NCBI RefSeq assembly: GCF_017301615.1
Contig: NZ_CP059066.1
Location: forward strand, 806,001 to 870,000
Source of the DNA: Koleobacter methoxysyntrophicus
GTDB taxonomy: Bacteria; Bacillota; Thermosediminibacteria; Koleobacterales; Koleobacteraceae
Length of the DNA: 64,000 nt
Direction of reading: 5' to 3'
Under the pieces are notes generated by a model. That model did not search any database. It saw only the letters and a program-made list of their open reading frames with translations, and was not told the DNA's origin. How positions within the stretch are numbered: position 1 is the first letter of the stretch; every line of letters starts with the position of its first letter. Shown piece after piece: positions 1 through 64,000 of this stretch. The translations under genes were made by a program, and so were the position numbers.

Positions 1-840
1 GTTTTTAAAGGAATTCGAATCCTCCATCAGGGCTTTTACCTTTTTGCCCTGGTTATATCCTATCTCAAGGGCCAGGATCCCCCCGCTTACAAGGTATCCG
101 GGTGCTTTCGATATAATCTTTTTAAAGTAAACCATACCATCACTGCCGCCATCAAGGGCTGTTACGGGTTCATGGTCCTTAATTTCCCTCTGCAGAGATT
201 CTAATTCACCCGTAGGTATATAAGGCGGATTAGAAACAACAGCGTGGGTATTGCCCTCCAGAGAAAATGTCTTTAGTGGGGAAAACAGGTCACCTTTCAA
301 AAGGGTCACAGACCCTAACACCCCCATTCTCTTCGCATTTTCCCGGGCCACTTCCAGAGCCTTTTCTGATATATCCACACCGTAGACATGACACCCTGAA
401 AGGTGTTTTGCTATTGAAATACCTATTATACCGCTGCCTGTACCCAAATCGATCACATTTATGGTTTCCCGTTCCCGTTTTTCAGGAGGGAATTGTTGGT
501 TAAGCAATTTCAGTGCCTCTTCTACCAGGACCTCCGTTTCGGGTCTGGGGATCAGCACCCCCGGAGTTACAATAAAGTCCATAGATAGAAATTCACGGAC
601 ACCTGTCAAATAGCTTGTGGGAACCCCTTCACTCCTTTTTATTATCAGGCTCCTGTAGTGTGAAAGTTCCTTCGGGGACAGAACCGTCTCCTTATTAACA
701 TATAGGTCTACCCTTTCCCATTTCAGTACACTGGCCAGCAGAACTTCCGCCTCCAGGCGAGGGTTTTGAATCCCTTTCTCCTTTAAAAAAGTCTCTCCAG
801 CCTTTAGGGCCCCTATACAGTCTGTTTCCTTTAATTCCAA
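1..840 (-). CDS. prmC: Peptide chain release factor N5-glutamine methyltransferase, 3' end off the window
   Basis: Methylates the Gln of the GGQ motif of release factors RF1/RF2 using S-adenosylmethionine, in the cytoplasm. The frame is open to the left edge (about 280 codons seen; the family is about 280-290 long), so only the extreme C-terminus is missing. An N-terminal helical domain is followed by the Rossmann methyltransferase core with a DLGTGSGIIGIS SAM-binding motif and the NPPY substrate motif at about residues 204-207. The start is chosen as TTG at 840: it is preceded by AAGGTGG at a 7-base spacing inside the end of prfA, two bases after the prfA stop codon. The tight coupling to prfA, its substrate, is the usual Firmicutes arrangement. 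Confidence 0.93.
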   Translation of the reverse strand, partial: MELKETDCIGALKAGETFLKEKGIQNPRLEAEVLLASVLKWERVDLYVNKETVLSPKELSHYRSLIIKRSEGVPTSYLTGVREFLSMDFIVTPGVLIPRPETEVLVEEALKLLNQQFPPEKRERETINVIDLGTGSGIIGISIAKHLSGCHVYGVDISEKALEVARENAKRMGVLGSVTLLKGDLFSPLKTFSLEGNTHAVVSNPPYIPTGELESLQREIKDHEPVTALDGGSDGMVYFKKIISKAPGYLVSGGILALEIGYNQGKKVKALMEDSNSFKN

Positions 841-842
841 CC

Positions 843-1910
843 TCAATCCACCTTCTTCAGCTTCTCGGCTTCTTCTTTCATAACCAGGGCTTCAATCAAT
901 TCGTCCAGGTCCCCATCCAGTATCAGGTCCAGCTTGTGCAGGGTAAGACCGATGCGGTGGTCCGTTACTCTGCCCTGGGGGAAATTGTACGTCCTGATCC
1001 TCTCACTCCTGTCCCCCGTCCCAACCTGGTTCTTCCTGTTTTGGGCGATTTCCGCATTTTTTTCTTCCTGAACCTTATCCAGGAGACGGGCTCTGAGGAT
1101 TTTCATAGCCTTTTCACGGTTTTTATGCTGAGATTTTTCATCCTGACATGAAACTACCATTCCCGTAGGGATATGTGTAATCCTGACGGCAGAATCGGTA
1201 GTGTTAACACTCTGTCCGCCCGGGCCTGAAGACCGGAAAACATCGATCCTGAGATCACTCGGGTCGATTTCCACATCTACTTCTTCAGCTTCAGGCAGAA
1301 CGGCTACCGTAGCCGTCGAGGTATGGATTCTTCCTCCTGACTCGGTTGTCGGAATCCGCTGGACCCTGTGCACACCGCTCTCATACTTGAGCTTGCTGAA
1401 GGCTCCCTGACCTGAAATCATAAAGATTACTTCCTTGAATCCGCCTATATCGGTATAATGAGCACTCATCATTTCCAGCTTCCATCCCTGACGTTCGGCA
1501 TACCTGGAGTACATCCGAAACAGATCCCCCGCAAAAAGGGCCGCCTCCTCACCCCCGGCACCGGCTCTGATCTCCATAATAACGTTTTTTTCATCATTGG
1601 GGTCCTTAGGAATGAGCAGCCTTTTCAGGGTTTCCTTTAATCCCTTTTCCCTCTCTTTAAGTTCTTCCAGTTCAAGCTGGGCAAGCTGTCTTAACTCTCC
1701 ATCTGTTTCGTTCCTTAAAAGCTCTTCGGTTTCAACTATCCCATCCAGGACCTTTTTATATTCCCTGAAGGTAGTTACTGTATCTTCCAGGCCGGCATGC
1801 TCTTTAACCAGTTTCTGCCATTCAGCCTGATTGGAAATTATCTCGGGGTCCCCTATCAACCGGGTTAATTCCTCATATCTTTCTTCGATTCCCTTTAGCT
1901 TTTCAAGCAT
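843..1910 (-). CDS. prfA: Peptide chain release factor 1
   Basis: Class I release factor that recognises UAA and UAG in the ribosomal A site and triggers peptide hydrolysis. It is 355 residues, the normal family length. The catalytic GGQ sits in [10 protein letters not shown] at about residue 230, and the stop-codon recognition loop lies in [11 protein letters not shown], with PTT where many RF1 proteins have PAT. It has the RF1 signature (no SPF motif), so it is not RF2. It lies between the DUF1385 gene and prmC, whose enzyme modifies this GGQ. Start ATG at 1910. Confidence 0.97.
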
Positions 1911-1941
1911 ATATTCAACCTCACCACCTGTATCTGTATTT

Positions 1942-2799
1942 TTACTGCAGGACTCCTTTTAAAGCCCGTATGGCTACTTCAATCTGCCTGTCGTCAGGTT
2001 CCCTGGTAGTAAGCTTCTGGAGCATCAACCCGGGGAAACTGATTATTTTAACCAGGGGATTATCCTGCCTCTTTCCGGAATACTTTATAACTTCATAGGA
2101 AAAACCGGCAACCAGAGGCAGGAACAAAATGCGGGAGAATATCCTGGCAATTACTCCCTGCCATCCCAGGAAGGAAAACAGCAATATGCTTACCAGCATT
2201 ACTATGAGCAGGAAATTTGTTCCGCAACGGGGGTGCAGTGTAGAATATTTTCGAGCATTTTCTACCCTAAGCTCCTCCCCTCGCTCATAACAGTAAATGA
2301 CCTTGTGTTCGGCACCGTGGTACTGAAAAATCCTTTGAATATCCTTCATTTTTGAAATTACAACAATATACAAAATGAAAATGGTAATCCTTACAATCCC
2401 TTCCATTAAATTCAGGAATATTGTGCTGTTTATAAAACCTTTAACGAGATTGGCCGTTATGGTAGGGAGAATGAAAAACAGCCCTATAGCAAAAAAGATA
2501 GCAGACACGACAGCAATTATCAAGTCCCTTTTTGTAAGTTCCTCTCCCTCCTCTTGACCCGATAAGCTGGCAGACAGGGATAATGCTTTTATCCCGAGAG
2601 CAATAGATTCTACAAGGGCCAAAATTCCCCTTAGTAAAGGGAATTTCAGGAATTTATGCCTGTTGGCCAGACTTTGGACAGGTTCCTGATGCAGGAATAT
2701 TTCGCCGTTTGGTTTTCTGACGGCTATAGCCGTCTTACGGGGCCCTCTCATCATTACCCCTTCAATAACCGCCTGCCCTCCTATATGGTAGTTATTCAT
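1942..2799 (-). CDS. DUF1385 family membrane protein (YqhQ-like)
   Basis: A 285-residue integral membrane protein of the DUF1385 family, found next to prfA/prmC in many clostridia; its biochemical role is not established. It begins with the family signature [14 protein letters not shown] and contains the conserved internal run [13 protein letters not shown] and the patch [11 protein letters not shown]. Hydrophobic segments occur around residues 55-75, 95-120, 130-155 and 195-240. It lies 31 bases upstream of prfA in the same direction and is probably cotranscribed with it. Confidence 0.9.
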
Positions 2800-2926
2800 C
2801 AGTCATTTCCCCTTCTCTAAAGATAATGTTTCACTGTATATTTTTATTAGGTTTGTAATACAAAGTCTAAAGCAAAATATAAAATAAGGCTAGAGATTCC
2901 CTCTAACCCTTAAGATCATGCCGCAT

Positions 2927-3136
2927 CTATTCTTCGTCATTAAGGCCGTATTTTTTCTTAAATCTATCAACCCTTCCACCGGTATCAACGAATTTCTGTT
3001 TCCCTGTAAAGAAGGGATGGCATTTCGAACATATTTCTACCCTTAATTCGGGCTTGGTTGACCCTGTCTCAAAGGTTTCACCACACGCACATTTTACTAT
3101 GGCTTTAGTGTATTTAGGATGTATCCCTTTTTTCAT
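2927..3136 (-). CDS. rpmE: 50S ribosomal protein L31, zinc-binding type
   Basis: Small ribosomal protein of the large subunit central protuberance, 69 residues. The zinc ligands of the C+ form are present: C16 and C18 (CAC) and C36/C39 (CSKC). A GTG nine bases further upstream lies within the ribosome binding site itself, so the ATG at 3136, placed six bases after AAAGAGGTG, is the better start. In Bacillus rpmE follows rho directly; here a peptidase gene and a 4.15-kb island separate them. It has its own promoter at 3214-3242. Confidence 0.96.
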
Positions 3137-3213
3137 CAATATCACCTCTTTCTTCAGTTATAAATAATTATATAAATTTTATAAATGTCTTAATCCCCTG
3201 TATCGACTTCATA

Positions 3214-3242
3214 ATTATATCACAAACCTTTCTAATCTGCAA
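3214..3242 (-). promoter_or_regulatory. Sigma-A type promoter of rpmE
   Basis: On the minus strand TTGCAG (3237-3242) and TATAAT (3214-3219) are separated by 17 bases, with a TG two bases ahead of the -10 box. The -35 box touches the left copy of the 19-bp island repeat, so the insertion left the promoter complete. Assigned from sequence match only. Confidence 0.65.
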
Positions 3243-3260
3243 GGATTTGAAAATTGCAAT
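3242..3260. repeat. Left copy of the 19-bp island repeat (att-like)
   Basis: Perfect match to 7394-7412, with no extension of identity on either side. It overlaps the first base of the rpmE -35 box. Confidence 0.75.
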
Positions 3261-3563
3261 GTGAAACGTCGCCAGCTTATACTGTTAGAAAGGCAGGATT
3301 TATTCCCATATTGTCATCTGATCATCTTTTAACCTTAACATAAGCACTAGTCACAGGAATTATAGCTTTTATGGCGAAATAATTTCATAGGGTTTCTCTC
3401 CTATGGATTTCTTTGGTGTTTATATTATAAACTCGCCACTGGTATGCGGAAACTCTGTATTCTATTGGAATATCAAAAATTTTTAATACTCTGTTCCGGG
3501 AATTTTTCAGTGGTAACTAACTAGGGGAAAAAATTTTTCAGCGAAAAGGAAGGCTATAGGGTT
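3261..3563. other. Non-coding or decayed left arm of the island
   Basis: About 300 AT-rich bases without a convincing reading frame on either strand. A small inverted repeat CATAGG/CCTATG is visible near 3388-3408. No gene, RNA or terminator with a clear T-tract is seen. Confidence 0.4.
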
Positions 3564-4073
3564 ATGGTAATAAGTCAGGATTCCCTTTCCCGCGATGCCG
3601 GAAGTATCGTACTTTTTGCCCATCTATTTAATGAGATTAATTCTCAGGGAGAATATGATTTTTACATATCGGGTTTGAATGAAAATCAGAATTTCGGATA
3701 TAAAAATTGGAGGATGGTAAGGGATCAATTTATCAGATGGAATATAGATTTGGATTTTTGCTATATAACAGATGCTGCTAAAGTATATAAGGAAGGATCA
3801 TGGAAGGACGGCGATTTCGATAGGGTGAGGAGTAAAATTCTTTTAGAAAGGGAAATAAATATATGTGAACCCGATCTTATCATTATGCTGGGGGCAAAGC
3901 CGCTCAATTTACTTAAGAAGAAGCTGAAATATAGTAGTATTGTAGAAAAAGGAGAAACTATCTCGGTGAAAGGTATCGAATGTGTGATGTCTCCATTCAT
4001 TACCGGGCAGGGTCCTACACAGCGGAATTATAAAAAAAGACTGGATATAGCCTCCGAAATTATAAGGTCAAGG
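3564..4073 (+). pseudogene. Uracil-DNA-glycosylase-like protein, 3'-truncated and fused to antisense of a helicase gene
   Basis: The first ~170 residues resemble the uracil-DNA glycosylase fold: a VISQD strand-loop at residues 2-6, a later strand LIIMLGAKPLNLL, and a C-terminal motif around MSPFITGQGPTQRN where the family keeps its HPSP-like DNA-binding loop. After about residue 170 the reading frame runs, antisense, into the helicase remnant at 4074-4571 (open to 4301), so the original end is lost. The start is ATG 3564 after AAGGAAGG; part of the usual N-terminus also appears absent. The family assignment is moderate because many canonical catalytic residues cannot be checked in this fragment. 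Confidence 0.5.
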
Positions 4074-4571
4074 GTCGTTGCGCACCCTCTCGTGGTCTAT
4101 CAGCATCTCCTCGTCGAACGCCTCGCTGGAGGAATAGATGTATGTGCCGCCGTTCGGTTCAATGTCCAGGAGTGTGCCGTTTTCCACGTTGATAAAACCC
4201 TGCAGGGTACCGCTGGTATTGTTGGACTTGAAGGTTACCTTTTGTTTTATCCACTGGCTGCACTCTTTGGCAATAGCCTTCAGCGTCAGCTCGTTTTTTA
4301 GCCGGATTTCAAATTCTGTGCCGTAGAGGCTTTTTTCCCTGTTGAGCTTGGGGATATAAAATTCTCGTTTCTCTTTTTTGAGCTTGTCCGTAACAAAGGT
4401 AGGGGAGGTAAAAATAAAGCGCAGCTCTTCTATCTGTGCCAGCTCTTTTTTGAGGGCTTCGTAAGCATAAATAGAGAAACAAGAAGCGGCAATGGAAAGC
4501 CTAGCCTTTTTGTCGATGGTTTTTTTCAGGTCATCACCCAATGTTTTGCCGATGTTATTGATGACTTCCAC
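4074..4571 (-). pseudogene. N-terminal fragment of a large PLD/SNF2-type helicase
   Basis: The first ~165 residues match the start of the ~1000-residue helicases that open with a phospholipase-D-like domain: IGKTLGDDLK, AASCFSIYAYEALKKEL, FIFTSPTF, FYIPKLNREKSLYGTEFE and KVTFKSN are recognisable family blocks. The start is intact (GTG 4571 after AAGGGTG at 7 bases), but the frame ends within 170 codons, so all helicase motifs are missing. Such proteins are usually found with restriction or defence genes. The fragment is joined tail to tail to the UDG-like fragment at about 4070, which marks a deletion junction. Confidence 0.65.
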
Positions 4572-4642
4572 AGTAGTTCACCCTTTTTGTCATTATCGTC
4601 ATTTCGGTCTAAATACTGACCTTTAGATTACTTGAGAACAAC

Positions 4643-4919
4643 TCAGTCTTCATTCGGGAAATATCTATCCCTTTCTTCATAGTTTCCAGTTATTACTTCA
4701 TCTGACAGAGTAAATATGCCGTGATAATTTACTTCACCCATAACATTACATACGGGGCAAAAGTAATCCTGTCCCTTAAACGTATATTTTGCCTGAACAA
4801 ATACACCTTCCGTCTTTTTGCTACGGCATATAAAATCTCTTTCATTTTCAGACCCCTATTTTTGTATTTACTCCTAGGAGGCCACATATTTTTGAACCGA
4901 CTTTCGGCGTAAACACCTT
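4643..4919 (-). pseudogene. Frameshifted relic of a small Cys-containing protein
   Basis: Two minus-strand frames read as one protein interrupted by a single-base slip near the GGGG at 4852-4856. The upstream frame gives KGVYAESRFKNMWPPRSKYK; the downstream frame continues NERDFICRSKKTEGVF, then FKGQDYFCPVCNVMGEV and ends YEERDRYFPNED at 4643. Neither frame has a usable start. The CPVC motif suggests a zinc knuckle. I do not recognise the family. Confidence 0.4.
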
Positions 4920-5326
4920 TGTCTTATTATTAATCACATAATCACCAGCTTAAGAATCTCAAATTCTGGTTATCTTAACCAATTCAATAATAATAAGCCA
5001 AATCTGCTAACAAGAAAACAAGACCCAACCCCATTCCTACGCTAGGCGTTCTACAGCCCTCAGAGGTGACTTACCGCTGGGCCGTTTGCAGCAGGCAGTT
5101 ATATTCAGATTTAAGTGAATAGCCAATAAGCAACATTATCTAAACTTTTACCGACATCGTGGTTACTGCTTCAAGGCATGCGTCGTAGGAGTATTCCACA
5201 GGCAGGTATTCAGCAACACGAACCGAAAGAGACCCGCCTTTCTGACCAGTAAACGGCTTAGTCATTAGGCTGTCCGTTTAATCTAATGTCATTTTAAACT
5301 TCTCATTCTGAATATTTCAATAGAAT
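4920..5326. other. Island spacer without a supported gene
   Basis: Roughly 400 bases. The only open frame of note is a 41-codon minus-strand ORF at 5140-5265 (MTKPFTGQKGGSLSVRVAEY...), with a poor ribosome binding site and no recognised family. The remainder shows multiple stops on all frames and is probably decayed mobile DNA. Confidence 0.35.
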
Positions 5327-5926
5327 TTACTCCCATGTCAGCTTATCAACACTGTTCTGAAGATCCTTCCTTGTGGGTCTGGTATATTTAGCTGTTGTGT
5401 TCAAATCAGCATGGCCGGCAAGCACCGCCACCATGTCCAGGCTCTCCCCGGCGTCCACCAGAGATTTGCAAAAGGTATGCCTCAAAACGTGCGGTGTTAC
5501 GTTCTCCAGTCTTGCATCATAGGCACACCTGGATATCATATACTCAATACTCCGTGCGGTTATATGCCTGCTTCCTCTTCCGGGAAACAGCGGACCGTGG
5601 CCGTTTCCTCTTATTTCAATCCAGCCCTTCAATGCTCTCCTTGCCGTAAGGTTTAACGGTACTTCCCGATACTTATTCCCTTTCTTCTTCGAATTTTTTT
5701 CTTTCATGGTTTTCATCCCCTTTCTGGCAAGCCTTAAAGCCCTTTTGTTGTTAACAATGTGGGCATACAGATAATCCCCGCAAAGAGGAATAGAATCTCC
5801 AGAACTGAAAACAAGCAAATATCTGGTTAGCCTTCCACAGTATCTGCAAATTAACCTTTCTTTTGTTTTAAAAATAGTTTGGCTGCCATCTCTATTCTTC
5901 CATACCGGGCAGTGCCATGTTGTCAT
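5327..5926 (-). CDS. Tyrosine recombinase/integrase, N-terminally aberrant (likely inactive)
   Basis: The C-terminal ~110 residues are a phage-integrase catalytic domain: the KGNKYREVPL beta-hairpin, TPHVLRHTF (box II HxxR), AGHADLNTTAKYTRPT (the box II His and the nucleophile Tyr). The first ~85 residues are not a core-binding domain; they hold CRYCG and a later Cys in LCGDYL, like a zinc ribbon. The region that should carry the first catalytic arginine (ArgI, before the beta-hairpin) is absent, so strand cleavage is doubtful. Start ATG 5926 is set by AAGGTGG seven bases upstream. It probably once moved the island it sits in. Confidence 0.7.
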   Translation of the reverse strand: MTTWHCPVWKNRDGSQTIFKTKERLICRYCGRLTRYLLVFSSGDSIPLCGDYLYAHIVNNKRALRLARKGMKTMKEKNSKKKGNKYREVPLNLTARRALKGWIEIRGNGHGPLFPGRGSRHITARSIEYMISRCAYDARLENVTPHVLRHTFCKSLVDAGESLDMVAVLAGHADLNTTAKYTRPTRKDLQNSVDKLTWE

Positions 5927-6077
5927 ATCCGTTCCACCTTTTTTCTTTTTTGGCAATATACACAAATAATGCTACACGAAACATAACTTAACACAAAAGC
6001 TTTTAAAAATCAACAAAAAATTTCCATAACTTACCCCCGATTTTGTAAAAATATTAGTATTATAGCCGCAATTATGC

Positions 6078-6083
6078 TATAAT
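6078..6083 (+). promoter_or_regulatory. Extended -10 element ahead of the first MNT-HEPN pair
   Basis: TGCTATAAT (TG at 6075-6076, TATAAT at 6078-6083) lies 42 bases before the mntA-like start. No good -35 hexamer is visible, as is common for extended -10 promoters. Confidence 0.45.
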
Positions 6084-6124
6084 ACATTAACAAAGGGATT
6101 ATAATTAATTGGAGTTGATACATC

Positions 6125-6472
6125 ATGAAAAACATAGAGGATATAAAATTATCAGTTAAAGACTTTAAAGCAATTGAAGAGTTCTCAAAACGTATAAAAG
6201 ATAAATTGGAATCCAGCTTGATCGAAATAAGACTTTTTGGCTCAAAAGCAAGAGGGAAAAGTATGCCCGATTCGGATATCGATATTCTGATAATAACTAA
6301 AGAAACAAATGAAAAGATAAAGGACATAATTTTTGATATAACGGTAGATGTGAATTTGATTTATGATGTGGTTATTTGCCCAATTATTATTGCTCATAAA
6401 ACGTATACTGACCCTCTGGCTAACCAGACTAATTTTTATAGAGCTGTCCGAGAAGAGGGGTTAACCTTATGA
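6125..6472 (+). CDS. MNT-domain nucleotidyltransferase, antitoxin of an MNT-HEPN pair
   Basis: 115 residues of the minimal nucleotidyltransferase fold. The active-site signature GSx10DxD is exact: G39-S40 and D51/D53 in FGSKARGKSMPDSDIDIL. MNT proteins next to HEPN proteins act as antitoxins; in the characterised MntA/HepT pair MntA adenylylates the toxin. The stop overlaps the start of the HEPN gene by four bases (ATGA), so the two are translationally coupled. Start ATG 6125 follows GGAG. Its role here is inferred from family and pairing. Confidence 0.85.
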   Translation: MKNIEDIKLSVKDFKAIEEFSKRIKDKLESSLIEIRLFGSKARGKSMPDSDIDILIITKETNEKIKDIIFDITVDVNLIYDVVICPIIIAHKTYTDPLANQTNFYRAVREEGLTL

Positions 6473-6855
6473 GCAGGAAATTAATTGAACGCAGGATAGA
6501 GAAGGCAGAAAGTACTTTTATGGAAGGTCTGCGGCTATTTGAAATGGGTTACTACAATGGGGCTGTTAATCGTTTCTATTATGCAGCCTTTCACGGTATG
6601 AGAGCAGTATTAGCTACCAAAGAATTAGATTCTTCTAAACACAGCGGGGTAATTTCTCTATTCAACAGATATTTCATCAAACCGGGGTTAATAAGTAAAA
6701 GGGCTTCTAAAACGGTGACAAAACTGTTTTCGGAAAGATCACATGCAGACTACGATGATTTTAAAGTATTCCACCGAGCAGAAGTGGAAAAACTAAAGGA
6801 AGATGTTAGAGAATTTCTTAAAGAAATTAAAGACGTTATTTCAGAACAAATATGA
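6469..6855 (+). CDS. HEPN-domain protein, putative toxin of the MNT-HEPN pair
   Basis: 128 residues, all-helical HEPN domain of the COG1895 type. Characteristic blocks are YYNGAVNRFYYAAFHGMRAVL (residues 28-48), SKHSGVISLFNRYFI, and the terminal ERSHADYDDF in which R90 and D94-Y95 form the R..(A)DY motif of this subgroup. HEPN domains are often metal-independent RNases. The gene overlaps the upstream nucleotidyltransferase by 4 bp and its stop codon overlaps a transposase relic. The whole pair lies inside the 19-bp-bounded island. Confidence 0.85.
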   Translation: MSRKLIERRIEKAESTFMEGLRLFEMGYYNGAVNRFYYAAFHGMRAVLATKELDSSKHSGVISLFNRYFIKPGLISKRASKTVTKLFSERSHADYDDFKVFHRAEVEKLKEDVREFLKEIKDVISEQI

Positions 6856-7190
6856 AGCATAGCCTCCCCCCCTTCCTGGTTAAAGAAATCAAGCCCTCGT
6901 TACGCATGCCTTTAAAGCAATCCGATATTTACAAAGACGCTAATTTCATGCATTTTGTGGAACTCCTTGCTGAACATGAGGATATAAGTATAAGTTATTC
7001 CTGTCTACACACCATTTTGACTAATGCGGATATCAAAAGCCCTAAGAAACGCCGGAGATTCAAATCACATCGTCGCAGAAAGAGAAAGCCTCAGGAAGGC
7101 CTCCTGTTCCAAATGGATGTTTCTCCTGAGGATAGTGATAGGGATATCCTTTATATGCTTGAGGAAATCTTCCTTACTAATTATGCTTAA
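6852..7190 (+). pseudogene. Relic of an ISNCY/IS1202-like transposase
   Basis: The middle part (YKDANFMHFVELLAEHEDIS.., LTNADIKSPKKRRRFKSHRR, EGLLFQMDVSPE) matches the helix-turn-helix to pre-catalytic segment of integrase-core transposases that read SPKKRRR..HRRRKRK..QEGLLxQMDA. Here the frame breaks right where the first catalytic Asp segment should continue and no DDE domain remains. It overlaps the HEPN stop codon. Family assignment is from remembered motif resemblance. Confidence 0.5.
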
Positions 7191-7330
7191 ATTTATTCCT
7201 CTAACCGGGCTTGATTTATTCTTAGTTATAGAGTGAGGCCTGTCAAGGGCGGGCTATGCCCGTTCTATTTACCCTTGACTGGCCGAACGGAATAACTATA
7301 ATTGTATTGACCCGGTTAGTAAGCCTTCCT

Positions 7331-7385
7331 AAGGTGACATTTTCTGACGATAATTAACCCTGTTTTGGGGTGACATTTTCTCAAG
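7331..7385. repeat. IS-end relic with two GGTGACATTTTCT repeats
   Basis: GGTGACATTTTCTGACGATAATTA and, 34 bases on, GGTGACATTTTCTCA. A related arrangement (GAGACATTTTATCACGATAATTA then GGTGACATTATCAC) is at 40868-40910 beside the second MNT-HEPN pair. The pattern fits subterminal repeats of the same IS group as the relic at 6852-7190. Confidence 0.45.
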
Positions 7386-7393
7386 TTATTGAC

Positions 7394-7412
7394 AGGATTT
7401 GAAAATTGCAAT
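7394..7412. repeat. Right copy of the 19-bp island repeat (att-like)
   Basis: Identical to 3242-3260. It directly follows the T-tract side of the M23-gene terminator. Confidence 0.75.
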
Positions 7413-7440
7413 AAAAAAGCCCGCTCGGTGGCGGACTTTA
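7413..7440 (-). terminator. Rho-independent terminator of the LysM-M23 peptidase gene
   Basis: On the minus strand AAAGTCCGC-CACCGA-GCGGGCTTT followed by TTTTATTG: a 9-bp stem with one G-U pair, hexaloop and T-tract. It is 19 bases beyond the peptidase stop codon. Confidence 0.85.
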
Positions 7441-7458
7441 ATATCTAAAAAGATTTTT

Positions 7459-8487
7459 CTACGGCAGATAATCTAAAGGGTCTCGGGGCTTTCCGTTAAT
7501 AATAATTTCAAAGTGCAAATGAGGCCCCGTAGATCTGCCGGTACTGCCTACAGCAGCGATTTGCTGACCGCGGTCAACCCTCTGGCCCTTTTTTGCCATA
7601 ATCCTCGATGCATGAGCATAACGGGTTTTAATACCATTACCGTGGTCTATCAATACGGACCTGCCGTATGCACCCATCCATCCTGCAAATTCAACTATTC
7701 CATCTTCGGCAGCTTTAATGGCTCTTCCTGTTGGAGACGCTATATCAAGACCATAATGGAACCCTCCCCACCGTGGGCCAAAATACGATGATATCTTTCC
7801 GCTTACCGGCCAGATGAAATTTAGAGCCCTGGTGCTGGACCTCTGTTCTGCAAGGGCTGCCGTTACAATTCCTTTGGGTTTTGCGCCCGGAATTATAAGG
7901 TGCTGTCCTACCTTTAGAGAATCTGGGTCCTTCAAATTGTTAGCCCATACTATCTCAGGTATGCTGGTATTATACTTCCTGGATATATACCATAGAGATT
8001 CACCCCTCCCCACTCTATGAATTACACCATTGGTTGTGAGGATTGATATCTCCTGACCTATATTCAGGGAGTCAGGGTTTTTTATATTGTTAATATTAAC
8101 AATAGTATCCACATCTGTACCGTATTTCCTTGCCAGTTCCCAGAGGGTCTCACCCCTTTTTATTACATGTGTAATTAACTCCGGCCTCTTTATTTGGGAA
8201 TTATTGCCTCTGGAAGATTCCCTTGCTGCTATGCTGGCCGAATCCCTCTTTTCCTCTTTCCTGATCTTTTCGAGTTCTAATTTAAGCTGTTGGTAACTGT
8301 TTGTATATCTGAATAAACTGTTAACTTCCTTTTCATAAAATACGGCCTGGACTGTCTTTGTTCCCTCTGAAAATATTCCCCCATACCGGTATATTATTGA
8401 ACTGCAAACAAAGGTGGTTATAAGCAGGCACAGGAGATGGGGAAATATTTTCTTTAGAGAATTCACAGTTCTCACCCCATTTTCCAT
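7459..8487 (-). CDS. LysM - M23 peptidoglycan endopeptidase, membrane-anchored
   Basis: A cell-wall hydrolase (342 residues). Residues ~13-35 form a single N-terminal membrane anchor, followed by a charged linker, two LysM peptidoglycan-binding repeats (about 106-150 and 157-200) and an M23 domain from about 223 to the end. Zinc ligands are visible: H244 and D248 in FHYGLD and H325 in GPHLHFE (H323 as the partner His). It lies between rho and the rpmE island with its own terminator. Likely cuts peptide cross-bridges during growth or sporulation; the exact role is not shown by the sequence. Confidence 0.92.
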   Translation of the reverse strand: MENGVRTVNSLKKIFPHLLCLLITTFVCSSIIYRYGGIFSEGTKTVQAVFYEKEVNSLFRYTNSYQQLKLELEKIRKEEKRDSASIAARESSRGNNSQIKRPELITHVIKRGETLWELARKYGTDVDTIVNINNIKNPDSLNIGQEISILTTNGVIHRVGRGESLWYISRKYNTSIPEIVWANNLKDPDSLKVGQHLIIPGAKPKGIVTAALAEQRSSTRALNFIWPVSGKISSYFGPRWGGFHYGLDIASPTGRAIKAAEDGIVEFAGWMGAYGRSVLIDHGNGIKTRYAHASRIMAKKGQRVDRGQQIAAVGSTGRSTGPHLHFEIIINGKPRDPLDYLP

Positions 8488-8618
8488 GTTTTTTTGCAGT
8501 CATACAGATTAAAACATTCATATCATCTTTAAATATTCTCCCTAATCTATTGTATTTTATACACACGGAAAATGTGGTTTCTTTAATTTTCCATATTTTA
8601 TTCCATATTTTATTTAAA

Positions 8619-9872
8619 TTATTCAAAGTTATGTTTTAAAATGGACGTTATGAATTCGATATTGTTTTTAGCCTTGGAAACCTTCTCTATGAAGGTTTCA
8701 ACAGCTTCAACAGTTCCCAGGGAATGTAAGGTTTTTCTGAGGGCCCATACTGCTTCAAGTTCATTGGGGGTATAAAGGAGCTCTTCTTTGCGGGTTCCGG
8801 AACGTTTGATATCAATGGCAGGGAAAACCCTTCTTTCAGCCAATTTCCTGTCCAGGTGAAGTTCCATATTGCCCGTTCCCTTAAATTCTTCGTATATTAC
8901 TTCATCCATCCTGCTGCCTGTATCTATAAGGGCAGTAGCCAGAATGGTCAGGCTCCCTCCTTCTTCAATATTTCTTGCTGCACCGAAAAACCGCTTCGGT
9001 TTATGCAGAGAACTGGGGTCAAGGCCACCGGAAAGGGTTCTGCCCGTGGGGGGAACAACCAGATTGTTTGCGCGGGCAAGGCGGGTTATGCTGTCAAGGA
9101 GGATAACCACATCTTTTCCCGATTCTACCAATCTCTGCGCCCTTTCGAGGACCATATCCGCTACCTTGATATGATTTTCGGGGGGTTCATCGAAAGTGGA
9201 GCTGACGACTTCACCCTTTACCGAACGCTGCATATCAGTTACTTCTTCGGGCCTTTCATCTATCAATAGGACGATAAGGTCTATATCGGGGTAATTAGTC
9301 TCAATGCTGTTAGCTATTTCTTTTAAAAGCACCGTTTTGCCGGCTTTAGGCGGAGCAACAATCAGGCCCCGCTGACCTTTACCGATAGGGGCTATTAAAT
9401 CGATTATTCGGGTTGAAGTCCTTTCTGGGGTAGTCTCAAGGGTGAGCCTTTCATTGGGATAGATAGGTGTCAGGGAATCGAAATGGTATCTCGATAAAGC
9501 ATGTTCCGGGTCCAGGCCATTGACAGCCTGAACATGTAGGAGGGCTTTGTATTTCTCATTATCCTTGGGGGGGCGGATCTTCCCTGAAACCATATCCCCT
9601 GTGCGTAGATTAAATCTCCTTATCTGGGTCTGGGATATATAGATATCTTCAGGGCTCGGAAGATAATTATCTATCCGCAAAAACCCGTAACCTTCAGGAA
9701 GGATTTCTAAAACCCCTTGCGAAAACATCAGCCCGTCTTTTTCCGTCTGGCTTTCCAGGATTTTAAATATGAGTTCCTTTTTCCTGTATTTATAATAACC
9801 GGGAATACCTAATTCCTTCGCAATCTGATGAAGTTCTGAAATGGTATTTTTTTCAAGTTCCGATATGTCCAA
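8619..9872 (-). CDS. rho: Transcription termination factor Rho
   Basis: Hexameric RNA-dependent ATPase that terminates transcription. It has the N-terminal Rho-N helical domain, the cold-shock-like RNA-binding domain with GYGFLR, Walker A (PPKAGKT), Walker B ([13 protein letters not shown]) and the Q/R-loop region [10 protein letters not shown]. An ATG lies 16 codons upstream (9920), but TTG 9872 sits five bases after a near-perfect GGAGGTG and starts [14 protein letters not shown], the normal beginning of Rho; I take the TTG (417 residues). It continues the conserved fba-tal-glpX-rho series. Confidence 0.96.
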
Positions 9873-9946
9873 TTTCCCACCTCCATTTAAGTTCAAATTC
9901 GGAGTTTTTGGGACCTTCACCAGAGGGTAAAAGCCGCCTTTTCTCC

Positions 9947-10114
9947 TCAGGTTTTACTTTCTTTTAAATCAATTATCTTCTTTAGATTTTCGTTTATCGT
10001 AAGGATACAGCACTTTTCTTCCTGCTGGTCATACCACGAACAGGTTTCGCCAAAACAGTTGCTTTTTGTCCATGATGAAGCACCCACTGCAAAGGGGCAC
10101 ATCTTTCCTTTCAT
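9947..10114 (-). CDS. Small cysteine-rich protein of unknown function
   Basis: 55 residues with five cysteines: CPF near the N-terminus, [12 protein letters not shown] in the middle and KCCIL. The pattern suggests a metal site or disulfides, but I do not recognise a named family. A GGAGG eight bases before ATG 10114 decides the start; the ATG at 10129 overlaps that ribosome binding site. It starts right after the glpX stop codon and precedes rho, so it belongs to this operon. Confidence 0.7.
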
Positions 10115-10129
10115 ACGTATAACCTCCAT

Positions 10130-11116
10130 TTAAGAATAGTATAAAGTTTTTTCCCCTTTAGCATAAGGCGGCTTTTTATCCAGTTTATGGAAGGCTTCTA
10201 CGAAACGGATGGTACCCGTTTTCGCTCTCATGACCAGGGAATGGGTTATAGCCCCTTTCCCTGAATACCTGACACCCTTCAGAAGGTCACCGTCGGTTAT
10301 CCCCGTTGCCGAAAAAAACACATCATTTCCCTTTACCAAGTCATCCAGAGTTAATACCCTGTTCGGGTCTTTCAACCCCATTTTTTTGCACCGTTCAAAT
10401 TCCTCTTCATTTTGGGGAACCAGCCTTCCCTGCAGTTCCCCTCCCAGACATTTCAAGCCTGCTGCTGCAATAACCCCTTCAGGTGCTCCTCCAATGCCCA
10501 TAAGCATATCTACTCCGGTATTCTCAAAACCTGCAGCGATAGCAGGGGCCACATCTCCATCGGTAATCAGTTTAATCCTGGCCCCGGCCTTCCGCACCTC
10601 TCTGATCAATTTTTCATGCCTTTCTCTATCCAGAATCACTACCGTAAGGTCTCCTATGCTCTTATTGAGAGCATCAGCTACCGCTTTAAGGTTTTCAAGC
10701 ACCGGGGCATTTAAATCTATCTTTCCTGCTGCTTTTGGCCCTACGGCTATTTTCTCCATATACATATCGGGAGCATGGAGGAGACAGCCTCTTTCTGCCA
10801 CAGCTACTACAGATATAGCATTGGGAAGGCCTTTCGCAACAAGATTTGTGCCTTCCAGAGGGTCTACTGCAATGTCAACATACGGCTCTTCACCGGTTCC
10901 CAGCTTTTCCCCTATATAAAGCATTGGGGCTTCATCCATCTCCCCTTCACCTATAACCACAGTACCGTCTATATGGATAGTATCGAAAACACCCCTCATG
11001 CCGTTAACAGCAGCCTGATCTGCTGCTATCTTATCTCCTCTGCCCATTAAACGGCCCGAAGCAAGGGCTGCTGCTTCAGTAACCCTTACGAATTCGAGGG
11101 CCAGTTCTCTTTCCAT
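10130..11116 (-). CDS. glpX: Fructose-1,6-bisphosphatase class II
   Basis: Gluconeogenic phosphatase converting fructose 1,6-bisphosphate to fructose 6-phosphate. 328 residues, normal length for GlpX. Family motifs include [15 protein letters not shown] (metal-binding acidic residues), [20 protein letters not shown], and [16 protein letters not shown]-like GGAPEGV. It sits between the transaldolase gene and rho, the same neighbourhood as in B. subtilis. Start ATG 11116. Confidence 0.96.
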
Positions 11117-11219
11117 CGGATTACCCCCTTTACCCGGTGCCTTAGTGCAAGAAACTCATGCTATCTATCGGAACCGGAAAGCTTTATAATATGCCTTTAT
11201 AGGGCAACTGCCCTGTTCA

Positions 11220-11870
11220 TTAAGATTTTTCCGTCACCTTTTCCCAATCTGCTAAAAAGCGCATTATCCCCAGGTCTGTCATGGGGTGTTTCGTCATCTT
11301 CTCCAGCACATTGTAGGGAACGGTAGCTATATCCGCTCCGGCTTTAGCAGCTTCTACAACATGCATGGGGTGCCGGATGCTGGCCGCTATTATCTCTGTT
11401 TCTATACCGTAATTATAGAATATTTCCGCTATATCCCCTACCAGTTCTATCCCATATCCGCCTACATCATCCAGACGACCTACAAAGGGGCTTACATAAG
11501 CTGCTCCCGCTCTAGCCGCCAGAAGGGCTTGGTTCACCGAAAAGATCAGGGTTACATTGGTTTTGATTCCTTCCTGACTCAATTTACTTACGGCTTTAAG
11601 GCCCTCAATGGTCATGGGTATTTTGACAACCACATTTTCGGCAAGAGAAGCAAGGGTCCTCGCTTCTTCAATCATTCCGTCAAGTTCCATACTGATAACC
11701 TCGGCACTAACGGGGCCCTTTACAATCCCGCATATTTCCTTTATTGTAGGGTGAAATTCTTTGTTTTCTTTTGCGATTAATGTAGGATTTGTTGTCACCC
11801 CTGAAAGGATACCCCAGCTATTAGCCTCCTTTATTTCTTCGATATTTGCGGTATCTATAAAGAATTTCAT
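11220..11870 (-). CDS. Transaldolase of the fructose-6-phosphate aldolase type
   Basis: 216-residue TIM barrel of the TalC/FSA/MipB branch, much shorter than TalB transaldolases. It begins [17 protein letters not shown] with the conserved Asp, has GVTTNPTL and the Schiff-base Lys in VVVKIPMT at about residue 85. It either transfers dihydroxyacetone units in the pentose phosphate pathway or acts as fructose-6-phosphate aldolase; the sequence alone does not decide. Three bases separate it from the fba stop, and both lead into glpX. Confidence 0.93.
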
Positions 11871-11873
11871 GGA

Positions 11874-12734
11874 TTATTTCCCTCCTTTCCCTGATGAACC
11901 AAAAAGACGTATCTTTTCCCTGATTACCTTCTTCATTTCTTCTTTTGCCGGCCCCAATATCTTCCTGGGATCGTATTCCTTCGGATTTTTCTCGAGAAAT
12001 TCCCTTACGGCTCTGGCAAAGGCCTGACGTATATCGGTATCTATATTTATCTTACAGATACCCCTTTCAACGGCTTTCCTTATGCTGTCTTCCGGAACTC
12101 CCGAAGCCCCGTGGAGGACCAAGGGGATATCCACAAGGCTGCTTATCTTTTCAAGGCGGTCAAAATCCAGCTTGGGTTCTCCTTTATACGGGCCATGAGC
12201 AGTACCTATGGCTATTGCCAGGGAGTCTACCCCCGTCTCTTTAACAAACCTGACGGCTTCCTGTGGATCTGTCATATATGCTTCTTTTTCTGAAACGCTT
12301 ATATCATCTTCAGTTCCTCCTATTTTACCCAGTTCTGCTTCAACGGAAACCCCTACTGCACCGGCTATTTCCACAACTTTTTTTGTTATTCTAATATTCT
12401 CTTCAAGGGGATATTTTGACCCATCTATCATCACAGAAGTAAAACCGTATCTGATACATTTAACAATCTGTTCGAAACTGGTGCCATGGTCCAGGTGAAG
12501 GGCTATCGGAATGGGAGCGATTTCGGCTGCTGCTTTAACCATGGCTGTAATATACTCTATGCCCGCATATTTCAAAGCACCCTGGCTGGCTTGAAGGATT
12601 ACAGGTGAATTCTCCTCTACAGCCGCTTCCACAATAGCCTGGACAATCTCCATGTTATTGGTATTGAAGGCACCGACCGCATAACTGCCCTTTCTGGCAT
12701 CCTGCAATATCTCCTTCACAGTAACAAACGGCAT
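11874..12734 (-). CDS. fba: Fructose-bisphosphate aldolase class II
   Basis: Zinc-dependent glycolytic aldolase, 286 residues. Visible: the zinc-ligand region ALHLDHGTSFEQ (about residues 80-91), the EAELGKIGGTED segment, AIGTAHGPYKG with the second His, and LHGASGVPE. It is the first of the fba-transaldolase-glpX-Cys protein-rho series. A 226-bp gap upstream (12735-12960) probably holds the promoter, though I could not pick a convincing pair of boxes. Confidence 0.96.
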   Translation of the reverse strand: MPFVTVKEILQDARKGSYAVGAFNTNNMEIVQAIVEAAVEENSPVILQASQGALKYAGIEYITAMVKAAAEIAPIPIALHLDHGTSFEQIVKCIRYGFTSVMIDGSKYPLEENIRITKKVVEIAGAVGVSVEAELGKIGGTEDDISVSEKEAYMTDPQEAVRFVKETGVDSLAIAIGTAHGPYKGEPKLDFDRLEKISSLVDIPLVLHGASGVPEDSIRKAVERGICKINIDTDIRQAFARAVREFLEKNPKEYDPRKILGPAKEEMKKVIREKIRLFGSSGKGGK

Positions 12735-12960
12735 ATTAGATTCCTCCTTGTTATTTTAAAAATATTTTTAGAATCTATTCTTATAATATTGGTTGCTTAA
12801 TGTAACTGACCGTCGAAAATAATTTCCAAATTAACTCTTTTAACATTAATTATTTCTCTGTCGATACGCAATATCCTTTTTTTATTGATTTTAGTATCAC
12901 CAATTTCTGAATATCCAAATTTCTCGATTGAGCAGAGTTTTATGCCCTGCTTAAACTATA

Positions 12961-13899
12961 TTATATTAATACCGGAAGATGTATGGTAAAGGTCGAACCC
13001 TTACCCGGGTTGCTGTCTACCGAAATACTGCCTTTATGATTTTCTATTATCCTTTTGCATATTGAAAGACCCAATCCGGTGCCTTCTTCTTTAGTCGTAA
13101 AAAAAGGGTTGAACAGCTTTTTTATATTTTCCGGGAGGATCCCACAGCCCGTGTCAATGATTTCGATCTTTATATCGTTATCCTGATATGTTGTAATAAC
13201 AATGAGTTCTCCCCCCTGCGGCATAGCTTCAATAGCGTTATTAAAAAGGTTTAAAAAGACCTGTTTCATATGTTCTTTATTCATGCTAATCTCAGGAATC
13301 TCTTCACAGAGACTGGTTTTAATAGAAACATTATTCATAACTGCCTTTGTCTGTATCAGGGGTACTATATCCCCTATTACCTTATTGATACTCTCTTTAC
13401 TGTAATGTCTATTATCCGGTTTAGTCAAAACGAGAAATTCCTTTATCAGTTCACTAAGCCTGTCTATTTCATTAATAATTATATTTGTATATTCCCTCCT
13501 TTCATCTGCCTCATTAAAGCTGTTTTCCAGGAGCTGTGCAAAACCTCTGATAGCCGAAAGAGGGTTTTTTATTTCATGGACGGCACCGGCTGCCAGTTCC
13601 CCTGCTATAGAAAGTTTCTCCATCATCTCGACCTTCTCCTCCATTCTCTTTTTTTCCGTTTGGTCTTCACAAAAAACAATGGAGGATAAAAGCTTCCCCT
13701 CGGAATTTTGCAATATAACGGTATCTATGTTATATACAACACAATTGCTATCTCTCTGCGTTATTATAACCCGATGGTTCCCTTCATAAACCAGAATATT
13801 GCCAAATTCGGGTATTAGGTATTCTTTTTCTGAAAAGGGATTAATGCCCCCCTGCTTTTTTTCCAGCCTATCTCCCCTCGTACTATATTCTTCAGCCAT
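12961..13899 (-). CDS. Sensor histidine kinase, soluble, likely sporulation-type
   Basis: 312 residues without transmembrane segments. The first ~85 residues form a PAS-like input domain (NILVYEGNHRVIITQRDSN...). HisKA follows with the phospho-acceptor H108 in AGAVHEIKNPLSAIRGFAQ, then the HATPase domain with N box (FLNLFNNAIEAMP), G1 (DTGCGI), F box and G2 (GTGLGLSI). The HEIKNPL box is typical of KinA/KinB-class sporulation kinases. It is 45 bases downstream of the Spo0F-like regulator gene and in the same direction, so they probably form a pair. Confidence 0.9.
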   Translation of the reverse strand: MAEEYSTRGDRLEKKQGGINPFSEKEYLIPEFGNILVYEGNHRVIITQRDSNCVVYNIDTVILQNSEGKLLSSIVFCEDQTEKKRMEEKVEMMEKLSIAGELAAGAVHEIKNPLSAIRGFAQLLENSFNEADERREYTNIIINEIDRLSELIKEFLVLTKPDNRHYSKESINKVIGDIVPLIQTKAVMNNVSIKTSLCEEIPEISMNKEHMKQVFLNLFNNAIEAMPQGGELIVITTYQDNDIKIEIIDTGCGILPENIKKLFNPFFTTKEEGTGLGLSICKRIIENHKGSISVDSNPGKGSTFTIHLPVLI

Positions 13900-13944
13900 G
13901 CTCTTTCTCCTCTCATTAGAAATTCTTTCTCCCCCATTTTAAAA

Positions 13945-14325
13945 TTATCTTTTGCTGTTTTCGGATTCAAAGAGCTTAGCTACCTTCTCCTTTAATTCTA
14001 TAATATCAAAGGGTTTTAAAAAATAGCATACGGCACCCATATTCATGGCTTTTTGTATTGATTCCATTTCTCCATAAGCCGTCATCATAATAAAAATCGC
14101 ATCCGGGATAATTCCTTTTAATTTTTCAAAGATTTCCAGACCATTCATTCCCGGAAGTTTCATATCTAAAAGTACCATATCGGGTCTCTTTTCGTTTGCA
14201 TACTCCACAGCTTCCCGACCATTTTCTGCCATATAGGTTTTATATCCTTCATTCTTAAATACTTCATGGAGCAGTCTCCTAACCCCCATTTGGTCATCCA
14301 CAATCAATATTTTCTTTTCCCCCAT
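13945..14325 (-). CDS. Spo0F-like single-domain response regulator
   Basis: 126-residue receiver domain with no output domain. Counting from ATG 14325, the key residues fall on exactly the Spo0F numbers: D10/D11 acidic pair, D54 phosphorylation site, T82 and K104. That agreement, and AGGAGG ten bases upstream, favour 14325 over the TTG at 14334. The neighbourhood (followed, after the kinase, by fba and transaldolase) equals that of Bacillus spo0F. It likely relays phosphate towards Spo0A or another acceptor; no Spo0B gene is in the window. Confidence 0.88.
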   Translation of the reverse strand: MGEKKILIVDDQMGVRRLLHEVFKNEGYKTYMAENGREAVEYANEKRPDMVLLDMKLPGMNGLEIFEKLKGIIPDAIFIMMTAYGEMESIQKAMNMGAVCYFLKPFDIIELKEKVAKLFESENSKR

Positions 14326-14452
14326 GGGCCTCAAACCTCCTCGTTGTTTTCCCTCCTGAAAAATTATACAGTATTGACCAATAAGTAGTTATTTCGATAT
14401 AGACACAAAAATTCCTTTACATTTGCTTTTCAATTTAGAATAATATTAAAAT

Positions 14453-14483
14453 ATAAAAAAACTAGACGGTGTACAGCCGTCTA
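14453..14483 (-). terminator. Rho-independent terminator of the subtilase gene
   Basis: TAGACGG-CTGTACA-CCGTCTA then GTTTTTTTATATT on the minus strand, about 45 bases after the peptidase stop codon. Confidence 0.85.
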
Positions 14484-14529
14484 CATAACATTCCTCCTGC
14501 CATCTATTCTTTTGCCTCTATCATTGTAA

Positions 14530-17500
14530 TTATTGTATGGAAAGAGGAATATTTATGGGATTATCTATAATGAAGGTTCTGTTATAGGGAGCATATTCCT
14601 TATGGTCTATAGATATATTAAGAAAGTAGCGGCTCTGCCCGTCAGGTAGACAGACAGTCCCCTTACCGTTTTTCACCTCATATACCCTGCCGTTAATATG
14701 CACAACGGTATTGACAGGTCTTTTTGTCAGGCTATCCCTTACGGTAAGATTTACGTTTAAGCCCTTTCCCGGAATCCTCTCTGCCGGTATCGCATCCACC
14801 AGTAATTCCTTTTGATTTATATATACCCTTACCGGCAGGGCGGAAACAACTTTACCGTTATCGGTGTTTTCTACCATAAGATAACCCAGATATGTCCCCG
14901 GGACATCCGGCAGCGTAAGGTTCACCGGAACCCTCCATATCTCACCTTTTTTCCATAAAGCCTCCGTATTCTCTACATTTATTAAGCCTTTATCCTCCAG
15001 AATCTGCTGCAGATACTCCACACGGGTGTTCCCCCGGGGTATCTTATAACCATCCAGATATGCTATATACTGCCCGGGTTGAGGGTAGAATATCTCTATC
15101 CATTCCCTCCAATCGTTGAAAACGGCAGATTGAGCAATTTCTTCCCACTCTCCCCTTTTGGTGTTATAGTAGTACAGATAAAGGTCTATATCAACTCCCG
15201 GGTCCTGATAACCTTCAAGGGATATCATTAGTTTTAAGGTTCCCGGCGGGACATCTATTATAGGGCCTGTTGTTATCTCATTCTGAAAAACTTCCAGCTC
15301 AAGTTTTTTTACACCCCCTTTAATATCAGCAAGGCCCATCCCTATAACCTTACCGGAAAAATCGCCAAAATGGTTTTCGAGCTCGAATTCCTGGTATACA
15401 CCTTTTACCCTTTCCCCCTCCAGTATTATAATATCCCATGAGGATTCGGACCAGCTTATGCCCTTAATTTCCGCCGATATCCTGTAAATGCTGTGGTCGA
15501 GGGCAAAATCTGCAAGGACAGGGTCGCAGTATACAACTATCTCCCATACCCCTTCTTCGGGTTTTTCAATTTCTATCGATGCCCTGTCTTTTGATTGGGT
15601 CAGGTCAAGCCCTATATATTCCGATCTGTCGACCTCTCTCCCTGAAGGGTCAATAATATGCAGCCTCACCCTTCCCCGATGGATACCCTCTTGGTCCTTC
15701 GGTGTCTCTATCTGCACTATGAATTTATCCATATGAGCGGGGATATTGAAGAAATACCTGTTCCACTTTGCCGGAGATAAAGAATCCTCTTTTTCGAAAA
15801 CATAGTTACTACTTCCCCCGAATTCAAAGGGTATTATTACGGTTACAGGAAGCTCCATGTCTCTTCCATAGGTGTTCGGGTCATCTCCTGTCAAAATAGC
15901 CGTATACAATCCAGGCTTTTCCGGAAGAGTTAAACCCAGCTTTATTTGTCTGCTCTTCCCCTTGGGAAGGATTACTTTTTGCCTGTCCGGTTTCATCCAG
16001 GGCACCGCTGACTTTAAATCTACAGTAAGCGGTGTATTAGAATCAAAATTTGTTAATGAAATAAACAGCCCCTCAGGAACCTCTCCTCTAAAATAAATAC
16101 CGTTTCCCGTCTGGGTAAAGGGATTATATACCGTTGCTGACAATTTAGGCAGACTTTTAAGGTTTTTGAGGTGTTCCCAGGCCCTTTTTACATCAATTAA
16201 ACCGAAACCCTGTTCTGCAGTAGTGTAACCGTCAAGGAACCTCGCTCCCATCTCCAGGGCCCTCCGCAGAGTCTGGTAATTGCAGCTTATGTTTTCCTCC
16301 TTTGCCCTGTTTATTAGAAGGGCAATACTTCCTGAAACATGGGGTGCTGCCATACTGGTGCCGTCCAGCAGGAAATATCCCCCGTTATCCCATATATTAA
16401 CAGTTGATACAGCACTCCCTGGAGCGATAACATTTGGGGTTATTGACCCGTCCAGTCGGGGACCCATGGCACTAAAATACCACAGCCCCTCACTTTTAAC
16501 ATCACAGTTATAATTCAGTTTCCATATCTCCGGGGATATATATGCCCCTACAGTTATAGCTTCTATCCTATCGCCCGGTGTCAGGCTGGTCCCTATTCCC
16601 GGTCCATCATTCCCTGCCGCAATGACAAAAACCACATTGTAACGGGAAGATAGATAATTTATCTTTTGGGCTTGAACACTGGTCCCGGCCCCGGAACTCA
16701 ACAGGGTTCCGATGCTTATATTTATTACATCTGCCCCCATAGTTGCTGCATATTCCATTGCTCTGGATATGCTGTCCCATGACCCGTCCCCCGAAGACCC
16801 CAATGCCTTTAGTGCCATTATCTTAGCCCCCGGAGCAACACCGGTGATTTTCCCGTTGGCCCCTATTATGCCGGCCACATGGGTTCCATGCCCGTTTCCG
16901 TCAAACCCTATCTTTACCTTCTGACCATCGGGTTCTATATGGGCTATGACAAAGGATGACATTTCCACTTCTTCGGTAGTCTGATCGTCCTTGCCGAAAT
17001 AGTTAACCTGATGCCCTTTTGAGTATACCTTCATGGGAATTTCATCGGTTAAATCGCCATCCCTATCAGTATCCACATATACGGTATCATAAAATCCCGG
17101 AATATTGGGGTCCGTTACGAGAATCAGGAAAAAGTCTTCATCATCTCCATCTCTGTTTAAATCCATCTCTATAAAGCCCCTCTCGTCCAGCTGGTTTTCA
17201 TAAAGGAAACCGTAATAATATGCCCCGCTCTTAGATTCTATTCCACCAATCCTTACCCTGCCCTTAAAGGTGTTTATATAGCCATCGACTTTTACAGATT
17301 TATACCTGGTATCTACAAGCCCTTCATCGGTAAAATCCACCCAATCTACGATTTTTGTTTCCCCCGTTGTTGTTTCTTTTAGGTCAGGATGGGCCGCGTC
17401 AACACCGGTATCTATGACGGCAACAATAACCCCCCGCCCGTCAGCCCCACTCTCAAGTGTAAAATCTGCAGCACCTATTTCCCTTTTTGTTATTGAAAGG

Positions 17501-17697
17501 CTGTTCTGCGGTTCTTTAAAGCCGTGAAACCCATGGAGATAGGCAAGAGGGCTTTCTTCCCTCTCAACAACATTAAAATGAAGGGAATTAATGGTTATTT
17601 CTCCGGGTTCCTGACTAAGCACTCCGGTAAGTGAAGCAGTATTGCTTATTGTTATTATAAAGATAGTTAGGAAAAGCCACTTAAATTTGCGTTTCAT
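14530..17697 (-). CDS. Large secreted subtilisin-like serine protease (S8) with lectin-like/Ig-like tail
   Basis: 1055 residues. A signal peptide (about 1-28) is followed by a propeptide-like stretch and an S8 catalytic domain with triad D96 (VIDTGVD), H270 (GNGHGTHVAG) and S448 (DGTSMAAPH), and oxyanion N363. The gap between D96 and H270 is 174 residues, against about 32 in subtilisin; the insert contains two acidic DxNxDGDDED / DTDRDGDLTDE calcium-type loops. About 550 residues of beta-rich extension follow, including repeated jelly-roll or Fn3-like parts. No SLH or LPxTG anchor is visible. It adjoins four SLH protein genes, suggesting a role in maturing or trimming the surface layer. Confidence 0.93.
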   Translation of the reverse strand: MKRKFKWLFLTIFIITISNTASLTGVLSQEPGEITINSLHFNVVEREESPLAYLHGFHGFKEPQNSLSITKREIGAADFTLESGADGRGVIVAVIDTGVDAAHPDLKETTTGETKIVDWVDFTDEGLVDTRYKSVKVDGYINTFKGRVRIGGIESKSGAYYYGFLYENQLDERGFIEMDLNRDGDDEDFFLILVTDPNIPGFYDTVYVDTDRDGDLTDEIPMKVYSKGHQVNYFGKDDQTTEEVEMSSFVIAHIEPDGQKVKIGFDGNGHGTHVAGIIGANGKITGVAPGAKIMALKALGSSGDGSWDSISRAMEYAATMGADVINISIGTLLSSGAGTSVQAQKINYLSSRYNVVFVIAAGNDGPGIGTSLTPGDRIEAITVGAYISPEIWKLNYNCDVKSEGLWYFSAMGPRLDGSITPNVIAPGSAVSTVNIWDNGGYFLLDGTSMAAPHVSGSIALLINRAKEENISCNYQTLRRALEMGARFLDGYTTAEQGFGLIDVKRAWEHLKNLKSLPKLSATVYNPFTQTGNGIYFRGEVPEGLFISLTNFDSNTPLTVDLKSAVPWMKPDRQKVILPKGKSRQIKLGLTLPEKPGLYTAILTGDDPNTYGRDMELPVTVIIPFEFGGSSNYVFEKEDSLSPAKWNRYFFNIPAHMDKFIVQIETPKDQEGIHRGRVRLHIIDPSGREVDRSEYIGLDLTQSKDRASIEIEKPEEGVWEIVVYCDPVLADFALDHSIYRISAEIKGISWSESSWDIIILEGERVKGVYQEFELENHFGDFSGKVIGMGLADIKGGVKKLELEVFQNEITTGPIIDVPPGTLKLMISLEGYQDPGVDIDLYLYYYNTKRGEWEEIAQSAVFNDWREWIEIFYPQPGQYIAYLDGYKIPRGNTRVEYLQQILEDKGLINVENTEALWKKGEIWRVPVNLTLPDVPGTYLGYLMVENTDNGKVVSALPVRVYINQKELLVDAIPAERIPGKGLNVNLTVRDSLTKRPVNTVVHINGRVYEVKNGKGTVCLPDGQSRYFLNISIDHKEYAPYNRTFIIDNPINIPLSIQ

Positions 17698-17787
17698 TTT
17701 ATCCTCCTCATTTGCTGCCCGACCCTTCTATTCCCTAATTTTCCCGTATTAAATGGTATTGGTATCAGGCCTAGAACCAACTTAGTT

Positions 17788-18954
17788 CTATCTTTCGGAA
17801 CCGTCCGTAAAAAGCTTCAGTATCCTTACTTTCCCTGTAGATTTACTGTAAACTATATATGCATTATCACCTTCCTGTGCGCTGTCCAGTTCAATCCTCT
17901 CTCCGTTTCTATATATAACCGTAAAAGGGGTTATATAAGCCTCAACGGGCATCTCTCCTTTTATATATGATATTTTACTGTCCCGTAAATTTATTTCTGA
18001 TAGTTTTCCTCTGTCATCAATGTAATAGGAATCTATAAATCCAACCTTATCTTCAGGATTCAGAATTATAAAGGCCTCATACAGGGGCTCTAGGTCTCTG
18101 ATATCCCCTTTTTTTTCATTTATGAAAACGGATGTATCCGGGCTGATATCAAAAACCGCTGTTGTATCATTTATATTAAGGGTCAGGGTGTTTTTCGTAC
18201 CGTCCCATTCTTCAACAACACCATAATAATGATAAATACCGTGGAGTTTTTTCATCATCCTCTGGACCAGGATGCCCCCCTGTGCCCTTGTAGCATATTC
18301 ATTGGGCCGAAAGGTATTATCAGGCATTCCGGTTATTATCCCCAGTTTTGTTGCAATGTTCACATAGCCTACAGCCCACAGGGGAATATCTCCGGCATCT
18401 TTATACCTTAAGGTGTTTTCCTGTGTTTTTAAGTCCTGGGCCTCCTTTTCGAGATTCAGTGCTCTTACTATCATTGCCGTAATTTCTGTCCGCTTAATAT
18501 TTTCATCGGGAAAAAAATTGCCCTTATCATCCCCCTTTATGATACCCAGTTCCCATGCTGCGGTAATATACCCGTTGGCCCAGTGGGTTACCGGCACATC
18601 CGCGAATTTTGAAGGGACTTCTTTAAGTATTACAGCATCCTGTTCATGGCCCAGGGCACTAACTATCATTTTGGCAAACTGGGCCCTTGTCACCCTTTCC
18701 TCCGGTTTGAAGCTTCCATCTCCATAGCCTTTAATTATACCCCTGGTAACCAGCTGGCTCAATTCCCTTTGTGCCCAGTGATTTTTAATATCCCACAGGC
18801 TTTCCGCCCTAACAACAGCAGGCAGAATGATAAGGGAAAATATAGTTAATATTATTATGAGTTTTTTTCGATTCTTGCATAGATAAATCAATAGCTTCCC
18901 CGGCTCAAGGAAGTGAGCCAGGATTTCACCCCTTTCAAGGTATAATTTGCCCAT
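17788..18954 (-). CDS. SLH-domain surface protein (three SLH repeats plus short C-terminal domain)
   Basis: A signal/anchor at about residues 30-50 (LIIILTIFSLIILPAVVRA) precedes three SLH repeats (about 52-110, 115-175, 180-240), recognisable by HWAQREL..LVTRGIIKGYGDGSFKPEERVTRAQ and two further GIIxG..F.P...xTRA copies. These bind pyruvylated secondary cell-wall polymer. The last ~140 residues are beta-rich, with a DTTAVFDISPDTSVFIN stretch related to the repeat modules of the neighbours at 22.6-26.7 kb. The start is uncertain: ATG 18954 has a weak binding site, and a TTG about 21 codons in follows GGGG at six bases. Adjacent to the subtilase, same direction. Confidence 0.88.
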   Translation of the reverse strand: MGKLYLERGEILAHFLEPGKLLIYLCKNRKKLIIILTIFSLIILPAVVRAESLWDIKNHWAQRELSQLVTRGIIKGYGDGSFKPEERVTRAQFAKMIVSALGHEQDAVILKEVPSKFADVPVTHWANGYITAAWELGIIKGDDKGNFFPDENIKRTEITAMIVRALNLEKEAQDLKTQENTLRYKDAGDIPLWAVGYVNIATKLGIITGMPDNTFRPNEYATRAQGGILVQRMMKKLHGIYHYYGVVEEWDGTKNTLTLNINDTTAVFDISPDTSVFINEKKGDIRDLEPLYEAFIILNPEDKVGFIDSYYIDDRGKLSEINLRDSKISYIKGEMPVEAYITPFTVIYRNGERIELDSAQEGDNAYIVYSKSTGKVRILKLFTDGSER

Positions 18955-19095
18955 CTCTTAGGAATTGATACTGGTCACGAAAATCTTCAAATATAAATAA
19001 TTCTATATAAGTGCGTTTAATCCTTTTTCCTTTTTTTAAAAAACACCTATATACCTTTAGTCACTTTTCTCAGAAAACGAAAAAAGCCCGATATT

Positions 19096-19187
19096 AAATT
19101 AATGGCAAATCCCGGAATAACTGTTTAGACTTAAAGCCTGTAATGGCAGAAAGCAGGATTAAGAGCGGTGCGAACGGCATAGTCATA
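19096..19187 (+). repeat. Internally deleted copy of the 193-195 bp MITE-like repeat
   Basis: Retains TTAATGGCAAATCCCGGA near one end and GCGAACGGC...ATAGTCATA at the other, in the same order as the full copies, but about 100 internal and terminal bases are gone or diverged. It lies between the SLH genes at 17.8 and 19.2 kb. The left inverted terminus is not visible. Confidence 0.55.
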
Positions 19188-19190
19188 TCC

Positions 19191-19229
19191 AAAAAAATGA
19201 CTTCACTGCAAGGGTACGAAAGTGAAGTC
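19191..19229 (-). terminator. Rho-independent terminator of the cohesin-SLH-dockerin gene
   Basis: GACTTCACT...AGTGAAGTC with a 13-base loop, then ATTTTTTT on the minus strand, ten bases past the stop codon. Confidence 0.8.
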
Positions 19230-19239
19230 TTTTTAAGGC

Positions 19240-22200
19240 TTATTCAATATTTTTAGCAATCAGCACTAAATCACATATATTTATTGTGCCGTCTTCTACA
19301 AAATCCAGGCGCGCATCCCAGCCCGGTTCCGACTGACTAAGGGAAAAATATGACATAAACATCATCAGGTCTGCCTTATCTATAGTACCATTACCATCAA
19401 TATCACCTGCTTTTAATGTTATAAACTTTTGAATCTCTTGCTCCCCCCGCAAATCTACTTCCTCAATACAAGCCTTATATCCGGCATAACTTACCCTAAG
19501 GGTGTAAATCCCCGGTTCCAGACCCTCAAAAACAAATCCGCCGTCCCGGTCGCTATAAACCGCTACTTCACCTTCACCTGTTTCAAGGCAAACATGAATG
19601 CCTTCAGCGCCTCCCCTGGCCTGGAGCACTGCCTGCCCGCTGAGGGTTAAAGGTATTTGGCTGGAAAGGTTTTCTATAACAACAAGGATTTCCGCAGAAC
19701 CGGTATTTCCTGCCATATCTACGACCGTTAACCTCATTGTGGCCGGCCCGTCGGCAAACCGGGTAGTATCTATAACCCCCATCTCTCCGTCTTCAATATT
19801 GATATCACCCGCTGCTGACAGCTCCCATGATGCCGGTGTTTCACCCGGTCCTACTTCCAGCCTGTATTCCTTTATATTGGCATCATATACCGACCCCGTC
19901 ACCGTTATCTGCCCTGATATTGTCTGTCCATTATCGGGAAATGTAATTTGTGCAAAGGGTTCTAAGGTATCAATGGTAAACTCCCTGGTAAACAGCCCTG
20001 AATTCCCTGCATTATCGGAAAATCTGCCCGCCAGGAGATACCTCCCGTCCGGCAAACCCTGGAGGTATCCCACATCAAATCCCTTTTTCATCCCTGTTAT
20101 AACCTCTATCCCCAACACCGACCCCTGTTTTATCTCAAGTATTCGGGTAGACGGCACTCCATTGAGCTCAACTTCAAAAGAAACATCACTTATACCCGTT
20201 TGAAAATCGGATATTGAAAGGGTTACGGGGAAAAGGCCCCTTCCGGACCAGGAGGAAATATACTCCCCTTCTTCGGGGACGGTCCCGTTTTCCTCTATAT
20301 TTGGGGGATATTCATCCATTACAACCCATATGGTTTTTGAACCTTCCTTCACCCCCTCCCTGTAATAAGAGAACTCTATTTTATTTTTATAGTAAATTCC
20401 ACCGTTTAACGGCCAGATAACATTGAATCTGCCTTCTGTTAACTCTTGTTCTATACCATTTATTTTCAGGCTGTACCCCGGCTGCACGCTTCCTTTTAAA
20501 AGCACGGTACCCTCTGTAGTAAAGGTTACATCCCCCGGAGGGTTTTCTATAATAAGGGGATCAGTCTGTGAAAGTATTTTCCATCTCCCCTTATTTTCAA
20601 GTTTCTCAATTACAGTATCGCTCTTCTGAAGATATCTAAGGGCTCGAAGGGCAACAGCAGCTCCCTGGGCTCTGGTAGCAATACGTTCCCCTCCAAAACT
20701 CATGTCATCGAAACCTATCATAAGCCCGGCTTCTGAAACGGCTTCAATTACACCACTGAGTTCCCCCGGTATATCATGAAAATCTATAAAGTACGGAGGA
20801 TTTCCCTCTCCTTTTAGGTTAAGCACCCTGGCTGTAATAAGGGCCATATCATATCTTTTAAGGAGTCTGCCCGTAATAAGGATTCCCTTGTTCATGCCCG
20901 CATCAATAAATTCACCGCTGTAATCCTTCTCTTCCCTATAAAAATGGATTACCCGTGTTAAAAGGTCAACAAATTCCCTATCGTTTATTCCCCTATCGGG
21001 CATAAAGGCTTCTGCCCCTTCAGGGGTTAATATACCGGCTTTCCTGAGTTCTTTTATATACTCTGCCGCCCAGTGGCCTTCAATATCGGTATAATACCCC
21101 ATAGCCGGTTCTTTATTCTTACTGCCCGGAACTTCTTTCAACTCTTTTGGGTTATGTGTCTTGCGCCTTTTATTATCCTTCCTTTCGCTATTATCATCCT
21201 CTCCCTGACCGTCATTTCCCCCGTTTTCCCCGCCTTCACCAATATCGTCAGGATAAATAAAGTTTACGGTTATATTCCGCTCGGAGCTATTCCCGGCCTG
21301 ATCAACCGCCTTCAGGGTTATGGTATATGCCCCGCAACTTTCTAAGGTAATAATGGTTTCAAAAGCACCGTCATTAAGGGGAACTGAATTCCCATCAATA
21401 AACAGCTGGTTTTGAAACCCTTCGTCCTCTATCATTCCCCTTACTTCAACACTGTCAGTATAAACGACAACCCCGTCTTCCGGATAATCTATATGAATTA
21501 GCGGGGGAAGAATGTCAAGAATTACTGTTTCCTGCAGTGTATAGGAGTTTCCTGACGGGTCTTCACCGCGGATTTGGATGATATTTTCACCCTCCTTGAG
21601 GGTAATCTCCGAACAAAAGGTCTTTCCCTTCCTATCTATTTCTGCATCCAGCTCATTTACTTTTATCCACGCCATATTGCCGGTATACCCCCCGCAAATA
21701 ATCAGGTTTGCCTCATTGGTCCTGGTGGGTAATGGTGCAATCCACAGAGAAGGTTCTTCTATATCAATATCTATTGTAAGGGGGACAAGCTCAAAGGGGA
21801 TCACCTGACCTTCATCATCAGCAAGTTCTATTTTGAATATTTTATCAATATCTACAGCAGCAGAGCCGAGGGCCCGAAGGGTGATTTTAAGCATACTGCC
21901 GTCACCCGAAATCCCCGGGGTCTTTCCCGTTCTTGTTTCTACATAAAGCCCCCGGCCGGCTGTATTATCTATATCCTGATGTATAAAATCACCTGAAATA
22001 AAATCCCCTGAAGTTATCTCTTCTACTATCAGCATTTCAGGGTTATATTGAAGCTCTGCCGAGAATCCGTAAAGATTATATACCTCTTTTATCATTACCT
22101 CTATGCTGAAGGTATCTTTTGAAATATATTCAGGGGTACTAAATTCGATCTTTGCATTCCCTCCGCTTTTTGCCGGTAAACAAAACGGCCAGGACATCAG

Positions 22201-22245
22201 CAGAGAAAATAATACAACTAGTGATAAAAATCTCCCGACATTCAC
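19240..22245 (-). CDS. Cohesin - Ig-like - SLH - Ig-like - dockerin surface protein
   Basis: 1001 residues with a signal peptide. Order of parts: cohesin-like domain (about 30-160; starts IEFSTPEYISKDTFSIEV, with YGFSAELQYNPEMLIV), Ig-like/bacterial cadherin-type domains (about 165-335), an acidic Gly/Asp linker, three SLH repeats (about 384-560; DIEGHWAAEYIKELRKAGIL first), further Ig-like domains (about 575-870), a carboxypeptidase-regulatory-like domain (about 880-935) and a C-terminal dockerin (GDIDGNGTIDKADLMMF and EDGTINICDLVLIAKNI, the two F-hand loops). SLH anchors it to the wall; cohesin and dockerin allow protein-protein docking. Having both in one chain is unusual. The gene has its own terminator. 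Confidence 0.88.
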   Translation of the reverse strand: MNVGRFLSLVVLFSLLMSWPFCLPAKSGGNAKIEFSTPEYISKDTFSIEVMIKEVYNLYGFSAELQYNPEMLIVEEITSGDFISGDFIHQDIDNTAGRGLYVETRTGKTPGISGDGSMLKITLRALGSAAVDIDKIFKIELADDEGQVIPFELVPLTIDIDIEEPSLWIAPLPTRTNEANLIICGGYTGNMAWIKVNELDAEIDRKGKTFCSEITLKEGENIIQIRGEDPSGNSYTLQETVILDILPPLIHIDYPEDGVVVYTDSVEVRGMIEDEGFQNQLFIDGNSVPLNDGAFETIITLESCGAYTITLKAVDQAGNSSERNITVNFIYPDDIGEGGENGGNDGQGEDDNSERKDNKRRKTHNPKELKEVPGSKNKEPAMGYYTDIEGHWAAEYIKELRKAGILTPEGAEAFMPDRGINDREFVDLLTRVIHFYREEKDYSGEFIDAGMNKGILITGRLLKRYDMALITARVLNLKGEGNPPYFIDFHDIPGELSGVIEAVSEAGLMIGFDDMSFGGERIATRAQGAAVALRALRYLQKSDTVIEKLENKGRWKILSQTDPLIIENPPGDVTFTTEGTVLLKGSVQPGYSLKINGIEQELTEGRFNVIWPLNGGIYYKNKIEFSYYREGVKEGSKTIWVVMDEYPPNIEENGTVPEEGEYISSWSGRGLFPVTLSISDFQTGISDVSFEVELNGVPSTRILEIKQGSVLGIEVITGMKKGFDVGYLQGLPDGRYLLAGRFSDNAGNSGLFTREFTIDTLEPFAQITFPDNGQTISGQITVTGSVYDANIKEYRLEVGPGETPASWELSAAGDINIEDGEMGVIDTTRFADGPATMRLTVVDMAGNTGSAEILVVIENLSSQIPLTLSGQAVLQARGGAEGIHVCLETGEGEVAVYSDRDGGFVFEGLEPGIYTLRVSYAGYKACIEEVDLRGEQEIQKFITLKAGDIDGNGTIDKADLMMFMSYFSLSQSEPGWDARLDFVEDGTINICDLVLIAKNIE

Positions 22246-22350
22246 TTTTTGTCACTCCCTGCCGATAAATTGGCGAAAAGCAGCTTTGCACATAAATGGT
22301 TAATTCTACAAAAACATCCAGTTTTCCTGCAGGAATCGGTAAAAAAATTG

Positions 22351-22379
22351 AAAAAAAATTCCCGGCGAAACACCGGGAA
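22351..22379 (-). terminator. Terminator of the 22.6-kb SLH gene, displaced by a MITE copy
   Basis: TTCCCGGTG-TTT-CGCCGGGAA followed by TTTTTTTTC on the minus strand. The full repeat copy at 22396-22588 lies between this hairpin and the stop codon it served. Confidence 0.8.
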
Positions 22380-22395
22380 AATACACTTTACTATT

Positions 22396-22588
22396 AATAG
22401 CTATATACTTTACTCAGGATACTGCAAGTCTAGTTGAGTAAATGGCAAATCCCGAAGCGACTGTTAATTTGGCTCAAAGCCATGGATGGCGGAGAGTCAA
22501 ATTTCAGAGTGAGCGGAGCATGGAAGCGGAGCGAACGGCAAGCGGAGGGATGCCATTTAATTCTTCCCGAGCTAAGGGAATAGTCATA
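22396..22588 (+). mobile_element. MITE-like repeat, full copy A
   Basis: 193 bp, flanked by TTACTATT (22388-22395) and TTACCATT (22589-22596), a probable 8-bp target duplication with one mismatch. The right end is ATAGTCATA; the left end has decayed to AATAGCTAT. Internally it forms a hairpin (AATTTGGCTC/GAGTCAAATT around GCCATGGATGGC). The right duplication contains the stop codon of the SLH gene, so the insertion happened exactly at its last codons without changing the product. Confidence 0.8.
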
Positions 22589-24727
22589 TTACCATTTAAC
22601 CAGGTCAGCTATAAATGTTCCATCAACCTGGTATTTTCCGAAAATCGTCACGCTATCCCCCGATTCAAGGTACCTGTCGATATACTTCGCCCTAACGGTT
22701 GAATTCCCTTCAACAAAAAGGGTATCTTCTTCATCATAATATACGACCCTGTCGATGTATTGTTTTTTGCCATCGATGTACAATTCTACCGATACAACTA
22801 TAAGTTGGGCATCTTTATTTACGTGTTTTACCTTCCCCCTGATTTCTCCCTGGGGATCTTTGGTTTCTATATCCATTCTTACAACCACATCGCTTTCTGC
22901 CCTCAGGTCCACATAATACCCTTTTACGCCCAGGGGAAGCTCATCAATGGTTATTTCATTACCGTCCATCTTAATCCTGGCATCAGGAGCAAGGACAAAG
23001 GTTTCCTTTTTATTATCCCTGGTTAAAACAGTGATTGAAAGGTCTTCCATTAGGCTGAATCCTTCGATGGTGCCTTCTACACTCTTGTTGACGCTCTCAG
23101 CTTCGATTTCCGTAACGATATTATAAGTAAGGGTCAGGGTTACCTTGTCCCCCTTTCTTATATCCGAAAGCTTTGAACCCCTGTCATTCCTTTCCACATC
23201 AGCATTATTATCAACTGGATATGTTACTTCCTTATCATCTGAAACTAGCGTAATTTCAGGCTTTTCGCTTATAAAGGAAATACCCTTCACAATTCCCTTA
23301 GCTGTCTTTACAGCACTTTCAGCAATTATCTTTACTACCCTGCTGCCCTTTATCTCCAGGTGAACCATGTCGGTATTCTGTATGTTTTCAAGGAGGGCTG
23401 ATTTTCCGTCCCTCGTGATTATCGCATTATCGGATATCTTGTACGTCTCCCTTTCACCATCTTCGTTATTTACCGTGATTATAGAATCAAAATTCACTCC
23501 GCCATAGAAAATTGAGTAGACCGTTCCCTTTACCTCCTTTTCTACGCTTTCTGCCTTTATTTTAACCACTTCACCCGTTTCCTGGTCTACTTCAATGCTG
23601 GCAGTCTGGCCGAAGGCTAAGTCGCCCAGTTCAACCACCTCATTGTCCAGAACAATGAGGGCATTCGAAGCTGTTTTATAAGGCATATCCGTCCCCGTGG
23701 GTAGGGTTATAACAAGGAGATTAGTCTGTGGATTCACCTGTTTTACGGTCCCCGTAATTTTCTGAGTTAGCCTTAATGGCTGAAAGAGTTCCTTTTCATG
23801 GGCTTCCAGGTATTCTGCATAAGAACCCCATGAACTGAGAATAACGGTTATATGGTCTCCCAATACCAGGTCCTGAAGGGATGCTTTTTTCCAGTGTCTG
23901 TATATGGAGGTCGAATTATTTACCGAAATGTTCCTTTCAGAACCATCTTCCTTCCTTATGGTAACTGCAGGCAGGTCCTGGGTACTCACTTTAATAAGTA
24001 TCCCTTTTTCCTCTCTGGCAGTAAGTTTATTTAATAAGGCATCCACCCTGGCAAACAGGGCAGCTGCCTGAGCCCTGCTGATATTTTCATTGGGTCTAAA
24101 GGTGCCATCTTCAAACCCCGTTATAATGCCCTTTTCTACAGCTATCTGCACATAGTTCCGGTAGGCCATAGGGATCTCCGATATGTCCTTAAAATCCATG
24201 TCTATATTTTTAAGGGCTCGGGCTTTTTCCTCAAGGCCTAAAGCCCTTACGGCAAATACTGCTACCTCGTACCGTTTTGCCGCCTCATCACCCCTGAAGT
24301 TTTCCAGATCTTCGCCTGCTATTATCCCTTCTTCCACCCCTACAGCAACATATTTTCTGGCCCATTCAGTGACCAGGTACGGTCCTTTGAAACTGTCGGG
24401 AATCACCCTGTCTTCAGGGATATCCGTATATCCTAGGATCCGAACCAGCATAGTTACAACTTCGTTCCTTGTAACCTTATCTTCAGGGGCAAACCTCCCG
24501 CCTCCCCGACCCGTAATAACGCCTTTTAAAGCCATTTTCTCTATATAAGGTTTTGCCCAATTGTCCTCACTTACATCAGTGAATTCTGCTGAGCTTGCTG
24601 CTGCAAAGCTAATTAATAGGTTCAGCAGCATAACCGTCACTATAAAACTGCCAATCGCTTTTGCTGCCGGTTTCCATCTCATTTCCCATTTCCCCTCCCC
24701 TTTTACCTTGTTGATTCCTTTAAACAA
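22589..24727 (-). CDS. SLH-domain protein with tandem beta-rich (DUF5666-like) repeats
   Basis: 712 residues: signal peptide (about 16-45), three SLH repeats (about 47-230; WAKPYIEKMALKGVITGRGGGRFAPEDKVTRNE, and two more GIIxG copies), then about six repeats of 70-85 residues to the end. Each repeat has the form KGTVxxI...ITV...G....Y.ISDNAxI..DGK...L.NI..GD.V.L...G..V..IxAES, which resembles the small OB/beta-barrel DUF5666-type units. This is wall-attached and probably structural. Closely related to the proteins encoded at 17.8 and 24.9 kb. The stop codon lies in a MITE target duplication. Confidence 0.88.
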   Translation of the reverse strand: MFKGINKVKGEGKWEMRWKPAAKAIGSFIVTVMLLNLLISFAAASSAEFTDVSEDNWAKPYIEKMALKGVITGRGGGRFAPEDKVTRNEVVTMLVRILGYTDIPEDRVIPDSFKGPYLVTEWARKYVAVGVEEGIIAGEDLENFRGDEAAKRYEVAVFAVRALGLEEKARALKNIDMDFKDISEIPMAYRNYVQIAVEKGIITGFEDGTFRPNENISRAQAAALFARVDALLNKLTAREEKGILIKVSTQDLPAVTIRKEDGSERNISVNNSTSIYRHWKKASLQDLVLGDHITVILSSWGSYAEYLEAHEKELFQPLRLTQKITGTVKQVNPQTNLLVITLPTGTDMPYKTASNALIVLDNEVVELGDLAFGQTASIEVDQETGEVVKIKAESVEKEVKGTVYSIFYGGVNFDSIITVNNEDGERETYKISDNAIITRDGKSALLENIQNTDMVHLEIKGSRVVKIIAESAVKTAKGIVKGISFISEKPEITLVSDDKEVTYPVDNNADVERNDRGSKLSDIRKGDKVTLTLTYNIVTEIEAESVNKSVEGTIEGFSLMEDLSITVLTRDNKKETFVLAPDARIKMDGNEITIDELPLGVKGYYVDLRAESDVVVRMDIETKDPQGEIRGKVKHVNKDAQLIVVSVELYIDGKKQYIDRVVYYDEEDTLFVEGNSTVRAKYIDRYLESGDSVTIFGKYQVDGTFIADLVKW

Positions 24728-24780
24728 TTCGACGATAATTAATCTTTTCCTTCCTGAATTTCTTACAAATCGTATTAAAT

Positions 24781-24816
24781 TAACTGCTGCCCCATTTGTT
24801 ACGGGGCAGCAGTTAA
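24781..24816 (-). terminator. Strong hairpin between two SLH genes
   Basis: AACTGCTGCCCC and its complement flank an 8-base loop: a 12-bp near-perfect stem with only a weak T-rich tail (AATTTAATAC). It may be a terminator or an RNA-stabilising hairpin between 24944-26680 and 22589-24727. Confidence 0.6.
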
Positions 24817-24943
24817 TCCAGCAGCAGTTAGTCTATTCTAATTTAAATTCAACTACCCTTCCGTTTTTTATTTTCATTTTTATTCCCTATTTTAATCCTG
24901 GCTATCCTGCTGACATCACCTTTTAGTTCCGGAACCGTTGGGA

Positions 24944-26680
24944 TCAATCACCATTATTTTCATCTTCAACTTCCCCATCTTCATTTTCATCAATTTCCTC
25001 ATCTTCGTTTTCGCCTTCATCCCGGATCTCAGCATCTATTTTAGTAACTATACCGTTATTGCCCTCAATTTCAACTGTATAGCCCGGTTTCAGGTCATAT
25101 ATATCTGCTCCTTCTCCTTCCAGCTCGATCTCAACTTCATCCGATACTTCGTATTTCCGTTCAACATGCTTCTGACCTTTATCGTCTTTTTGTATCAGTA
25201 TAGTTATATATATTTTTTCTCCGATGCGTATTTCCTTCAGGATGCCTTCTGCTTCAAATTCTTCATCTTCATCCTCAAATTCAGACTCTTCATCAATAAT
25301 CTCTATTTCAGTGACTACCCCTCTAATCAGTACCAGTTTTACATATTCCCCTTTTTCTATAGTTCTAAAGGAAACCCTCTTCCTTTCTCTGGTAACTTTA
25401 ACATTCTCATCTACGTTAAGGGTATATCTGTCACCATTTTCGGTTTTTATCCTGATGGATAAAGGGTTCTTCAGAGTAGTGGATATCACTTCCCCCTCAA
25501 ATTCTCTCTTAACCCTCACGGAAATTTCAACTATCTCCCTGTTGCTCCTTACCTGTGCCTTTGCCCAATCCCCTATTTTCAGATCCTCGATCCGGGCCCT
25601 TTTACCATCAATGAGGATCTTAGTATTATCGGTGAATTCAAAGGTTTCGTCGGTATGACCATAAGTGTTCATGGTAACCGTTGACTTATCGGCAATTGTT
25701 AGGGCAGTTATCCTGCCTTCAACAACCCTCAGTATTTTGTCTACATTTTCACGACTCAGCACGTCAATAAATATTACTTTACCGTCTTTATTTAATGTCA
25801 ACTGAACAATGTCCCCAATCCGCAGGTCATCGATATCATAAAAGGATTTATTCCTGTATACAGGGACCCCCTCAAGGAAACTGAAGGTCTTCTCAAAGTC
25901 ATTCCTTAAAAGGAGGGTTATGGTCAGGTCATCCCCGTCTATATCCACAACTTCCCCTTTATTATCCTTTCCTTCATCTTCAACTTCTACTAAGTCATCC
26001 ACCCTGCTGATGAGCACTGCCATTTCCGCCCTGGTTAAAGGTTTATTGGCATGAAACTTGCCGTTTCTATCCCCCACCATTATCCCCAATTCGTTTATAA
26101 GGGCAACGTAACCTACAGCATCTTTGGGTACCTGACCTGCGTCCTTAAAGGGCAGCTTGGCGTTCATCCTCTCTTCGGCCTCTTCTTCCATATCCAGGGC
26201 TCTGATTATATACCTGGCTATCTCATATCGTTTAGCAGGTTCATTTGGATTGAAATACAAAAGCTCTTCAGCTTTTAAAAGCCCTTTTTCCAGGGCTACG
26301 GTCACATAATTAAAGCCTAAAGCCCATGAAATAGATTTGATATTTTTGACCTTTTCCGGTATTGTTTCCAGTTCAAATGCCTCATCTTCCCAACCCATTA
26401 TTCTGAGGGCCATTATTATGCCTTCAAGATGGGTTACATGCCGGTTCGGTTTAAACATATTTGCCCCATACCCTTTAATTATGCCTTTTAAGAACATCTT
26501 ATCTATGGCATCCTTTGCCCAATTCAGGGTATCGGTAACATCTTCAAAGAAGATTCTATCCTTCTGTTTGAATTTCTTAGGGCCTTTTCCTGGTGGTGGT
26601 GCAGCCTGCGCCGTTGAAACTATAATGGTGAAGATTATTGTAAAAACCAGCAACGTCTTTATAAGTCTAGCTTTCTTCAT
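24944..26680 (-). CDS. SLH-domain protein with DUF5666-like repeats and acidic tail
   Basis: 578 residues: signal peptide (about 8-27), three SLH repeats (about 45-235; WAKDAIDKMFLKGIIKGYGANMFKPNRHVTHLE first) and about four beta-rich repeats related to those of the 712-residue neighbour (for example GRITALTIADKSTVTMNTYG... and GEVISTTLKNPLSIRI). The last ~30 residues are almost wholly Glu/Asp/Asn/Gly, a calcium-binding-like tail. It is the first gene of the surface cluster and may carry its main promoter in the 235 bp shared with the divergent acyP gene. Confidence 0.88.
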   Translation of the reverse strand: MKKARLIKTLLVFTIIFTIIVSTAQAAPPPGKGPKKFKQKDRIFFEDVTDTLNWAKDAIDKMFLKGIIKGYGANMFKPNRHVTHLEGIIMALRIMGWEDEAFELETIPEKVKNIKSISWALGFNYVTVALEKGLLKAEELLYFNPNEPAKRYEIARYIIRALDMEEEAEERMNAKLPFKDAGQVPKDAVGYVALINELGIMVGDRNGKFHANKPLTRAEMAVLISRVDDLVEVEDEGKDNKGEVVDIDGDDLTITLLLRNDFEKTFSFLEGVPVYRNKSFYDIDDLRIGDIVQLTLNKDGKVIFIDVLSRENVDKILRVVEGRITALTIADKSTVTMNTYGHTDETFEFTDNTKILIDGKRARIEDLKIGDWAKAQVRSNREIVEISVRVKREFEGEVISTTLKNPLSIRIKTENGDRYTLNVDENVKVTRERKRVSFRTIEKGEYVKLVLIRGVVTEIEIIDEESEFEDEDEEFEAEGILKEIRIGEKIYITILIQKDDKGQKHVERKYEVSDEVEIELEGEGADIYDLKPGYTVEIEGNNGIVTKIDAEIRDEGENEDEEIDENEDGEVEDENNGD

Positions 26681-26873
26681 ATTCCAAACTCCTCCCTTTG
26701 TAAACTAATCATCCCCCTTACAATTTATGACCCTAAAACTACCCCCTGAAAACCTCACTGTTTACATTGATGCAGAGGAACTCTTTTATTACCGTGCATC
26801 GTTCCATTTATATATATTCCATGAGCCTCTATATATATATTCGAAAAGAATTCAATTATCTTGGGGGGTATGA

Positions 26874-26879
26874 TATAAT
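26874..26879 (+). promoter_or_regulatory. Extended -10 box of acyP
   Basis: TGATATAAT (TATAAT at 26874-26879) lies 35 bases before the acyP start; the sequence 17 bases upstream (TTCAAT) is a weak -35. Confidence 0.5.
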
Positions 26880-26914
26880 TTTGTTAAACCAAAATATAGA
26901 AAGGAGAGTAAAAA

Positions 26915-27184
26915 ATGGTCAGAATCCGTACGTATTTAAGCGGAATAGTTCAGGGCGTGGGTATGCGCTATTATGTTTCCAGGCTGGCAAACAGATTTGA
27001 TATTACAGGTTATGTAAAAAATCTCCCTGACGGAAGGGTAGAAATAATAGCAGAAGGCCCTGAGAATCAAATAAGAACCTTCCTGGAAAGGATAAAAAAG
27101 ACCCCCGTGGGCAGTATCGATAATATTGAGACAGAATGGGAGCCTTACAAAAATGAATTCACCCAATTTGAAGTAAGGTTTTAA
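26915..27184 (+). CDS. acyP: Acylphosphatase
   Basis: Hydrolyses carboxyl-phosphate bonds. 89 residues, normal length. The active-site loop SGIVQGVGMRYYV carries the catalytic Arg and the following helix; the catalytic Asn is in GYVKNLPDGRVE. The ribosome binding site AAAGGAGAG precedes ATG 26915. It is one of few plus-strand genes here, divergent from the SLH cluster and convergent with the small transporter gene 11 bases downstream. Confidence 0.95.
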   Translation: MVRIRTYLSGIVQGVGMRYYVSRLANRFDITGYVKNLPDGRVEIIAEGPENQIRTFLERIKKTPVGSIDNIETEWEPYKNEFTQFEVRF

Positions 27185-27195
27185 AATTCCCGGTA

Positions 27196-27645
27196 TCAGT
27201 TGAGGAGCAATTTTGCACCCAGTGCAAGCAAAACAAGACCCAAAAATTTTATCCATGTAAAGGAAATCTCCTTTAAACCGAATAAGCCGAAATGGTCTAT
27301 AATTAATGCCGTTAATACCTGTCCTACTATTATAGCCGTAGTTGCTACAGCCACACCCAGTTTGGGGATGCTTATAACTACTCCGAAGGTTATCAAAACC
27401 CCGATAAGCCCTCCCAGATACAGGTACCACGGCGCTTTAGAGCACAGGGCCAGGTCTCCTTTTCCCATATGGAATACAAATAGGATTAAAAGGAGTATTA
27501 TTGCTGCACTGAGGTGAACCAAAAAGGTGGCCTCCCATAAACCGATAACCTTGCCAAGGGCTGAATTAATCGACCCCTGAACGGCCATTGCAACGCCCGC
27601 TAAAAGGGCAGCAATAAGAAAAAAATATCCTCCGGAAATAGGCAT
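27196..27645 (-). CDS. YdcZ/DUF606 family small DMT transporter
   Basis: 149 residues with five hydrophobic helices, the half-size DMT (EamA-like) form known as DUF606/YdcZ. Typical blocks are AGVAMAVQGSINSALGK near the N-terminus and GGLIGV..TFGVVISIPKLG in the centre, ending LGLVLLALGAKLLL. Such proteins usually work as dimers; the substrate is unknown. GGGAGG upstream supports ATG 27645. It ends 11 bases from acyP, tail to tail. Confidence 0.85.
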   Translation of the reverse strand: MPISGGYFFLIAALLAGVAMAVQGSINSALGKVIGLWEATFLVHLSAAIILLLILFVFHMGKGDLALCSKAPWYLYLGGLIGVLITFGVVISIPKLGVAVATTAIIVGQVLTALIIDHFGLFGLKEISFTWIKFLGLVLLALGAKLLLN

Positions 27646-27711
27646 TATAGAAAACCTCCCGTGGTTTAATATACTTTATAATTTTCCCCTTTCCCCGGAG
27701 GTGTTATACTT

Positions 27712-28113
27712 TTACCTTTTAGCTTTTTTCTCCTCATTTTTTTTCATAAACCTTTCCTCATCAACAATAAACCTCTCATGGATACCTTCGCCGATCTTAT
27801 CAACTTCATCAAAGGCCTCAACCTTGAAGACCAATCTCCTGCCATCTATTTCAATAAGCTCCGTTTTTGCAATTACCTCCATACCTACCGGGGTTGCTGC
27901 AAGGTGTTTAATATTAACGGAGGTTCCAACGGTTGTATAGCCTTCGGGCAGGTGTTTTGCCATCAGCTCCAGGGATGCCCCTTCCATCAAGCCGATCATA
28001 ACAGGGGTTGCAAGGACATAAACCCCTCCGCTCCCAAAATGGGCAGCCGTATGCCTGTCCTCCACTTTTATCCTCTTTTCACCTTTTAACCCTTTCCGGA
28101 TACTAAATTCCAT
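27712..28113 (-). CDS. Hotdog-fold thioesterase (FlK-like)
   Basis: 133 residues, single hotdog domain of the fluoroacetyl-CoA thioesterase-like group. Recognisable parts are VYVLATPVMIGLMEGASLEL (helix of the hotdog) and YTTVGTSVNIKHLAATPVGMEV, with the Thr, Glu and His residues that line the active site in FlK. It most likely hydrolyses a small acyl-CoA; the substrate cannot be read from sequence. Stands alone between the transporter gene and two spore-type microproteins. Confidence 0.85.
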   Translation of the reverse strand: MEFSIRKGLKGEKRIKVEDRHTAAHFGSGGVYVLATPVMIGLMEGASLELMAKHLPEGYTTVGTSVNIKHLAATPVGMEVIAKTELIEIDGRRLVFKVEAFDEVDKIGEGIHERFIVDEERFMKKNEEKKAKR

Positions 28114-28243
28114 AGCTCTCTAAAACCCCCTTATCTCAATGTTTTTGGGAACCACACTCTCAAACTCTCTATAGGAAATCAATATATTTCTATTCAACAT
28201 TTCCTATTAATTTCCTGCTACTTAAAGAATAAAAAGTTATATA

Positions 28244-28270
28244 GCCGCACTTTTATTTAAAGTGCGGCTA
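28244..28270 (-). terminator. Terminator hairpin of the first YjcZ-like microgene
   Basis: AGCCGCACTT/AAGTGCGGCT stem with a T-rich tail (ATATAACTTTTT), 20 bases after the stop codon. Confidence 0.7.
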
Positions 28271-28289
28271 TATAATAAACGATATTTTA

Positions 28290-28397
28290 TCAGATTCTTC
28301 TTCCACTGCCCAGAAGCAGAAGAATGAGAATCAAAAATACCAGAAAAACACCACCGTAGTAGTAACCGTAATCTGGATCAGGAGCCATTTTTTCCAT
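28290..28397 (-). CDS. YjcZ-like sporulation microprotein, 35 residues
   Basis: A short open frame reads MEKMAPDPDYGYYYGGVFLVFLI followed by LILLLLGSGRRI. One hydrophobic helix follows a Gly/Tyr-rich head, the pattern of YjcZ-family spore coat/forespore microproteins. GGAGGTATCG precedes ATG 28397. A paralogue lies directly upstream at 28544-28663, each with its own hairpin terminator; the repeated layout makes both very likely genes despite their size. Confidence 0.75.
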   Translation of the reverse strand: MEKMAPDPDYGYYYGGVFLVFLILILLLLGSGRRI

Positions 28398-28505
28398 TTC
28401 GATACCTCCTTCTTAAAATCCTTTTATTTTTAACCTTTGTGGTACTAGAATATGATGATTATCAGTTAAGTGTTACAACAAATGGTTTACGTTATATAAA
28501 TTGAA

Positions 28506-28527
28506 ACCGCACTTATAAAAGTGCGGT
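28506..28527 (-). terminator. Terminator hairpin of the second YjcZ-like microgene
   Basis: ACCGCACTT/AAGTGCGGT stem, nearly the same stem sequence as at 28244-28270, followed by TTCAATTT. Confidence 0.65.
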
Positions 28528-28543
28528 CAATTCAGATTTCCTT

Positions 28544-28663
28544 CTACCAGAACCTTTTTTTCCCGCTGCCAAGAAGCAGCAAAATGAGTATTAGAAAAAT
28601 CAAAAAGCTGAGATCGTAGTACGGATAAAATCCGCCCGATCCAGGAGCCATTTTTTCTTCCAT
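28544..28663 (-). CDS. YjcZ-like sporulation microprotein, 39 residues
   Basis: MEEKMAPGSGGFYPYYDLS, then a hydrophobic helix (LIFLILILLLLGSG) and KKRFW. About half of the residues match the paralogue at 28290-28397, including EKMAP and the LILLLLGSG end. GGAGGTATCTG precedes ATG 28663. A longer frame on the same strand (28527-28781) overlaps it but has no such family resemblance. Confidence 0.75.
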   Translation of the reverse strand: MEEKMAPGSGGFYPYYDLSFLIFLILILLLLGSGKKRFW

Positions 28664-28811
28664 ACAGATACCTCCTTCTCACCGGCTTTTTTGTATTATC
28701 CTTCTGGTAATAAACTATGATATGTGCTATAAAAACGTTACAATAAACCCAGATAAATTTGTGTTCTAAATTATAATACATTTCTGTCCCAGACCGCCGG
28801 TAATAAATAAA

Positions 28812-29006
28812 AAAGACTATACACTTTGTTCAGGATACGGCAAGTCCGGTTGAAGAAATGGCAAATCCCGGAGCGACTGTTAATTTGGCTCGAAGCCATG
28901 GATGGCGAAGAGCCAAATTCCAGAGTGAGCGGAGCATGGAGGCGGAGCGAACGGCAAGCGGAGGGATGCCATTTATAATTCTCTCTGAGCTAAGGGGATA
29001 GCCATA
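28812..29006 (+). mobile_element. MITE-like repeat, full copy B
   Basis: 195 bp, flanked on both sides by TAAATAAA (28804-28811 and 29007-29014), an exact 8-bp target duplication. Termini have drifted slightly (AAAGACTAT and ATAGCCATA). Same orientation as copies A and C. It lies just beyond the ftsH terminator. Confidence 0.85.
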
Positions 29007-29018
29007 TAAATAAAAAAA

Positions 29019-29040
29019 GGCTGTTACCTAAATAACAGCC
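29019..29040 (-). terminator. Rho-independent terminator of ftsH
   Basis: GGCTGTTA-TTTAGG-TAACAGCC followed by TTTTTTTATTTA on the minus strand, 17 bases beyond the ftsH stop codon. Confidence 0.85.
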
Positions 29041-29056
29041 TGAAAAGCAAGAATCT

Positions 29057-30856
29057 CTATGCACTTGCAAATACTTCCTGGAATTGTTTTGCATCCAATT
29101 TTTCCTTTTCCAGCAAAACCTCTGCCACCTTGTGGAGCTTTCTTATATTTTCTTTAAGAAGGGTTTCGGCTCTCTTGTAGCAAGTATCGATTATCTCCCT
29201 TACTTCTTTATCAATAGCTGCAGCGACTTCTTCGCTGTAATTCCTGTGTCGTGCCAGATCTCTGCCTAAAAATACTTCATCGTGTTTATTGCCGAAGGTT
29301 AGAGAACCCAGTTTTTCACTCATACCGAACTCCATTATCATTCTCCTTGCAATCTCTGTTGCCCTTTCCAGGTCATTCTGCGCCCCTGTGCTAATTTCAT
29401 GAAGGACAAGGGCCTCAGAAACCCTCCCGCCGAGAAGGTGGGTTATCTGTTCTAGAAGTTCCGATTTAGCCATAAAGAATCTGTCCTCTTTAGGAAGAAT
29501 CATCGTATATCCGCCGGCTCTGCCTCTCGGGACTATTGAAACTTCATGGACAGGGTCCACATTGGGAAGGAGTTGGGCTACTACCGCATGACCGGCTTCG
29601 TGATAGGCTACCAGCCTTCTTTCCCTTTCACTCATCACCCTGCTCTTTTTCTCTGGGCCTGCAATAACCCTCGTAATAGCCTCTTCCAGTTCCAGCATCT
29701 GAATCTTCTTTTTATTCCTCCTGGCTGCCAGAAGAGCAGCTTCATTAATCAGATTCTCCAGGTCTGCCCCCGTAAATCCAGGGGTTCTCCTTGCCAAAAC
29801 CCCTAGGTCAATATTCTCTTCCAGGGGTTTACCTCTGGCATGAACCTTAAGGATTTCTTCTCTACCTTTAACATCGGGTCTGTCAACAACAACCTGTCTG
29901 TCAAACCTGCCCGGCCTCAAAAGGGCAGGGTCCAGGATATCCGGCCTGTTAGTTGCTGCGATTATTATTATTCCTTCGTTTATCCCAAATCCATCCATTT
30001 CAACTAATAACTGGTTTAAGGTCTGTTCCCTTTCATCGTGCCCGCCGCCCAGGCCTGCGCCCCTCTGTCGGCCCACGGCATCTATTTCATCTATAAACAC
30101 AATACAGGGCGAATTTTTCTTGGCCTGCTCAAACAGGTCCCTTACGCGGGAAGCCCCTACACCAACGAACATCTCAACAAAGTCAGAACCGCTTATGCTG
30201 AAAAATGGAACCCCGGCTTCTCCGGCTACCGCTCTAGCAAGCAGGGTCTTCCCCGTTCCCGGGGGCCCTACGAGCAATACCCCTTTCGGTATCCGGGCAC
30301 CCAGTTCCACAAACTTCTTAGGGTGTTTTAAAAATTCCACTACCTCCTCCAGTTCTTCTTTTGCCTCATCCACTCCCGCTACATCCTTAAAAGTTACCCT
30401 TTTCCTGTCATCGGTATGAAGCTTAGCTCTGCTCTTTCCGAAGGACATTACCCGGCTTCCACCGCCTTGGGACTGCTGCATAAAGAAAAACCAGGCTCCT
30501 ACGAACAGGAGTACCAAGAATATGGATGGAAGAATCTGGGCCCACCACGGGGGTTCTGGGGGTGGCTGGGTTTCTACTTTGATTTCACCTGCTTCAATCT
30601 TGTCATTTATTTTCGTTAGAAATAGACCTACATCCGGGATATAGCTGGTAAATTTTCTGCCATCTTTCATCTTACCGGTAATGTTCTTGTTAACTATAAC
30701 TATCTCCGAAATCTGATTACTGTTAACAGCTTTTATAAGCTGGGTATAATCTATTTTGGCTATATCATTGTCCCTGGTAGAATACCACTGGACTAATGAT
30801 AGTATCAAAATAACAATAAGCAGATAGAAGCTTATATTGCGAAAAAACTTGTTCAA
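29057..30856 (-). CDS. ftsH: ATP-dependent zinc metalloprotease FtsH
   Basis: Hexameric membrane AAA+ protease that degrades misassembled membrane proteins and regulators. 599 residues: two transmembrane helices (about 7-23 and 107-126) around a small extracytoplasmic domain, AAA domain with Walker A GPPGTGKT (197-204), Walker [18 protein letters not shown], and the zinc protease motif HEAGH at about 418-422 with the third ligand Asp further on. It closes the tilS-hpt-ftsH series known from Bacillus. Start ATG 30856. Confidence 0.97.
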
Positions 30857-30934
30857 AAACCTTTGCCCTCCTTTCCCAGGCTGAAGCAGATATCCTTACC
30901 TATTTTAACATAATATATATTAAATTACAACAGC

Positions 30935-31477
30935 TTAAGCCCGGTAGACTTCGGGTTTTAGAATACAAATATCGGGAAGGTTTCTGTATTTCCCATCATA
31001 ATCAAGCCCATAACCTACTATGAACTCATTGGGTACAGAAAAACCCCTATAGTGGATTGCTACCTCTAAATCCCTCCGTTCGGGCTTATCGAGGAGCACA
31101 CATACCTTTATACTGGCAGGGTTCCGGGACTGAAGGAGCTTCGTAAGGTAATTTAAAGTTAAACCCGAGTCAATTATATCTTCAACTATGATAATATGCT
31201 TTCCCTGGATATCGGTGTCCAAGTCCTTTAATATCCGGACTACCCCAGATGATTCGGTAGATGAGCCGTAACTCGAGACATCCATAAAATCTATGTCAAC
31301 GGTGGTACGGATTTCCCTCATCAAATCAGCCATAAATACCACTGCCCCTTTTAAAACACCAACCAGCAGCAGGTTTTTCTCCTGGTAATCCCGGGTAATC
31401 TGTTCCCCCAGTTCCTTTATTCTGGTGCTAATCTCTTCTCTGGTAATAAGAACCCTTTCTATATCCTGGTTTAACAA
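30935..31477 (-). CDS. hpt: Hypoxanthine phosphoribosyltransferase
   Basis: Purine salvage: hypoxanthine/guanine plus PRPP gives IMP/GMP. 180 residues. PRPP-binding motif [14 protein letters not shown] and the substrate loop [16 protein letters not shown] are present; the flexible-loop part is [15 protein letters not shown]. Starts TTG 31477 after GGGAGG, three bases after the tilS stop codon, so the genes are coupled, as in Bacillus. Confidence 0.96.
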
Positions 31478-31480
31478 ATC

Positions 31481-32878
31481 CTATCCCTCCCCTTTTAACC
31501 GTTTGATTGTAAGTATTTTTTTTGTGCTGTCAGCGATTTTGTAATCATGGTTGATCCGGTATCCTACTACCCATATAATGTCTTCGCCCGATACTACCAG
31601 AGGCACCTTATTCCTCAGATAGACGGGAACCTTTTCGTCTATGAAGAAGTCCTTGAGTTTTTTAATGCCTTTTAAACCCAGGGGCTTGAACCGGTCACCC
31701 GGTCTTCTGTTTCTGATAATCAAAGTTTCTTTTATTTTATCAAAATCGAACTGGCCTATAAAGGGATTTCTTCGTATTTGTTTTAATTCATTGCGCGGGA
31801 TTACATCGCATACAAAATCTACGCCCAGCTCCGGTACAAAGCATCTCCCGGGAATATTAAGGGTATATTGATAATCAGGGAATTCCCTTGGGATTCCCCC
31901 TCTTTTTGTAATATATATTCCTTCATAACCCTTTTCAATTATAAACTCTCCGGGCAGGACTAAACGGCTGCTCACCGCTCCGGCATCTGCAAGTCTAACT
32001 ACTTCAAGGATGTGAATGAAACCTATATCCTTCGTACTGCCTCTAACTTCTTCTATTCCTTTGAGCAGTATCCTCGTTTTTATTGAGAAAGGAAGGTCTT
32101 TAAATTTATCATATTTTATAAGGATACCTTCAGGTTCATATCGAGCTGTTTCAAGATAATATTTTTCCGCTACCCCTTCCAGGTACCGGCTATCTTCACG
32201 AAAGATATAGGCCATTCTGCTCAGGGTATTCTTCAGGTTAGGATTATATTCCCTTTCTAACAGGGGAATCAGCTTCAGGCGAATTCTATTTCTATGATAT
32301 ACATCTTTTAAATTGGTTTCATCAATACGGTACTCCATATTGTTCTCATTTAGAAATCGTATGATTTCATCCCTCCGGACTTCCAGCAGAGGACGGATAT
32401 ATATTCTATCCCTCACAGGGGAAATCCCGCCCAGCCCTTTTGGGCCTGTCCCCCTTAAAAACCTCATTATCAGGGTTTCCACCTGGTCATCCAGATTGTG
32501 ACCGAGGGCTACTTTATTTCCCCTAACTTTTCTCATTACCTCTTCATAAAAATCGTACCTCACCTTTCTTGCCGCATCTTCGGGAGAAAGACCCGATTTT
32601 TTTATAAACTCGGGAACATCTACAGAAGTAGAAAAGACCTCAATGCCCATTTTCCGTCCTAATTCTTCAACGAACCGTGCATCTTCCTTTGATGCCTGTC
32701 CCCTGAATCCGTGCTCTATATGAGCAATATATAATGTTATATCCAGCTCTTCTTTAAGGGAATCCAGGATGTGAAGCAGACATACCGAATCAGGCCCTCC
32801 CGAAACCCCGATTATTACTTTATCGCCTTTTTGTATCATCTTATACTCTTTGATGGTATCCAGCACCCTGTTTATCAT
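31481..32878 (-). CDS. tilS: tRNA(Ile)-lysidine synthetase
   Basis: Converts C34 of the CAU anticodon of tRNA-Ile2 to lysidine, changing its decoding from AUG to AUA. 465 residues. The PP-loop ATP pyrophosphatase motif SGGPDS is at residues 26-31; HIEHGFRG and GHNLDDQVET are the partner motifs; the C-terminal TilS domains (about 220-460) are present with RRPGDRFKPLG. AAGGTGAT five bases before ATG 32878 supports the start. Upstream of hpt in the usual order. Confidence 0.96.
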   Translation of the reverse strand: MINRVLDTIKEYKMIQKGDKVIIGVSGGPDSVCLLHILDSLKEELDITLYIAHIEHGFRGQASKEDARFVEELGRKMGIEVFSTSVDVPEFIKKSGLSPEDAARKVRYDFYEEVMRKVRGNKVALGHNLDDQVETLIMRFLRGTGPKGLGGISPVRDRIYIRPLLEVRRDEIIRFLNENNMEYRIDETNLKDVYHRNRIRLKLIPLLEREYNPNLKNTLSRMAYIFREDSRYLEGVAEKYYLETARYEPEGILIKYDKFKDLPFSIKTRILLKGIEEVRGSTKDIGFIHILEVVRLADAGAVSSRLVLPGEFIIEKGYEGIYITKRGGIPREFPDYQYTLNIPGRCFVPELGVDFVCDVIPRNELKQIRRNPFIGQFDFDKIKETLIIRNRRPGDRFKPLGLKGIKKLKDFFIDEKVPVYLRNKVPLVVSGEDIIWVVGYRINHDYKIADSTKKILTIKRLKGEG

Positions 32879-32920
32879 TTTATATCACCTTTTTAAAATC
32901 TTGAATAAAATACATTCTAT

Positions 32921-32949
32921 AAAAAAAAGGCTTTTCCTTCTCAAAAGCC
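32921..32949 (-). terminator. Terminator overlapping the stop of the yabT-like kinase gene
   Basis: GGCTTTT-GAGAAGG-AAAAGCC followed by TTTTTTTTATAG on the minus strand. The stop codon TGA is inside the left arm/loop. Confidence 0.8.
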
Positions 32950-33825
32950 CATTTTTTTTAAGGTTATTAATAATAAAGATATAAAGATAGAAATCGATAC
33001 TATGCATAAAGGATTTAATATCCGGTCGTACCTTTTTCTAATAGTTTTTTCTCTCTCTAAAACCTTTAATGAATTAAGTTCTGTGAAGAAATCCTTCATA
33101 CTTCTGTATTTCATCAACAAACCCTTTTCTATAATCCTCAACTTTGACTTTCTGGCATACGATAAAATCTGCTGTATACCCTCTTTTGAAGGGTGCGGCA
33201 CCCTCCTCCTTAGAAGGATATACAGGAGAATAGTAAGGGCAAAAATATCATACCGTTCATCGGCCCTTCTGGAACCTATACCCCAGCAGGCCCTATCGAA
33301 AACCGGGGTAAACTCTAAGACCCCCTCTCCCTTTTTTACAGCACCCCCGAAATCGATAATTACAATTTTCCCCTTTCTTCTATCGTAAATAATATTCTCC
33401 GGTTTTAAATCACAGTATATGAACCCGCTTCTATGCAGTATGTTGAGGATAACGGCAAGAAGCCCGGCAATACTAAGGGCTTCCGCCATTCCAACCTTTT
33501 TACCTATTAACTCCTTAAGGGTTATTCCGGGGATATATTCCATAGCTATAAAGTTGAAGTTTTCCCCTTTGATCGAACAATCATCTAACTCATATACCCG
33601 TGGGCAAAATCCCTTTCTTGAAATCTTCTCCATTATCGTGTATTCCCTGGTTAAACTGCTGAGGTCTTGGGAAATTTTCAGAGCTACATAGACCCCTGAA
33701 TGAAGGTCCACAGCTAGAAATACCCCGGCTATTCCGCCCCTGCCCAGGGGGCGGACAATCGTATAATGTTTTTTTGACCAGCGCCCCGTAATTCTATGTC
33801 CCTTTTCTAGATTCGGTAGGTTCAA
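32941..33825 (-). CDS. Membrane-anchored Ser/Thr protein kinase (YabT-like)
   Basis: 294 residues. Hanks-type kinase: glycine-rich loop LGRGGIAGVF, ATP Lys in VALKIS, catalytic loop FIYCDLKPENI and DFGGA magnesium motif, then a single transmembrane segment at about 272-290 with a very short outside tail. B. subtilis YabT is a sporulation kinase at the same place (between yabS and tilS) and phosphorylates RecA; the role is inferred from synteny. Start TTG 33825 after GAGGGA. Here the activation segment and C-lobe are shorter than in long PASTA kinases. Confidence 0.9.
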   Translation of the reverse strand: MNLPNLEKGHRITGRWSKKHYTIVRPLGRGGIAGVFLAVDLHSGVYVALKISQDLSSLTREYTIMEKISRKGFCPRVYELDDCSIKGENFNFIAMEYIPGITLKELIGKKVGMAEALSIAGLLAVILNILHRSGFIYCDLKPENIIYDRRKGKIVIIDFGGAVKKGEGVLEFTPVFDRACWGIGSRRADERYDIFALTILLYILLRRRVPHPSKEGIQQILSYARKSKLRIIEKGLLMKYRSMKDFFTELNSLKVLEREKTIRKRYDRILNPLCIVSISIFISLLLITLKKMGF

Positions 33826-33854
33826 ATTAGATCCCTCGGCAGGTTAGTATCATT

Positions 33855-33892
33855 TTTATACTATTTGTTCTTCTTTATACTATTTGTTCTTC
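33855..33892. repeat. Tandem 19-bp duplication at the end of the VWA gene
   Basis: GAAGAACAAATAGTATAAA (minus strand) occurs twice in direct succession. The first copy encodes the last residues and the stop codon of the VWA protein; the second lies behind the stop. Confidence 0.85.
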
Positions 33893-34582
33893 CAACAAAG
33901 CACGTTCTTTGGTTTGCTCTCCCATTAAATAAGCAGCAGCATCCCTTAAAGCCAGAGACGTAGGCGTTCCGCCGGCGGCCTTTAGCCGGGAAAGCTCTTT
34001 TTCCAGGGACCTGATATTATCCGTAAATGGTGAGATAACCGCGGAAGCACTACCTCCGGAACCCGGGAACGCCATTATTCCTATTATATTCCTGCCCTTC
34101 CTCACTTCCAGAGATTTAAAGAGACTCAGCACGCTTTCCTTAGCAGTCTCCAGTTTGCCGGCCATGCTCCCGCTGGTATCCAGCAGTATAAGGCATTTTA
34201 GGTCAATCTCATCCTGAATCCTTTCAATCATATCCACAAATTTGCCCCTTTCAGATGGGGGAATATCCTTCATTTCAGAACCCACAAGTTCCTTTAACTG
34301 TCTGCTCACCACCTGTTCAAGGGTTGCCTGAATGGATCTGAGGGTAACCATGACCATTGAAGATGCCAGGTTTTCTATTTGAACAAGCTGGTATTCACCT
34401 TCTCCCGCTGCTGCGACTGCCTTCACTTCTTCGATACCGCTGCTGCCGGGGTTTATTATCCCTATGGCATTTACAATAATCCCTTTTTCAGCTGCTTCTT
34501 TTGCAGCAGGGACGGGGTTTCCCCCTATATTAGAATGGCCGTCAGTTACCAGAATTATCTGTCTTATCATGCCTTTATCCAT
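33875..34582 (-). CDS. VWA-domain protein (YabS-like)
   Basis: 235 residues. Two von Willebrand A-like halves: the N-terminal part begins at the metal-site strand IILVTDGHSNIGG, and the C-terminal half has an intact MIDAS start LILLDTSGSMAGK (about residues 133-145) with later TPTSLAL. Located between spoIIE/hisC and the kinase gene, matching yabS of Bacillus, whose function is not known. Its 3' end carries a 19-bp tandem duplication including the stop codon. AAGGAGGG supports ATG 34582. Confidence 0.85.
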   Translation of the reverse strand: MDKGMIRQIILVTDGHSNIGGNPVPAAKEAAEKGIIVNAIGIINPGSSGIEEVKAVAAAGEGEYQLVQIENLASSMVMVTLRSIQATLEQVVSRQLKELVGSEMKDIPPSERGKFVDMIERIQDEIDLKCLILLDTSGSMAGKLETAKESVLSLFKSLEVRKGRNIIGIMAFPGSGGSASAVISPFTDNIRSLEKELSRLKAAGGTPTSLALRDAAAYLMGEQTKERALLEEQIV

Positions 34583-34670
34583 CTTTTACCCTCCTTAATC
34601 CTTTACAGTTGTATTTAAAATCAACCTTTATGGTATTTTCCCCCGTGCTTAGAAAATTATACAAATAAAA

Positions 34671-34696
34671 ATACCGGTGCTTTTTAACACCGGTAT
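34671..34696 (-). terminator. Rho-independent terminator of hisC
   Basis: ATACCGGTG-TTAAAAAG-CACCGGTAT then TTTTATTTG, ten bases after the hisC stop codon. Confidence 0.88.
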
Positions 34697-34705
34697 AGGG
34701 GGGAT

Positions 34706-35839
34706 TTAACTGGAAGCCCGTTTTTGGGCGGAGTTTGTCAATTTTAATAATACCTCTTTCAGGGCACTGATGAATCTCTCATTCTGCTCCATGGTTCCTA
34801 TTGTAACCCTTATATAGTCAGGCAGACCGAATATATCCCCTGTCCGTATTATTACCCCGCGTTTTAAGAGTTCTTGAAACACTTCTTGCGAGTCACGATT
34901 TACATTTATCAGCAAAAAATTCGCCTCTGTTGGAACATAAGTTAATCCCATATGGGTCAGGGCATGATAAAGGTATTTTTTGCCCTTTTCAACCATTTCC
35001 CTGCTCCTGGTTATCTGGATTTCGTCTTTAAGACTCTCCAGAGCCCCTGCCTGAGCAATGGAATTTATATTAAATGGCTCCTTAACCCTCTGGATCATAT
35101 CTATAATTTCCTCTGAAGAAATCCCGTACCCGATCCTCAAGCCGGCAAGGCCGTATACCTTAGAAAAGGTCCGCAGGACAATTACATCTTTCCCCTGTCT
35201 AATATACTCTATTCCATCAGGATAATCATCAGATGTTACATACTCGCAGTAGGCCTCATCCAGGACCAGGATTGTACCGCCCGGTAAGCGGTCTATGAAT
35301 TCATCCATTTCCTTCCTGGTAACAATAGTACCTGTAGGGTTATTGGGATTACACAGAAATACCAGTTTTGTTCTCGGCCCAATCTTTGCCCTTATGGCAT
35401 TCACATCCACACGGAAATCCTTTGTAGGAACCTTAATGCATTGGGCTCCCATCAGGGTTGATGCAAATTCATACTCGCTAAAGGACGGATCGGGCATAAT
35501 AATTTCGTCCCCTTCAGCGAGGAAGGTCTCCGCTATTAACTTTATCAGTTCATCGGAACCATTTCCTAAAATAAGCTGTTTCTCTCTTAGATTATATTTT
35601 TCGGCAAGGGCTTTTTTCAGGTGGTAATTATAGCTGTCCGGATAAATATGGGCCGTTTCTGCAGCCCTTTTCATAGCCTCAATGCTTCTTTTTGATGGAC
35701 CGAGGGGATTTTCATTAGAAGCCAGCTTGATTATCTCACTGATTCCAAGCTCCCTTTTAAGTTCTTCCATATGCTTGCCCGGTATATATGGTTTTAGCTG
35801 AAGAATTTCCTTTCTGACCCGCTGTTTTAAATCCTCCAT
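34706..35839 (-). CDS. hisC: Histidinol-phosphate aminotransferase
   Basis: PLP-dependent class I/II aminotransferase of histidine synthesis; members also transaminate aromatic 2-oxo acids. 377 residues from ATG 35839, chosen because AGGAGG lies ten bases ahead (the ATG at 35881 falls in the leader terminator region). Motifs: IKLASNENPLGPS at the N-terminus, LCNPNNPTG, VLDEAYCEYV, and the PLP Lys in TFSKVYGLAGLRIGY. No other his genes are near; it stands in the sporulation/yabS neighbourhood and is preceded by a T-box leader, so it is controlled by charging of a tRNA. Confidence 0.94.
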   Translation of the reverse strand: MEDLKQRVRKEILQLKPYIPGKHMEELKRELGISEIIKLASNENPLGPSKRSIEAMKRAAETAHIYPDSYNYHLKKALAEKYNLREKQLILGNGSDELIKLIAETFLAEGDEIIMPDPSFSEYEFASTLMGAQCIKVPTKDFRVDVNAIRAKIGPRTKLVFLCNPNNPTGTIVTRKEMDEFIDRLPGGTILVLDEAYCEYVTSDDYPDGIEYIRQGKDVIVLRTFSKVYGLAGLRIGYGISSEEIIDMIQRVKEPFNINSIAQAGALESLKDEIQITRSREMVEKGKKYLYHALTHMGLTYVPTEANFLLINVNRDSQEVFQELLKRGVIIRTGDIFGLPDYIRVTIGTMEQNERFISALKEVLLKLTNSAQKRASS

Positions 35840-35871
35840 AAATTTCGAACCTCCTAATCTATAATTGAAAA

Positions 35872-36180
35872 AGCTTCCCATCCCTTATCGGGACGAGAAG
35901 CTGTTCTCGCGGTACCACCCCAGTTGATTTCTAAAAATCCCCTCTTTCAGGGTACTGGAAAGCCCTTTCCTTATACCCCCTTCTTTTTAACGGTAGAAGC
36001 TTCCGGAACCGCCTACTTTCACGGTCTTAACCGTGTTTCAGCTTACAGTTCAGGAGTGAACTTCAACCAACGGTCCTTAAGGTGCTTCCAGTCAAAGGCA
36101 ACCTCTCCCTGAGAAGGTCCGGGGGTCTACTTTACTCCTTCATCACTTTTATGCATTAACTTATTATAAATATGGTGTTA
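35872..36180 (-). promoter_or_regulatory. T-box leader (tRNA-sensing riboswitch) of hisC
   Basis: The minus strand carries the antiterminator core GGGGTGGTACCGCG (about 35908-35921), followed by a terminator hairpin (35872-35902; AGCTTCTCGTCCC and GGGATGGGAAGCT then TTTTTC). Upstream ~200 bases can form the stem I region, including an AGTAGA-type loop and GAGAGG. In the specifier position the sequence GAAGTTCACTCC offers CAC (36056-36058, His), overlapping TTC (Phe). His fits the downstream gene. Uncharged tRNA would bind UGGU and allow read-through into hisC. Confidence 0.88.
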
Positions 36181-36186
36181 TATGAT

Positions 36187-36214
36187 ATTATACTACATCC
36201 ATTCCGAAAGTCAA
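36187..36214 (-). promoter_or_regulatory. Sigma-A promoter of the T-box-hisC transcript
   Basis: TTGACT (36209-36214) and TATAAT (36187-36192) are 16 bases apart on the minus strand, directly before the leader. Confidence 0.75.
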
Positions 36215-36241
36215 TACCTAAATGAACAAAATTTTCGATCT

Positions 36242-38632
36242 TCAACTCCTTTCCCATACTTTAGCAACCAGGACGGTCATATCATCCCTTATATGATTGT
36301 TGCTTGCGGTCTTTACCGTTCTTAATATAGTATCGGCCATTTCCTGAGGGTTCTTTGTGTCGAGCTTTGAGATAACGTCTTTAAGCCATTCCTCCTGGTT
36401 GATATCGGAATTAACGGTATCCATCAAGCCGTCACTCATCATTATAATAAAATCACCCGCCTCTAGCTTCCTCTGTATGCTTTCAACCTGGATATCCTCT
36501 ACAATCCCTACGGGCAGTGTAGAGGCTTTAAGAACATCCACCTTTTTTCCTTTTTTAATGAAGCTGACAGGAGCACCTATTTTAACAAGATCTAATTCGG
36601 CATTATATAAATCAATCATGGCCAGGTCAATGGTTGAAAAGGTCTCCTGTAGGGACCTGAGGATCAGAGTTGAATTAATGGTCTTTATTGTGATGTCTTT
36701 ATCGAAACCGGCGCCGAGGAGCTGCTCTAATAGGGATATGGTAGCATCGCTTTCTTCTGCAGCTTCTTCCCCTATACCCATCCCATCGCTTATGGCCAGC
36801 ATAAACCGGCCGTTATCCAGTTTATTGAAAGAATATGTATCTCCCGAAATCCTGGACGTGCTTTTAGGGACCGCTGCTACACCTACGGCTACTTCATAGG
36901 ATTCTGCAGGGATAAGTCTTAACTGACATTTTCTTGCCCCATCCTTTAATGTACACCGGGAAACTTTTACAACTACCTTTTTCCCGAGGACTTCCGAAAT
37001 CACCACCGGAATTTCGGAATTACAGTGTCGTTTTCCATAACACGAACTCTTATCTATATAAACTTCTGTTTTCCCCCCTCCATAATCCATAGCAAAAACC
37101 CTGTTTGCCCTTATTCCCCGTTCTCTCAGTTTTAATGATATTCTATCTTCCAGTTCTCTATTAAACCTAAATTCCGACTTCATCTCCCGCGCAAAATCTT
37201 TGACAATACGGGATACACCCTCCAGCTGTGTAGCTACCAGTTTTCTGCTCTCCAGCATCCTCTTCTGAATATAATAATTCTTTCTATAGGTCATTATAAA
37301 GGACCTTATCATCTCGATAATTTGAGGAACTTTAACACATCTCTTATTAAAGAATTCCGAAAGATCCTGTTCATTTAGATTATCATAACTATGTTCAACA
37401 ACAGAAATCAAATCAAAAATTTCACGATAAGTTCTATAAAACTCCCTTTCCCAGCAGGTCTTAGCCATATGGCAATCCCCACATATACTGCAGCTTATCT
37501 GGGTATATAATTTTGAAAGGTTTTTTTCTCCTATAGCTTTTTCTTCAGCCGTTACACTATTAAATGCACATGCCAGCTGGTTAAGAACCCGGGACAGGTC
37601 CTTCAGCTTTTCTGAAGTCAGCTCTACCAGCCGCTGGTTTACAATATCCCTGCTTATGTCCCCTCTGCCTCCATCTGCAAAGGACATCCTTAACGGGTTT
37701 AACACCTTTTTAGGAATCATCATGAAAAACAGCAGGGCTGCAAGGAAGTCTTTGGGCGGGACAATAATACTCGTATAACTATTAATATAGAAATTCATCA
37801 GGGTAATTCCCATGAAAAACCCGGCAGCAATCCCCAACTTTCCCATTTCTCTAAATATACCGGCAAGGATTCCGCCGAAAGCATATACCCCTATTATGAC
37901 CGGAGAGGTTTTAGAAGTAATGGTATATATCAGAGGGAAGATGATGCTGCTGGTTGATGATAAGCCGACACCCCCTATATATCCCGCAAGGAAGATAACT
38001 AAAATCTCTACAATGTTTTTAATGGACAATCCGAAAATACTAAAATCGGATATGCTGACCAGTATAAGACCACCTAATATAGCAAATGGCAGGACCTTCT
38101 CTGAAGTTAAAGCCTCCCGAGCATTATTTTCATGCGTCATGACAGCAGGCATCCCGCAGCTGAAAATCAGGGATAATATTAATATCATAGCGGCTTCAAA
38201 AACGGCTATAAGGATATCGAATAACAAGAAGCCTTTAATCATAATATAGAATATACTGGATAAAAGGGTTGTTCCGAAAATAATAAAACTGGCCCCAATT
38301 AGGTTTTTTCCCCACCTTTTTATGTATGTTACATATATAATCGTGAACAGGAAAATAGAAAGGATATACCGCAAAGACTCTACCCCGGGATTGGCATAAA
38401 GTAACCCCGATATCACGCCTATACCGACTCCCAAAAAGCGTTTCCTCGATCCGCAAACACTGGCGAAGTAGGAAACACCGAAAGGAAACAGACCTTCCAT
38501 AATAGAAACCCTTCCAAGGAGAAATCCTATAATAGATAAAGAAATACCTTCCTTTAACACCGGGTTCAGCAGAATACCCGCCTTTTTATAAAAAGCTTTT
38601 TGATACAATAAAGCCTCCGTTTTATTAGTCAT
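36242..38632 (-). CDS. spoIIE: Stage II sporulation protein E, PP2C-type phosphatase
   Basis: Dephosphorylates SpoIIAA to activate sigma-F in the forespore and acts at the polar septum. 796 residues: an N-terminal membrane domain of about ten helices (residues ~25-320), a central regulatory region with a Cys cluster (CSICGDCHMAKTCW) and a C-terminal PP2C/SpoIIE phosphatase domain from about 570, with AISDGMGIGEEA and MMSDGLMDTV metal sites. Length and order match B. subtilis SpoIIE. It is divergent from the accessory region at its 5' side. Start ATG 38632 with GGCGGTG upstream. Confidence 0.96.
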   Translation of the reverse strand: MTNKTEALLYQKAFYKKAGILLNPVLKEGISLSIIGFLLGRVSIMEGLFPFGVSYFASVCGSRKRFLGVGIGVISGLLYANPGVESLRYILSIFLFTIIYVTYIKRWGKNLIGASFIIFGTTLLSSIFYIMIKGFLLFDILIAVFEAAMILILSLIFSCGMPAVMTHENNAREALTSEKVLPFAILGGLILVSISDFSIFGLSIKNIVEILVIFLAGYIGGVGLSSTSSIIFPLIYTITSKTSPVIIGVYAFGGILAGIFREMGKLGIAAGFFMGITLMNFYINSYTSIIVPPKDFLAALLFFMMIPKKVLNPLRMSFADGGRGDISRDIVNQRLVELTSEKLKDLSRVLNQLACAFNSVTAEEKAIGEKNLSKLYTQISCSICGDCHMAKTCWEREFYRTYREIFDLISVVEHSYDNLNEQDLSEFFNKRCVKVPQIIEMIRSFIMTYRKNYYIQKRMLESRKLVATQLEGVSRIVKDFAREMKSEFRFNRELEDRISLKLRERGIRANRVFAMDYGGGKTEVYIDKSSCYGKRHCNSEIPVVISEVLGKKVVVKVSRCTLKDGARKCQLRLIPAESYEVAVGVAAVPKSTSRISGDTYSFNKLDNGRFMLAISDGMGIGEEAAEESDATISLLEQLLGAGFDKDITIKTINSTLILRSLQETFSTIDLAMIDLYNAELDLVKIGAPVSFIKKGKKVDVLKASTLPVGIVEDIQVESIQRKLEAGDFIIMMSDGLMDTVNSDINQEEWLKDVISKLDTKNPQEMADTILRTVKTASNNHIRDDMTVLVAKVWERS

Positions 38633-39252
38633 ATGAACACCGCCCTTTTTAAAGAGTGTATAGTATATTGTAATTTATTCCTATGGATTATTTTGTCATT
38701 TTTAGTGTTCGGTTTTAATTTTTTTTATGACAGCAATATTTCGAAAATATAATGAATGTCTTTCTCTCAGCACATTTTAAGAGAAAATACAGAATTATTT
38801 GTCGAATCAAAAGATGACATGGAAGAAAATTTAAAACAATTCATTAATTTTGCATATAACAGTGAAATAGCTCGAATTAAATTTTGAAACACAAAACTAT
38901 TAACAAGTCTTGGACAGCCTCGCCGAAAACTGACTATCATTAACTACTTTGTCGGTAAGCTGGTCTTCAATCGTAAGTTTAGATGCTTTTGGAGAAAGGA
39001 ATATACTGTGTCTGTCAACGACTTTCACTCAACAGGCTTAGGCTTAGTATATTGAGCCCTGTGGGGTTTCACATAAGTATCGTTTCATACACAGCATGCA
39101 TTATAACCCGTTGAGGCACAGTAATTATACGGAACAGAAGGACAAGCTTATCACAATAACCAAGTGGACTGAGCCACATTATAAGCTGGTGGCAGAAATT
39201 AAAGAAAATTTTTTTCAAAAAATAAAATTTATAAGAAGGAATTTTCGATTAT
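38633..39252. other. spoIIE upstream region and decayed DNA
   Basis: The first ~170 bases probably hold the spoIIE promoter; TATACT is near 38662-38667, GACAAA (38692-38697 region) resembles half of a Spo0A box, and an exact TTTGTCGAA stands at 38798-38806. Beyond that, short frames such as one reading YTEQKDKLITITKWTEPHYK (ending at 39265) look like gene fragments, but none is recognised and all lack plausible starts. Confidence 0.4.
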
Positions 39253-39802
39253 ATGAAGAATAACGTTTCAGATTTTGCGGAAGCAGAAAACGGCCCCACT
39301 ATTATCCTTATAAAGGACGTGGCAAAAAAAATATAATGTTTATAATGTTTGGGTTGCATCGGGGGCTATTGTAGAAAGAGATGAGACCGGCATCTATAAT
39401 ACCGTATTTTTAGTAGTAGGAAAGGTGAAGTAATAGGCAAGTATAGAAAGATGCACCTCTATAGTGCCATGGATGAAGATGTAGGATTTAAAAATGGCAC
39501 GGAAATGCCTGTTTTTGATACCGAATTTGGAAAGATTGCTTTAATGACTTGCTATGACATAAGGTTTGTAGAACTCTCAAGGACATATGCCCTAAGAGGA
39601 GCTGAAACAATTATTGTTGTATCAAACTTCCCAAGGCCTAAAGTAAATCACTGGAGGGTTTTATTACAGGCAAGGGTCATTGAGAATCAACTATTTATAG
39701 TTGCATGTAATAGAGTAGGCAGTGCATTAAATTCCAGTTATTTTGGGCACTCTTTAATTATTGACCCATGGGGTGAAATAATTGCAGAGGGTGATGAAGA
39801 GG
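39253..39802 (+). pseudogene. Broken carbon-nitrogen hydrolase (nitrilase superfamily)
   Basis: Three frames together give one nitrilase: AENGPTIILIKDVAKK, then YNVYNVWVASGAIVERDETG..IYNTVFLV, then KGEVIGKYRKMHLYS and a longer block to 39802 with the catalytic Lys and Cys (LMTCYDIRF) and HWRVLLQARVIENQ. The N-terminal ~50 residues with the catalytic Glu are missing, two frameshifts split the middle, and the C-terminus is cut where a terminator hairpin begins. The enzyme cannot be active. It may have belonged to an amide/peptide-use operon with the next two genes. Confidence 0.8.
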
Positions 39803-39834
39803 ATAAAGATAGCCGCAGTGCCGGCTATCTTTAT
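39803..39834 (+). terminator. Hairpin at the nitrilase / serine hydrolase junction
   Basis: ATAAAGATAGCCG-CAGTG-CCGGCTATCTTTAT, a long perfect stem, with no T-tract on the plus strand; it precedes the ribosome binding site of the serine hydrolase. It may be the fossil end of an upstream gene or a stabiliser. Confidence 0.55.
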
Positions 39835-39851
39835 CAAAAGGAGGATTTAGC

Positions 39852-40625
39852 GTGTTTAAGAGTGAATTAAAAAGTATAATAGAAGGCGTTCGAGGTACAG
39901 TAGGGGTTATAGTAAAAGGCCTGTCTACGGGTGATATTTTTTCTTATAATGAGGGTGTTGTTTTTCCGGCAGCAAGTGTAATTAAGCTCTCGATACTATG
40001 GGCACTTTTTGAGGAAATAGAGGCTGGAAAGCTAAGCCTTGATGATGAAATAACACTTTCTGATCAACATAGAGTAGGTGGATTTGGAATACTTAAGGAA
40101 CTTCATTCAGGGTTGAATTTAACTATAAAGGACTTGGCCACGTTAATGATTATATTAAGTGATAATGTTGCTACCAATATACTAATTGATATTATTGGAA
40201 TCGAAAGAATAAATGAATCAATTAAGGGAATTGGAATGAAGAAAACTTCTTTACAAAGAAAAATGATGGATGTTCAAGCAAAACAAAGAGGTCTTGATAA
40301 TTTTACTACTCCAGAAGACACTTTAATTATATTAGAAAACTATATAAATTCTAATAAGCTATCTCAAGATAGCAGGCAGATAATGATTGATATACTAAAA
40401 AGACAACAATGCAATAATAAACTACCTGAATTTCTGCCCGAAGGCTGGGTTCTTGCCCATAAAACAGGAGATCTTCCGGGTGTTGAGCATGATGTAGGAA
40501 TATTATACACAAACAGAAAAACTGTAATAATTATTGTTATGACCAAAGACCTTATTGATAATAGGGAAGGTATTAAGTTAAATAATGAAATAGGCAGAAT
40601 TGTTTATAGCCATTTTAATCAATAG
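39852..40625 (+). CDS. Serine hydrolase, class A beta-lactamase-like, cytoplasmic
   Basis: 257 residues. All three penicillin-recognising motifs are present: S42xxK45 (ASVIK), S103-D104-N105 and K204-T205-G206. No signal peptide is seen, unusual for a true beta-lactamase, and the omega-loop Glu motif (ExxLN) is replaced by RKMMD..A..G..NFTTPED, as in the uncharacterised Beta-lactamase2 group. It may act on cytoplasmic peptides or muropeptides rather than antibiotics. Start GTG 39852 after AAAGGAGG. Intact between two broken neighbours. Confidence 0.85.
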   Translation: MFKSELKSIIEGVRGTVGVIVKGLSTGDIFSYNEGVVFPAASVIKLSILWALFEEIEAGKLSLDDEITLSDQHRVGGFGILKELHSGLNLTIKDLATLMIILSDNVATNILIDIIGIERINESIKGIGMKKTSLQRKMMDVQAKQRGLDNFTTPEDTLIILENYINSNKLSQDSRQIMIDILKRQQCNNKLPEFLPEGWVLAHKTGDLPGVEHDVGILYTNRKTVIIIVMTKDLIDNREGIKLNNEIGRIVYSHFNQ

Positions 40626-40645
40626 GATAGAAAGAAGGTTGTCAT

Positions 40646-40727
40646 ATGGACAAGAGTAAGATAAAAGATATTAAGGTTTATGTTTTAGAGCTTCCGTTAA
40701 AAAAGCAATGGAAAATTTCCCTTTATT
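40646..40727 (+). pseudogene. N-terminal stub of an enolase-superfamily epimerase
   Basis: About 27 residues (SKIKDIKVYVLELPLKKQWK) match the start of mandelate racemase/muconate-lactonising type enzymes such as dipeptide epimerases; the frame then runs into a terminator and ends at 40810. The rest of the gene (about 340 codons) is deleted. The start has AAGAAGG upstream and lies 20 bases after the serine hydrolase stop, so it was the next gene of the operon. Confidence 0.65.
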
Positions 40728-40747
40728 TGCCTGGACGTGGAAATGCT

Positions 40748-40773
40748 AACAGCCGGCAATTCGGCTGTTTTTT
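40748..40773 (+). terminator. Rho-independent terminator of the serine hydrolase operon
   Basis: ACAGCCG-GCAATT-CGGCTGT followed by TTTTTTTA. It now closes the truncated epimerase. Confidence 0.85.
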
Positions 40774-40867
40774 TATGGTATAAATTCCTCCTTCTACGGC
40801 CATTGAAATGACCTCATACTTGTTTAAATGTTTTTAGGTCATAAGATAATGAACCTCTTTATTCATA

Positions 40868-40910
40868 GTGAGACATTTTATCACGATAATTATTAAGGTG
40901 ACATTATCAC
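40868..40910. repeat. IS-end relic, related to that at 7331-7385
   Basis: AGACATTTTATCACGATAATTATTAAGGTGACATTATCAC is arranged like GTGACATTTTCTGACGATAATTA...GGTGACATTTTCT beside the first MNT-HEPN pair. No transposase gene is nearby. Confidence 0.4.
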
Positions 40911-40990
40911 AATATAATCACAAAATTTGAACTTGATACCTTGCTGATTTTACTAAAAAATGGTACACTGAAATTATGGAGGAAAGAGAT

Positions 40991-41419
40991 ATGAACAAAA
41001 GACAAATATTAAATAGTATCGCTTCAAAAAATAACATAGCCCTTATTTACATTTTCGGTTCCCAGGTTGAAGCTGGTTTGGATCTGTTAAATCAAAAACC
41101 CCCGGAACCGGTCGATCCGCTGACCGATATTGATATCGGGGTAGTTTTTAAAACTAAACTGCCCGGGCCCAAAGAAAGATATGAACTTTACAGTTCAATA
41201 TACAATCACCTGGAAGACCTGTTTAAACCTTATCCCTTAGACCTCGTTTTCCTACAAGAAACCCATTCAGTCTTTCAGGCTAATGCTATTTGCGGTCGGT
41301 GTATATACTTCTGTAGTTTAGAATTTAAAGAGGTTTATGAAGAAAATATACTTCGCCGTGCGGCTGATTTTCGGCCTTTTCTGGAAAGATATCTGGATGA
41401 AATTCTCGAGGAGGTTTAA
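40991..41419 (+). CDS. mntA: MNT-domain nucleotidyltransferase, antitoxin MntA-like
   Basis: 142 residues. The GS motif is G23-S24 (YIFGSQ) and the acidic pair D46/D48 (LTDIDIGVV); 21 residues separate them where the canonical spacing is ten, owing to an insert with NQKPPEPVD. A third acidic residue is in LDLVFLQ. The start is ATG 40991, eight bases after GGAGG; the ATG at 40976 lies in that binding site. In the HepT-MntA system MntA AMPylates a HepT tyrosine and blocks its RNase activity. Four bases before hepT. Confidence 0.86.
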   Translation: MNKRQILNSIASKNNIALIYIFGSQVEAGLDLLNQKPPEPVDPLTDIDIGVVFKTKLPGPKERYELYSSIYNHLEDLFKPYPLDLVFLQETHSVFQANAICGRCIYFCSLEFKEVYEENILRRAADFRPFLERYLDEILEEV

Positions 41420-41422
41420 AAC

Positions 41423-41848
41423 ATGCCTATTGACAAGTTGCTTATTAAGCAAAGACTTGCACTTATCGGTCAGTACCTGACTGAACTAGAAGAACTGTCA
41501 AAACTGCCTAAATCGGAATTTCTTAAAAAACGTAATGCTGCTTCATGCGAAAGTTTTCTAAGGCGGTCTCTCGAAGCTATTTTCGATATAGGCCGTCACA
41601 TTCTGGCTAAAAATGGCGGCACAAATCTGGCCCTTGAATATAAAGGCATTGCCCTCGGGCTCGCAGAAAAGCGGATAGTAAGCGAAAAGTTAAAAGACCA
41701 GCTGGTTAAAATGGCTGGGTATAGAAATAGGTTAGTCCATCTTTATCATCAAGTCTCCGATGAAGAACTGTACGAAATAATAAAAAACAACCTGTCGGAT
41801 ATAAAACAGTTTAAAGAACAGATTTTAGAATATATTTCTCAAAAGTAA
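41423..41848 (+). CDS. hepT: HepT-like HEPN RNase toxin (DUF86)
   Basis: 141 residues, all-alpha DUF86/HepT. The RX4HXY motif is exact: R101, H106 and Y108 in GYRNRLVHLYHQ. HepT cleaves tRNA or other RNA in characterised systems, and MntA modifies the motif tyrosine. The gene is directly behind the mntA-like gene (3-bp gap), with GGAGG near the mntA end as its binding site. It is a different family branch from the HEPN at 6469-6855. Confidence 0.9.
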   Translation: MPIDKLLIKQRLALIGQYLTELEELSKLPKSEFLKKRNAASCESFLRRSLEAIFDIGRHILAKNGGTNLALEYKGIALGLAEKRIVSEKLKDQLVKMAGYRNRLVHLYHQVSDEELYEIIKNNLSDIKQFKEQILEYISQK

Positions 41849-41913
41849 TTTAGATTTCAAAAGCAGTGTCAAAATAGGATCTATTTTAATTATTAGAAGT
41901 TAAATAATTATAT

Positions 41914-41946
41914 AAAAAAAAGCTGTAGCTCTAAATCGGCTACAGC
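41914..41946 (-). terminator. Terminator of the tRNA operon
   Basis: GGCTGTAGC-CGATTTAGA-GCTACAGC followed by TTTTTTTT on the minus strand, 11 bases beyond the last tRNA. Confidence 0.85.
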
Positions 41947-41957
41947 CTTTATTTTCC

Positions 41958-42033
41958 TGGTGGGCGAAACAGGGCTCGAACCTGTGACCCCCTGCTTGTA
42001 AGGCAGGTGCTCTCCCAGCTGAGCTATTCGCCC
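41958..42033 (-). tRNA. tRNA-Val (anticodon TAC)
   Basis: Cloverleaf with GGGCGAA/TTCGCCC acceptor, CCTGC-CTTACAA-GCAGG anticodon arm (TAC) and GGTTCGAGCC T-arm. The 3' CCA is encoded. Third gene of a three-tRNA cluster. Confidence 0.95.
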
Positions 42034-42037
42034 AAAT

Positions 42038-42114
42038 TGGTGGCGGCGCAGGGATTTGAACCCCGGACACTGCGGGTATGAACCGCATGCTCTAGCCACC
42101 TGAGCTACGCCGCC
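42038..42114 (-). tRNA. Elongator tRNA-Met (anticodon CAT)
   Basis: Acceptor GGCGGCG/CGCCGCC, anticodon arm TGCGG-TTCATAC-CCGCA and encoded CCA. The fully paired acceptor marks it as not initiator. A tRNA-Ile2 modified by TilS cannot be fully excluded, but the sequence resembles elongator Met. Confidence 0.92.
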
Positions 42115-42115
42115 G

Positions 42116-42192
<77 letters not shown>

Positions 42193-42304
42193 TCAGAATC
42201 CTCGAAACATCTTATATTTTATAACAAATACATTAATAAGTCAATAGATAAACAGGCCAAATTGTCGTGATTTTGTGATTAAAATATTCCAATACCCCTC
42301 TGTT

Positions 42305-43249
42305 TTAAACAGTGCTCTTTTTCATAAGACCTTCCCTTGTTATTGCCATACCTAAGAGGAGGTCGGAATCTTTCACCTTTATTTCGTCGATCTCCATTTC
42401 TTCCATTATACACAGCAGTATTCCGGCTCCGGCCGGAATAATGTCTGCCCTTTTCGGTTGAAGACCGGGTATTTTTTTTCGTTCATCCATTTTTTTTGCA
42501 AGCATTTCCCCTATTAATCCCCTTAATTGTTGTAATCCGAAGGTAAATCCCTGGATCTTTTCTATATCATAAATCTCCATTTTGAGTAACATTGCTGCGA
42601 GGGTTGTTACGGTACCTCCGACACCTATCACCTGATCGATAGGGTCAGTCTGCCTGATTTCTTTTATAAAAGGCCCTATTATCCGTTTAACCCCTTCAAG
42701 CATGGCATTATACTCTTTAACCGCTATGGGGTCAGCAGTTATATATTTTTCTGTCATTCTAACAGCGCCAACATCAAAGCTCTTAAGGACAGCGGGTTCC
42801 TTCCCTTTACCAAGTATAAACTCGGTGCTCCCTCCCCCTATATCAATAACCATTACCGGTTCGTGCTCTTCTAAGGGTTCCTCGAAAACGGCACCAATAA
42901 AACTCAATTTGGCCTCTTCTTCTCCGGAAAGGACCTCCACCGTAAGGCCCGTTGAGTCCTTAATCTCATGCAAAAATTCCTTTTTGTTTGCGGCATCCCT
43001 GACGGCACTGGTAGCAGCTACATAAAATGCAGTTATACCGAGATCTTCTCCTTTTTCCTTGAAATCCCTCAGGGTGTGTTTTGCCCGTTCTATAGACTGC
43101 CGGTTTAAAACCCCGTTCACATCGACGCCCTTCCCCAGGCGGGTAATTTCCATGAGTCTGATTAGGGGAGTAAACCTGTCCCTGTTTATCTCTAAACCCA
43201 GCATCCTTATAGAATTTGTGCCTATATCAATACAAGCAATCCTTCTCAC
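42305..43249 (-). CDS. Exopolyphosphatase / pppGpp phosphohydrolase (Ppx/GppA)
   Basis: 314 residues from GTG 43249, six bases after GGAGGG; the longer ATG frame would run into the terminator of the upstream gene. ASKHA fold with phosphate-1 loop CIDIGTNSIRML, GEEEAKLSF, and phosphate-2 VIDIGGGSTEF. It releases phosphate from polyphosphate or converts pppGpp to ppGpp; single-domain forms are usually exopolyphosphatases. It sits between yabR-like and the tRNA cluster. Confidence 0.92.
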   Translation of the reverse strand: MRRIACIDIGTNSIRMLGLEINRDRFTPLIRLMEITRLGKGVDVNGVLNRQSIERAKHTLRDFKEKGEDLGITAFYVAATSAVRDAANKKEFLHEIKDSTGLTVEVLSGEEEAKLSFIGAVFEEPLEEHEPVMVIDIGGGSTEFILGKGKEPAVLKSFDVGAVRMTEKYITADPIAVKEYNAMLEGVKRIIGPFIKEIRQTDPIDQVIGVGGTVTTLAAMLLKMEIYDIEKIQGFTFGLQQLRGLIGEMLAKKMDERKKIPGLQPKRADIIPAGAGILLCIMEEMEIDEIKVKDSDLLLGMAITREGLMKKSTV

Positions 43250-43267
43250 AAAATACCCTCCAAAATT

Positions 43268-43295
43268 AAAAGCACTTCCCAAAGGAAATGCTTTT
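43268..43295 (-). terminator. Terminator of the S1-domain gene
   Basis: AAAAGCATTTCC-TTT-GGGAAGTGCTTTT stem with TTTTAATTTT tail, minus strand. Confidence 0.75.
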
Positions 43296-43313
43296 ATTCA
43301 TTCAATTAAATAA

Positions 43314-43727
43314 CTAAAAATCTTCTCTCCTCCTGTAACCACCGGAGCCCCTTTTTGATTCATGGCTTCTCCTTAAGTCCTGCTGTCTTTCTTCACTCTC
43401 TTTAAGGAACCTGGCAAGTTTATCCTCAAAAGACATCCCTGCCTCCCTGCGGCGGTTAGACCAGTCAATCTGAACAGGCTGGGAAGTCTTTTTTTCTTTT
43501 AACTGTTTAATTGAAAGGCTTATCTTGCCTTTTTCATCTATCCCTATAACCTTAACCTTTATTTTTTCGTTGTACTTGAGGTAATTTTTTATATCCCTTA
43601 CATAGGTATCAGCTACTTCGGAGATATGAATCAGACCCGTTTCACCCCCGGGAAGTTCGACAAACGCCCCAAAATGCGTAATACCTGTTACCGTTCCTTC
43701 TACTATTTCCCCTACCCCAATCGGCAT
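43314..43727 (-). CDS. S1 RNA-binding domain protein (YabR-like)
   Basis: One S1/OB domain at the N-terminus (PIGVGEIVEGTVTGITHFGAFVELPGGETGLIHISEVAD), then a highly charged tail rich in Arg/Glu. B. subtilis yabR lies directly downstream of divIC; here the two are parted by an inserted ISAs1 element. Start ATG 43727 fits the family N-terminus; a TTG at 43736 is only three bases from GGAGG. General role in RNA binding; the exact target is unknown. Confidence 0.88.
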   Translation of the reverse strand: MPIGVGEIVEGTVTGITHFGAFVELPGGETGLIHISEVADTYVRDIKNYLKYNEKIKVKVIGIDEKGKISLSIKQLKEKKTSQPVQIDWSNRRREAGMSFEDKLARFLKESEERQQDLRRSHESKRGSGGYRRREDF

Positions 43728-43957
43728 ACCCCACAAATTCCTCCTTTAAAATTTAAAACATCACTGTTTATAATAAATATAACTCCATCATTATATATTA
43801 ACAGAATCACATTGTCAAGAAACCTCCTTACTTACTCAGGGCAAAATCATTTGGAATTTGCAAAAGCGACACATGCAAAAAAATAGGACTGGACAACCTT
43901 AAACACCTGTGATACAGTAGTTTACGAAAATATATTTACTGTATGGCAGGTGATAGA

Positions 43958-45100
43958 ATGACGACGAAAATAGAAGAATATTTTGGAGAAATTGAGGACC
44001 CAAGAGCTGATAATAAACGGCATAAATTAATTGATATTATATTTATGACAATATGTGCAGTTTTATGTGGTATAGAAGATTGGGATGAGATAGCTTTTTA
44101 CTGTCAGAAAAGAGAAAAATGGTTTTCAAATTTTTTAGAATTACCACATGGAGTGCCATCGAAAGATACCTTTAGAAGGGTAATTCAAAGGATCAGGCCT
44201 GAAGAGTTTCAAAAATGTTTTTTGAAGTGGGTAGAGGCAGTCAGAGTGATGACAAAAGGTGAGATTGTAGCGATAGATGGAAAAAGGGTAAAACGTTCGT
44301 ATAATAAGGTTGAAGGTAAAGCTGCAATACACCTTATAAGCGCATGGGCGAGTGAAAACAAACTGGTTTTAGCTCAAATAAAGACAGAAGAAAAATCAAA
44401 TGAGATAACAGCAATACCTGAACTTCTTAGAATGATAGCTATAGAAGGGTGTATAGTAACAATTGACGCGATGGGAACACAGAAGGAAATCACAAAAGAA
44501 ATAGTAGGGCATAATGCGGATTATGTATTAGCTCTTAAGGGGAACCAAGGTACTCTTCATGATGAGGTTGTAGAATTTTTTGATAAGGAAGTCATAAATA
44601 AAAGTGATAAATTACTTGAGCAGGATCTGGCGAAACATGGCTGTATAATGGATCATTTAAGAACAATAGATAAAGGTCATGGAAGGATAGAAATACGCGA
44701 CTATTATATTACTGACTATGTTAGTTGGTTAAGCCAGAAAGATGATTGGACTAAATTACAAGCAATTGGAATGGTAAAGTCAGAGAGGATTATAGGTGAC
44801 GAAAAAAGTATAGAATATCGCCATTTCATAGCAAGTATAGGACCTGATGCCAAAGAATTTGAGAGAGCTGTACGAGGTCACTGGGGAGTAGAAAACAAGG
44901 TACACTGGGTTTTGGATGTTACATACAATGAAGATGGTAGCAGGATAAGAAAAGATTATGGAGCAGAGAACATGGCATTGTTGAGGCGATTAACCATGAA
45001 TTTACTGAGAAAAGATGATACAAAATATATGAGCCTAAAGAAAAAAAGATTAAATTGTATGATTGATGAAGAGTATCTGAAGTATATATTATTTGAATAA
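43958..45100 (+). CDS. ISAs1 family transposase
   Basis: 380 residues, full length. N-terminal DDE-associated domain (KIEEYFGEIEDPRADNKRHKLIDIIFMTICAVLCG) followed by the catalytic domain: D in VAIDGKRVKRS, D in VTIDAMGTQKEI, and E in HWGVENKVHWVLDV with the GSRIRKDYGAENMALLRR tail. ATG 43958 is preceded by AGGTGAT; the frame start at 43943 is less likely. No frameshift or internal stop, so the enzyme may be active. Confidence 0.95.
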   Translation: MTTKIEEYFGEIEDPRADNKRHKLIDIIFMTICAVLCGIEDWDEIAFYCQKREKWFSNFLELPHGVPSKDTFRRVIQRIRPEEFQKCFLKWVEAVRVMTKGEIVAIDGKRVKRSYNKVEGKAAIHLISAWASENKLVLAQIKTEEKSNEITAIPELLRMIAIEGCIVTIDAMGTQKEITKEIVGHNADYVLALKGNQGTLHDEVVEFFDKEVINKSDKLLEQDLAKHGCIMDHLRTIDKGHGRIEIRDYYITDYVSWLSQKDDWTKLQAIGMVKSERIIGDEKSIEYRHFIASIGPDAKEFERAVRGHWGVENKVHWVLDVTYNEDGSRIRKDYGAENMALLRRLTMNLLRKDDTKYMSLKKKRLNCMIDEEYLKYILFE

Positions 45101-45202
45101 AACAGGGATTCGCAAGGTGAAGTATACTTGTACATAAAAATTGTTTTACTAATTCACAAATTTCATAAAAACAACATGGTAAGACGTCCGATTAAAATAA
45201 AA

Positions 45203-45395
45203 TATGACTATATACTTTACTCAGGACACAGCAAGTCCAGTTGAATTAATGGCAAATCCCGGAGCGACTGTTAATTTGGCTCGGAGCCATGGATGGCGGA
45301 GAGCCAAATTCCAGAGTGAGCGGAGCATGGATGCGGAGCGAACGGCAAGCGGAGGGATGCCATTTAATTCTCCCTGAGCTAAGGGGATAGTCATA
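45203..45395 (+). mobile_element. MITE-like repeat, full copy C (inside the ISAs1 element)
   Basis: 193 bp flanked by AAATAAAA on both sides (45195-45202, 45396-45403). Ends TATGACTATATACTTTACT and ...CTAAGGGGATAGTCATA: 18 of 23 terminal positions pair as inverted repeats. It lies in the non-coding tail of the IS, 102 bases after the transposase stop, so it entered after the IS. Confidence 0.9.
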
Positions 45396-45468
45396 AAATA
45401 AAATTTAAAAAAAAGCCAAGTTAAAATTTGGGTAGAAGCTTTTTAAATGATTTTGCCCTGTTACTTAC

Positions 45469-45795
45469 TTACTCTTTTTCGGAATCGGTCCCCTGAGGTG
45501 AAGAAACCGCTTTATATATTATATCTCCGGGTTTTATTAACCCTAGTTCCTTCCGCGCAAGTTCTTCTATATATTCATCGCTGTTAAGGCGTTCTATTTC
45601 CTCCTCTAATTCCTTTTTTTCCAGGATAGCTGCCTCTATTTTCCCTTTAACTTCTAACTGCTGACGTTTTATTTCATTTATTTTAAGCTGTTGGGAAACA
45701 AAGGTAGATACAATATAAATAATGACAGCCATAATAATCAGGTGGCGTATTTTAAATTTTCTTTTTCTTTTAGGGACTTGTTTTGACATGTACAT
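45469..45795 (-). CDS. divIC: Cell division protein DivIC/FtsB-like
   Basis: 108 residues from ATG 45795 (GGGGAG six bases upstream; the 45855 frame start has none). Basic N-terminal tail KQVPKRKRKFK, one membrane helix (about 19-35), then a leucine-zipper-like coiled coil (about 40-80) and the conserved ARKELGLIKPGDIIYK end. Divisome protein that pairs with FtsL/DivIB. Neighbours yabQ and yabR-like match Bacillus. The stop codon lies in the ISAs1 target duplication. Confidence 0.88.
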   Translation of the reverse strand: MYMSKQVPKRKRKFKIRHLIIMAVIIYIVSTFVSQQLKINEIKRQQLEVKGKIEAAILEKKELEEEIERLNSDEYIEELARKELGLIKPGDIIYKAVSSPQGTDSEKE

Positions 45796-45990
45796 TTGCT
45801 TCTCCCCCCAACCAGCATCACCAATAGACTTCACCAAGTGTCTATTTTTAACCATTCTCCTGATACGCAGATCTTCAAACCAATTACATCGTGGTTATTG
45901 GCTATTTCGGGTTGAAAGTTTAGGTTTCTTGCTGCTTTTATCTTAAATTTATAAATTTATATTCTACAATAATTGATAAAATCCTTTTTG

Positions 45991-46377
45991 CTATAGCTTT
46001 AGTTTTTTAATTATTAAAAACGGCCATAAGCAAAACCTCTGTAATGCTCTATACGGCCAAAGAATGACCCTTCCGATTTTGATAAAGAGTACTATAAACC
46101 TCCGTGACAGCAGGGTTTTATATATGAACAAACCTAGAAGATGGGCAGCTATATTATATGCCCTGATCTGACCCCAATAGCACCAATAGTAAACGGAAAA
46201 GGTAATGAATGCAAACAAAATCCAGAAGGCAAGGTCTCCTATCCATGTACCTACCGGTCCCGGCCGGGTTGCATTTCTTATAAGGCTATAAATGTCTAAA
46301 AATATGCCCAGGACTATCCCAATCCCTAAGGAAACAGCCAATATCCTGCCGTCTAACATAACATCGGTAAATTCCAT
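45991..46377 (-). CDS. yabQ: Spore cortex biosynthesis protein YabQ
   Basis: 128 residues, about four hydrophobic helices (residues ~10-28, 48-70, 75-92, 95-115), with the YabQ block GIVLGIFLDIYSLIR and WIGDLAFWILFAFITF. In B. subtilis YabQ is needed for cortex formation and sits in the outer forespore membrane. Located between yabP and divIC as in Bacillus, apart from the inserted transglycosylase. GGGGGATAATCC precedes ATG 46377. Confidence 0.88.
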   Translation of the reverse strand: MEFTDVMLDGRILAVSLGIGIVLGIFLDIYSLIRNATRPGPVGTWIGDLAFWILFAFITFSVYYWCYWGQIRAYNIAAHLLGLFIYKTLLSRRFIVLFIKIGRVILWPYRALQRFCLWPFLIIKKLKL

Positions 46378-46422
46378 GGATTATCCCCCCGGACGCTCTT
46401 TTCAATATATTATTCAACTCAT

Positions 46423-47319
46423 TTAAAAATTGTGCATATGCCGTTTGTCCGATTTTATTATAATCCATAATGCCAGTAAAAACCACAGGGCAAAAGATAT
46501 GTAGTAAAGCTTCTGGTTTACCTCATACAGAATCATTGAGCTCTCGAGGTCCAGGTCAGGGATCTTATCCCGGTAATCCATCCACATGGCAACCACATCT
46601 TTCACATAGCTCTGGGTTTCCGGGAATGCAGGTATATTGAAGGGCTGTTCCCTTCCGTAACGGGCTACATTTCCCCTCCCGGCATTATATGCAGCCAGAA
46701 CAGTAACGGTATTGCCGTTATAATCATCTAAAAGCATCCGCAAATACTTAGTCCCTGCCTCAATATTTGCGTAAGGGTCAAATATACAATCGTGCTCCAC
46801 TGCGGGGGGAAGATGGTTTCCATCACAGGAGGAATGAGGCATCAGATACCTCCAGGTTGCAGGAGTAATCTGCATCAATCCGCGGGCCCCTGCCGGGGAA
46901 ACAGCTTCCGGGTCAAAGTTGCTCTCCTTTTGTATAATGGCGGCAACAAGGGCCGGATCCAGGTCATTTTGAAGGGCGTGATAATTTATAATATCATCAA
47001 AGGGAACCCCTTTTAGTTCTTTTTTCGAAAGGGAATATCTGGAATACGCGGAAACCGTAGAAAAGACCATCTGCGTTTGTTCCATGTTATATTTAGTTAT
47101 AAACCAGGACAAAATTATGGGGACGGTGCTCAATGTTAAAAGATAAACAGCCCAGGATTTATTTAAAGTTTCATTTACCCTGAACAGGTCCACCAGAATT
47201 ACAAGAGGGCTTAATATTATAAAAATCAAAGTCTTGACCAGGTAATAAGGAAATAGGAGTATATGTACTAAAACAGACCTCTTTTTCCTTTTAAAGGCTG
47301 TAAATTTCAGCAGTGTCAT
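46423..47319 (-). CDS. Membrane-bound lytic transglycosylase (SLT domain)
   Basis: 298 residues: two N-terminal hydrophobic segments (about 17-45, 57-75), an SLT (GH23) domain (about 112-240) with catalytic Glu in IIQKESNFDPEAVSPAGARGLMQI and AAYNAGRGNV, and one C-terminal membrane segment (about 272-290). Cleaves glycan strands to 1,6-anhydro-muropeptides. It is inserted between yabP and yabQ, a position suggesting a role in cortex or engulfment; that is inference. Confidence 0.9.
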   Translation of the reverse strand: MTLLKFTAFKRKKRSVLVHILLFPYYLVKTLIFIILSPLVILVDLFRVNETLNKSWAVYLLTLSTVPIILSWFITKYNMEQTQMVFSTVSAYSRYSLSKKELKGVPFDDIINYHALQNDLDPALVAAIIQKESNFDPEAVSPAGARGLMQITPATWRYLMPHSSCDGNHLPPAVEHDCIFDPYANIEAGTKYLRMLLDDYNGNTVTVLAAYNAGRGNVARYGREQPFNIPAFPETQSYVKDVVAMWMDYRDKIPDLDLESSMILYEVNQKLYYISFALWFLLALWIIIKSDKRHMHNF

Positions 47320-47404
47320 AGAAGAGCCTCCTTTTAATGGAAAAAGTAGTAATTTATTAATGTATATATTTATTCTCCATTAGATTATAAAAATCCTTTA
47401 AAAA

Positions 47405-47427
47405 GAAAAAAGCTTCCATTAGAAGCC
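47405..47427 (-). terminator. Terminator after yabP
   Basis: GGCTTC-TAAT-GGAAGCT then TTTTTCTTTT on the minus strand. Short stem. Confidence 0.65.
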
Positions 47428-47439
47428 GTTAAAAACATT

Positions 47440-47763
47440 TTATTTAAATAAACGTCTAAAAAACCCTTTTTCTTTCTTCTTAATATCTCCGTGTTCACTG
47501 TACACTATCCCTTTTACAAAGCCTTCAATAATCAATTCGCCTTTATCCAGATTTAGATGCTTCATATACATTTCCTCTCCCTTTATGGAAAGCTTCCCCA
47601 TTTCGGTGTCAAGGTCAATCTCCTTTTCGTCAAATTTTTCCACATTCGTAATGCCATTTAATTCAAGGGATTTTCTATCATTAAGTAAAAGCCTGTGCCC
47701 ACCATCCTTTTTTTCCCCAACCAATTCAGCCTTCCCCCTTTTTAAAAAAAATCCTTCCCCCAT
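47440..47763 (-). CDS. yabP: Sporulation protein YabP
   Basis: 107 residues with the YabP/YqfC fold blocks HRLLLNDRKSLELNGITNVEKFDEKEI and TEMGKLSIKGEEMYMKHLNLDKGELIIEG. YabP is a forespore/mother-cell interface protein required for cortex formation, coexpressed with YabQ. The C-terminal KKKEKGFFRRLFK is basic and probably cytoplasmic. The N-terminal ~15 residues (FFLKRGKAEL) replace the shorter Bacillus start. Confidence 0.88.
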   Translation of the reverse strand: MGEGFFLKRGKAELVGEKKDGGHRLLLNDRKSLELNGITNVEKFDEKEIDLDTEMGKLSIKGEEMYMKHLNLDKGELIIEGFVKGIVYSEHGDIKKKEKGFFRRLFK

Positions 47764-47820
47764 TCCAAATTATGCTTAAAAAATCTTTTTATGATAAATT
47801 TCCACTTCCATATATAAATC

Positions 47821-48798
47821 TTATCTCCATAATTTTACAATATCTATATCTTTGAAAAAGAATTTAACTATCTCTTCAGGGGTTTTGCCCTGTTTGGCCA
47901 TAGCATTTGCACCCCATTGGGACATCCCCACTCCGTGACCATAGCCCTTTCCTTTTATTACTACCTTATCACCATCGATTTTCAAATCTGTTAAAAGGGT
48001 TGATTTCATCCTAGTGCTTCCAAGGGCAATCCTGAAATCGGGTCCCGAAAACTCCTGACCGTTTACTCTTAATCTTACCGCCCTCCCTGATGGGCCCTTA
48101 TCAACTATTGTTATGCTTTCTACCGGCCCTACATCCCTCCCGAGCTTATCCTTTAACAGGGCCCTCACCTCATCTCTGGTAAACACTGCCGACCATGCTC
48201 TGTCTTCTGCCGGGCCGGCATCTATATCAGGAGATTTCACACTCTTGATATAGGGCGGTTCTTGGCCTTTATAAGCCAGCCCTTCCTTGGCCATTGCCGT
48301 TGTTCCCCCTGAATGGGCGTGAAACCAGGCCTTGATATATTTACCGTTATACACGGCTACTTTTCCTCGTGTCATGTTCACTGCCTTTTTTATCCTGTCA
48401 TTTACACCCTGTGCATTCCATGCCTGGGCTTCTTCGATATCCGTTGATATATCGGCATTCCCGTATTTTGAACCTCCTTTACTGCTTATGAATTCAAGGA
48501 CATAAGTGCGGGCTATTATGGCCTGGGCTGCCAGTGCTTCCAGTGGCCAGTCATTTTTCATCTCCCCGGCCACAACTCCGGCCACATAGTCCTCCAGATT
48601 CATTTTTTGAGTGCGCTTCTCATCTGCAATATAGACCGTAAGCTGGGGTTCCCTATAGGCTCCTCTGCTTATTCTCTCAGGGATTGATGGTTTTTCAGAT
48701 ACCGGTTTTCTAAAAGGTCCTCTAATACATCCGTTGAAAGAAAGCAGGATAAGGGAGATCAAAACCGATAATGTTATAATTCTAAGATATTTTCTCAT
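47821..48798 (-). CDS. SpoIID/LytB-domain lipoprotein
   Basis: 325 residues. Signal sequence with lipobox-like FNGC (about residues 24-28), so it is probably a lipoprotein. The SpoIID domain (about 50-325) shows NLEDYVAGVVAGEM, PLEALAAQAIIARTYVL, WFHAHSGGTT and GYGHGVGMSQWGANAMA, including the catalytic Glu of the lytic transglycosylase in GEM. SpoIID acts in engulfment; B. subtilis spoIID is elsewhere, so this may be a paralogue. It lies upstream of yabP. Confidence 0.9.
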   Translation of the reverse strand: MRKYLRIITLSVLISLILLSFNGCIRGPFRKPVSEKPSIPERISRGAYREPQLTVYIADEKRTQKMNLEDYVAGVVAGEMKNDWPLEALAAQAIIARTYVLEFISSKGGSKYGNADISTDIEEAQAWNAQGVNDRIKKAVNMTRGKVAVYNGKYIKAWFHAHSGGTTAMAKEGLAYKGQEPPYIKSVKSPDIDAGPAEDRAWSAVFTRDEVRALLKDKLGRDVGPVESITIVDKGPSGRAVRLRVNGQEFSGPDFRIALGSTRMKSTLLTDLKIDGDKVVIKGKGYGHGVGMSQWGANAMAKQGKTPEEIVKFFFKDIDIVKLWR

Positions 48799-49016
48799 AG
48801 ATAATTCCTCCTTTTCGTATTATAGCGTTATATTGTAATCCTTTCCAAATCTTTACCGCTTACTGGAATGAATTTTCTAATGTTAGTATTGGCTTTATAA
48901 TAGAAAATTATGAACAAGATCTTAGATAAAAATCTTAACCGGAAATTATATTTTATCCCAATTTTAGATTGTAGTTCCCTATGTGTTCATAAAAAAATCA
49001 GGTTCATATAATGAAA

Positions 49017-49044
49017 AAATCAGGTTCATATGAACCTGATTTTT
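49017..49044 (-). terminator. Terminator of hup
   Basis: Perfect palindrome AATCAGGTTCAT-ATGAACCTGATT with T-runs on both sides; half of it is repeated at 48989-49002. About a dozen bases after the HU stop codon. Confidence 0.85.
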
Positions 49045-49055
49045 TTTGTTTGTTT

Positions 49056-49331
49056 TTAGTAGTTGACCTTATCTTTTAAGGCCTTTCCTGCTTTAAATGC
49101 AGGAACACTTGCGGCAGGAATGTCGATTTCATCACCAGTTTGCGGGTTCCTGCCCTTTCTTGCGCTCCTCTCCCTTACTTCAAAGGTTCCGAAGCCTACC
49201 AGCTGTACCTTGTCCCCTTTCACCAATGCCTCTTCAACACTTTCGATAAAGGCATTAAGGGCTTTTTCGGAATCCTTTTTGGTTAATCCGCTTTTTTCAG
49301 CAATACTAGCAATGAGTTCAGATTTGTTCAA
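49056..49331 (-). CDS. hup: DNA-binding protein HU
   Basis: 91 residues, small histone-like dimer. [20 protein letters not shown] start, [21 protein letters not shown] beta-arm with the Pro that intercalates, and [10 protein letters not shown] end. It follows mazG with 87 bases between and keeps its own terminator. In B. subtilis the main HU gene is elsewhere; here HU takes the place between mazG and the spoIID-like gene. Confidence 0.96.
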
Positions 49332-49417
49332 GTTATTCCCCTCCTTAAAGAAAGTTTGTCTTTTTATTACTTATTCTCTGTATTTCCCAAAACTCCTGCT
49401 AATTATAACGTTTTTTG

Positions 49418-50896
49418 CTATTTTTTATCTTTTAAACCTAAGGATTTGATTTGGTTCCATAAACCGTCCATCTCTTCAAGGGGCATATCCTTCAAGTCTT
49501 TATTGGCTTTCCTGGCGCACTCCTCTATATAAGAGAAACGCTCAATAAATTTCTCTATTGTTCCCCTTAATGCCTCCTCAGGATCAACATCCAGAAATCT
49601 CGCCACGTTTACTACGGCAAATAGGACATCTCCCATTTCTTCCTTTATTTTGCCTCTATCTCCCGATTTATATACATCTTTCAGTTCTTCGATTTCCTCA
49701 AAAACCTTTTTTTCTGCATCTTCTACCCTTTCCCAATCAAAACCCACCATGGCGGCCTTTTCCTGCACTTTATAAGCCCTCATGAGGGCAGGCAGGTTTT
49801 TGGGTATAGCCTTAAGGGAATCGGTATATCTCTGAATCCCCTTTTCGTTCCTTTTTATTTCTTCCCAGTTTTTAAGCACTTCATCCGGGGTATCGGCTTT
49901 TACATGGCCGAAGATATGGGTATGCCTCCTGATCATCTTTTCGCTGACCTTTGTAATCACATCCGCCATCTCGAACTCACCCTTCTCTTTGCCTATCCGG
50001 GCATGAAAAACTATCTGCAGCAGAAGGTCCCCTAATTCCTCACAAAGCCTGACCATATCACCTTCATCGATCATCTCCAGCACTTCATAGGTTTCCTCAA
50101 TTAGAAATGGTTTCAGTGAATGATGGGTCTGTTTCAAATCCCACGGGCAGCCCTTTTCTCCCCTGAGGACATCCATTATTTCTTCCAGGTCCTTGATATT
50201 GAAACGAACCTTATTTTTTAAAGGGGCGGGCGGGATGTAAAGGCTGGTAAGATGGTCGATCCATCCCTTTCTATCCAGTTCAAAGAGTGGGATTTTCTCT
50301 ATCTTTTCCAGCCCTTCAATCCCGGCTCCCCTTATAAGGGTTATCCCAAAATCATGGGGATAAAACTCCATTAAAAGGAGCTTTACCTGAGAAGCTGTAA
50401 GGCGGTCGTAAACCTGGATTATCAAATTATGGCACCTTGTATCGATTTTACCCGCATCAAGGGTAAGGGCATCCAGAACATACAGCCCTTTGTTGGGGTC
50501 AAGGCCCAGAGAAGTAAATACGGCATCCAAAAAGCTCAGTGCAGGAAAGACATTAATCTCAACCCCCATTTCCCTGCCGCGCTGGATAAGGACCTCTACC
50601 GAGGTTTCCGCAACAAAGGGATTCCCGGGAACAGCATATACTATTTTACGATATTTTTCTGTTTCCGATAAAAGCTTGTCAACTATAGAGCTGTAAACCT
50701 CATCAAAGGTTTGTTTTTTCTCATAGAGGTAATCAAAACTCTCAAATTCCTGTATGCCAAGGGCCTTAAGTTCATTTACCACAGGATGTTTCGCAGTCCT
50801 TAAAAACACCCTGTCTCCCTCTTTCATCTTTTCGATGGTTAACAGAGTTAGGTGTTCACGGGAACCGGGGCCTAAGCCCACCACATCTATTTTCAT
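49418..50896 (-). CDS. mazG: Tetrapyrrole-methylase/MazG fusion (YabN-like)
   Basis: 492 residues: a tetrapyrrole methylase-like domain (about 1-220; GLGPGSREHLTLLTIEKM, YAVPGNPFVAE) fused to two MazG NTP pyrophosphohydrolase domains (about 250-360 and 375-480) with metal-binding E-E-E-D helices (LCEELGDLLLQIVFHARIG and KEEMGDVLFAVVNVARF). Degrades damaged or excess NTPs. Same fusion as B. subtilis YabN, which also follows spoVB (YabM). The stop and the next gene are close. Confidence 0.94.
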   Translation of the reverse strand: MKIDVVGLGPGSREHLTLLTIEKMKEGDRVFLRTAKHPVVNELKALGIQEFESFDYLYEKKQTFDEVYSSIVDKLLSETEKYRKIVYAVPGNPFVAETSVEVLIQRGREMGVEINVFPALSFLDAVFTSLGLDPNKGLYVLDALTLDAGKIDTRCHNLIIQVYDRLTASQVKLLLMEFYPHDFGITLIRGAGIEGLEKIEKIPLFELDRKGWIDHLTSLYIPPAPLKNKVRFNIKDLEEIMDVLRGEKGCPWDLKQTHHSLKPFLIEETYEVLEMIDEGDMVRLCEELGDLLLQIVFHARIGKEKGEFEMADVITKVSEKMIRRHTHIFGHVKADTPDEVLKNWEEIKRNEKGIQRYTDSLKAIPKNLPALMRAYKVQEKAAMVGFDWERVEDAEKKVFEEIEELKDVYKSGDRGKIKEEMGDVLFAVVNVARFLDVDPEEALRGTIEKFIERFSYIEECARKANKDLKDMPLEEMDGLWNQIKSLGLKDKK

Positions 50897-50899
50897 AAT

Positions 50900-52516
50900 T
50901 TACCCCCTCAATAATCCCAATCTTTTAAAAATACCCGCGATCCTCGGACCAATCACCGGAATAATATGAAAATCCCTTTCTCTAACCCCTCCCAGGGAAA
51001 GCAGCATTAGACCGTATATAACACTGCCTATTGCCACTGAGGCAAGGGTGCTTATAGTATTGCTGCCGGTATAACTCAATATCCTGGTGTAGGAGAACAT
51101 GACAGATACGGCCATGGAAAAGGTAGATATGGCAGGGATGATCAGCATCTGCTTTATGTCCCATATAAGCCCTATGTATCTATTAACGGCTGCCAGATTT
51201 AACATAGAAGCAACAAAATAGCCTGCCACCGTTCCGATAGCAGCACCCCTTATATTTATTTCCGGTATACCCGTAAGAGAATAATTGAGAGTCACCTTTA
51301 TTATTGCCCCCATTAAAAGGTTCTTAACCGGGGTTATAGTCCTGCCTGTCCCCTGGAGGATCCCTGCCGTTGTCTGGTTCAGGCTTAAAAATATGACACC
51401 AAAGGCCAGCACCGAAAGGGGTATCCCTGCTTCAGGGTTGTTGTAGAGCATACGGCAAATCGGTGTAGCAAGGGTATACAGCCCGACGGCTGCCGGGAGG
51501 GAAAAAATCATGGTTACCCTCACGCCTGCCGTTGCACGGGAACTCACCAGCCTGCCCTGGTTCCTGGCTACCGCTTCCGAAATGGCAGGGACCAGGCTTG
51601 CTGCCAGGGCCATAGTAACTATAGGAGGCAGGTTTACTAGCGGCCCGGCCAAACCCGTTAGCTGCCCGTAGAGCTCTGTAGCCCTCTTTATAGTAAAGCC
51701 CGCCATTTGCAGTTTCCGGTTGACTATAGCAGCATCGGCCAGATTCATTACAGGAATAATAAGACCTCCAAGGGTAATCGGTATTGCAAAGGCAAAGAGC
51801 CTGTAGGCGATTGATAGGGAGTTCTCCCGTGCCTCTGTTCTATCACCGTATATTTCTTTAAAAATATCCCCCCGTTTATTCCTGTAAATCAGCAAAAGCA
51901 CCAGCAAACCCATAATTGCCCCCACTACGGGGCCGAAGGCAGCCCCTGCAGCGGCATATTCCACCCCTACGGGAAGAAGGAGAAATACCAGAATAAAGAC
52001 GGCTATAACCCGACCTACCTGTTCTACCACCTGTGAAATAGCTGACGGGGTCATGGTCTGCATCCCCTGGAAAAAACCCCTGAAAGCCGACATCACCGAA
52101 ACGAAAAAAATTGCGGGAGCAATACTGATTAAAGGGTAATAGGCTTTCGGGTTTGCCAGGACTCTGCTGGCCAGAAACCCCGATGATGCGAGAAGAAGCC
52201 CCGTAAAGGTCAAACCTATAAAAGCAAGGATAAACAGCGAAACCCTGAATACCCTGTAGGCCTCACGGTAACTTTGAAGGGCTCTCTTTTCCGCCACCAT
52301 TTTGGAAATAGCCGTTGGGAGACCCGCCGTTGATATGGATAAAAGGGTTACATAAATGGGATATGCCATCTGGTAAAGGCCCATTCCTTCATCCTGGATG
52401 ATTCTGGCCAAAGGGAGTCTGTATAAAGCCCCAAGAAGCTTTACAATAAAACCCGCAACAGTAAGTATAAAAGCCCCTTTTAAAAAGCTCTGATTTTTTC
52501 GCTCATCTCGCATCAA
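50900..52516 (-). CDS. MOP-superfamily polysaccharide flippase (SpoVB/YabM-like)
   Basis: 538 residues with about 14 transmembrane helices, MATE/MOP flippase superfamily. The N-terminal QSFLKGAFILTVAGFIVKLLGALYRLPLARIIQDEGMGLYQMAYP block and PTAISKMVAEKRA are typical of SpoVB/MurJ-related lipid II or cortex precursor flippases. It lies three bases upstream of mazG, as yabM before yabN in Bacillus, so it is likely the YabM orthologue; SpoVB itself is a paralogue. Confidence 0.9.
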   Translation of the reverse strand: MMRDERKNQSFLKGAFILTVAGFIVKLLGALYRLPLARIIQDEGMGLYQMAYPIYVTLLSISTAGLPTAISKMVAEKRALQSYREAYRVFRVSLFILAFIGLTFTGLLLASSGFLASRVLANPKAYYPLISIAPAIFFVSVMSAFRGFFQGMQTMTPSAISQVVEQVGRVIAVFILVFLLLPVGVEYAAAGAAFGPVVGAIMGLLVLLLIYRNKRGDIFKEIYGDRTEARENSLSIAYRLFAFAIPITLGGLIIPVMNLADAAIVNRKLQMAGFTIKRATELYGQLTGLAGPLVNLPPIVTMALAASLVPAISEAVARNQGRLVSSRATAGVRVTMIFSLPAAVGLYTLATPICRMLYNNPEAGIPLSVLAFGVIFLSLNQTTAGILQGTGRTITPVKNLLMGAIIKVTLNYSLTGIPEINIRGAAIGTVAGYFVASMLNLAAVNRYIGLIWDIKQMLIIPAISTFSMAVSVMFSYTRILSYTGSNTISTLASVAIGSVIYGLMLLSLGGVRERDFHIIPVIGPRIAGIFKRLGLLRG

Positions 52517-52590
52517 TATTCCGCCTTCCTGTTATAATTAAGAAAAATTATAGTATAATTATACCAAAAACAGAAAAGAGTGTATATTTC

Positions 52591-53715
52591 TTAATGCCTA
52601 TTAAAGTTAACCAGAACGAGGTAGGGCCGGTCCTGGTAACGCGCAACCATAATCAAATTCTCCCCTTTTGGTGACCAGGCAAAGGGTTTTTCTCCCGGGG
52701 CTGATATCATAAACCCTTTTTTGGCAGCAAAGGCTTCAATTTCATTGTCTATAACGAATCGACCATAGCCGTTCGACTTTATTACATAACCCTTTATTTT
52801 TCCGTCATTCTCATCCTGAGCCAGGTACGCTATGTATTTTCCATCAGGTGACCATTGGGGATACCCCTGGTCTTCACCGTTATTTACAAGTTTTAAGCTT
52901 TCCTGGGTTTTAACATCGGCTATATATATTCTAGGGCCTCCTTCTTCATAGGCTAAATACGCCACCTTATTATTATCGGGTGACCAGACCGGATGGGCAG
53001 AAACTATCTGTTTAGATGATATCTCCTTGGCTTTAGTCCCATCTATTAGGGACATCCATAAGAACCTTTCCCCGGTATAGGCCATATACTTTCCATCCGG
53101 GGAAATAGACGGTTTATAGCCAAAATCAGGAGCGTTTAGAGTTTTCATATCCCATGTATTTGACGTAAAATCCAGAACCCATACACCCCATTTAGGTCCG
53201 CGGCCGTCTTCTTTATCCTGCCCACTATTTCTTTTATTAGATCCGGTAAACAGAAGGATGTTCTTTTGAGGCCATATGAGGGTAGAATGCTTTAAATCAA
53301 TATCTGTCAGATATATAACCATTTGCCTTTTTGTTATATCATACACCCCTATGGATGAATAATCTGTATCGGAAACATCATTATATTCCCAGTTGTACAA
53401 AAAGGCCAATTTATCCCCTTCGGGAGACCATATGGGATATCCTATTTTCCCTTTTTCAACTAGGGTTTCATGTTTTTTTGTATTTATATCCATTATGCAA
53501 AGGGATGTTCTTCCATCTTCGTCCAAAGACACGAACGAAACCTTACTCCCGTCCGGAGACCACGACGGCTGTATACCCTCAATCAGGTATAAAACATCCT
53601 TTATTTCTAGGGCGGTATAGCCGGGGAAAACAGCCTCTTTCCAGCCCGGGTCGGCAAACAGGAAAACCCCTACTATCAGGGATAGCAAAATAAAAAACAG
53701 TACCAAATTTCTCAT
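52591..53715 (-). CDS. TolB-like WD40/PD40 beta-propeller, exported
   Basis: 374 residues from ATG 53715 (the 53745 start is within a G-run). A signal/anchor (RNLVLFFILLSLIVGVFLFA) is followed by six or so PD40 repeats marked by SWSPDGSKVSFVS, PIWSPEGDKLAFL, PSISPDGKYMAYT, PVWSPDNNKVAYL, PQWSPDGKYIAYL and AWSPKGENLIM. Beta-propeller surface protein, perhaps a binding scaffold. It is not part of the Bacillus cluster, and lies between spoVB and spoVT. Function unknown. Confidence 0.85.
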   Translation of the reverse strand: MRNLVLFFILLSLIVGVFLFADPGWKEAVFPGYTALEIKDVLYLIEGIQPSWSPDGSKVSFVSLDEDGRTSLCIMDINTKKHETLVEKGKIGYPIWSPEGDKLAFLYNWEYNDVSDTDYSSIGVYDITKRQMVIYLTDIDLKHSTLIWPQKNILLFTGSNKRNSGQDKEDGRGPKWGVWVLDFTSNTWDMKTLNAPDFGYKPSISPDGKYMAYTGERFLWMSLIDGTKAKEISSKQIVSAHPVWSPDNNKVAYLAYEEGGPRIYIADVKTQESLKLVNNGEDQGYPQWSPDGKYIAYLAQDENDGKIKGYVIKSNGYGRFVIDNEIEAFAAKKGFMISAPGEKPFAWSPKGENLIMVARYQDRPYLVLVNFNRH

Positions 53716-53785
53716 AATGACCCTGCCCCCCATTGTATTGCTCAAATCATATATTTATTATCCCATATTTATATCTTTATGTAAA

Positions 53786-53820
53786 ATAAAAAAAGAATAG
53801 CAACCGTAAAGCCGCTATCC
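53786..53820 (-). terminator. Terminator of spoVT, separated from the gene by a short MITE relic
   Basis: GGATAGCGGC-TTTAC-GGTTGCTATTC with a TTTTTTT tail, on the minus strand, 114 bases past the spoVT stop. Confidence 0.82.
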
Positions 53821-53851
53821 TTTTTTTATAAATGCAACACTAAAAGCTTTT

Positions 53852-53926
53852 TATGACTATCCCTTTCGCTCAGTGAGAATTAAATGGCATCCCTCCGCTT
53901 GCCGTTCGTATCGCTCTCAGCTCTAT
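53852..53926 (-). repeat. Shortened copy of the MITE-like repeat
   Basis: TATGACTATCCCTTTCGCTCAG end, then GGCATCCCTCCGCTTGCCGTTCG as in the full copies, then an abrupt break. Flanks AAGCTTTT / AAACTTTT look like a mutated 8-bp duplication. It lies directly behind the spoVT stop codon. Confidence 0.65.
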
Positions 53927-53933
53927 AAACTTT

Positions 53934-54494
53934 TTATTGTTCCATCTGCCTGGCCAAAAAGGTGGCTGCAGTTTCTGCCAATTTAACCTCCAGATCACCC
54001 ATTTTAACATCGGGATTTTTTGAAAGAAGAATAACGGCCCCAATAGGATCCCCCTCAGCTATAATAGGTGCAATCACTTCCGAGGTATATTTGATTCGGC
54101 CTTCTTCTTCATCCGCACATATCTTTACATATTCATCTTCCCCGGAATGGTTAACCAGGAGGGTTTTCCTCTCTTCCATTATCTTTTCTACCGCAGGGCT
54201 GATGGCCTTATCTAAGAATTCCTTTTTAGGAGCCCCTGAAACGGCTATTACACTATCCCTGTCGGCAATACATGTAATATGACCGATAGTTTCATGCAGG
54301 GAGTCAGCATATTCTTTGGCAAAATCCCCTAATTCACCTATAGGTGAGTATTTCTTCAGGATCACTTCCCCTTCCCTGTCAGTAAAAATCTCCAGTGGGT
54401 CACCTTCCCGAATCCTTAAAGTCCTTCTTATTTCTTTAGGGATGACCACTCGACCAAGGTCATCTATCCGCCTGACTATCCCCGTTGCTTTCAC
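53934..54494 (-). CDS. spoVT: Stage V sporulation protein T, AbrB-type regulator
   Basis: 186 residues from GTG 54494. The N-terminus MKATGIVRRIDDLGRVVIPKEIRR is nearly that of Bacillus SpoVT, and AAAGGAGG lies seven bases before it; the ATG two codons upstream is only one base from that site. AbrB-like swapped-hairpin DNA-binding domain (1-50) followed by a GAF-like sensor domain ending ETAATFLARQMEQ. Controls forespore genes under sigma-G. Follows the prsA-like and mfd genes as in Bacillus. Confidence 0.95.
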   Translation of the reverse strand: MKATGIVRRIDDLGRVVIPKEIRRTLRIREGDPLEIFTDREGEVILKKYSPIGELGDFAKEYADSLHETIGHITCIADRDSVIAVSGAPKKEFLDKAISPAVEKIMEERKTLLVNHSGEDEYVKICADEEEGRIKYTSEVIAPIIAEGDPIGAVILLSKNPDVKMGDLEVKLAETAATFLARQMEQ

Positions 54495-54620
54495 TTGCAT
54501 CCCTCCTTTTTCTGCAATAATTAACAATTACGTCCTTTCAGTAAATAGTATATAACCTATCCAACTTTTTTATTCATTAAAGGAAAATATAAATAAGCAG
54601 TATAACGGCATCTATCATGC

Positions 54621-55601
54621 CTATATATACTTTTCTATTTTAGCCGACCCCTTCCATTCCTCTATCTTTTTGTTAAATGTTTCGTATTTCTTTTCCTCAA
54701 GCAGCTGTCCGTGGAGGGTTTCCTTAATTTCATCAAATTTAATAATAGGGCTTATCTTTTTATCCTCCAGTTTGATTATATGATAGCCGAACTGCGTCTT
54801 AACGATATCGCTTATTTGCCCTACTTCCATTTCAAATACTGCTTTGTCGAATTCCGGCACCATTATACCCCTGTTGAAATAACCCAGGTCTCCGCCCTCT
54901 TCCTTTGAACCTGTATCCTTTGAATACTCTTTAGCTAATTCAGCAAAATCGGCACCTTCTTTTAGTTTTTTAAGTATCTCCTTTGCTTCTTCCTCTGTAT
55001 TAACCAGAATATGTCTGGCTTTTACCTCATCAGGGTATTCCTTAAACTCATCCGGGTTGTTATCGTAATATTCCTTTACCTCAACATCGTTTACAGTAAT
55101 ATCTTTCGTAATCTCCTTCATAACCTTTTCTACTGTCAGGTGATACCCTATATCCTTTTTCAATTTTTCCAAATCCATTCCCCGCTCATTGAGGATTTGG
55201 TCAAATTCTTCCCGGCCTCCAAACTGCTCTATCAACCTATCTAATTCCTCATTTACCTCCTCAGGGGTTGTAACGATTTTCATGGCAGCGGCCTTTTGAA
55301 GTATGAGTCTTTGGGTTATCATATCATTTAGCAGCTGTTCTTTAACATTCTCCAGGACCTTTTTCCCCTCATCTGACGAAAGGGCATCCTCCCCATAATA
55401 AGTTTTAATCATCTCCTGTATTTCCTCTAAATTTTTATCGAACTCGACTTTAGGGATATTCTCCCCGTTAACTGAAGCTATTATTATCTCTCCATTTACC
55501 TCTTTCCCCTGTTTCTCCTCTTTTTGCACCAGATTGCACCCTGTAACGGAAATTACAAAAACCCCTATTAAAATAACCAATACCGTCTTCTTAATGTTCA
55601 A
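54621..55601 (-). CDS. Peptidyl-prolyl isomerase lipoprotein (PrsA/SurA-like)
   Basis: 327 residues from TTG 55601; the longer ATG frame (55673) has no binding site and begins right after the mfd stop codon. Signal peptide with lipobox ISVTGC, SurA-type N-terminal helices (VNEELDRLIEQFGG), and a parvulin/PpiC domain (about 190-285; ARHILVNTEEEAKEIL, DLGYFNRGIMVPEF). Helps fold exported proteins at the outer face of the membrane. Directly downstream of mfd; this position is common in clostridia. Confidence 0.92.
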   Translation of the reverse strand: MNIKKTVLVILIGVFVISVTGCNLVQKEEKQGKEVNGEIIIASVNGENIPKVEFDKNLEEIQEMIKTYYGEDALSSDEGKKVLENVKEQLLNDMITQRLILQKAAAMKIVTTPEEVNEELDRLIEQFGGREEFDQILNERGMDLEKLKKDIGYHLTVEKVMKEITKDITVNDVEVKEYYDNNPDEFKEYPDEVKARHILVNTEEEAKEILKKLKEGADFAELAKEYSKDTGSKEEGGDLGYFNRGIMVPEFDKAVFEMEVGQISDIVKTQFGYHIIKLEDKKISPIIKFDEIKETLHGQLLEEKKYETFNKKIEEWKGSAKIEKYI

Positions 55602-55674
55602 AATCTGCACTCCTCTCCTCACATTTATTAATAGTTTATAACTTTTCACTGAGTTTCCCTTACCTAACAACATA

Positions 55675-58600
55675 TTATACTACAATCCCCTCACTATTGA
55701 AAGTTTTTAATTCTTCCAGTATCTTTCTCACCTTTTTCAACAGGTGATAGCCCTTTGCATCCTTTGCTCTGTAGGTAAAACTCATAGCTTTCCCCCGGCT
55801 TAAATCGAACCTCCTTGGATATCTGTTTACCAGCTTCTTTATATCATCTTCCTGGTTCTTCAAGAATTCACCGGTAGTAAAGGTAACACTATCTCCATTT
55901 TGCACAATGGATATTATACCCAGTTCTCTGGCCATAATCTTAATAACAGCTATTTCCAGGAGATTCCTCACATTTTCGGGTATATCCCCAAACCTGTCTT
56001 CCATTTCCTCTTCTATACCGTATATCTCCTCTATAGAACCTGCACCGGCTATCCGTTTATAAAACTCGATTTTCTGGTCCTGAAGCTGTATATATCCGTC
56101 ATCAATATATGCGCTGACCTGAAAATCTACAGCAGGTTCTATCTCTTCACTGACGACTTCCCCACGCAGTTCTTTAATCGTTTCGTTTAACAGCTTACAG
56201 TACAGCTCGTATCCAACAGCCATCATATGTCCGTGCTGCTGGGGACCCAAAAGGTTCCCCGCCCCTCTTATTTCCAGGTCCCTCATAGCTATTTTGAAAC
56301 CCGCACCGAATTCCGTAAAGTCTCTGATAGCCTGAAGCCTCTTCTGGGCTATTTCCGTAAGCCTTCTGCCTTTATGATAGGTTATATATGCATACGCCAC
56401 CCTGTTGCTCCTGCCGACTCTTCCCCTCAGCTGATAGAGCTGGGACAGCCCCAATTTGTCTCCGTGGGTTACAATCAGGGTATTTACATTAGGGATATCC
56501 AGGCCCGATTCAATAATGGTAGTACATACAAGTATGTCATATTTCCCTTCATAGAAATCCAGCATTACCTGTTCGAGTTCGCTTTCCCTCATCTGACCGT
56601 GGGCGACTGCGATTCTGGCTTCGGGGACCAGTGAGGCAATCCTTGCCGCCTCTTTGTCTATTGTATCAACCCGGTTATATACATAATATACCTGCCCCTT
56701 CCTGGCTAATTCCCTGAGGATGGCCTCCCTCACTAAAAGGTCATTGTACTCAAGGACATAGGTCTGAACGGGGTATCTGTCTTCAGGAGGTGTTTCTATA
56801 AGGCTCATATCTCTGATCCCTGATAGGGCCATATGGAGGGTCCTGGGAATGGGTGTTGCCGTTAGGGTCAGTACATCCACATTCTTGCGCATCTGTTTCA
56901 GCCTTTCTTTGTGGGCAACCCCAAACCGCTGTTCCTCATCAACTATAAGAAGGCCGAGGTTCTTAAATTTCACATCCTTTTGCAGAAGCCGGTGGGTTCC
57001 TATAACTATATCGACCGTCCCCGTCTTTAAGCCCGCAATAACTTCTCTTTGTTCCCTATGCGTTTTAAACCGGCTGAGTAAACCTAAAGTAACGGGGAAC
57101 CCGGCAAACCTTTCCGTAAAGGTTTGGTAGTGCTGCTGGGCCAGAATAGTTGTCGGCACCAAAACCCCTACCTGTTTTCCGTCCATTACTGCTTTGAAGG
57201 CTGCCCTTAATGCAACTTCCGTTTTCCCGTAACCTACATCTCCGCATAGGAGCCGGTCCATTGGTCTTGGCCTTTCCATATCGCGTTTCACTTCTTCTAC
57301 TGCCTGAAGCTGGTCAGGGGTTTCCTCATATGGAAAAAGGTCTTCAAACTCCTTCTGCCACGGGGTATCAGGTGAAAAGGCATACCCTTTTACAGCCTCT
57401 CTGGCCGCATAGAGTTTAATCAGATCATCAGCCATATCCCTTATGGATTCCTTAACCCTGTTTTTCACCCGGGCCCATTCTACGCCTCCGAGTTTGTTGA
57501 GTTTTGGAGGTGAGTCATCAGAACCGATATATTTTTGGATAAGGTGGACCTGGTCCGTGGGGATGTAAAGCATATCACCCCCATGGTATTTTACCCCAAT
57601 ATAATCCCTTCGATTCCCCTGTATTTCAATGGTCTTTATACCCGTATATCTGCCTATGCCGTGGTTAACATGTACCACATAATCTCCCACACTGAGTTCA
57701 GAAAAGGTGGAAATCCGAATACCGTCATCGGCCTTTCTCTTTATCGACTTCTTCCTTTTTGCTTTTCCGAAGATTTCCCAATCAGAAACTACTACAAGTC
57801 CCACTCCCGGAAATTCAAAGCCCTTTTCAACGCTCCCCTCTGTGACCACAACGGTTCCCGGCGGGATTACATCGGGTATAGATTTTAAAAATAAAGGATT
57901 TATATCATTATCCTGGAGATTGTTCCGGAACCTACGCCCTCTGTCTTCAGTGCCGGCCAGGAGGATAATCCTAAAGCCTTTTTTCCTCCATGTTTTTATG
58001 TCATCTACCAAAAGGTCTATTTTGCCGTAAAAAGGGTGCATAGCCCTGCTTGCAAAGGTCATTTCTTCATCTACCGGAAAATCGTCAATCCTAACCGGAA
58101 GATGTGAAAAATAAAGTGAACTATTTTGCGAAAGAAACATTAAGAGCTCTTCAGAAGAATGATAAACATTTGACTGAGATGCAAGGATTTGACCCTTTTC
58201 CAGAAGTTGTTTATAAATCTCCTCGTGTTCTGTTGAGAATAAGCGGGATGCTTCAATTACCCTTTCAGGGTCATAAATTGAGGTTAATACACCGCATTTA
58301 AAGTAATCCATTATTGTATTTGTACGGTCATAGAAATATGAAATATACATCTCCAGCCCTTCAAAGTAAAGATTTTCCTCCATAAGGGCGAGGTGGTGGC
58401 TTATTCTCTCTTTCAGGTTGTCCCCTGATTCGGGTTTATTAATCCTCTGGAACAATTTTATCCTTTCATCAAGCTCTCGCGCAATTTTATTTCTGCCCTG
58501 TTCTGCCATTTGACGTGTAAGGATCATTTCCCTTGCGGGGAAAATATTGACCTTTTCAACCTTTACTATCGATCTCTGGCTGAATATATCAAAGAGTCTT

Positions 58601-59211
58601 ATAGAATCCACTTCATCATCAAAAAGCTCTATTCTGTAAGGACTATCTGCAGTAAGGGGGAATATATCTATTATCCCGCCCCTTATACTGAAATGTCCAT
58701 GCCCTTCGATCATATCCACTCTTTCATATCCCATAATTACCAGCTTTTCACTGAAATCCCTTACATTCAGTGTATCTCCTACTGCAACAGTAAACGAAAG
58801 TTCCTCAAAGACCCGGCTGGGAACCAGTTTTTGAAAAAGGGCATTAACAGGTGCAATTACCACAGCCCTTTCCCCTGATAAAAGTTTTTCCATTACCATC
58901 AATCTCTGGGCCGTTATTTCTGTGCTGTGAGCGGCAACTTCATAAGGGAGTATTTCTCCTACCGGGAAAATATAGACATTTTCCCCCGGCAAAAAGAACT
59001 TTAAATCTTCCCACAACCTTCGGGCTGCGAGGGAGTCAGGAGTGATGATCAGCTGGGACTTTTGGCTTGAATCCCATATGGCGGATGTAACATAAGCCCT
59101 CTGTGACTCAGAGAGGCCGTATATCATAATCTTTCTATGTTGTTTTTCTATCTTCTCAATCAGAGCGTTAAACCCGGGGTCTTCCTGAAGCAGAACCGAT
59201 AAACCTTTCAT
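55675..59211 (-). CDS. mfd: Transcription-repair coupling factor
   Basis: DNA translocase that removes stalled RNA polymerase at lesions and recruits UvrA. 1178 residues: UvrB-like domains, RNA polymerase-interaction (CarD-like) domain starting about 495 (ELSVGDYVVHVNHGIGRYTGI), and RecG-like helicase motor with Walker A GDVGYGKT, DEEQRFG motif II and TATPIPRT motif III, TRG region and C-terminal UvrB-homology. Full length. Start ATG 59211 after AAAGGGGTG. First of the mfd-spoVT series. Confidence 0.97.
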   Translation of the reverse strand: MKGLSVLLQEDPGFNALIEKIEKQHRKIMIYGLSESQRAYVTSAIWDSSQKSQLIITPDSLAARRLWEDLKFFLPGENVYIFPVGEILPYEVAAHSTEITAQRLMVMEKLLSGERAVVIAPVNALFQKLVPSRVFEELSFTVAVGDTLNVRDFSEKLVIMGYERVDMIEGHGHFSIRGGIIDIFPLTADSPYRIELFDDEVDSIRLFDIFSQRSIVKVEKVNIFPAREMILTRQMAEQGRNKIARELDERIKLFQRINKPESGDNLKERISHHLALMEENLYFEGLEMYISYFYDRTNTIMDYFKCGVLTSIYDPERVIEASRLFSTEHEEIYKQLLEKGQILASQSNVYHSSEELLMFLSQNSSLYFSHLPVRIDDFPVDEEMTFASRAMHPFYGKIDLLVDDIKTWRKKGFRIILLAGTEDRGRRFRNNLQDNDINPLFLKSIPDVIPPGTVVVTEGSVEKGFEFPGVGLVVVSDWEIFGKAKRKKSIKRKADDGIRISTFSELSVGDYVVHVNHGIGRYTGIKTIEIQGNRRDYIGVKYHGGDMLYIPTDQVHLIQKYIGSDDSPPKLNKLGGVEWARVKNRVKESIRDMADDLIKLYAAREAVKGYAFSPDTPWQKEFEDLFPYEETPDQLQAVEEVKRDMERPRPMDRLLCGDVGYGKTEVALRAAFKAVMDGKQVGVLVPTTILAQQHYQTFTERFAGFPVTLGLLSRFKTHREQREVIAGLKTGTVDIVIGTHRLLQKDVKFKNLGLLIVDEEQRFGVAHKERLKQMRKNVDVLTLTATPIPRTLHMALSGIRDMSLIETPPEDRYPVQTYVLEYNDLLVREAILRELARKGQVYYVYNRVDTIDKEAARIASLVPEARIAVAHGQMRESELEQVMLDFYEGKYDILVCTTIIESGLDIPNVNTLIVTHGDKLGLSQLYQLRGRVGRSNRVAYAYITYHKGRRLTEIAQKRLQAIRDFTEFGAGFKIAMRDLEIRGAGNLLGPQQHGHMMAVGYELYCKLLNETIKELRGEVVSEEIEPAVDFQVSAYIDDGYIQLQDQKIEFYKRIAGAGSIEEIYGIEEEMEDRFGDIPENVRNLLEIAVIKIMARELGIISIVQNGDSVTFTTGEFLKNQEDDIKKLVNRYPRRFDLSRGKAMSFTYRAKDAKGYHLLKKVRKILEELKTFNSEGIVV

Positions 59212-59432
59212 ATTGTTTCACCCCTTTTTTGAAAGAAACAGCAAAAAGACCCTAGCGTGGATCGTGCTAAGGCCTGATCACTTAACACAAGATTTCGGAT
59301 AATCATCTGTCCCTTACATTATAGACCTTTTATTGCCACCCGTCAATAGACGGCCTTTCCTTAAACCCAGGTGTATGTTGATTGAGACCACTATTTCACA
59401 GAATTTTACATAAGTTTTAAGTAATTTTGTTC
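59212..59432. other. Gap between mfd and the PrsW-like gene
   Basis: 221 bases. It likely holds the mfd promoter and the end of the small membrane protein transcript. No gene, RNA or clear terminator is recognised. Confidence 0.4.
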
Positions 59433-59837
59433 TTACCTGTCAGCCCCTTTGCCCAGATATTTTATTACATAAAAATTCCATAGAGAATGAACCAGTATAC
59501 TTCCTGCTATACCTAAAAACAGATTATCTGTTATGTTGTAAAGTACTACAGTTATATAGCCGAAAAGGGAGTGACTGATGAAGCTAACTCCCCCTGCAAT
59601 CATCCCTATCGCCTTTTTTGACCCCGTATAATCATAATACCATTCCACCAGACCGAACACCATATGAGAAATAAAGATAGAACCCCCTATAAAAAACGCT
59701 GAAAATGTTTTCGTAATTTCTTCCACAAATGGTGCCAGAAGTGTTATAACCTTTTCTCCCTTAACCTTAACAACGGAAGAATTGTTTAAATTAAAAGATA
59801 TTAGAGCTGCTATAAAACCTGATATAATACCCTTCAC
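59433..59837 (-). CDS. Small polytopic membrane protein, PrsW/CPBP-like
   Basis: 134 residues, about four helices. It has the putative metal-site pattern of intramembrane proteases: a double Glu with Lys (APFVEEITKTF), a His pair (ISHMVFGLVEWYYDY, SHSLFGY) and a final HSLWNFYVI, all inside membrane segments. This is similar to PrsW-type glutamic/metallo proteases that cut anti-sigma factors, but shorter than usual. Start GTG 59837 after GGAGG. No anti-sigma gene is adjacent. Family call is tentative. Confidence 0.55.
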   Translation of the reverse strand: MKGIISGFIAALISFNLNNSSVVKVKGEKVITLLAPFVEEITKTFSAFFIGGSIFISHMVFGLVEWYYDYTGSKKAIGMIAGGVSFISHSLFGYITVVLYNITDNLFLGIAGSILVHSLWNFYVIKYLGKGADR

Positions 59838-60023
59838 GTTACCTCCTTTTAATTTCAGGATACACTATATGATATTCATTACAGCCGTTTTTTGTCACCC
59901 ACCCTATATTAAGTATAAACCATTTTTTCGAGTTTATGCCTTCTTTTATATCCCTTCTGTATATTTTTAATGCATTTTCTTTTTGCCATGAAAACCCGTA
60001 TAGCTTTTTATTCTCCCCTGTGA

Positions 60024-60048
60024 TATAATTAAATCAAACGCACGTTCG
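60024..60048 (+). promoter_or_regulatory. dinB promoter -10 and LexA (SOS) operator
   Basis: Extended -10 TGATATAAT (TATAAT 60024-60029) is followed by CAAACGCACGTTCG (60035-60048), whose complement CGAACGTGCGTTTG matches the Gram-positive SOS box CGAACRNRYGTTYG at every position. The operator covers the start of transcription, so LexA would repress dinB until DNA damage. Confidence 0.8.
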
Positions 60049-60066
60049 GGAGGTATTTCTAATGGG

Positions 60067-61287
60067 ATGAATATTATCCATATTGATATGAATGCCTTTT
60101 ATGCCTCATGTCACCAGGCTGTGAATCCCGCCTTAAGGGGCAAACCGGTCCTTGTTGCAGGAGACCCTAAAAAGAGAAGCGGAATTGTCCTTACAGCCTC
60201 ATATGAAGCACGAAAATTCGGTGTTAAAACAGCAATGCCGAACTGGCAGGCTAGGAAACTCTGCCCCCATGCAATTTTTATAAAACCCGATTACAGGCTT
60301 TATGTTGATTTCAGCGACAGGTTTCTGGAAATATTAAACCAGTATACCCCTGTTGTTGAACGCTACAGTATTGACGAAGCGTGGATGGATGTCTCAGGAT
60401 GTGAAAACCTCTTCGGGCCCTGTGCCGATATCGCCAGAATAATTCAGCAGAGAATATGGGAAGAGCTGAACCTGCCCTGCTCGCTGGGAATTTCGAGCAA
60501 CAAGCTCCTTTCAAAAATGGCATCAAATATGAAAAAACCCCGTGGATTGACGGTCCTTAATCCCGAAAATATACCCGAAAAGATATGGCCTCTCCCTATA
60601 GGGGAATTGATCGGCATTGGCAGAAATATGGCAAATCATCTTGAGAAAATGAATATAAAAACGATAGGAGACCTGGCTAGAATGCCGGTAGAAATCCTTG
60701 AAGATAAATTCGGGATAAGGGGTCGCTGTCTTCATGAAAGGGCACGGGGAATCGATAATTCACCGGTAAATCCCACCAGCCGCGAATCCGCCAAATCCAT
60801 AGGGCACTCTACAACCCTCCCAAAAGACCTCGATGATATCCGGGACATCCAGCAGGTACTTCTGGGCCTGGCAGAACTTGTAGGGAAAAGGATAAGGCAG
60901 GAGGGATATGTAGGGAAAACCGTTACGGTAATCATTAGAAAAAGCGATTTCACTACCGTAACCAGGTCCAGGACTATAAACCCTACAAACTTAACAGAAG
61001 ATATATATATAAACGCCCTGAAGATTTTTGAAAAATACTGGGATAGAACCTCTAAGATACGCCTACTGGGTATAAGCCTTTCTAACTTACAGAAGAATAT
61101 CCGACAGCTTTCTTTTTTAGAAAGGAATAACAAACTTGAGAGGCTGAATTATGTAATAGATGATATACAAAACCGTTTCGGTTATAATGCAATCTTCAGG
61201 GCTAAGCTGCTTAAAAATAATTTATCCCAAGACAGAGTTGTTTCCCCTTTAGATGTCGGATATCACCCGTCTTTCAGAAAAAAATGA
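60067..61287 (+). CDS. dinB: DNA polymerase IV (Y family)
   Basis: Translesion polymerase, 406 residues. IIHIDMNAFYASCHQAVNPALRG carries the first metal Asp, and SIDEAWMDVSG the second pair; SLGISSNKLLSKMAS, GRCLHERARG and the little-finger domain end follow. A C-terminal clamp-binding peptide is not obvious. The first ATG (60062) meets a stop after one codon, so ATG 60067 is the start. Induced through the LexA box at 60035-60048. Confidence 0.95.
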   Translation: MNIIHIDMNAFYASCHQAVNPALRGKPVLVAGDPKKRSGIVLTASYEARKFGVKTAMPNWQARKLCPHAIFIKPDYRLYVDFSDRFLEILNQYTPVVERYSIDEAWMDVSGCENLFGPCADIARIIQQRIWEELNLPCSLGISSNKLLSKMASNMKKPRGLTVLNPENIPEKIWPLPIGELIGIGRNMANHLEKMNIKTIGDLARMPVEILEDKFGIRGRCLHERARGIDNSPVNPTSRESAKSIGHSTTLPKDLDDIRDIQQVLLGLAELVGKRIRQEGYVGKTVTVIIRKSDFTTVTRSRTINPTNLTEDIYINALKIFEKYWDRTSKIRLLGISLSNLQKNIRQLSFLERNNKLERLNYVIDDIQNRFGYNAIFRAKLLKNNLSQDRVVSPLDVGYHPSFRKK

Positions 61288-61349
61288 TAAATACCTTGTA
61301 AAAAGCCTGTACTTTTGTTAATATAAGCGTAGCAAATTATAAAAATCAA

Positions 61350-61544
61350 TATGACTATCCCCTTAGCTCAGGGAGAATTATAAATGGCATTCCTCCGCTT
61401 GCCGTTCGCTTCGCCTCCATGCTCCGCTTACTCTGGAATTTGGCTCTCCGCCATCACAGGCTAGCAGCCAAATTAACAGTCGCTTCGGGATTTGCCATTT
61501 ATTCAACTGGACTTACCGTATCCTGAGTAAAGTATATAGTCATA
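61350..61544 (-). mobile_element. MITE-like repeat, full copy D (inverted)
   Basis: 195 bp flanked by AAAATCAA on both sides (61342-61349, 61545-61552). Both termini are complete (TATGACTAT...ATAGTCATA). Orientation opposite to copies A-C. It lies 62 bases after the dinB stop codon and just before the next gene's ribosome binding site. Confidence 0.9.
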
Positions 61545-61571
61545 AAAATCAAAAGGAAGGTAAGGTGCTGA

Positions 61572-62198
61572 ATGAAAAGAGTGAGCAGTAATATCTCAAA
61601 AGCGGTTTTGGGCCTGGAAACGGTATTAGCAGTTTTTATAATATTCAGTGTGATAATCGGTTCTATTGATCTGATATCATACGTGAAAAATATATATATA
61701 AATTCACCGCCATTTACCTATGACCTATTTCAGTCTCTTTTAGGACATGTGCTTCTTCTAGTCATAGGGTTGGAATTGTCTTTAATGTTAATCCGCCATA
61801 CCCCGGGCAGTGTTATTGAAGTTCTTCTCTTCGCAATAGCCCGTAAAATCCTGATATATTCCACTTATACCTATGAATATCTCATAGGCATTGCCGCTCT
61901 TGCCGGAATATTTGCTATCAGGAGGTTTTTATTTGTCCCTAAAATATCAGAGATAGAAGGTATTATCCTCAGTGCTGCCACCCCAATAAAGGATGTAAAC
62001 CGGATAATCGGCAGCCATATTCCGGAAGATATAGCCAGAACATTGGGGGGATTAGTAATCACCCTGGCTGAAGAATTAAAAGAAGAATTAGCTGTGGGTA
62101 AGAGCCTAAAAATAGCAGATGTCAGCCTGGAAATTATGACCTCCAAGGACGGTGTAATAGAAAAGGTCAGGGTAGAAAAACTTAATCCCCAATCATAA
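61572..62198 (+). CDS. PsiE-like membrane protein with C-terminal soluble domain
   Basis: 208 residues. Four transmembrane helices (about 12-32, 52-70, 80-97, 100-118), with GHVLLLVIGLELSLMLIR typical of the phosphate-starvation PsiE fold, followed by a soluble region (125-208) resembling a small transporter-associated domain. Function unknown. GGAAGGTAAGG precedes ATG 61572; MITE copy D ends 27 bases upstream, so the repeat could influence its expression. Confidence 0.75.
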   Translation: MKRVSSNISKAVLGLETVLAVFIIFSVIIGSIDLISYVKNIYINSPPFTYDLFQSLLGHVLLLVIGLELSLMLIRHTPGSVIEVLLFAIARKILIYSTYTYEYLIGIAALAGIFAIRRFLFVPKISEIEGIILSAATPIKDVNRIIGSHIPEDIARTLGGLVITLAEELKEELAVGKSLKIADVSLEIMTSKDGVIEKVRVEKLNPQS

Positions 62199-62342
62199 TT
62201 TCTGCCTTATCTTTAAGACTGCAATATCTAAACCTTCATCTTCATCTCAAAGCGGCAAAACAATGCAAGGGATAAGCTAATGTTATACAGGGCATGTATG
62301 CTCGCCGAATTGAAAATGCTGTACTCGCCCTGCCTGTTTTTG

Positions 62343-63185
62343 CTAAACCTCAACTTTTTTATCTGCAGTGACTTTAAAACCTGCGTCAGACCTGATCCTT
62401 GTGTAACAAACATGGTATATAAAGGGTACTATCATCGAACCGCCAACTATGTTGCCCAGAGTGACTGGTATAATGTTATTCATCCAGAACTGTCCCCACG
62501 TTATATTGGCACCGATAAATTTGCCTATGGGAATAAAAAACATGTTTGCAACACTATGTTCAAAACCGGAAAGAACGAAGAGCATTATAGGGAACCACAG
62601 TGAAAGGATTTTGCCCGTCATGTCAAGGGAACCGGCCTGCATCCAGCATGCCAAAACCACCAGCATATTGCATAATATCCCCCTAATAAAAGCCTGCATA
62701 AAGCTCATGGATATCTTGGCGGTGGCAATTTCAACCGACCTGGCTGCCATTGACTCTAAACCATACAACCCCGAATGAGCTAGCATAAACGCCAGCACAA
62801 GCGACCCAACAAGATTCCCCAGATATACTATCGACCAGTTCGTAAACATTCGCAATAAGGTTATTTTTCCGTCGAGCACGGCCAAGGTCATAAGGTTGTT
62901 GCCGGTAAAAAGTTCCCCTCCCGCCATAACAACCAACATAATGCCCACAGGAAAAACGGCTGCTCCAAAAAATTTTGCCAGTCCACCATCCACATTGCTC
63001 CCAAGCGTTTGGGTTACTACAACACTCGCATTGGCCCCAAAGCCTATAAAAATGCCGGCAAAAATACCTAGTAAAAACATTTTAATTATCGGTAAATTAC
63101 CCTTTTTCTCTCCCGTTTGAATCCATATCCCTGCTATTTCTTCTGGTGATAAAAAATATTTATTTATATCAATCACTCCCTTCAT
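62343..63185 (-). CDS. Formate/nitrite transporter (FNT family)
   Basis: 280 residues with six helices. FNT signatures: GIFAGIFIGFGANASVVVTQ near the N-terminus, GGELFTGNNLMTLAVL with the pore Thr, and a second half repeat with FEHSVANMFFIPIG. Pentameric channel for formate or other small monovalent anions; formate is likely in a fermenting anaerobe. The start is not supported by a strong ribosome binding site. Confidence 0.92.
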   Translation of the reverse strand: MKGVIDINKYFLSPEEIAGIWIQTGEKKGNLPIIKMFLLGIFAGIFIGFGANASVVVTQTLGSNVDGGLAKFFGAAVFPVGIMLVVMAGGELFTGNNLMTLAVLDGKITLLRMFTNWSIVYLGNLVGSLVLAFMLAHSGLYGLESMAARSVEIATAKISMSFMQAFIRGILCNMLVVLACWMQAGSLDMTGKILSLWFPIMLFVLSGFEHSVANMFFIPIGKFIGANITWGQFWMNNIIPVTLGNIVGGSMIVPFIYHVCYTRIRSDAGFKVTADKKVEV

Positions 63186-63241
63186 AATTAAGAATTCTTT
63201 CGGAAACGTATGGGTGGCAAGGCTTAAGAGTGATCCTCTAC

Positions 63242-64000
63242 TCAGTCGGAGTCAAACCTGCATGTTCCTAGGGATTTAAGTTCAGAACTTTTTATATCCA
63301 GGGCTTTTACCCCGTTTTCAAAGGCCATTTTATATACTTGTTTCTTAGAAATACCGCATTTTCCCATATGCATTACTTCGTCAAAAAAGCCCTGACCGTG
63401 ATATACACCGTAAGAGCCCGAATCACTTCCAACCGCAATTTTCACACCTATTTCAATCGCTTTTTTGACAGCTGCTAAGTGTTCATCATATATCCTTTTT
63501 ATGTTTCGTATTTGACTGCGGTATTTTAAGTCATCCCTTTCAATAATGTTGCCCAGCGGTGACAGGGTTGGCACCCATACCACATCACTTTCCGCCATAG
63601 CATGGAGTGCGTGCTCGGTGATGAAATACCCGTGTTCTATGGTGTCGGCACCGGCTCTGACGGCCATCTCTACCGCTGCTGATGAATTGGCATGGACCAT
63701 AACAGACAGGTTCTTTTCTTTAGCGCACTGGATTATGTAATACAGCTCTTCAAAAGTAAATGAAATTCCGCCGACCTGCCCATATAAGCCGAAATCTACA
63801 GCACCGGTTAATATAACCTTGAGATGGTCGGGCTTCACCTTCAACAGCTCAACGAACATGTTTTTAAAATCATTAATATCTCCTACAGGCTTACCTAAAA
63901 AACTGCCATATCTTCCTTTTTTATAAATTGCCCATCCGGGAGTTCTGTAAATGATGCCCATCTGCCCGGCCAGGTCCCTGGCAGCTAAAGATGCTCCAAA
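63242..64000 (-). CDS. Amidohydrolase (imidazolonepropionase-like), 5' end off the window
   Basis: About 250 C-terminal residues; the frame remains open to the right edge (FGASLAARDLAGQM precedes the first Met at 63961), so the N-terminus with the HxH metal site is outside. Metal-dependent hydrolase features include SVMVHANSSAAVEMAVRAGADTIEHG (two metal His) and KIAVGSDSGSYG with the catalytic Asp. Related to aryldialkylphosphatase/prolidase-type members acting on peptides. Substrate unknown. Confidence 0.85.
   Translation of the reverse strand, partial: FGASLAARDLAGQMGIIYRTPGWAIYKKGRYGSFLGKPVGDINDFKNMFVELLKVKPDHLKVILTGAVDFGLYGQVGGISFTFEELYYIIQCAKEKNLSVMVHANSSAAVEMAVRAGADTIEHGYFITEHALHAMAESDVVWVPTLSPLGNIIERDDLKYRSQIRNIKRIYDEHLAAVKKAIEIGVKIAVGSDSGSYGVYHGQGFFDEVMHMGKCGISKKQVYKMAFENGVKALDIKSSELKSLGTCRFDSD

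What the first reader, a model, noticed from the sequence alone, without database searches (positions are those of the whole stretch)
19240..22245. Cohesin, SLH and dockerin in a single protein of a non-cellulosomal cluster
The chain has a cohesin-like domain at the N-terminus, three SLH repeats in the middle and a two-loop dockerin at the C-terminus (GDIDGNGTIDKADLM). No glycoside hydrolase lies in the window. Such a protein could form head-to-tail polymers on the cell surface, or recruit dockerin-bearing partners encoded elsewhere. Wall-anchored self-docking would be a different use of the cohesin-dockerin pair.
Basis: partly seen in the sequence, partly recalled or inferred. Interest (0 to 1): 0.7.

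Follow-up and report, generated by a model that had tools for sequence, protein, structure and literature searches.

The report
Wall-anchored protein with cohesin and dockerin
A bacterium that shows no sign of a cellulosome carries its only plug (dockerin) and its only socket (cohesin) on opposite ends of one wall-associated surface protein, conserved across three related families, so the simplest reading is that copies of this protein plug into each other on the cell surface; binding itself is untested.

Summary
The ORF 22245→19240 (−, 1001 aa) has a signal peptide, an N-terminal cohesin (above the Pfam cut-off; AlphaFold pLDDT 89; PDB fold matches all cohesins), Ig-like domains, a degenerate three-repeat SLH region, more Ig domains and a C-terminal two-loop dockerin. 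Whole-genome searches found one cohesin and one dockerin, both in this ORF, in this genome and in its three order relatives. Partners encoded elsewhere in the genome are therefore not supported; homotypic docking is the only pairing this genome detectably offers. GH9 is absent from all four genomes. The gene lies in a conserved cluster with SLH proteins and a secreted subtilase. Elsewhere the modules occur split (Coh-SLH beside Coh-XDoc) or on enzymes (subtilase-Coh-XDoc, GH44-Coh-XDoc), without SLH. Binding, and whether it is between copies or within one chain, is untested. Cautions: weak SLH motifs, one substituted Ca ligand in dockerin loop 2, an orphan cohesin in a classmate. New variant of a known kind.

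The parts
22165..22245 (-). GTG start and N-terminal signal sequence (aa 1-27)
   Evidence: Hydrophobic N-terminus in sequence; predicted helix 3-17; GGGAG about 10 nt upstream of GTG
21751..22164 (-). Cohesin domain (aa 28-165), the only one detected in the genome
   Evidence: Pfam PF00963 33.3 bits; AF2 pLDDT 88.9, pTM 0.82; fold matches cohesins; single in genome
21256..21750 (-). Two Ig-like (Glucodextran_B-type) domains (aa 166-330)
   Evidence: Pfam PF09136; beta strands, pLDDT about 80; the second is missing in ortholog L005
21097..21255 (-). Charged, disordered linker (aa 331-383)
   Evidence: pLDDT 22-37; poorly conserved
20626..21096 (-). Three degenerate SLH repeats (aa 384-540); ITRAE-type motif positions read NDRE, KRYD, TRAQ
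   Evidence: Pfam SLH 37.1 bits, two stretches; three repeats in ortholog L006; low pLDDT
19663..20559 (-). Three Ig-like domains (aa 563-861)
   Evidence: Pfam Glucodextran_B/Big_7/Big_13; beta strands
19417..19662 (-). X module (CarboxypepD_reg-like, aa 862-943) preceding the dockerin
   Evidence: Pfam PF13620; profile A4 aligns across X+dockerin of 4wi0, 4u3s, 2b59, 3kcp, 5k39
19243..19416 (-). Dockerin (aa 944-1001), the only one detected in the genome; Ca loops 948-959 and 981-992
   Evidence: Pfam PF00404 26.2 bits; single in genome; most conserved domain among orthologs
22359..22379 (-). Terminator-like hairpin (9 bp, T8) just upstream of the gene
   Evidence: sequence
17788..18954 (-). 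SLH protein (388 aa), conserved downstream neighbour
   Evidence: three SLH repeats E 7e-40; same position in L084, L085, L086
14530..17697 (-). Secreted S8 subtilase (1055 aa) with D/H/S motifs, conserved second downstream neighbour
   Evidence: Pfam PF00082 E 1.5e-52; same position in L084, L085, L086
14463..14483 (-). Terminator-like hairpin after the subtilase gene
22589..24727 (-). SLH protein (712 aa), conserved upstream neighbour
   Evidence: SLH E 3.3e-31; same position in L084, L085, and upstream in L086
24944..26680 (-). SLH protein (578 aa), further upstream; also in G001
   Evidence: SLH E 2.2e-22; L084 5540-7177

Best explanation
It is a secreted, wall-associated linker protein that carries both halves of one cohesin/X-dockerin pair. 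After export, the SLH region holds the middle of the chain to the cell wall while rods of Ig domains carry the cohesin at one end and the X-dockerin at the other. The C-terminal X-dockerin of one copy then binds, with calcium, the N-terminal cohesin of a neighbouring copy, linking wall-anchored copies head to tail into a surface chain or mesh alongside the SLH proteins and subtilase encoded next to it. Shown here: the domain composition, its conservation, the absence of any other detectable cohesin or dockerin in the genome, and the conserved gene cluster. Inferred: that the two modules bind each other, that binding is between copies rather than within one, and the roles of the mesh and of the protease.
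For: One cohesin and one dockerin per genome, both in this ORF (for all four order genomes). Full architecture kept in three families of the order at 27-41% identity. The cohesin models as a cohesin. The C-terminus matches X-dockerin dyads over both modules, E 7.8e-15 to 2.5e-10; in cellulosomes the type II dockerin of the primary scaffoldin binds type II cohesins of SLH proteins (PMC6780208). The dockerin is the most conserved domain (22% invariant, others 0-14%). CsaB, the enzyme associated with the SLH wall ligand, is present in three of four genomes. Split form: adjacent Coh-SLH and Coh-XDoc genes in G302 (L126). Precedent: ScaH dockerin recognised its own cohesin (PMC5301203).
Against: No binding test. 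Loop 2 of the dockerin has Val at a Ca ligand position. The SLH repeats are degenerate, so anchoring may be weak. The full-length model has pTM 0.35 and says nothing about domain contacts. Classmate G012 has a cohesin in a beta-galactosidase and no dockerin found, so a cohesin domain need not imply a dockerin partner. The presence of a single pair is an argument by exclusion.
Confidence: 0.45

Rival explanations
1. Intramolecular clasp: the X-dockerin folds back onto the cohesin of the same chain and closes a ring around the SLH-anchored middle, as a stabiliser or a Ca- or protease-controlled switch, not a polymer.
For: Same single pair in one chain; the ends are separated by Ig rods and a disordered 53-residue linker that could allow folding back; the subtilase neighbour could cut it open.
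Against: No structural evidence; the full-length model, pTM 0.35, cannot decide. Wall-fixed neighbours at high surface density would favour pairing between copies as well.
Confidence: 0.2
2. The cohesin- and dockerin-like domains have lost pairing and serve as a generic beta-sandwich and a Ca-binding cap of a large surface protein.
For: Val at a Ca ligand position; orphan cohesin without dockerin in classmate G012; weak SLH.
Against: The dockerin is the best conserved domain and its other loop ligands are intact; all three orthologs have Asn at the changed position. Both modules are retained together in all four genomes.
Confidence: 0.15
3. The two modules do not pair with each other but meet partners from other organisms (a community member's dockerin or cohesin), giving cell-cell or cell-protein adhesion.
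For: No other partner inside the genome; cohesins and dockerins are common in related anaerobes, 81 and 50 of 399 sampled genomes of the phylum; ANME S-layer+dockerin proteins were proposed to mediate interaction with bacteria (PMC9012536).
Against: Cohesin-dockerin recognition is generally species- or type-specific, though cross-species cases are reported (PMC5590126); no data on partners.
Confidence: 0.12
4. A partner with a cohesin or dockerin too diverged for the profiles exists elsewhere in the genome.
For: Profiles can miss diverged modules: Pfam missed the cohesin of ortholog G002, which the family profile (that includes it) covers.
Against: Family-specific profiles at E<=10 found no second cohesin in four genomes, and only two weak partial dockerin matches in two relatives and none in the window's genome.
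Confidence: 0.08

Closest known systems
Anchoring scaffoldins of the ScaC/ScaD/ScaF1 type (cohesin + SLH)
   Same: Secreted cohesin joined to SLH repeats
   Different: Those have no dockerin in the published table and serve genomes with many dockerin proteins; here a dockerin is on the same chain and no other dockerin is detected (PMC6780208)
CipA/ScaA X-dockerin (type II) end
   Same: X module plus dockerin at the C-terminus, aligned over the whole dyad
   Different: No tandem cohesins and no CBM detected; the cohesin is single and lies with SLH on the same chain
Adaptor scaffoldins ScaK/ScaN, and R. flavefaciens ScaH (cohesin + dockerin in one protein)
   Same: Both modules on one chain; ScaH dockerin recognised its own cohesin (PMC5301203)
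   Different: The ScaK/ScaN table shows no SLH; all are parts of cellulosome systems with many other partners
Noncellulosomal cohesins/dockerins of Archaeoglobus fulgidus and ANME archaea
   Same: Pair found outside cellulose degradation; the cohesin fold matches the A. fulgidus cohesin 2xdh best; ANME-2c have S-layer+dockerin proteins (PMC9012536)
   Different: ANME genomes have many such proteins; cohesin, SLH and X-dockerin on one chain as sole carrier is not described in the section read
Enzyme-Coh-XDoc proteins: subtilase-Coh-XDoc (L122), GH44-Coh-XDoc (L090)
   Same: Cohesin and X-dockerin on one chain
   Different: Enzyme in place of SLH; the pair is a C-terminal cassette and not at opposite ends

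Membership tests
Cohesin (PF00963) | Sequence match above curated cut-off | tested here: met
   33.3 bits against 24.1; ortholog L005 33.7, L004 only 20.3, L006 not reported
Cohesin (PF00963) | Cohesin jelly-roll fold | tested here: met
   AF2 pLDDT 88.9, pTM 0.82; the 50 PDB matches listed are cohesin entries, TM up to 0.78
Cohesin (PF00963) | Binds a dockerin | not testable with these tools
   Needs a binding assay
Dockerin | Two Ca-binding loop-helix repeats | tested here: inconclusive
   Both loops and helices present, above cut-off; loop 2 has Val983 at ligand position 3 where orthologs have Asn
X-dockerin (type II-like) dyad | X module immediately before the dockerin, aligned as one unit to solved dyads | tested here: met
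   4wi0 7.8e-15, 4u3s 7.6e-14, 2b59 1.6e-12, 5k39 2.5e-10 over the dyad
X-dockerin (type II-like) dyad | Binds a type II cohesin | not testable with these tools
   Needs a binding assay
SLH surface protein | Three SLH repeats with intact binding motifs | tested here: inconclusive
   Two significant repeats here, three in ortholog L006; motif positions NDRE/KRYD/TRAQ
SLH surface protein | Genome encodes CsaB, for the pyruvylated wall ligand | tested here: met
   G000, G001, G002 above cut-off; not found in G003, 86% complete
Cellulosome scaffoldin system | Many dockerin-bearing enzymes and tandem cohesins | tested here: not met
   One cohesin and one dockerin in the genome, same ORF
Cellulosome scaffoldin system | Cellulases such as GH9 | tested here: not met
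   No GH9 in the four genomes; other cellulase families not searched genome-wide

The most novel reading that the evidence does not exclude
A one-component, wall-anchored self-docking polymer: every unit is at once anchor, socket and plug, so a cohesin/X-dockerin pair knits a surface mesh (a stitched S-layer-like lattice) in a lineage with no cellulosome detected.
Probability: 0.3. Interest if true: 0.75.

Novelty: new variant of a known kind. Interest (0 to 1): 0.55.

Why it matters
Noncellulosomal cohesins and dockerins have been known for years with few assigned functions. Here is a minimal natural case: a complete genome holds exactly one detectable copy of each, on one protein, conserved across three families, so the question of what the pair is for can be asked with two recombinant domains. 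If it self-docks, it is a calcium-dependent, single-gene surface polymer, also of use as a building block for surface display.

Tried and rejected
Partners elsewhere in the genome: searched with Pfam and with family profiles at E<=10; none in the window's genome. Cellulosome remnant: no GH9 in four genomes and no plant-polysaccharide hydrolase among the window genes scanned. Full-length AlphaFold model to look for intramolecular docking: pTM 0.35 and no coordinates to inspect, so no inference. Named relatives: a single-sequence scan of genome contigs found none; the alignment found the three orthologs by name. Peer et al. 2009, the survey of noncellulosomal cohesins/dockerins, is not held, so priority on the architecture could not be checked against it. 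Promoter-like sites in the region are at the chance level, 31 against 28.3 expected, and are not used. A tree comparison of cohesin and dockerin was not done, because domains on one chain co-inherit anyway.

Full report
What is there. The ORF at 22245→19240 (− strand, GTG start, 1001 aa) has GGGAG about 10 nt before the start and an N-terminal hydrophobic signal. Pfam finds Cohesin (44-144), Glucodextran_B/Ig domains, SLH, CarboxypepD_reg (868-937) and Dockerin_1 (946-1000), with cohesin, SLH and dockerin above their curated cut-offs.

Does the N-terminal domain model as a cohesin? Yes. AlphaFold2 on the domain with its three orthologs gives pLDDT 88.9 and pTM 0.82. The 50 PDB fold matches listed are all cohesin entries, led by the noncellulosomal cohesin of Archaeoglobus fulgidus (2xdh, E 3.8e-8), with OlpC and ScaC cohesins at TM 0.78. 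A profile of the four domains also picks cohesins first in the PDB by sequence, E 0.0007 to 0.012.

Does the dockerin have its parts? Both loop-helix repeats are present, helices 957-967 and 990-1000. Loop 1 (D948, D950, N952, D956, D959) is complete. Loop 2 (D981, V983, D985, N989, D992) has a valine at position 3; the three orthologs have asparagine there. The dockerin is the most conserved domain of the family: 22% invariant positions against 0-14% elsewhere. A profile of this 140-residue end aligns over both modules with the X-dockerin dyads of A. cellulolyticus ScaA and C. thermocellum CipA and CipB (4wi0 7.8e-15, 4u3s 7.6e-14, 2b59 1.6e-12, 5k39 2.5e-10). The single best PDB hit by E-value, NOMO2, matches only the X-type beta-sandwich. 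In cellulosomes the type II dockerin of the primary scaffoldin attaches it to type II cohesins of SLH proteins (PMC6780208).

The SLH region. Pfam sees two repeats here, the session's own SLH profile two, and three clear ones in ortholog L006. The positions of the wall-binding motif read NDRE, KRYD and TRAQ, and the region is poorly modelled (pLDDT about 36-53). Anchoring is plausible but may be weaker than in the three neighbouring SLH proteins. The gene for CsaB, associated with the wall ligand of SLH domains, is present in this genome and two relatives. SLH domains occur in several other ORFs of the genome.

Only pair in the genome. In the 3.10-Mb single-contig genome, Pfam Cohesin and Dockerin_1 each give one match at E<=10, both in this ORF. 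Family-specific profiles give one cohesin in each of the four order genomes and one strong dockerin in each, with two weak partial dockerin matches (E 0.035 and 0.28) in two relatives only. There is no GH9 in any of the four. So 'recruiting dockerin partners encoded elsewhere' finds no support in this genome, and homotypic docking is the only cohesin-dockerin pairing detectably available.

Relatives and neighbourhood. Orthologs with the same layout are in one genome of the same family (41% identity) and two of other families of the order (31% and 27%). By name these are MAGs labelled Thermoanaerobacterales (DUOC01000063), Thermosediminibacterales (JARRCM010000020) and Firmicutes UBA3567; the window's own organism was not identified. 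The order SLH gene – this gene – SLH gene – S8 subtilase is conserved in G001 and G003, and in G002 with argF/G/H between the first two genes; in G001 the match continues up to ftsH, hpt and tilS. A terminator-like hairpin lies just before this gene (22379-22359) and another after the subtilase (14483-14463), which suggests a transcription unit of this gene, the 388-aa SLH protein and the subtilase (inference).

How unusual. Among all ORFs fetched here, cohesin, SLH and X-dockerin in one chain occur only in these four. Related arrangements are adjacent Coh-SLH and Coh-XDoc genes in G302 (L126), a subtilase-Coh-XDoc chain in G212 (L122) and a GH44-Coh-XDoc chain in a Chloroflexi MAG (L090). This was a sample (ORFs brought in by cohesin, dockerin or similarity searches), not a census. 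In 399 sampled genomes of the phylum, 81 have a cohesin match and 50 a dockerin match. Literature: cohesin-SLH and cohesin-dockerin proteins are ordinary parts of cellulosome systems (PMC6780208, PMC5590126), a scaffoldin dockerin that recognised its own cohesin was measured (ScaH, PMC5301203), and ANME archaea have S-layer+dockerin proteins (PMC9012536). The 2009 survey by Peer et al. was not available, so I do not claim the architecture has never been noted.

Mechanism and limits. My best reading is homotypic docking on the cell surface, linking neighbouring wall-anchored copies. Binding is not shown. An intramolecular clasp is the main rival. Against any pairing stand the changed Ca ligand and a classmate (G012) with a cohesin in a GH2 beta-galactosidase and no dockerin found, which shows that cohesin domains can occur without a dockerin partner in the genome. 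The full-length model (pTM 0.35) does not inform on domain contacts.

Verdict. Observation confirmed; interpretation partly supported; new variant of a known kind; interest 0.55.

Noticed in passing
window 14530-26680: Cluster of three canonical SLH proteins and a secreted S8 subtilase around the gene, largely conserved in order across three families; the role of the subtilase at the surface is unknown.
   Followed up: partly
L126 13485-18494: Split version in genome G302: adjacent genes for Coh-SLH (533 aa) and Coh-XDoc (1135-aa frame), with more Coh/XDoc ORFs in the same stretch, in what looks like a docking cluster.
   Followed up: partly
L122 4240-8277: One ORF of 1346 aa with S8 subtilase, cohesin and X-dockerin: the kind of protease that is a neighbour in the window's order is fused to the docking pair here.
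   Followed up: partly
L130 1062-6578: Cohesin near the end of a GH2 beta-galactosidase in classmate G012, with no dockerin found in that genome: an orphan cohesin.
   Followed up: partly
L085 11943-13167: The downstream SLH gene of genome G003 is split into two overlapping ORFs in different frames (244 and 178 aa): a frameshift or an assembly error.
   Followed up: no
L086 5374-8832: argF, argG and argH lie between the SLH gene and the cohesin/dockerin gene in genome G002, an insertion into the otherwise conserved cluster.
   Followed up: no
window 35886-36152: T-box leader (Rfam RF00230, 104 bits) on the minus strand just upstream of an aminotransferase gene (34706-35881).
   Followed up: no
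window 19270-19305: Dockerin loop 2 (aa 981-992): Val983 replaces the Asn Ca ligand that all three orthologs keep.
   Followed up: partly
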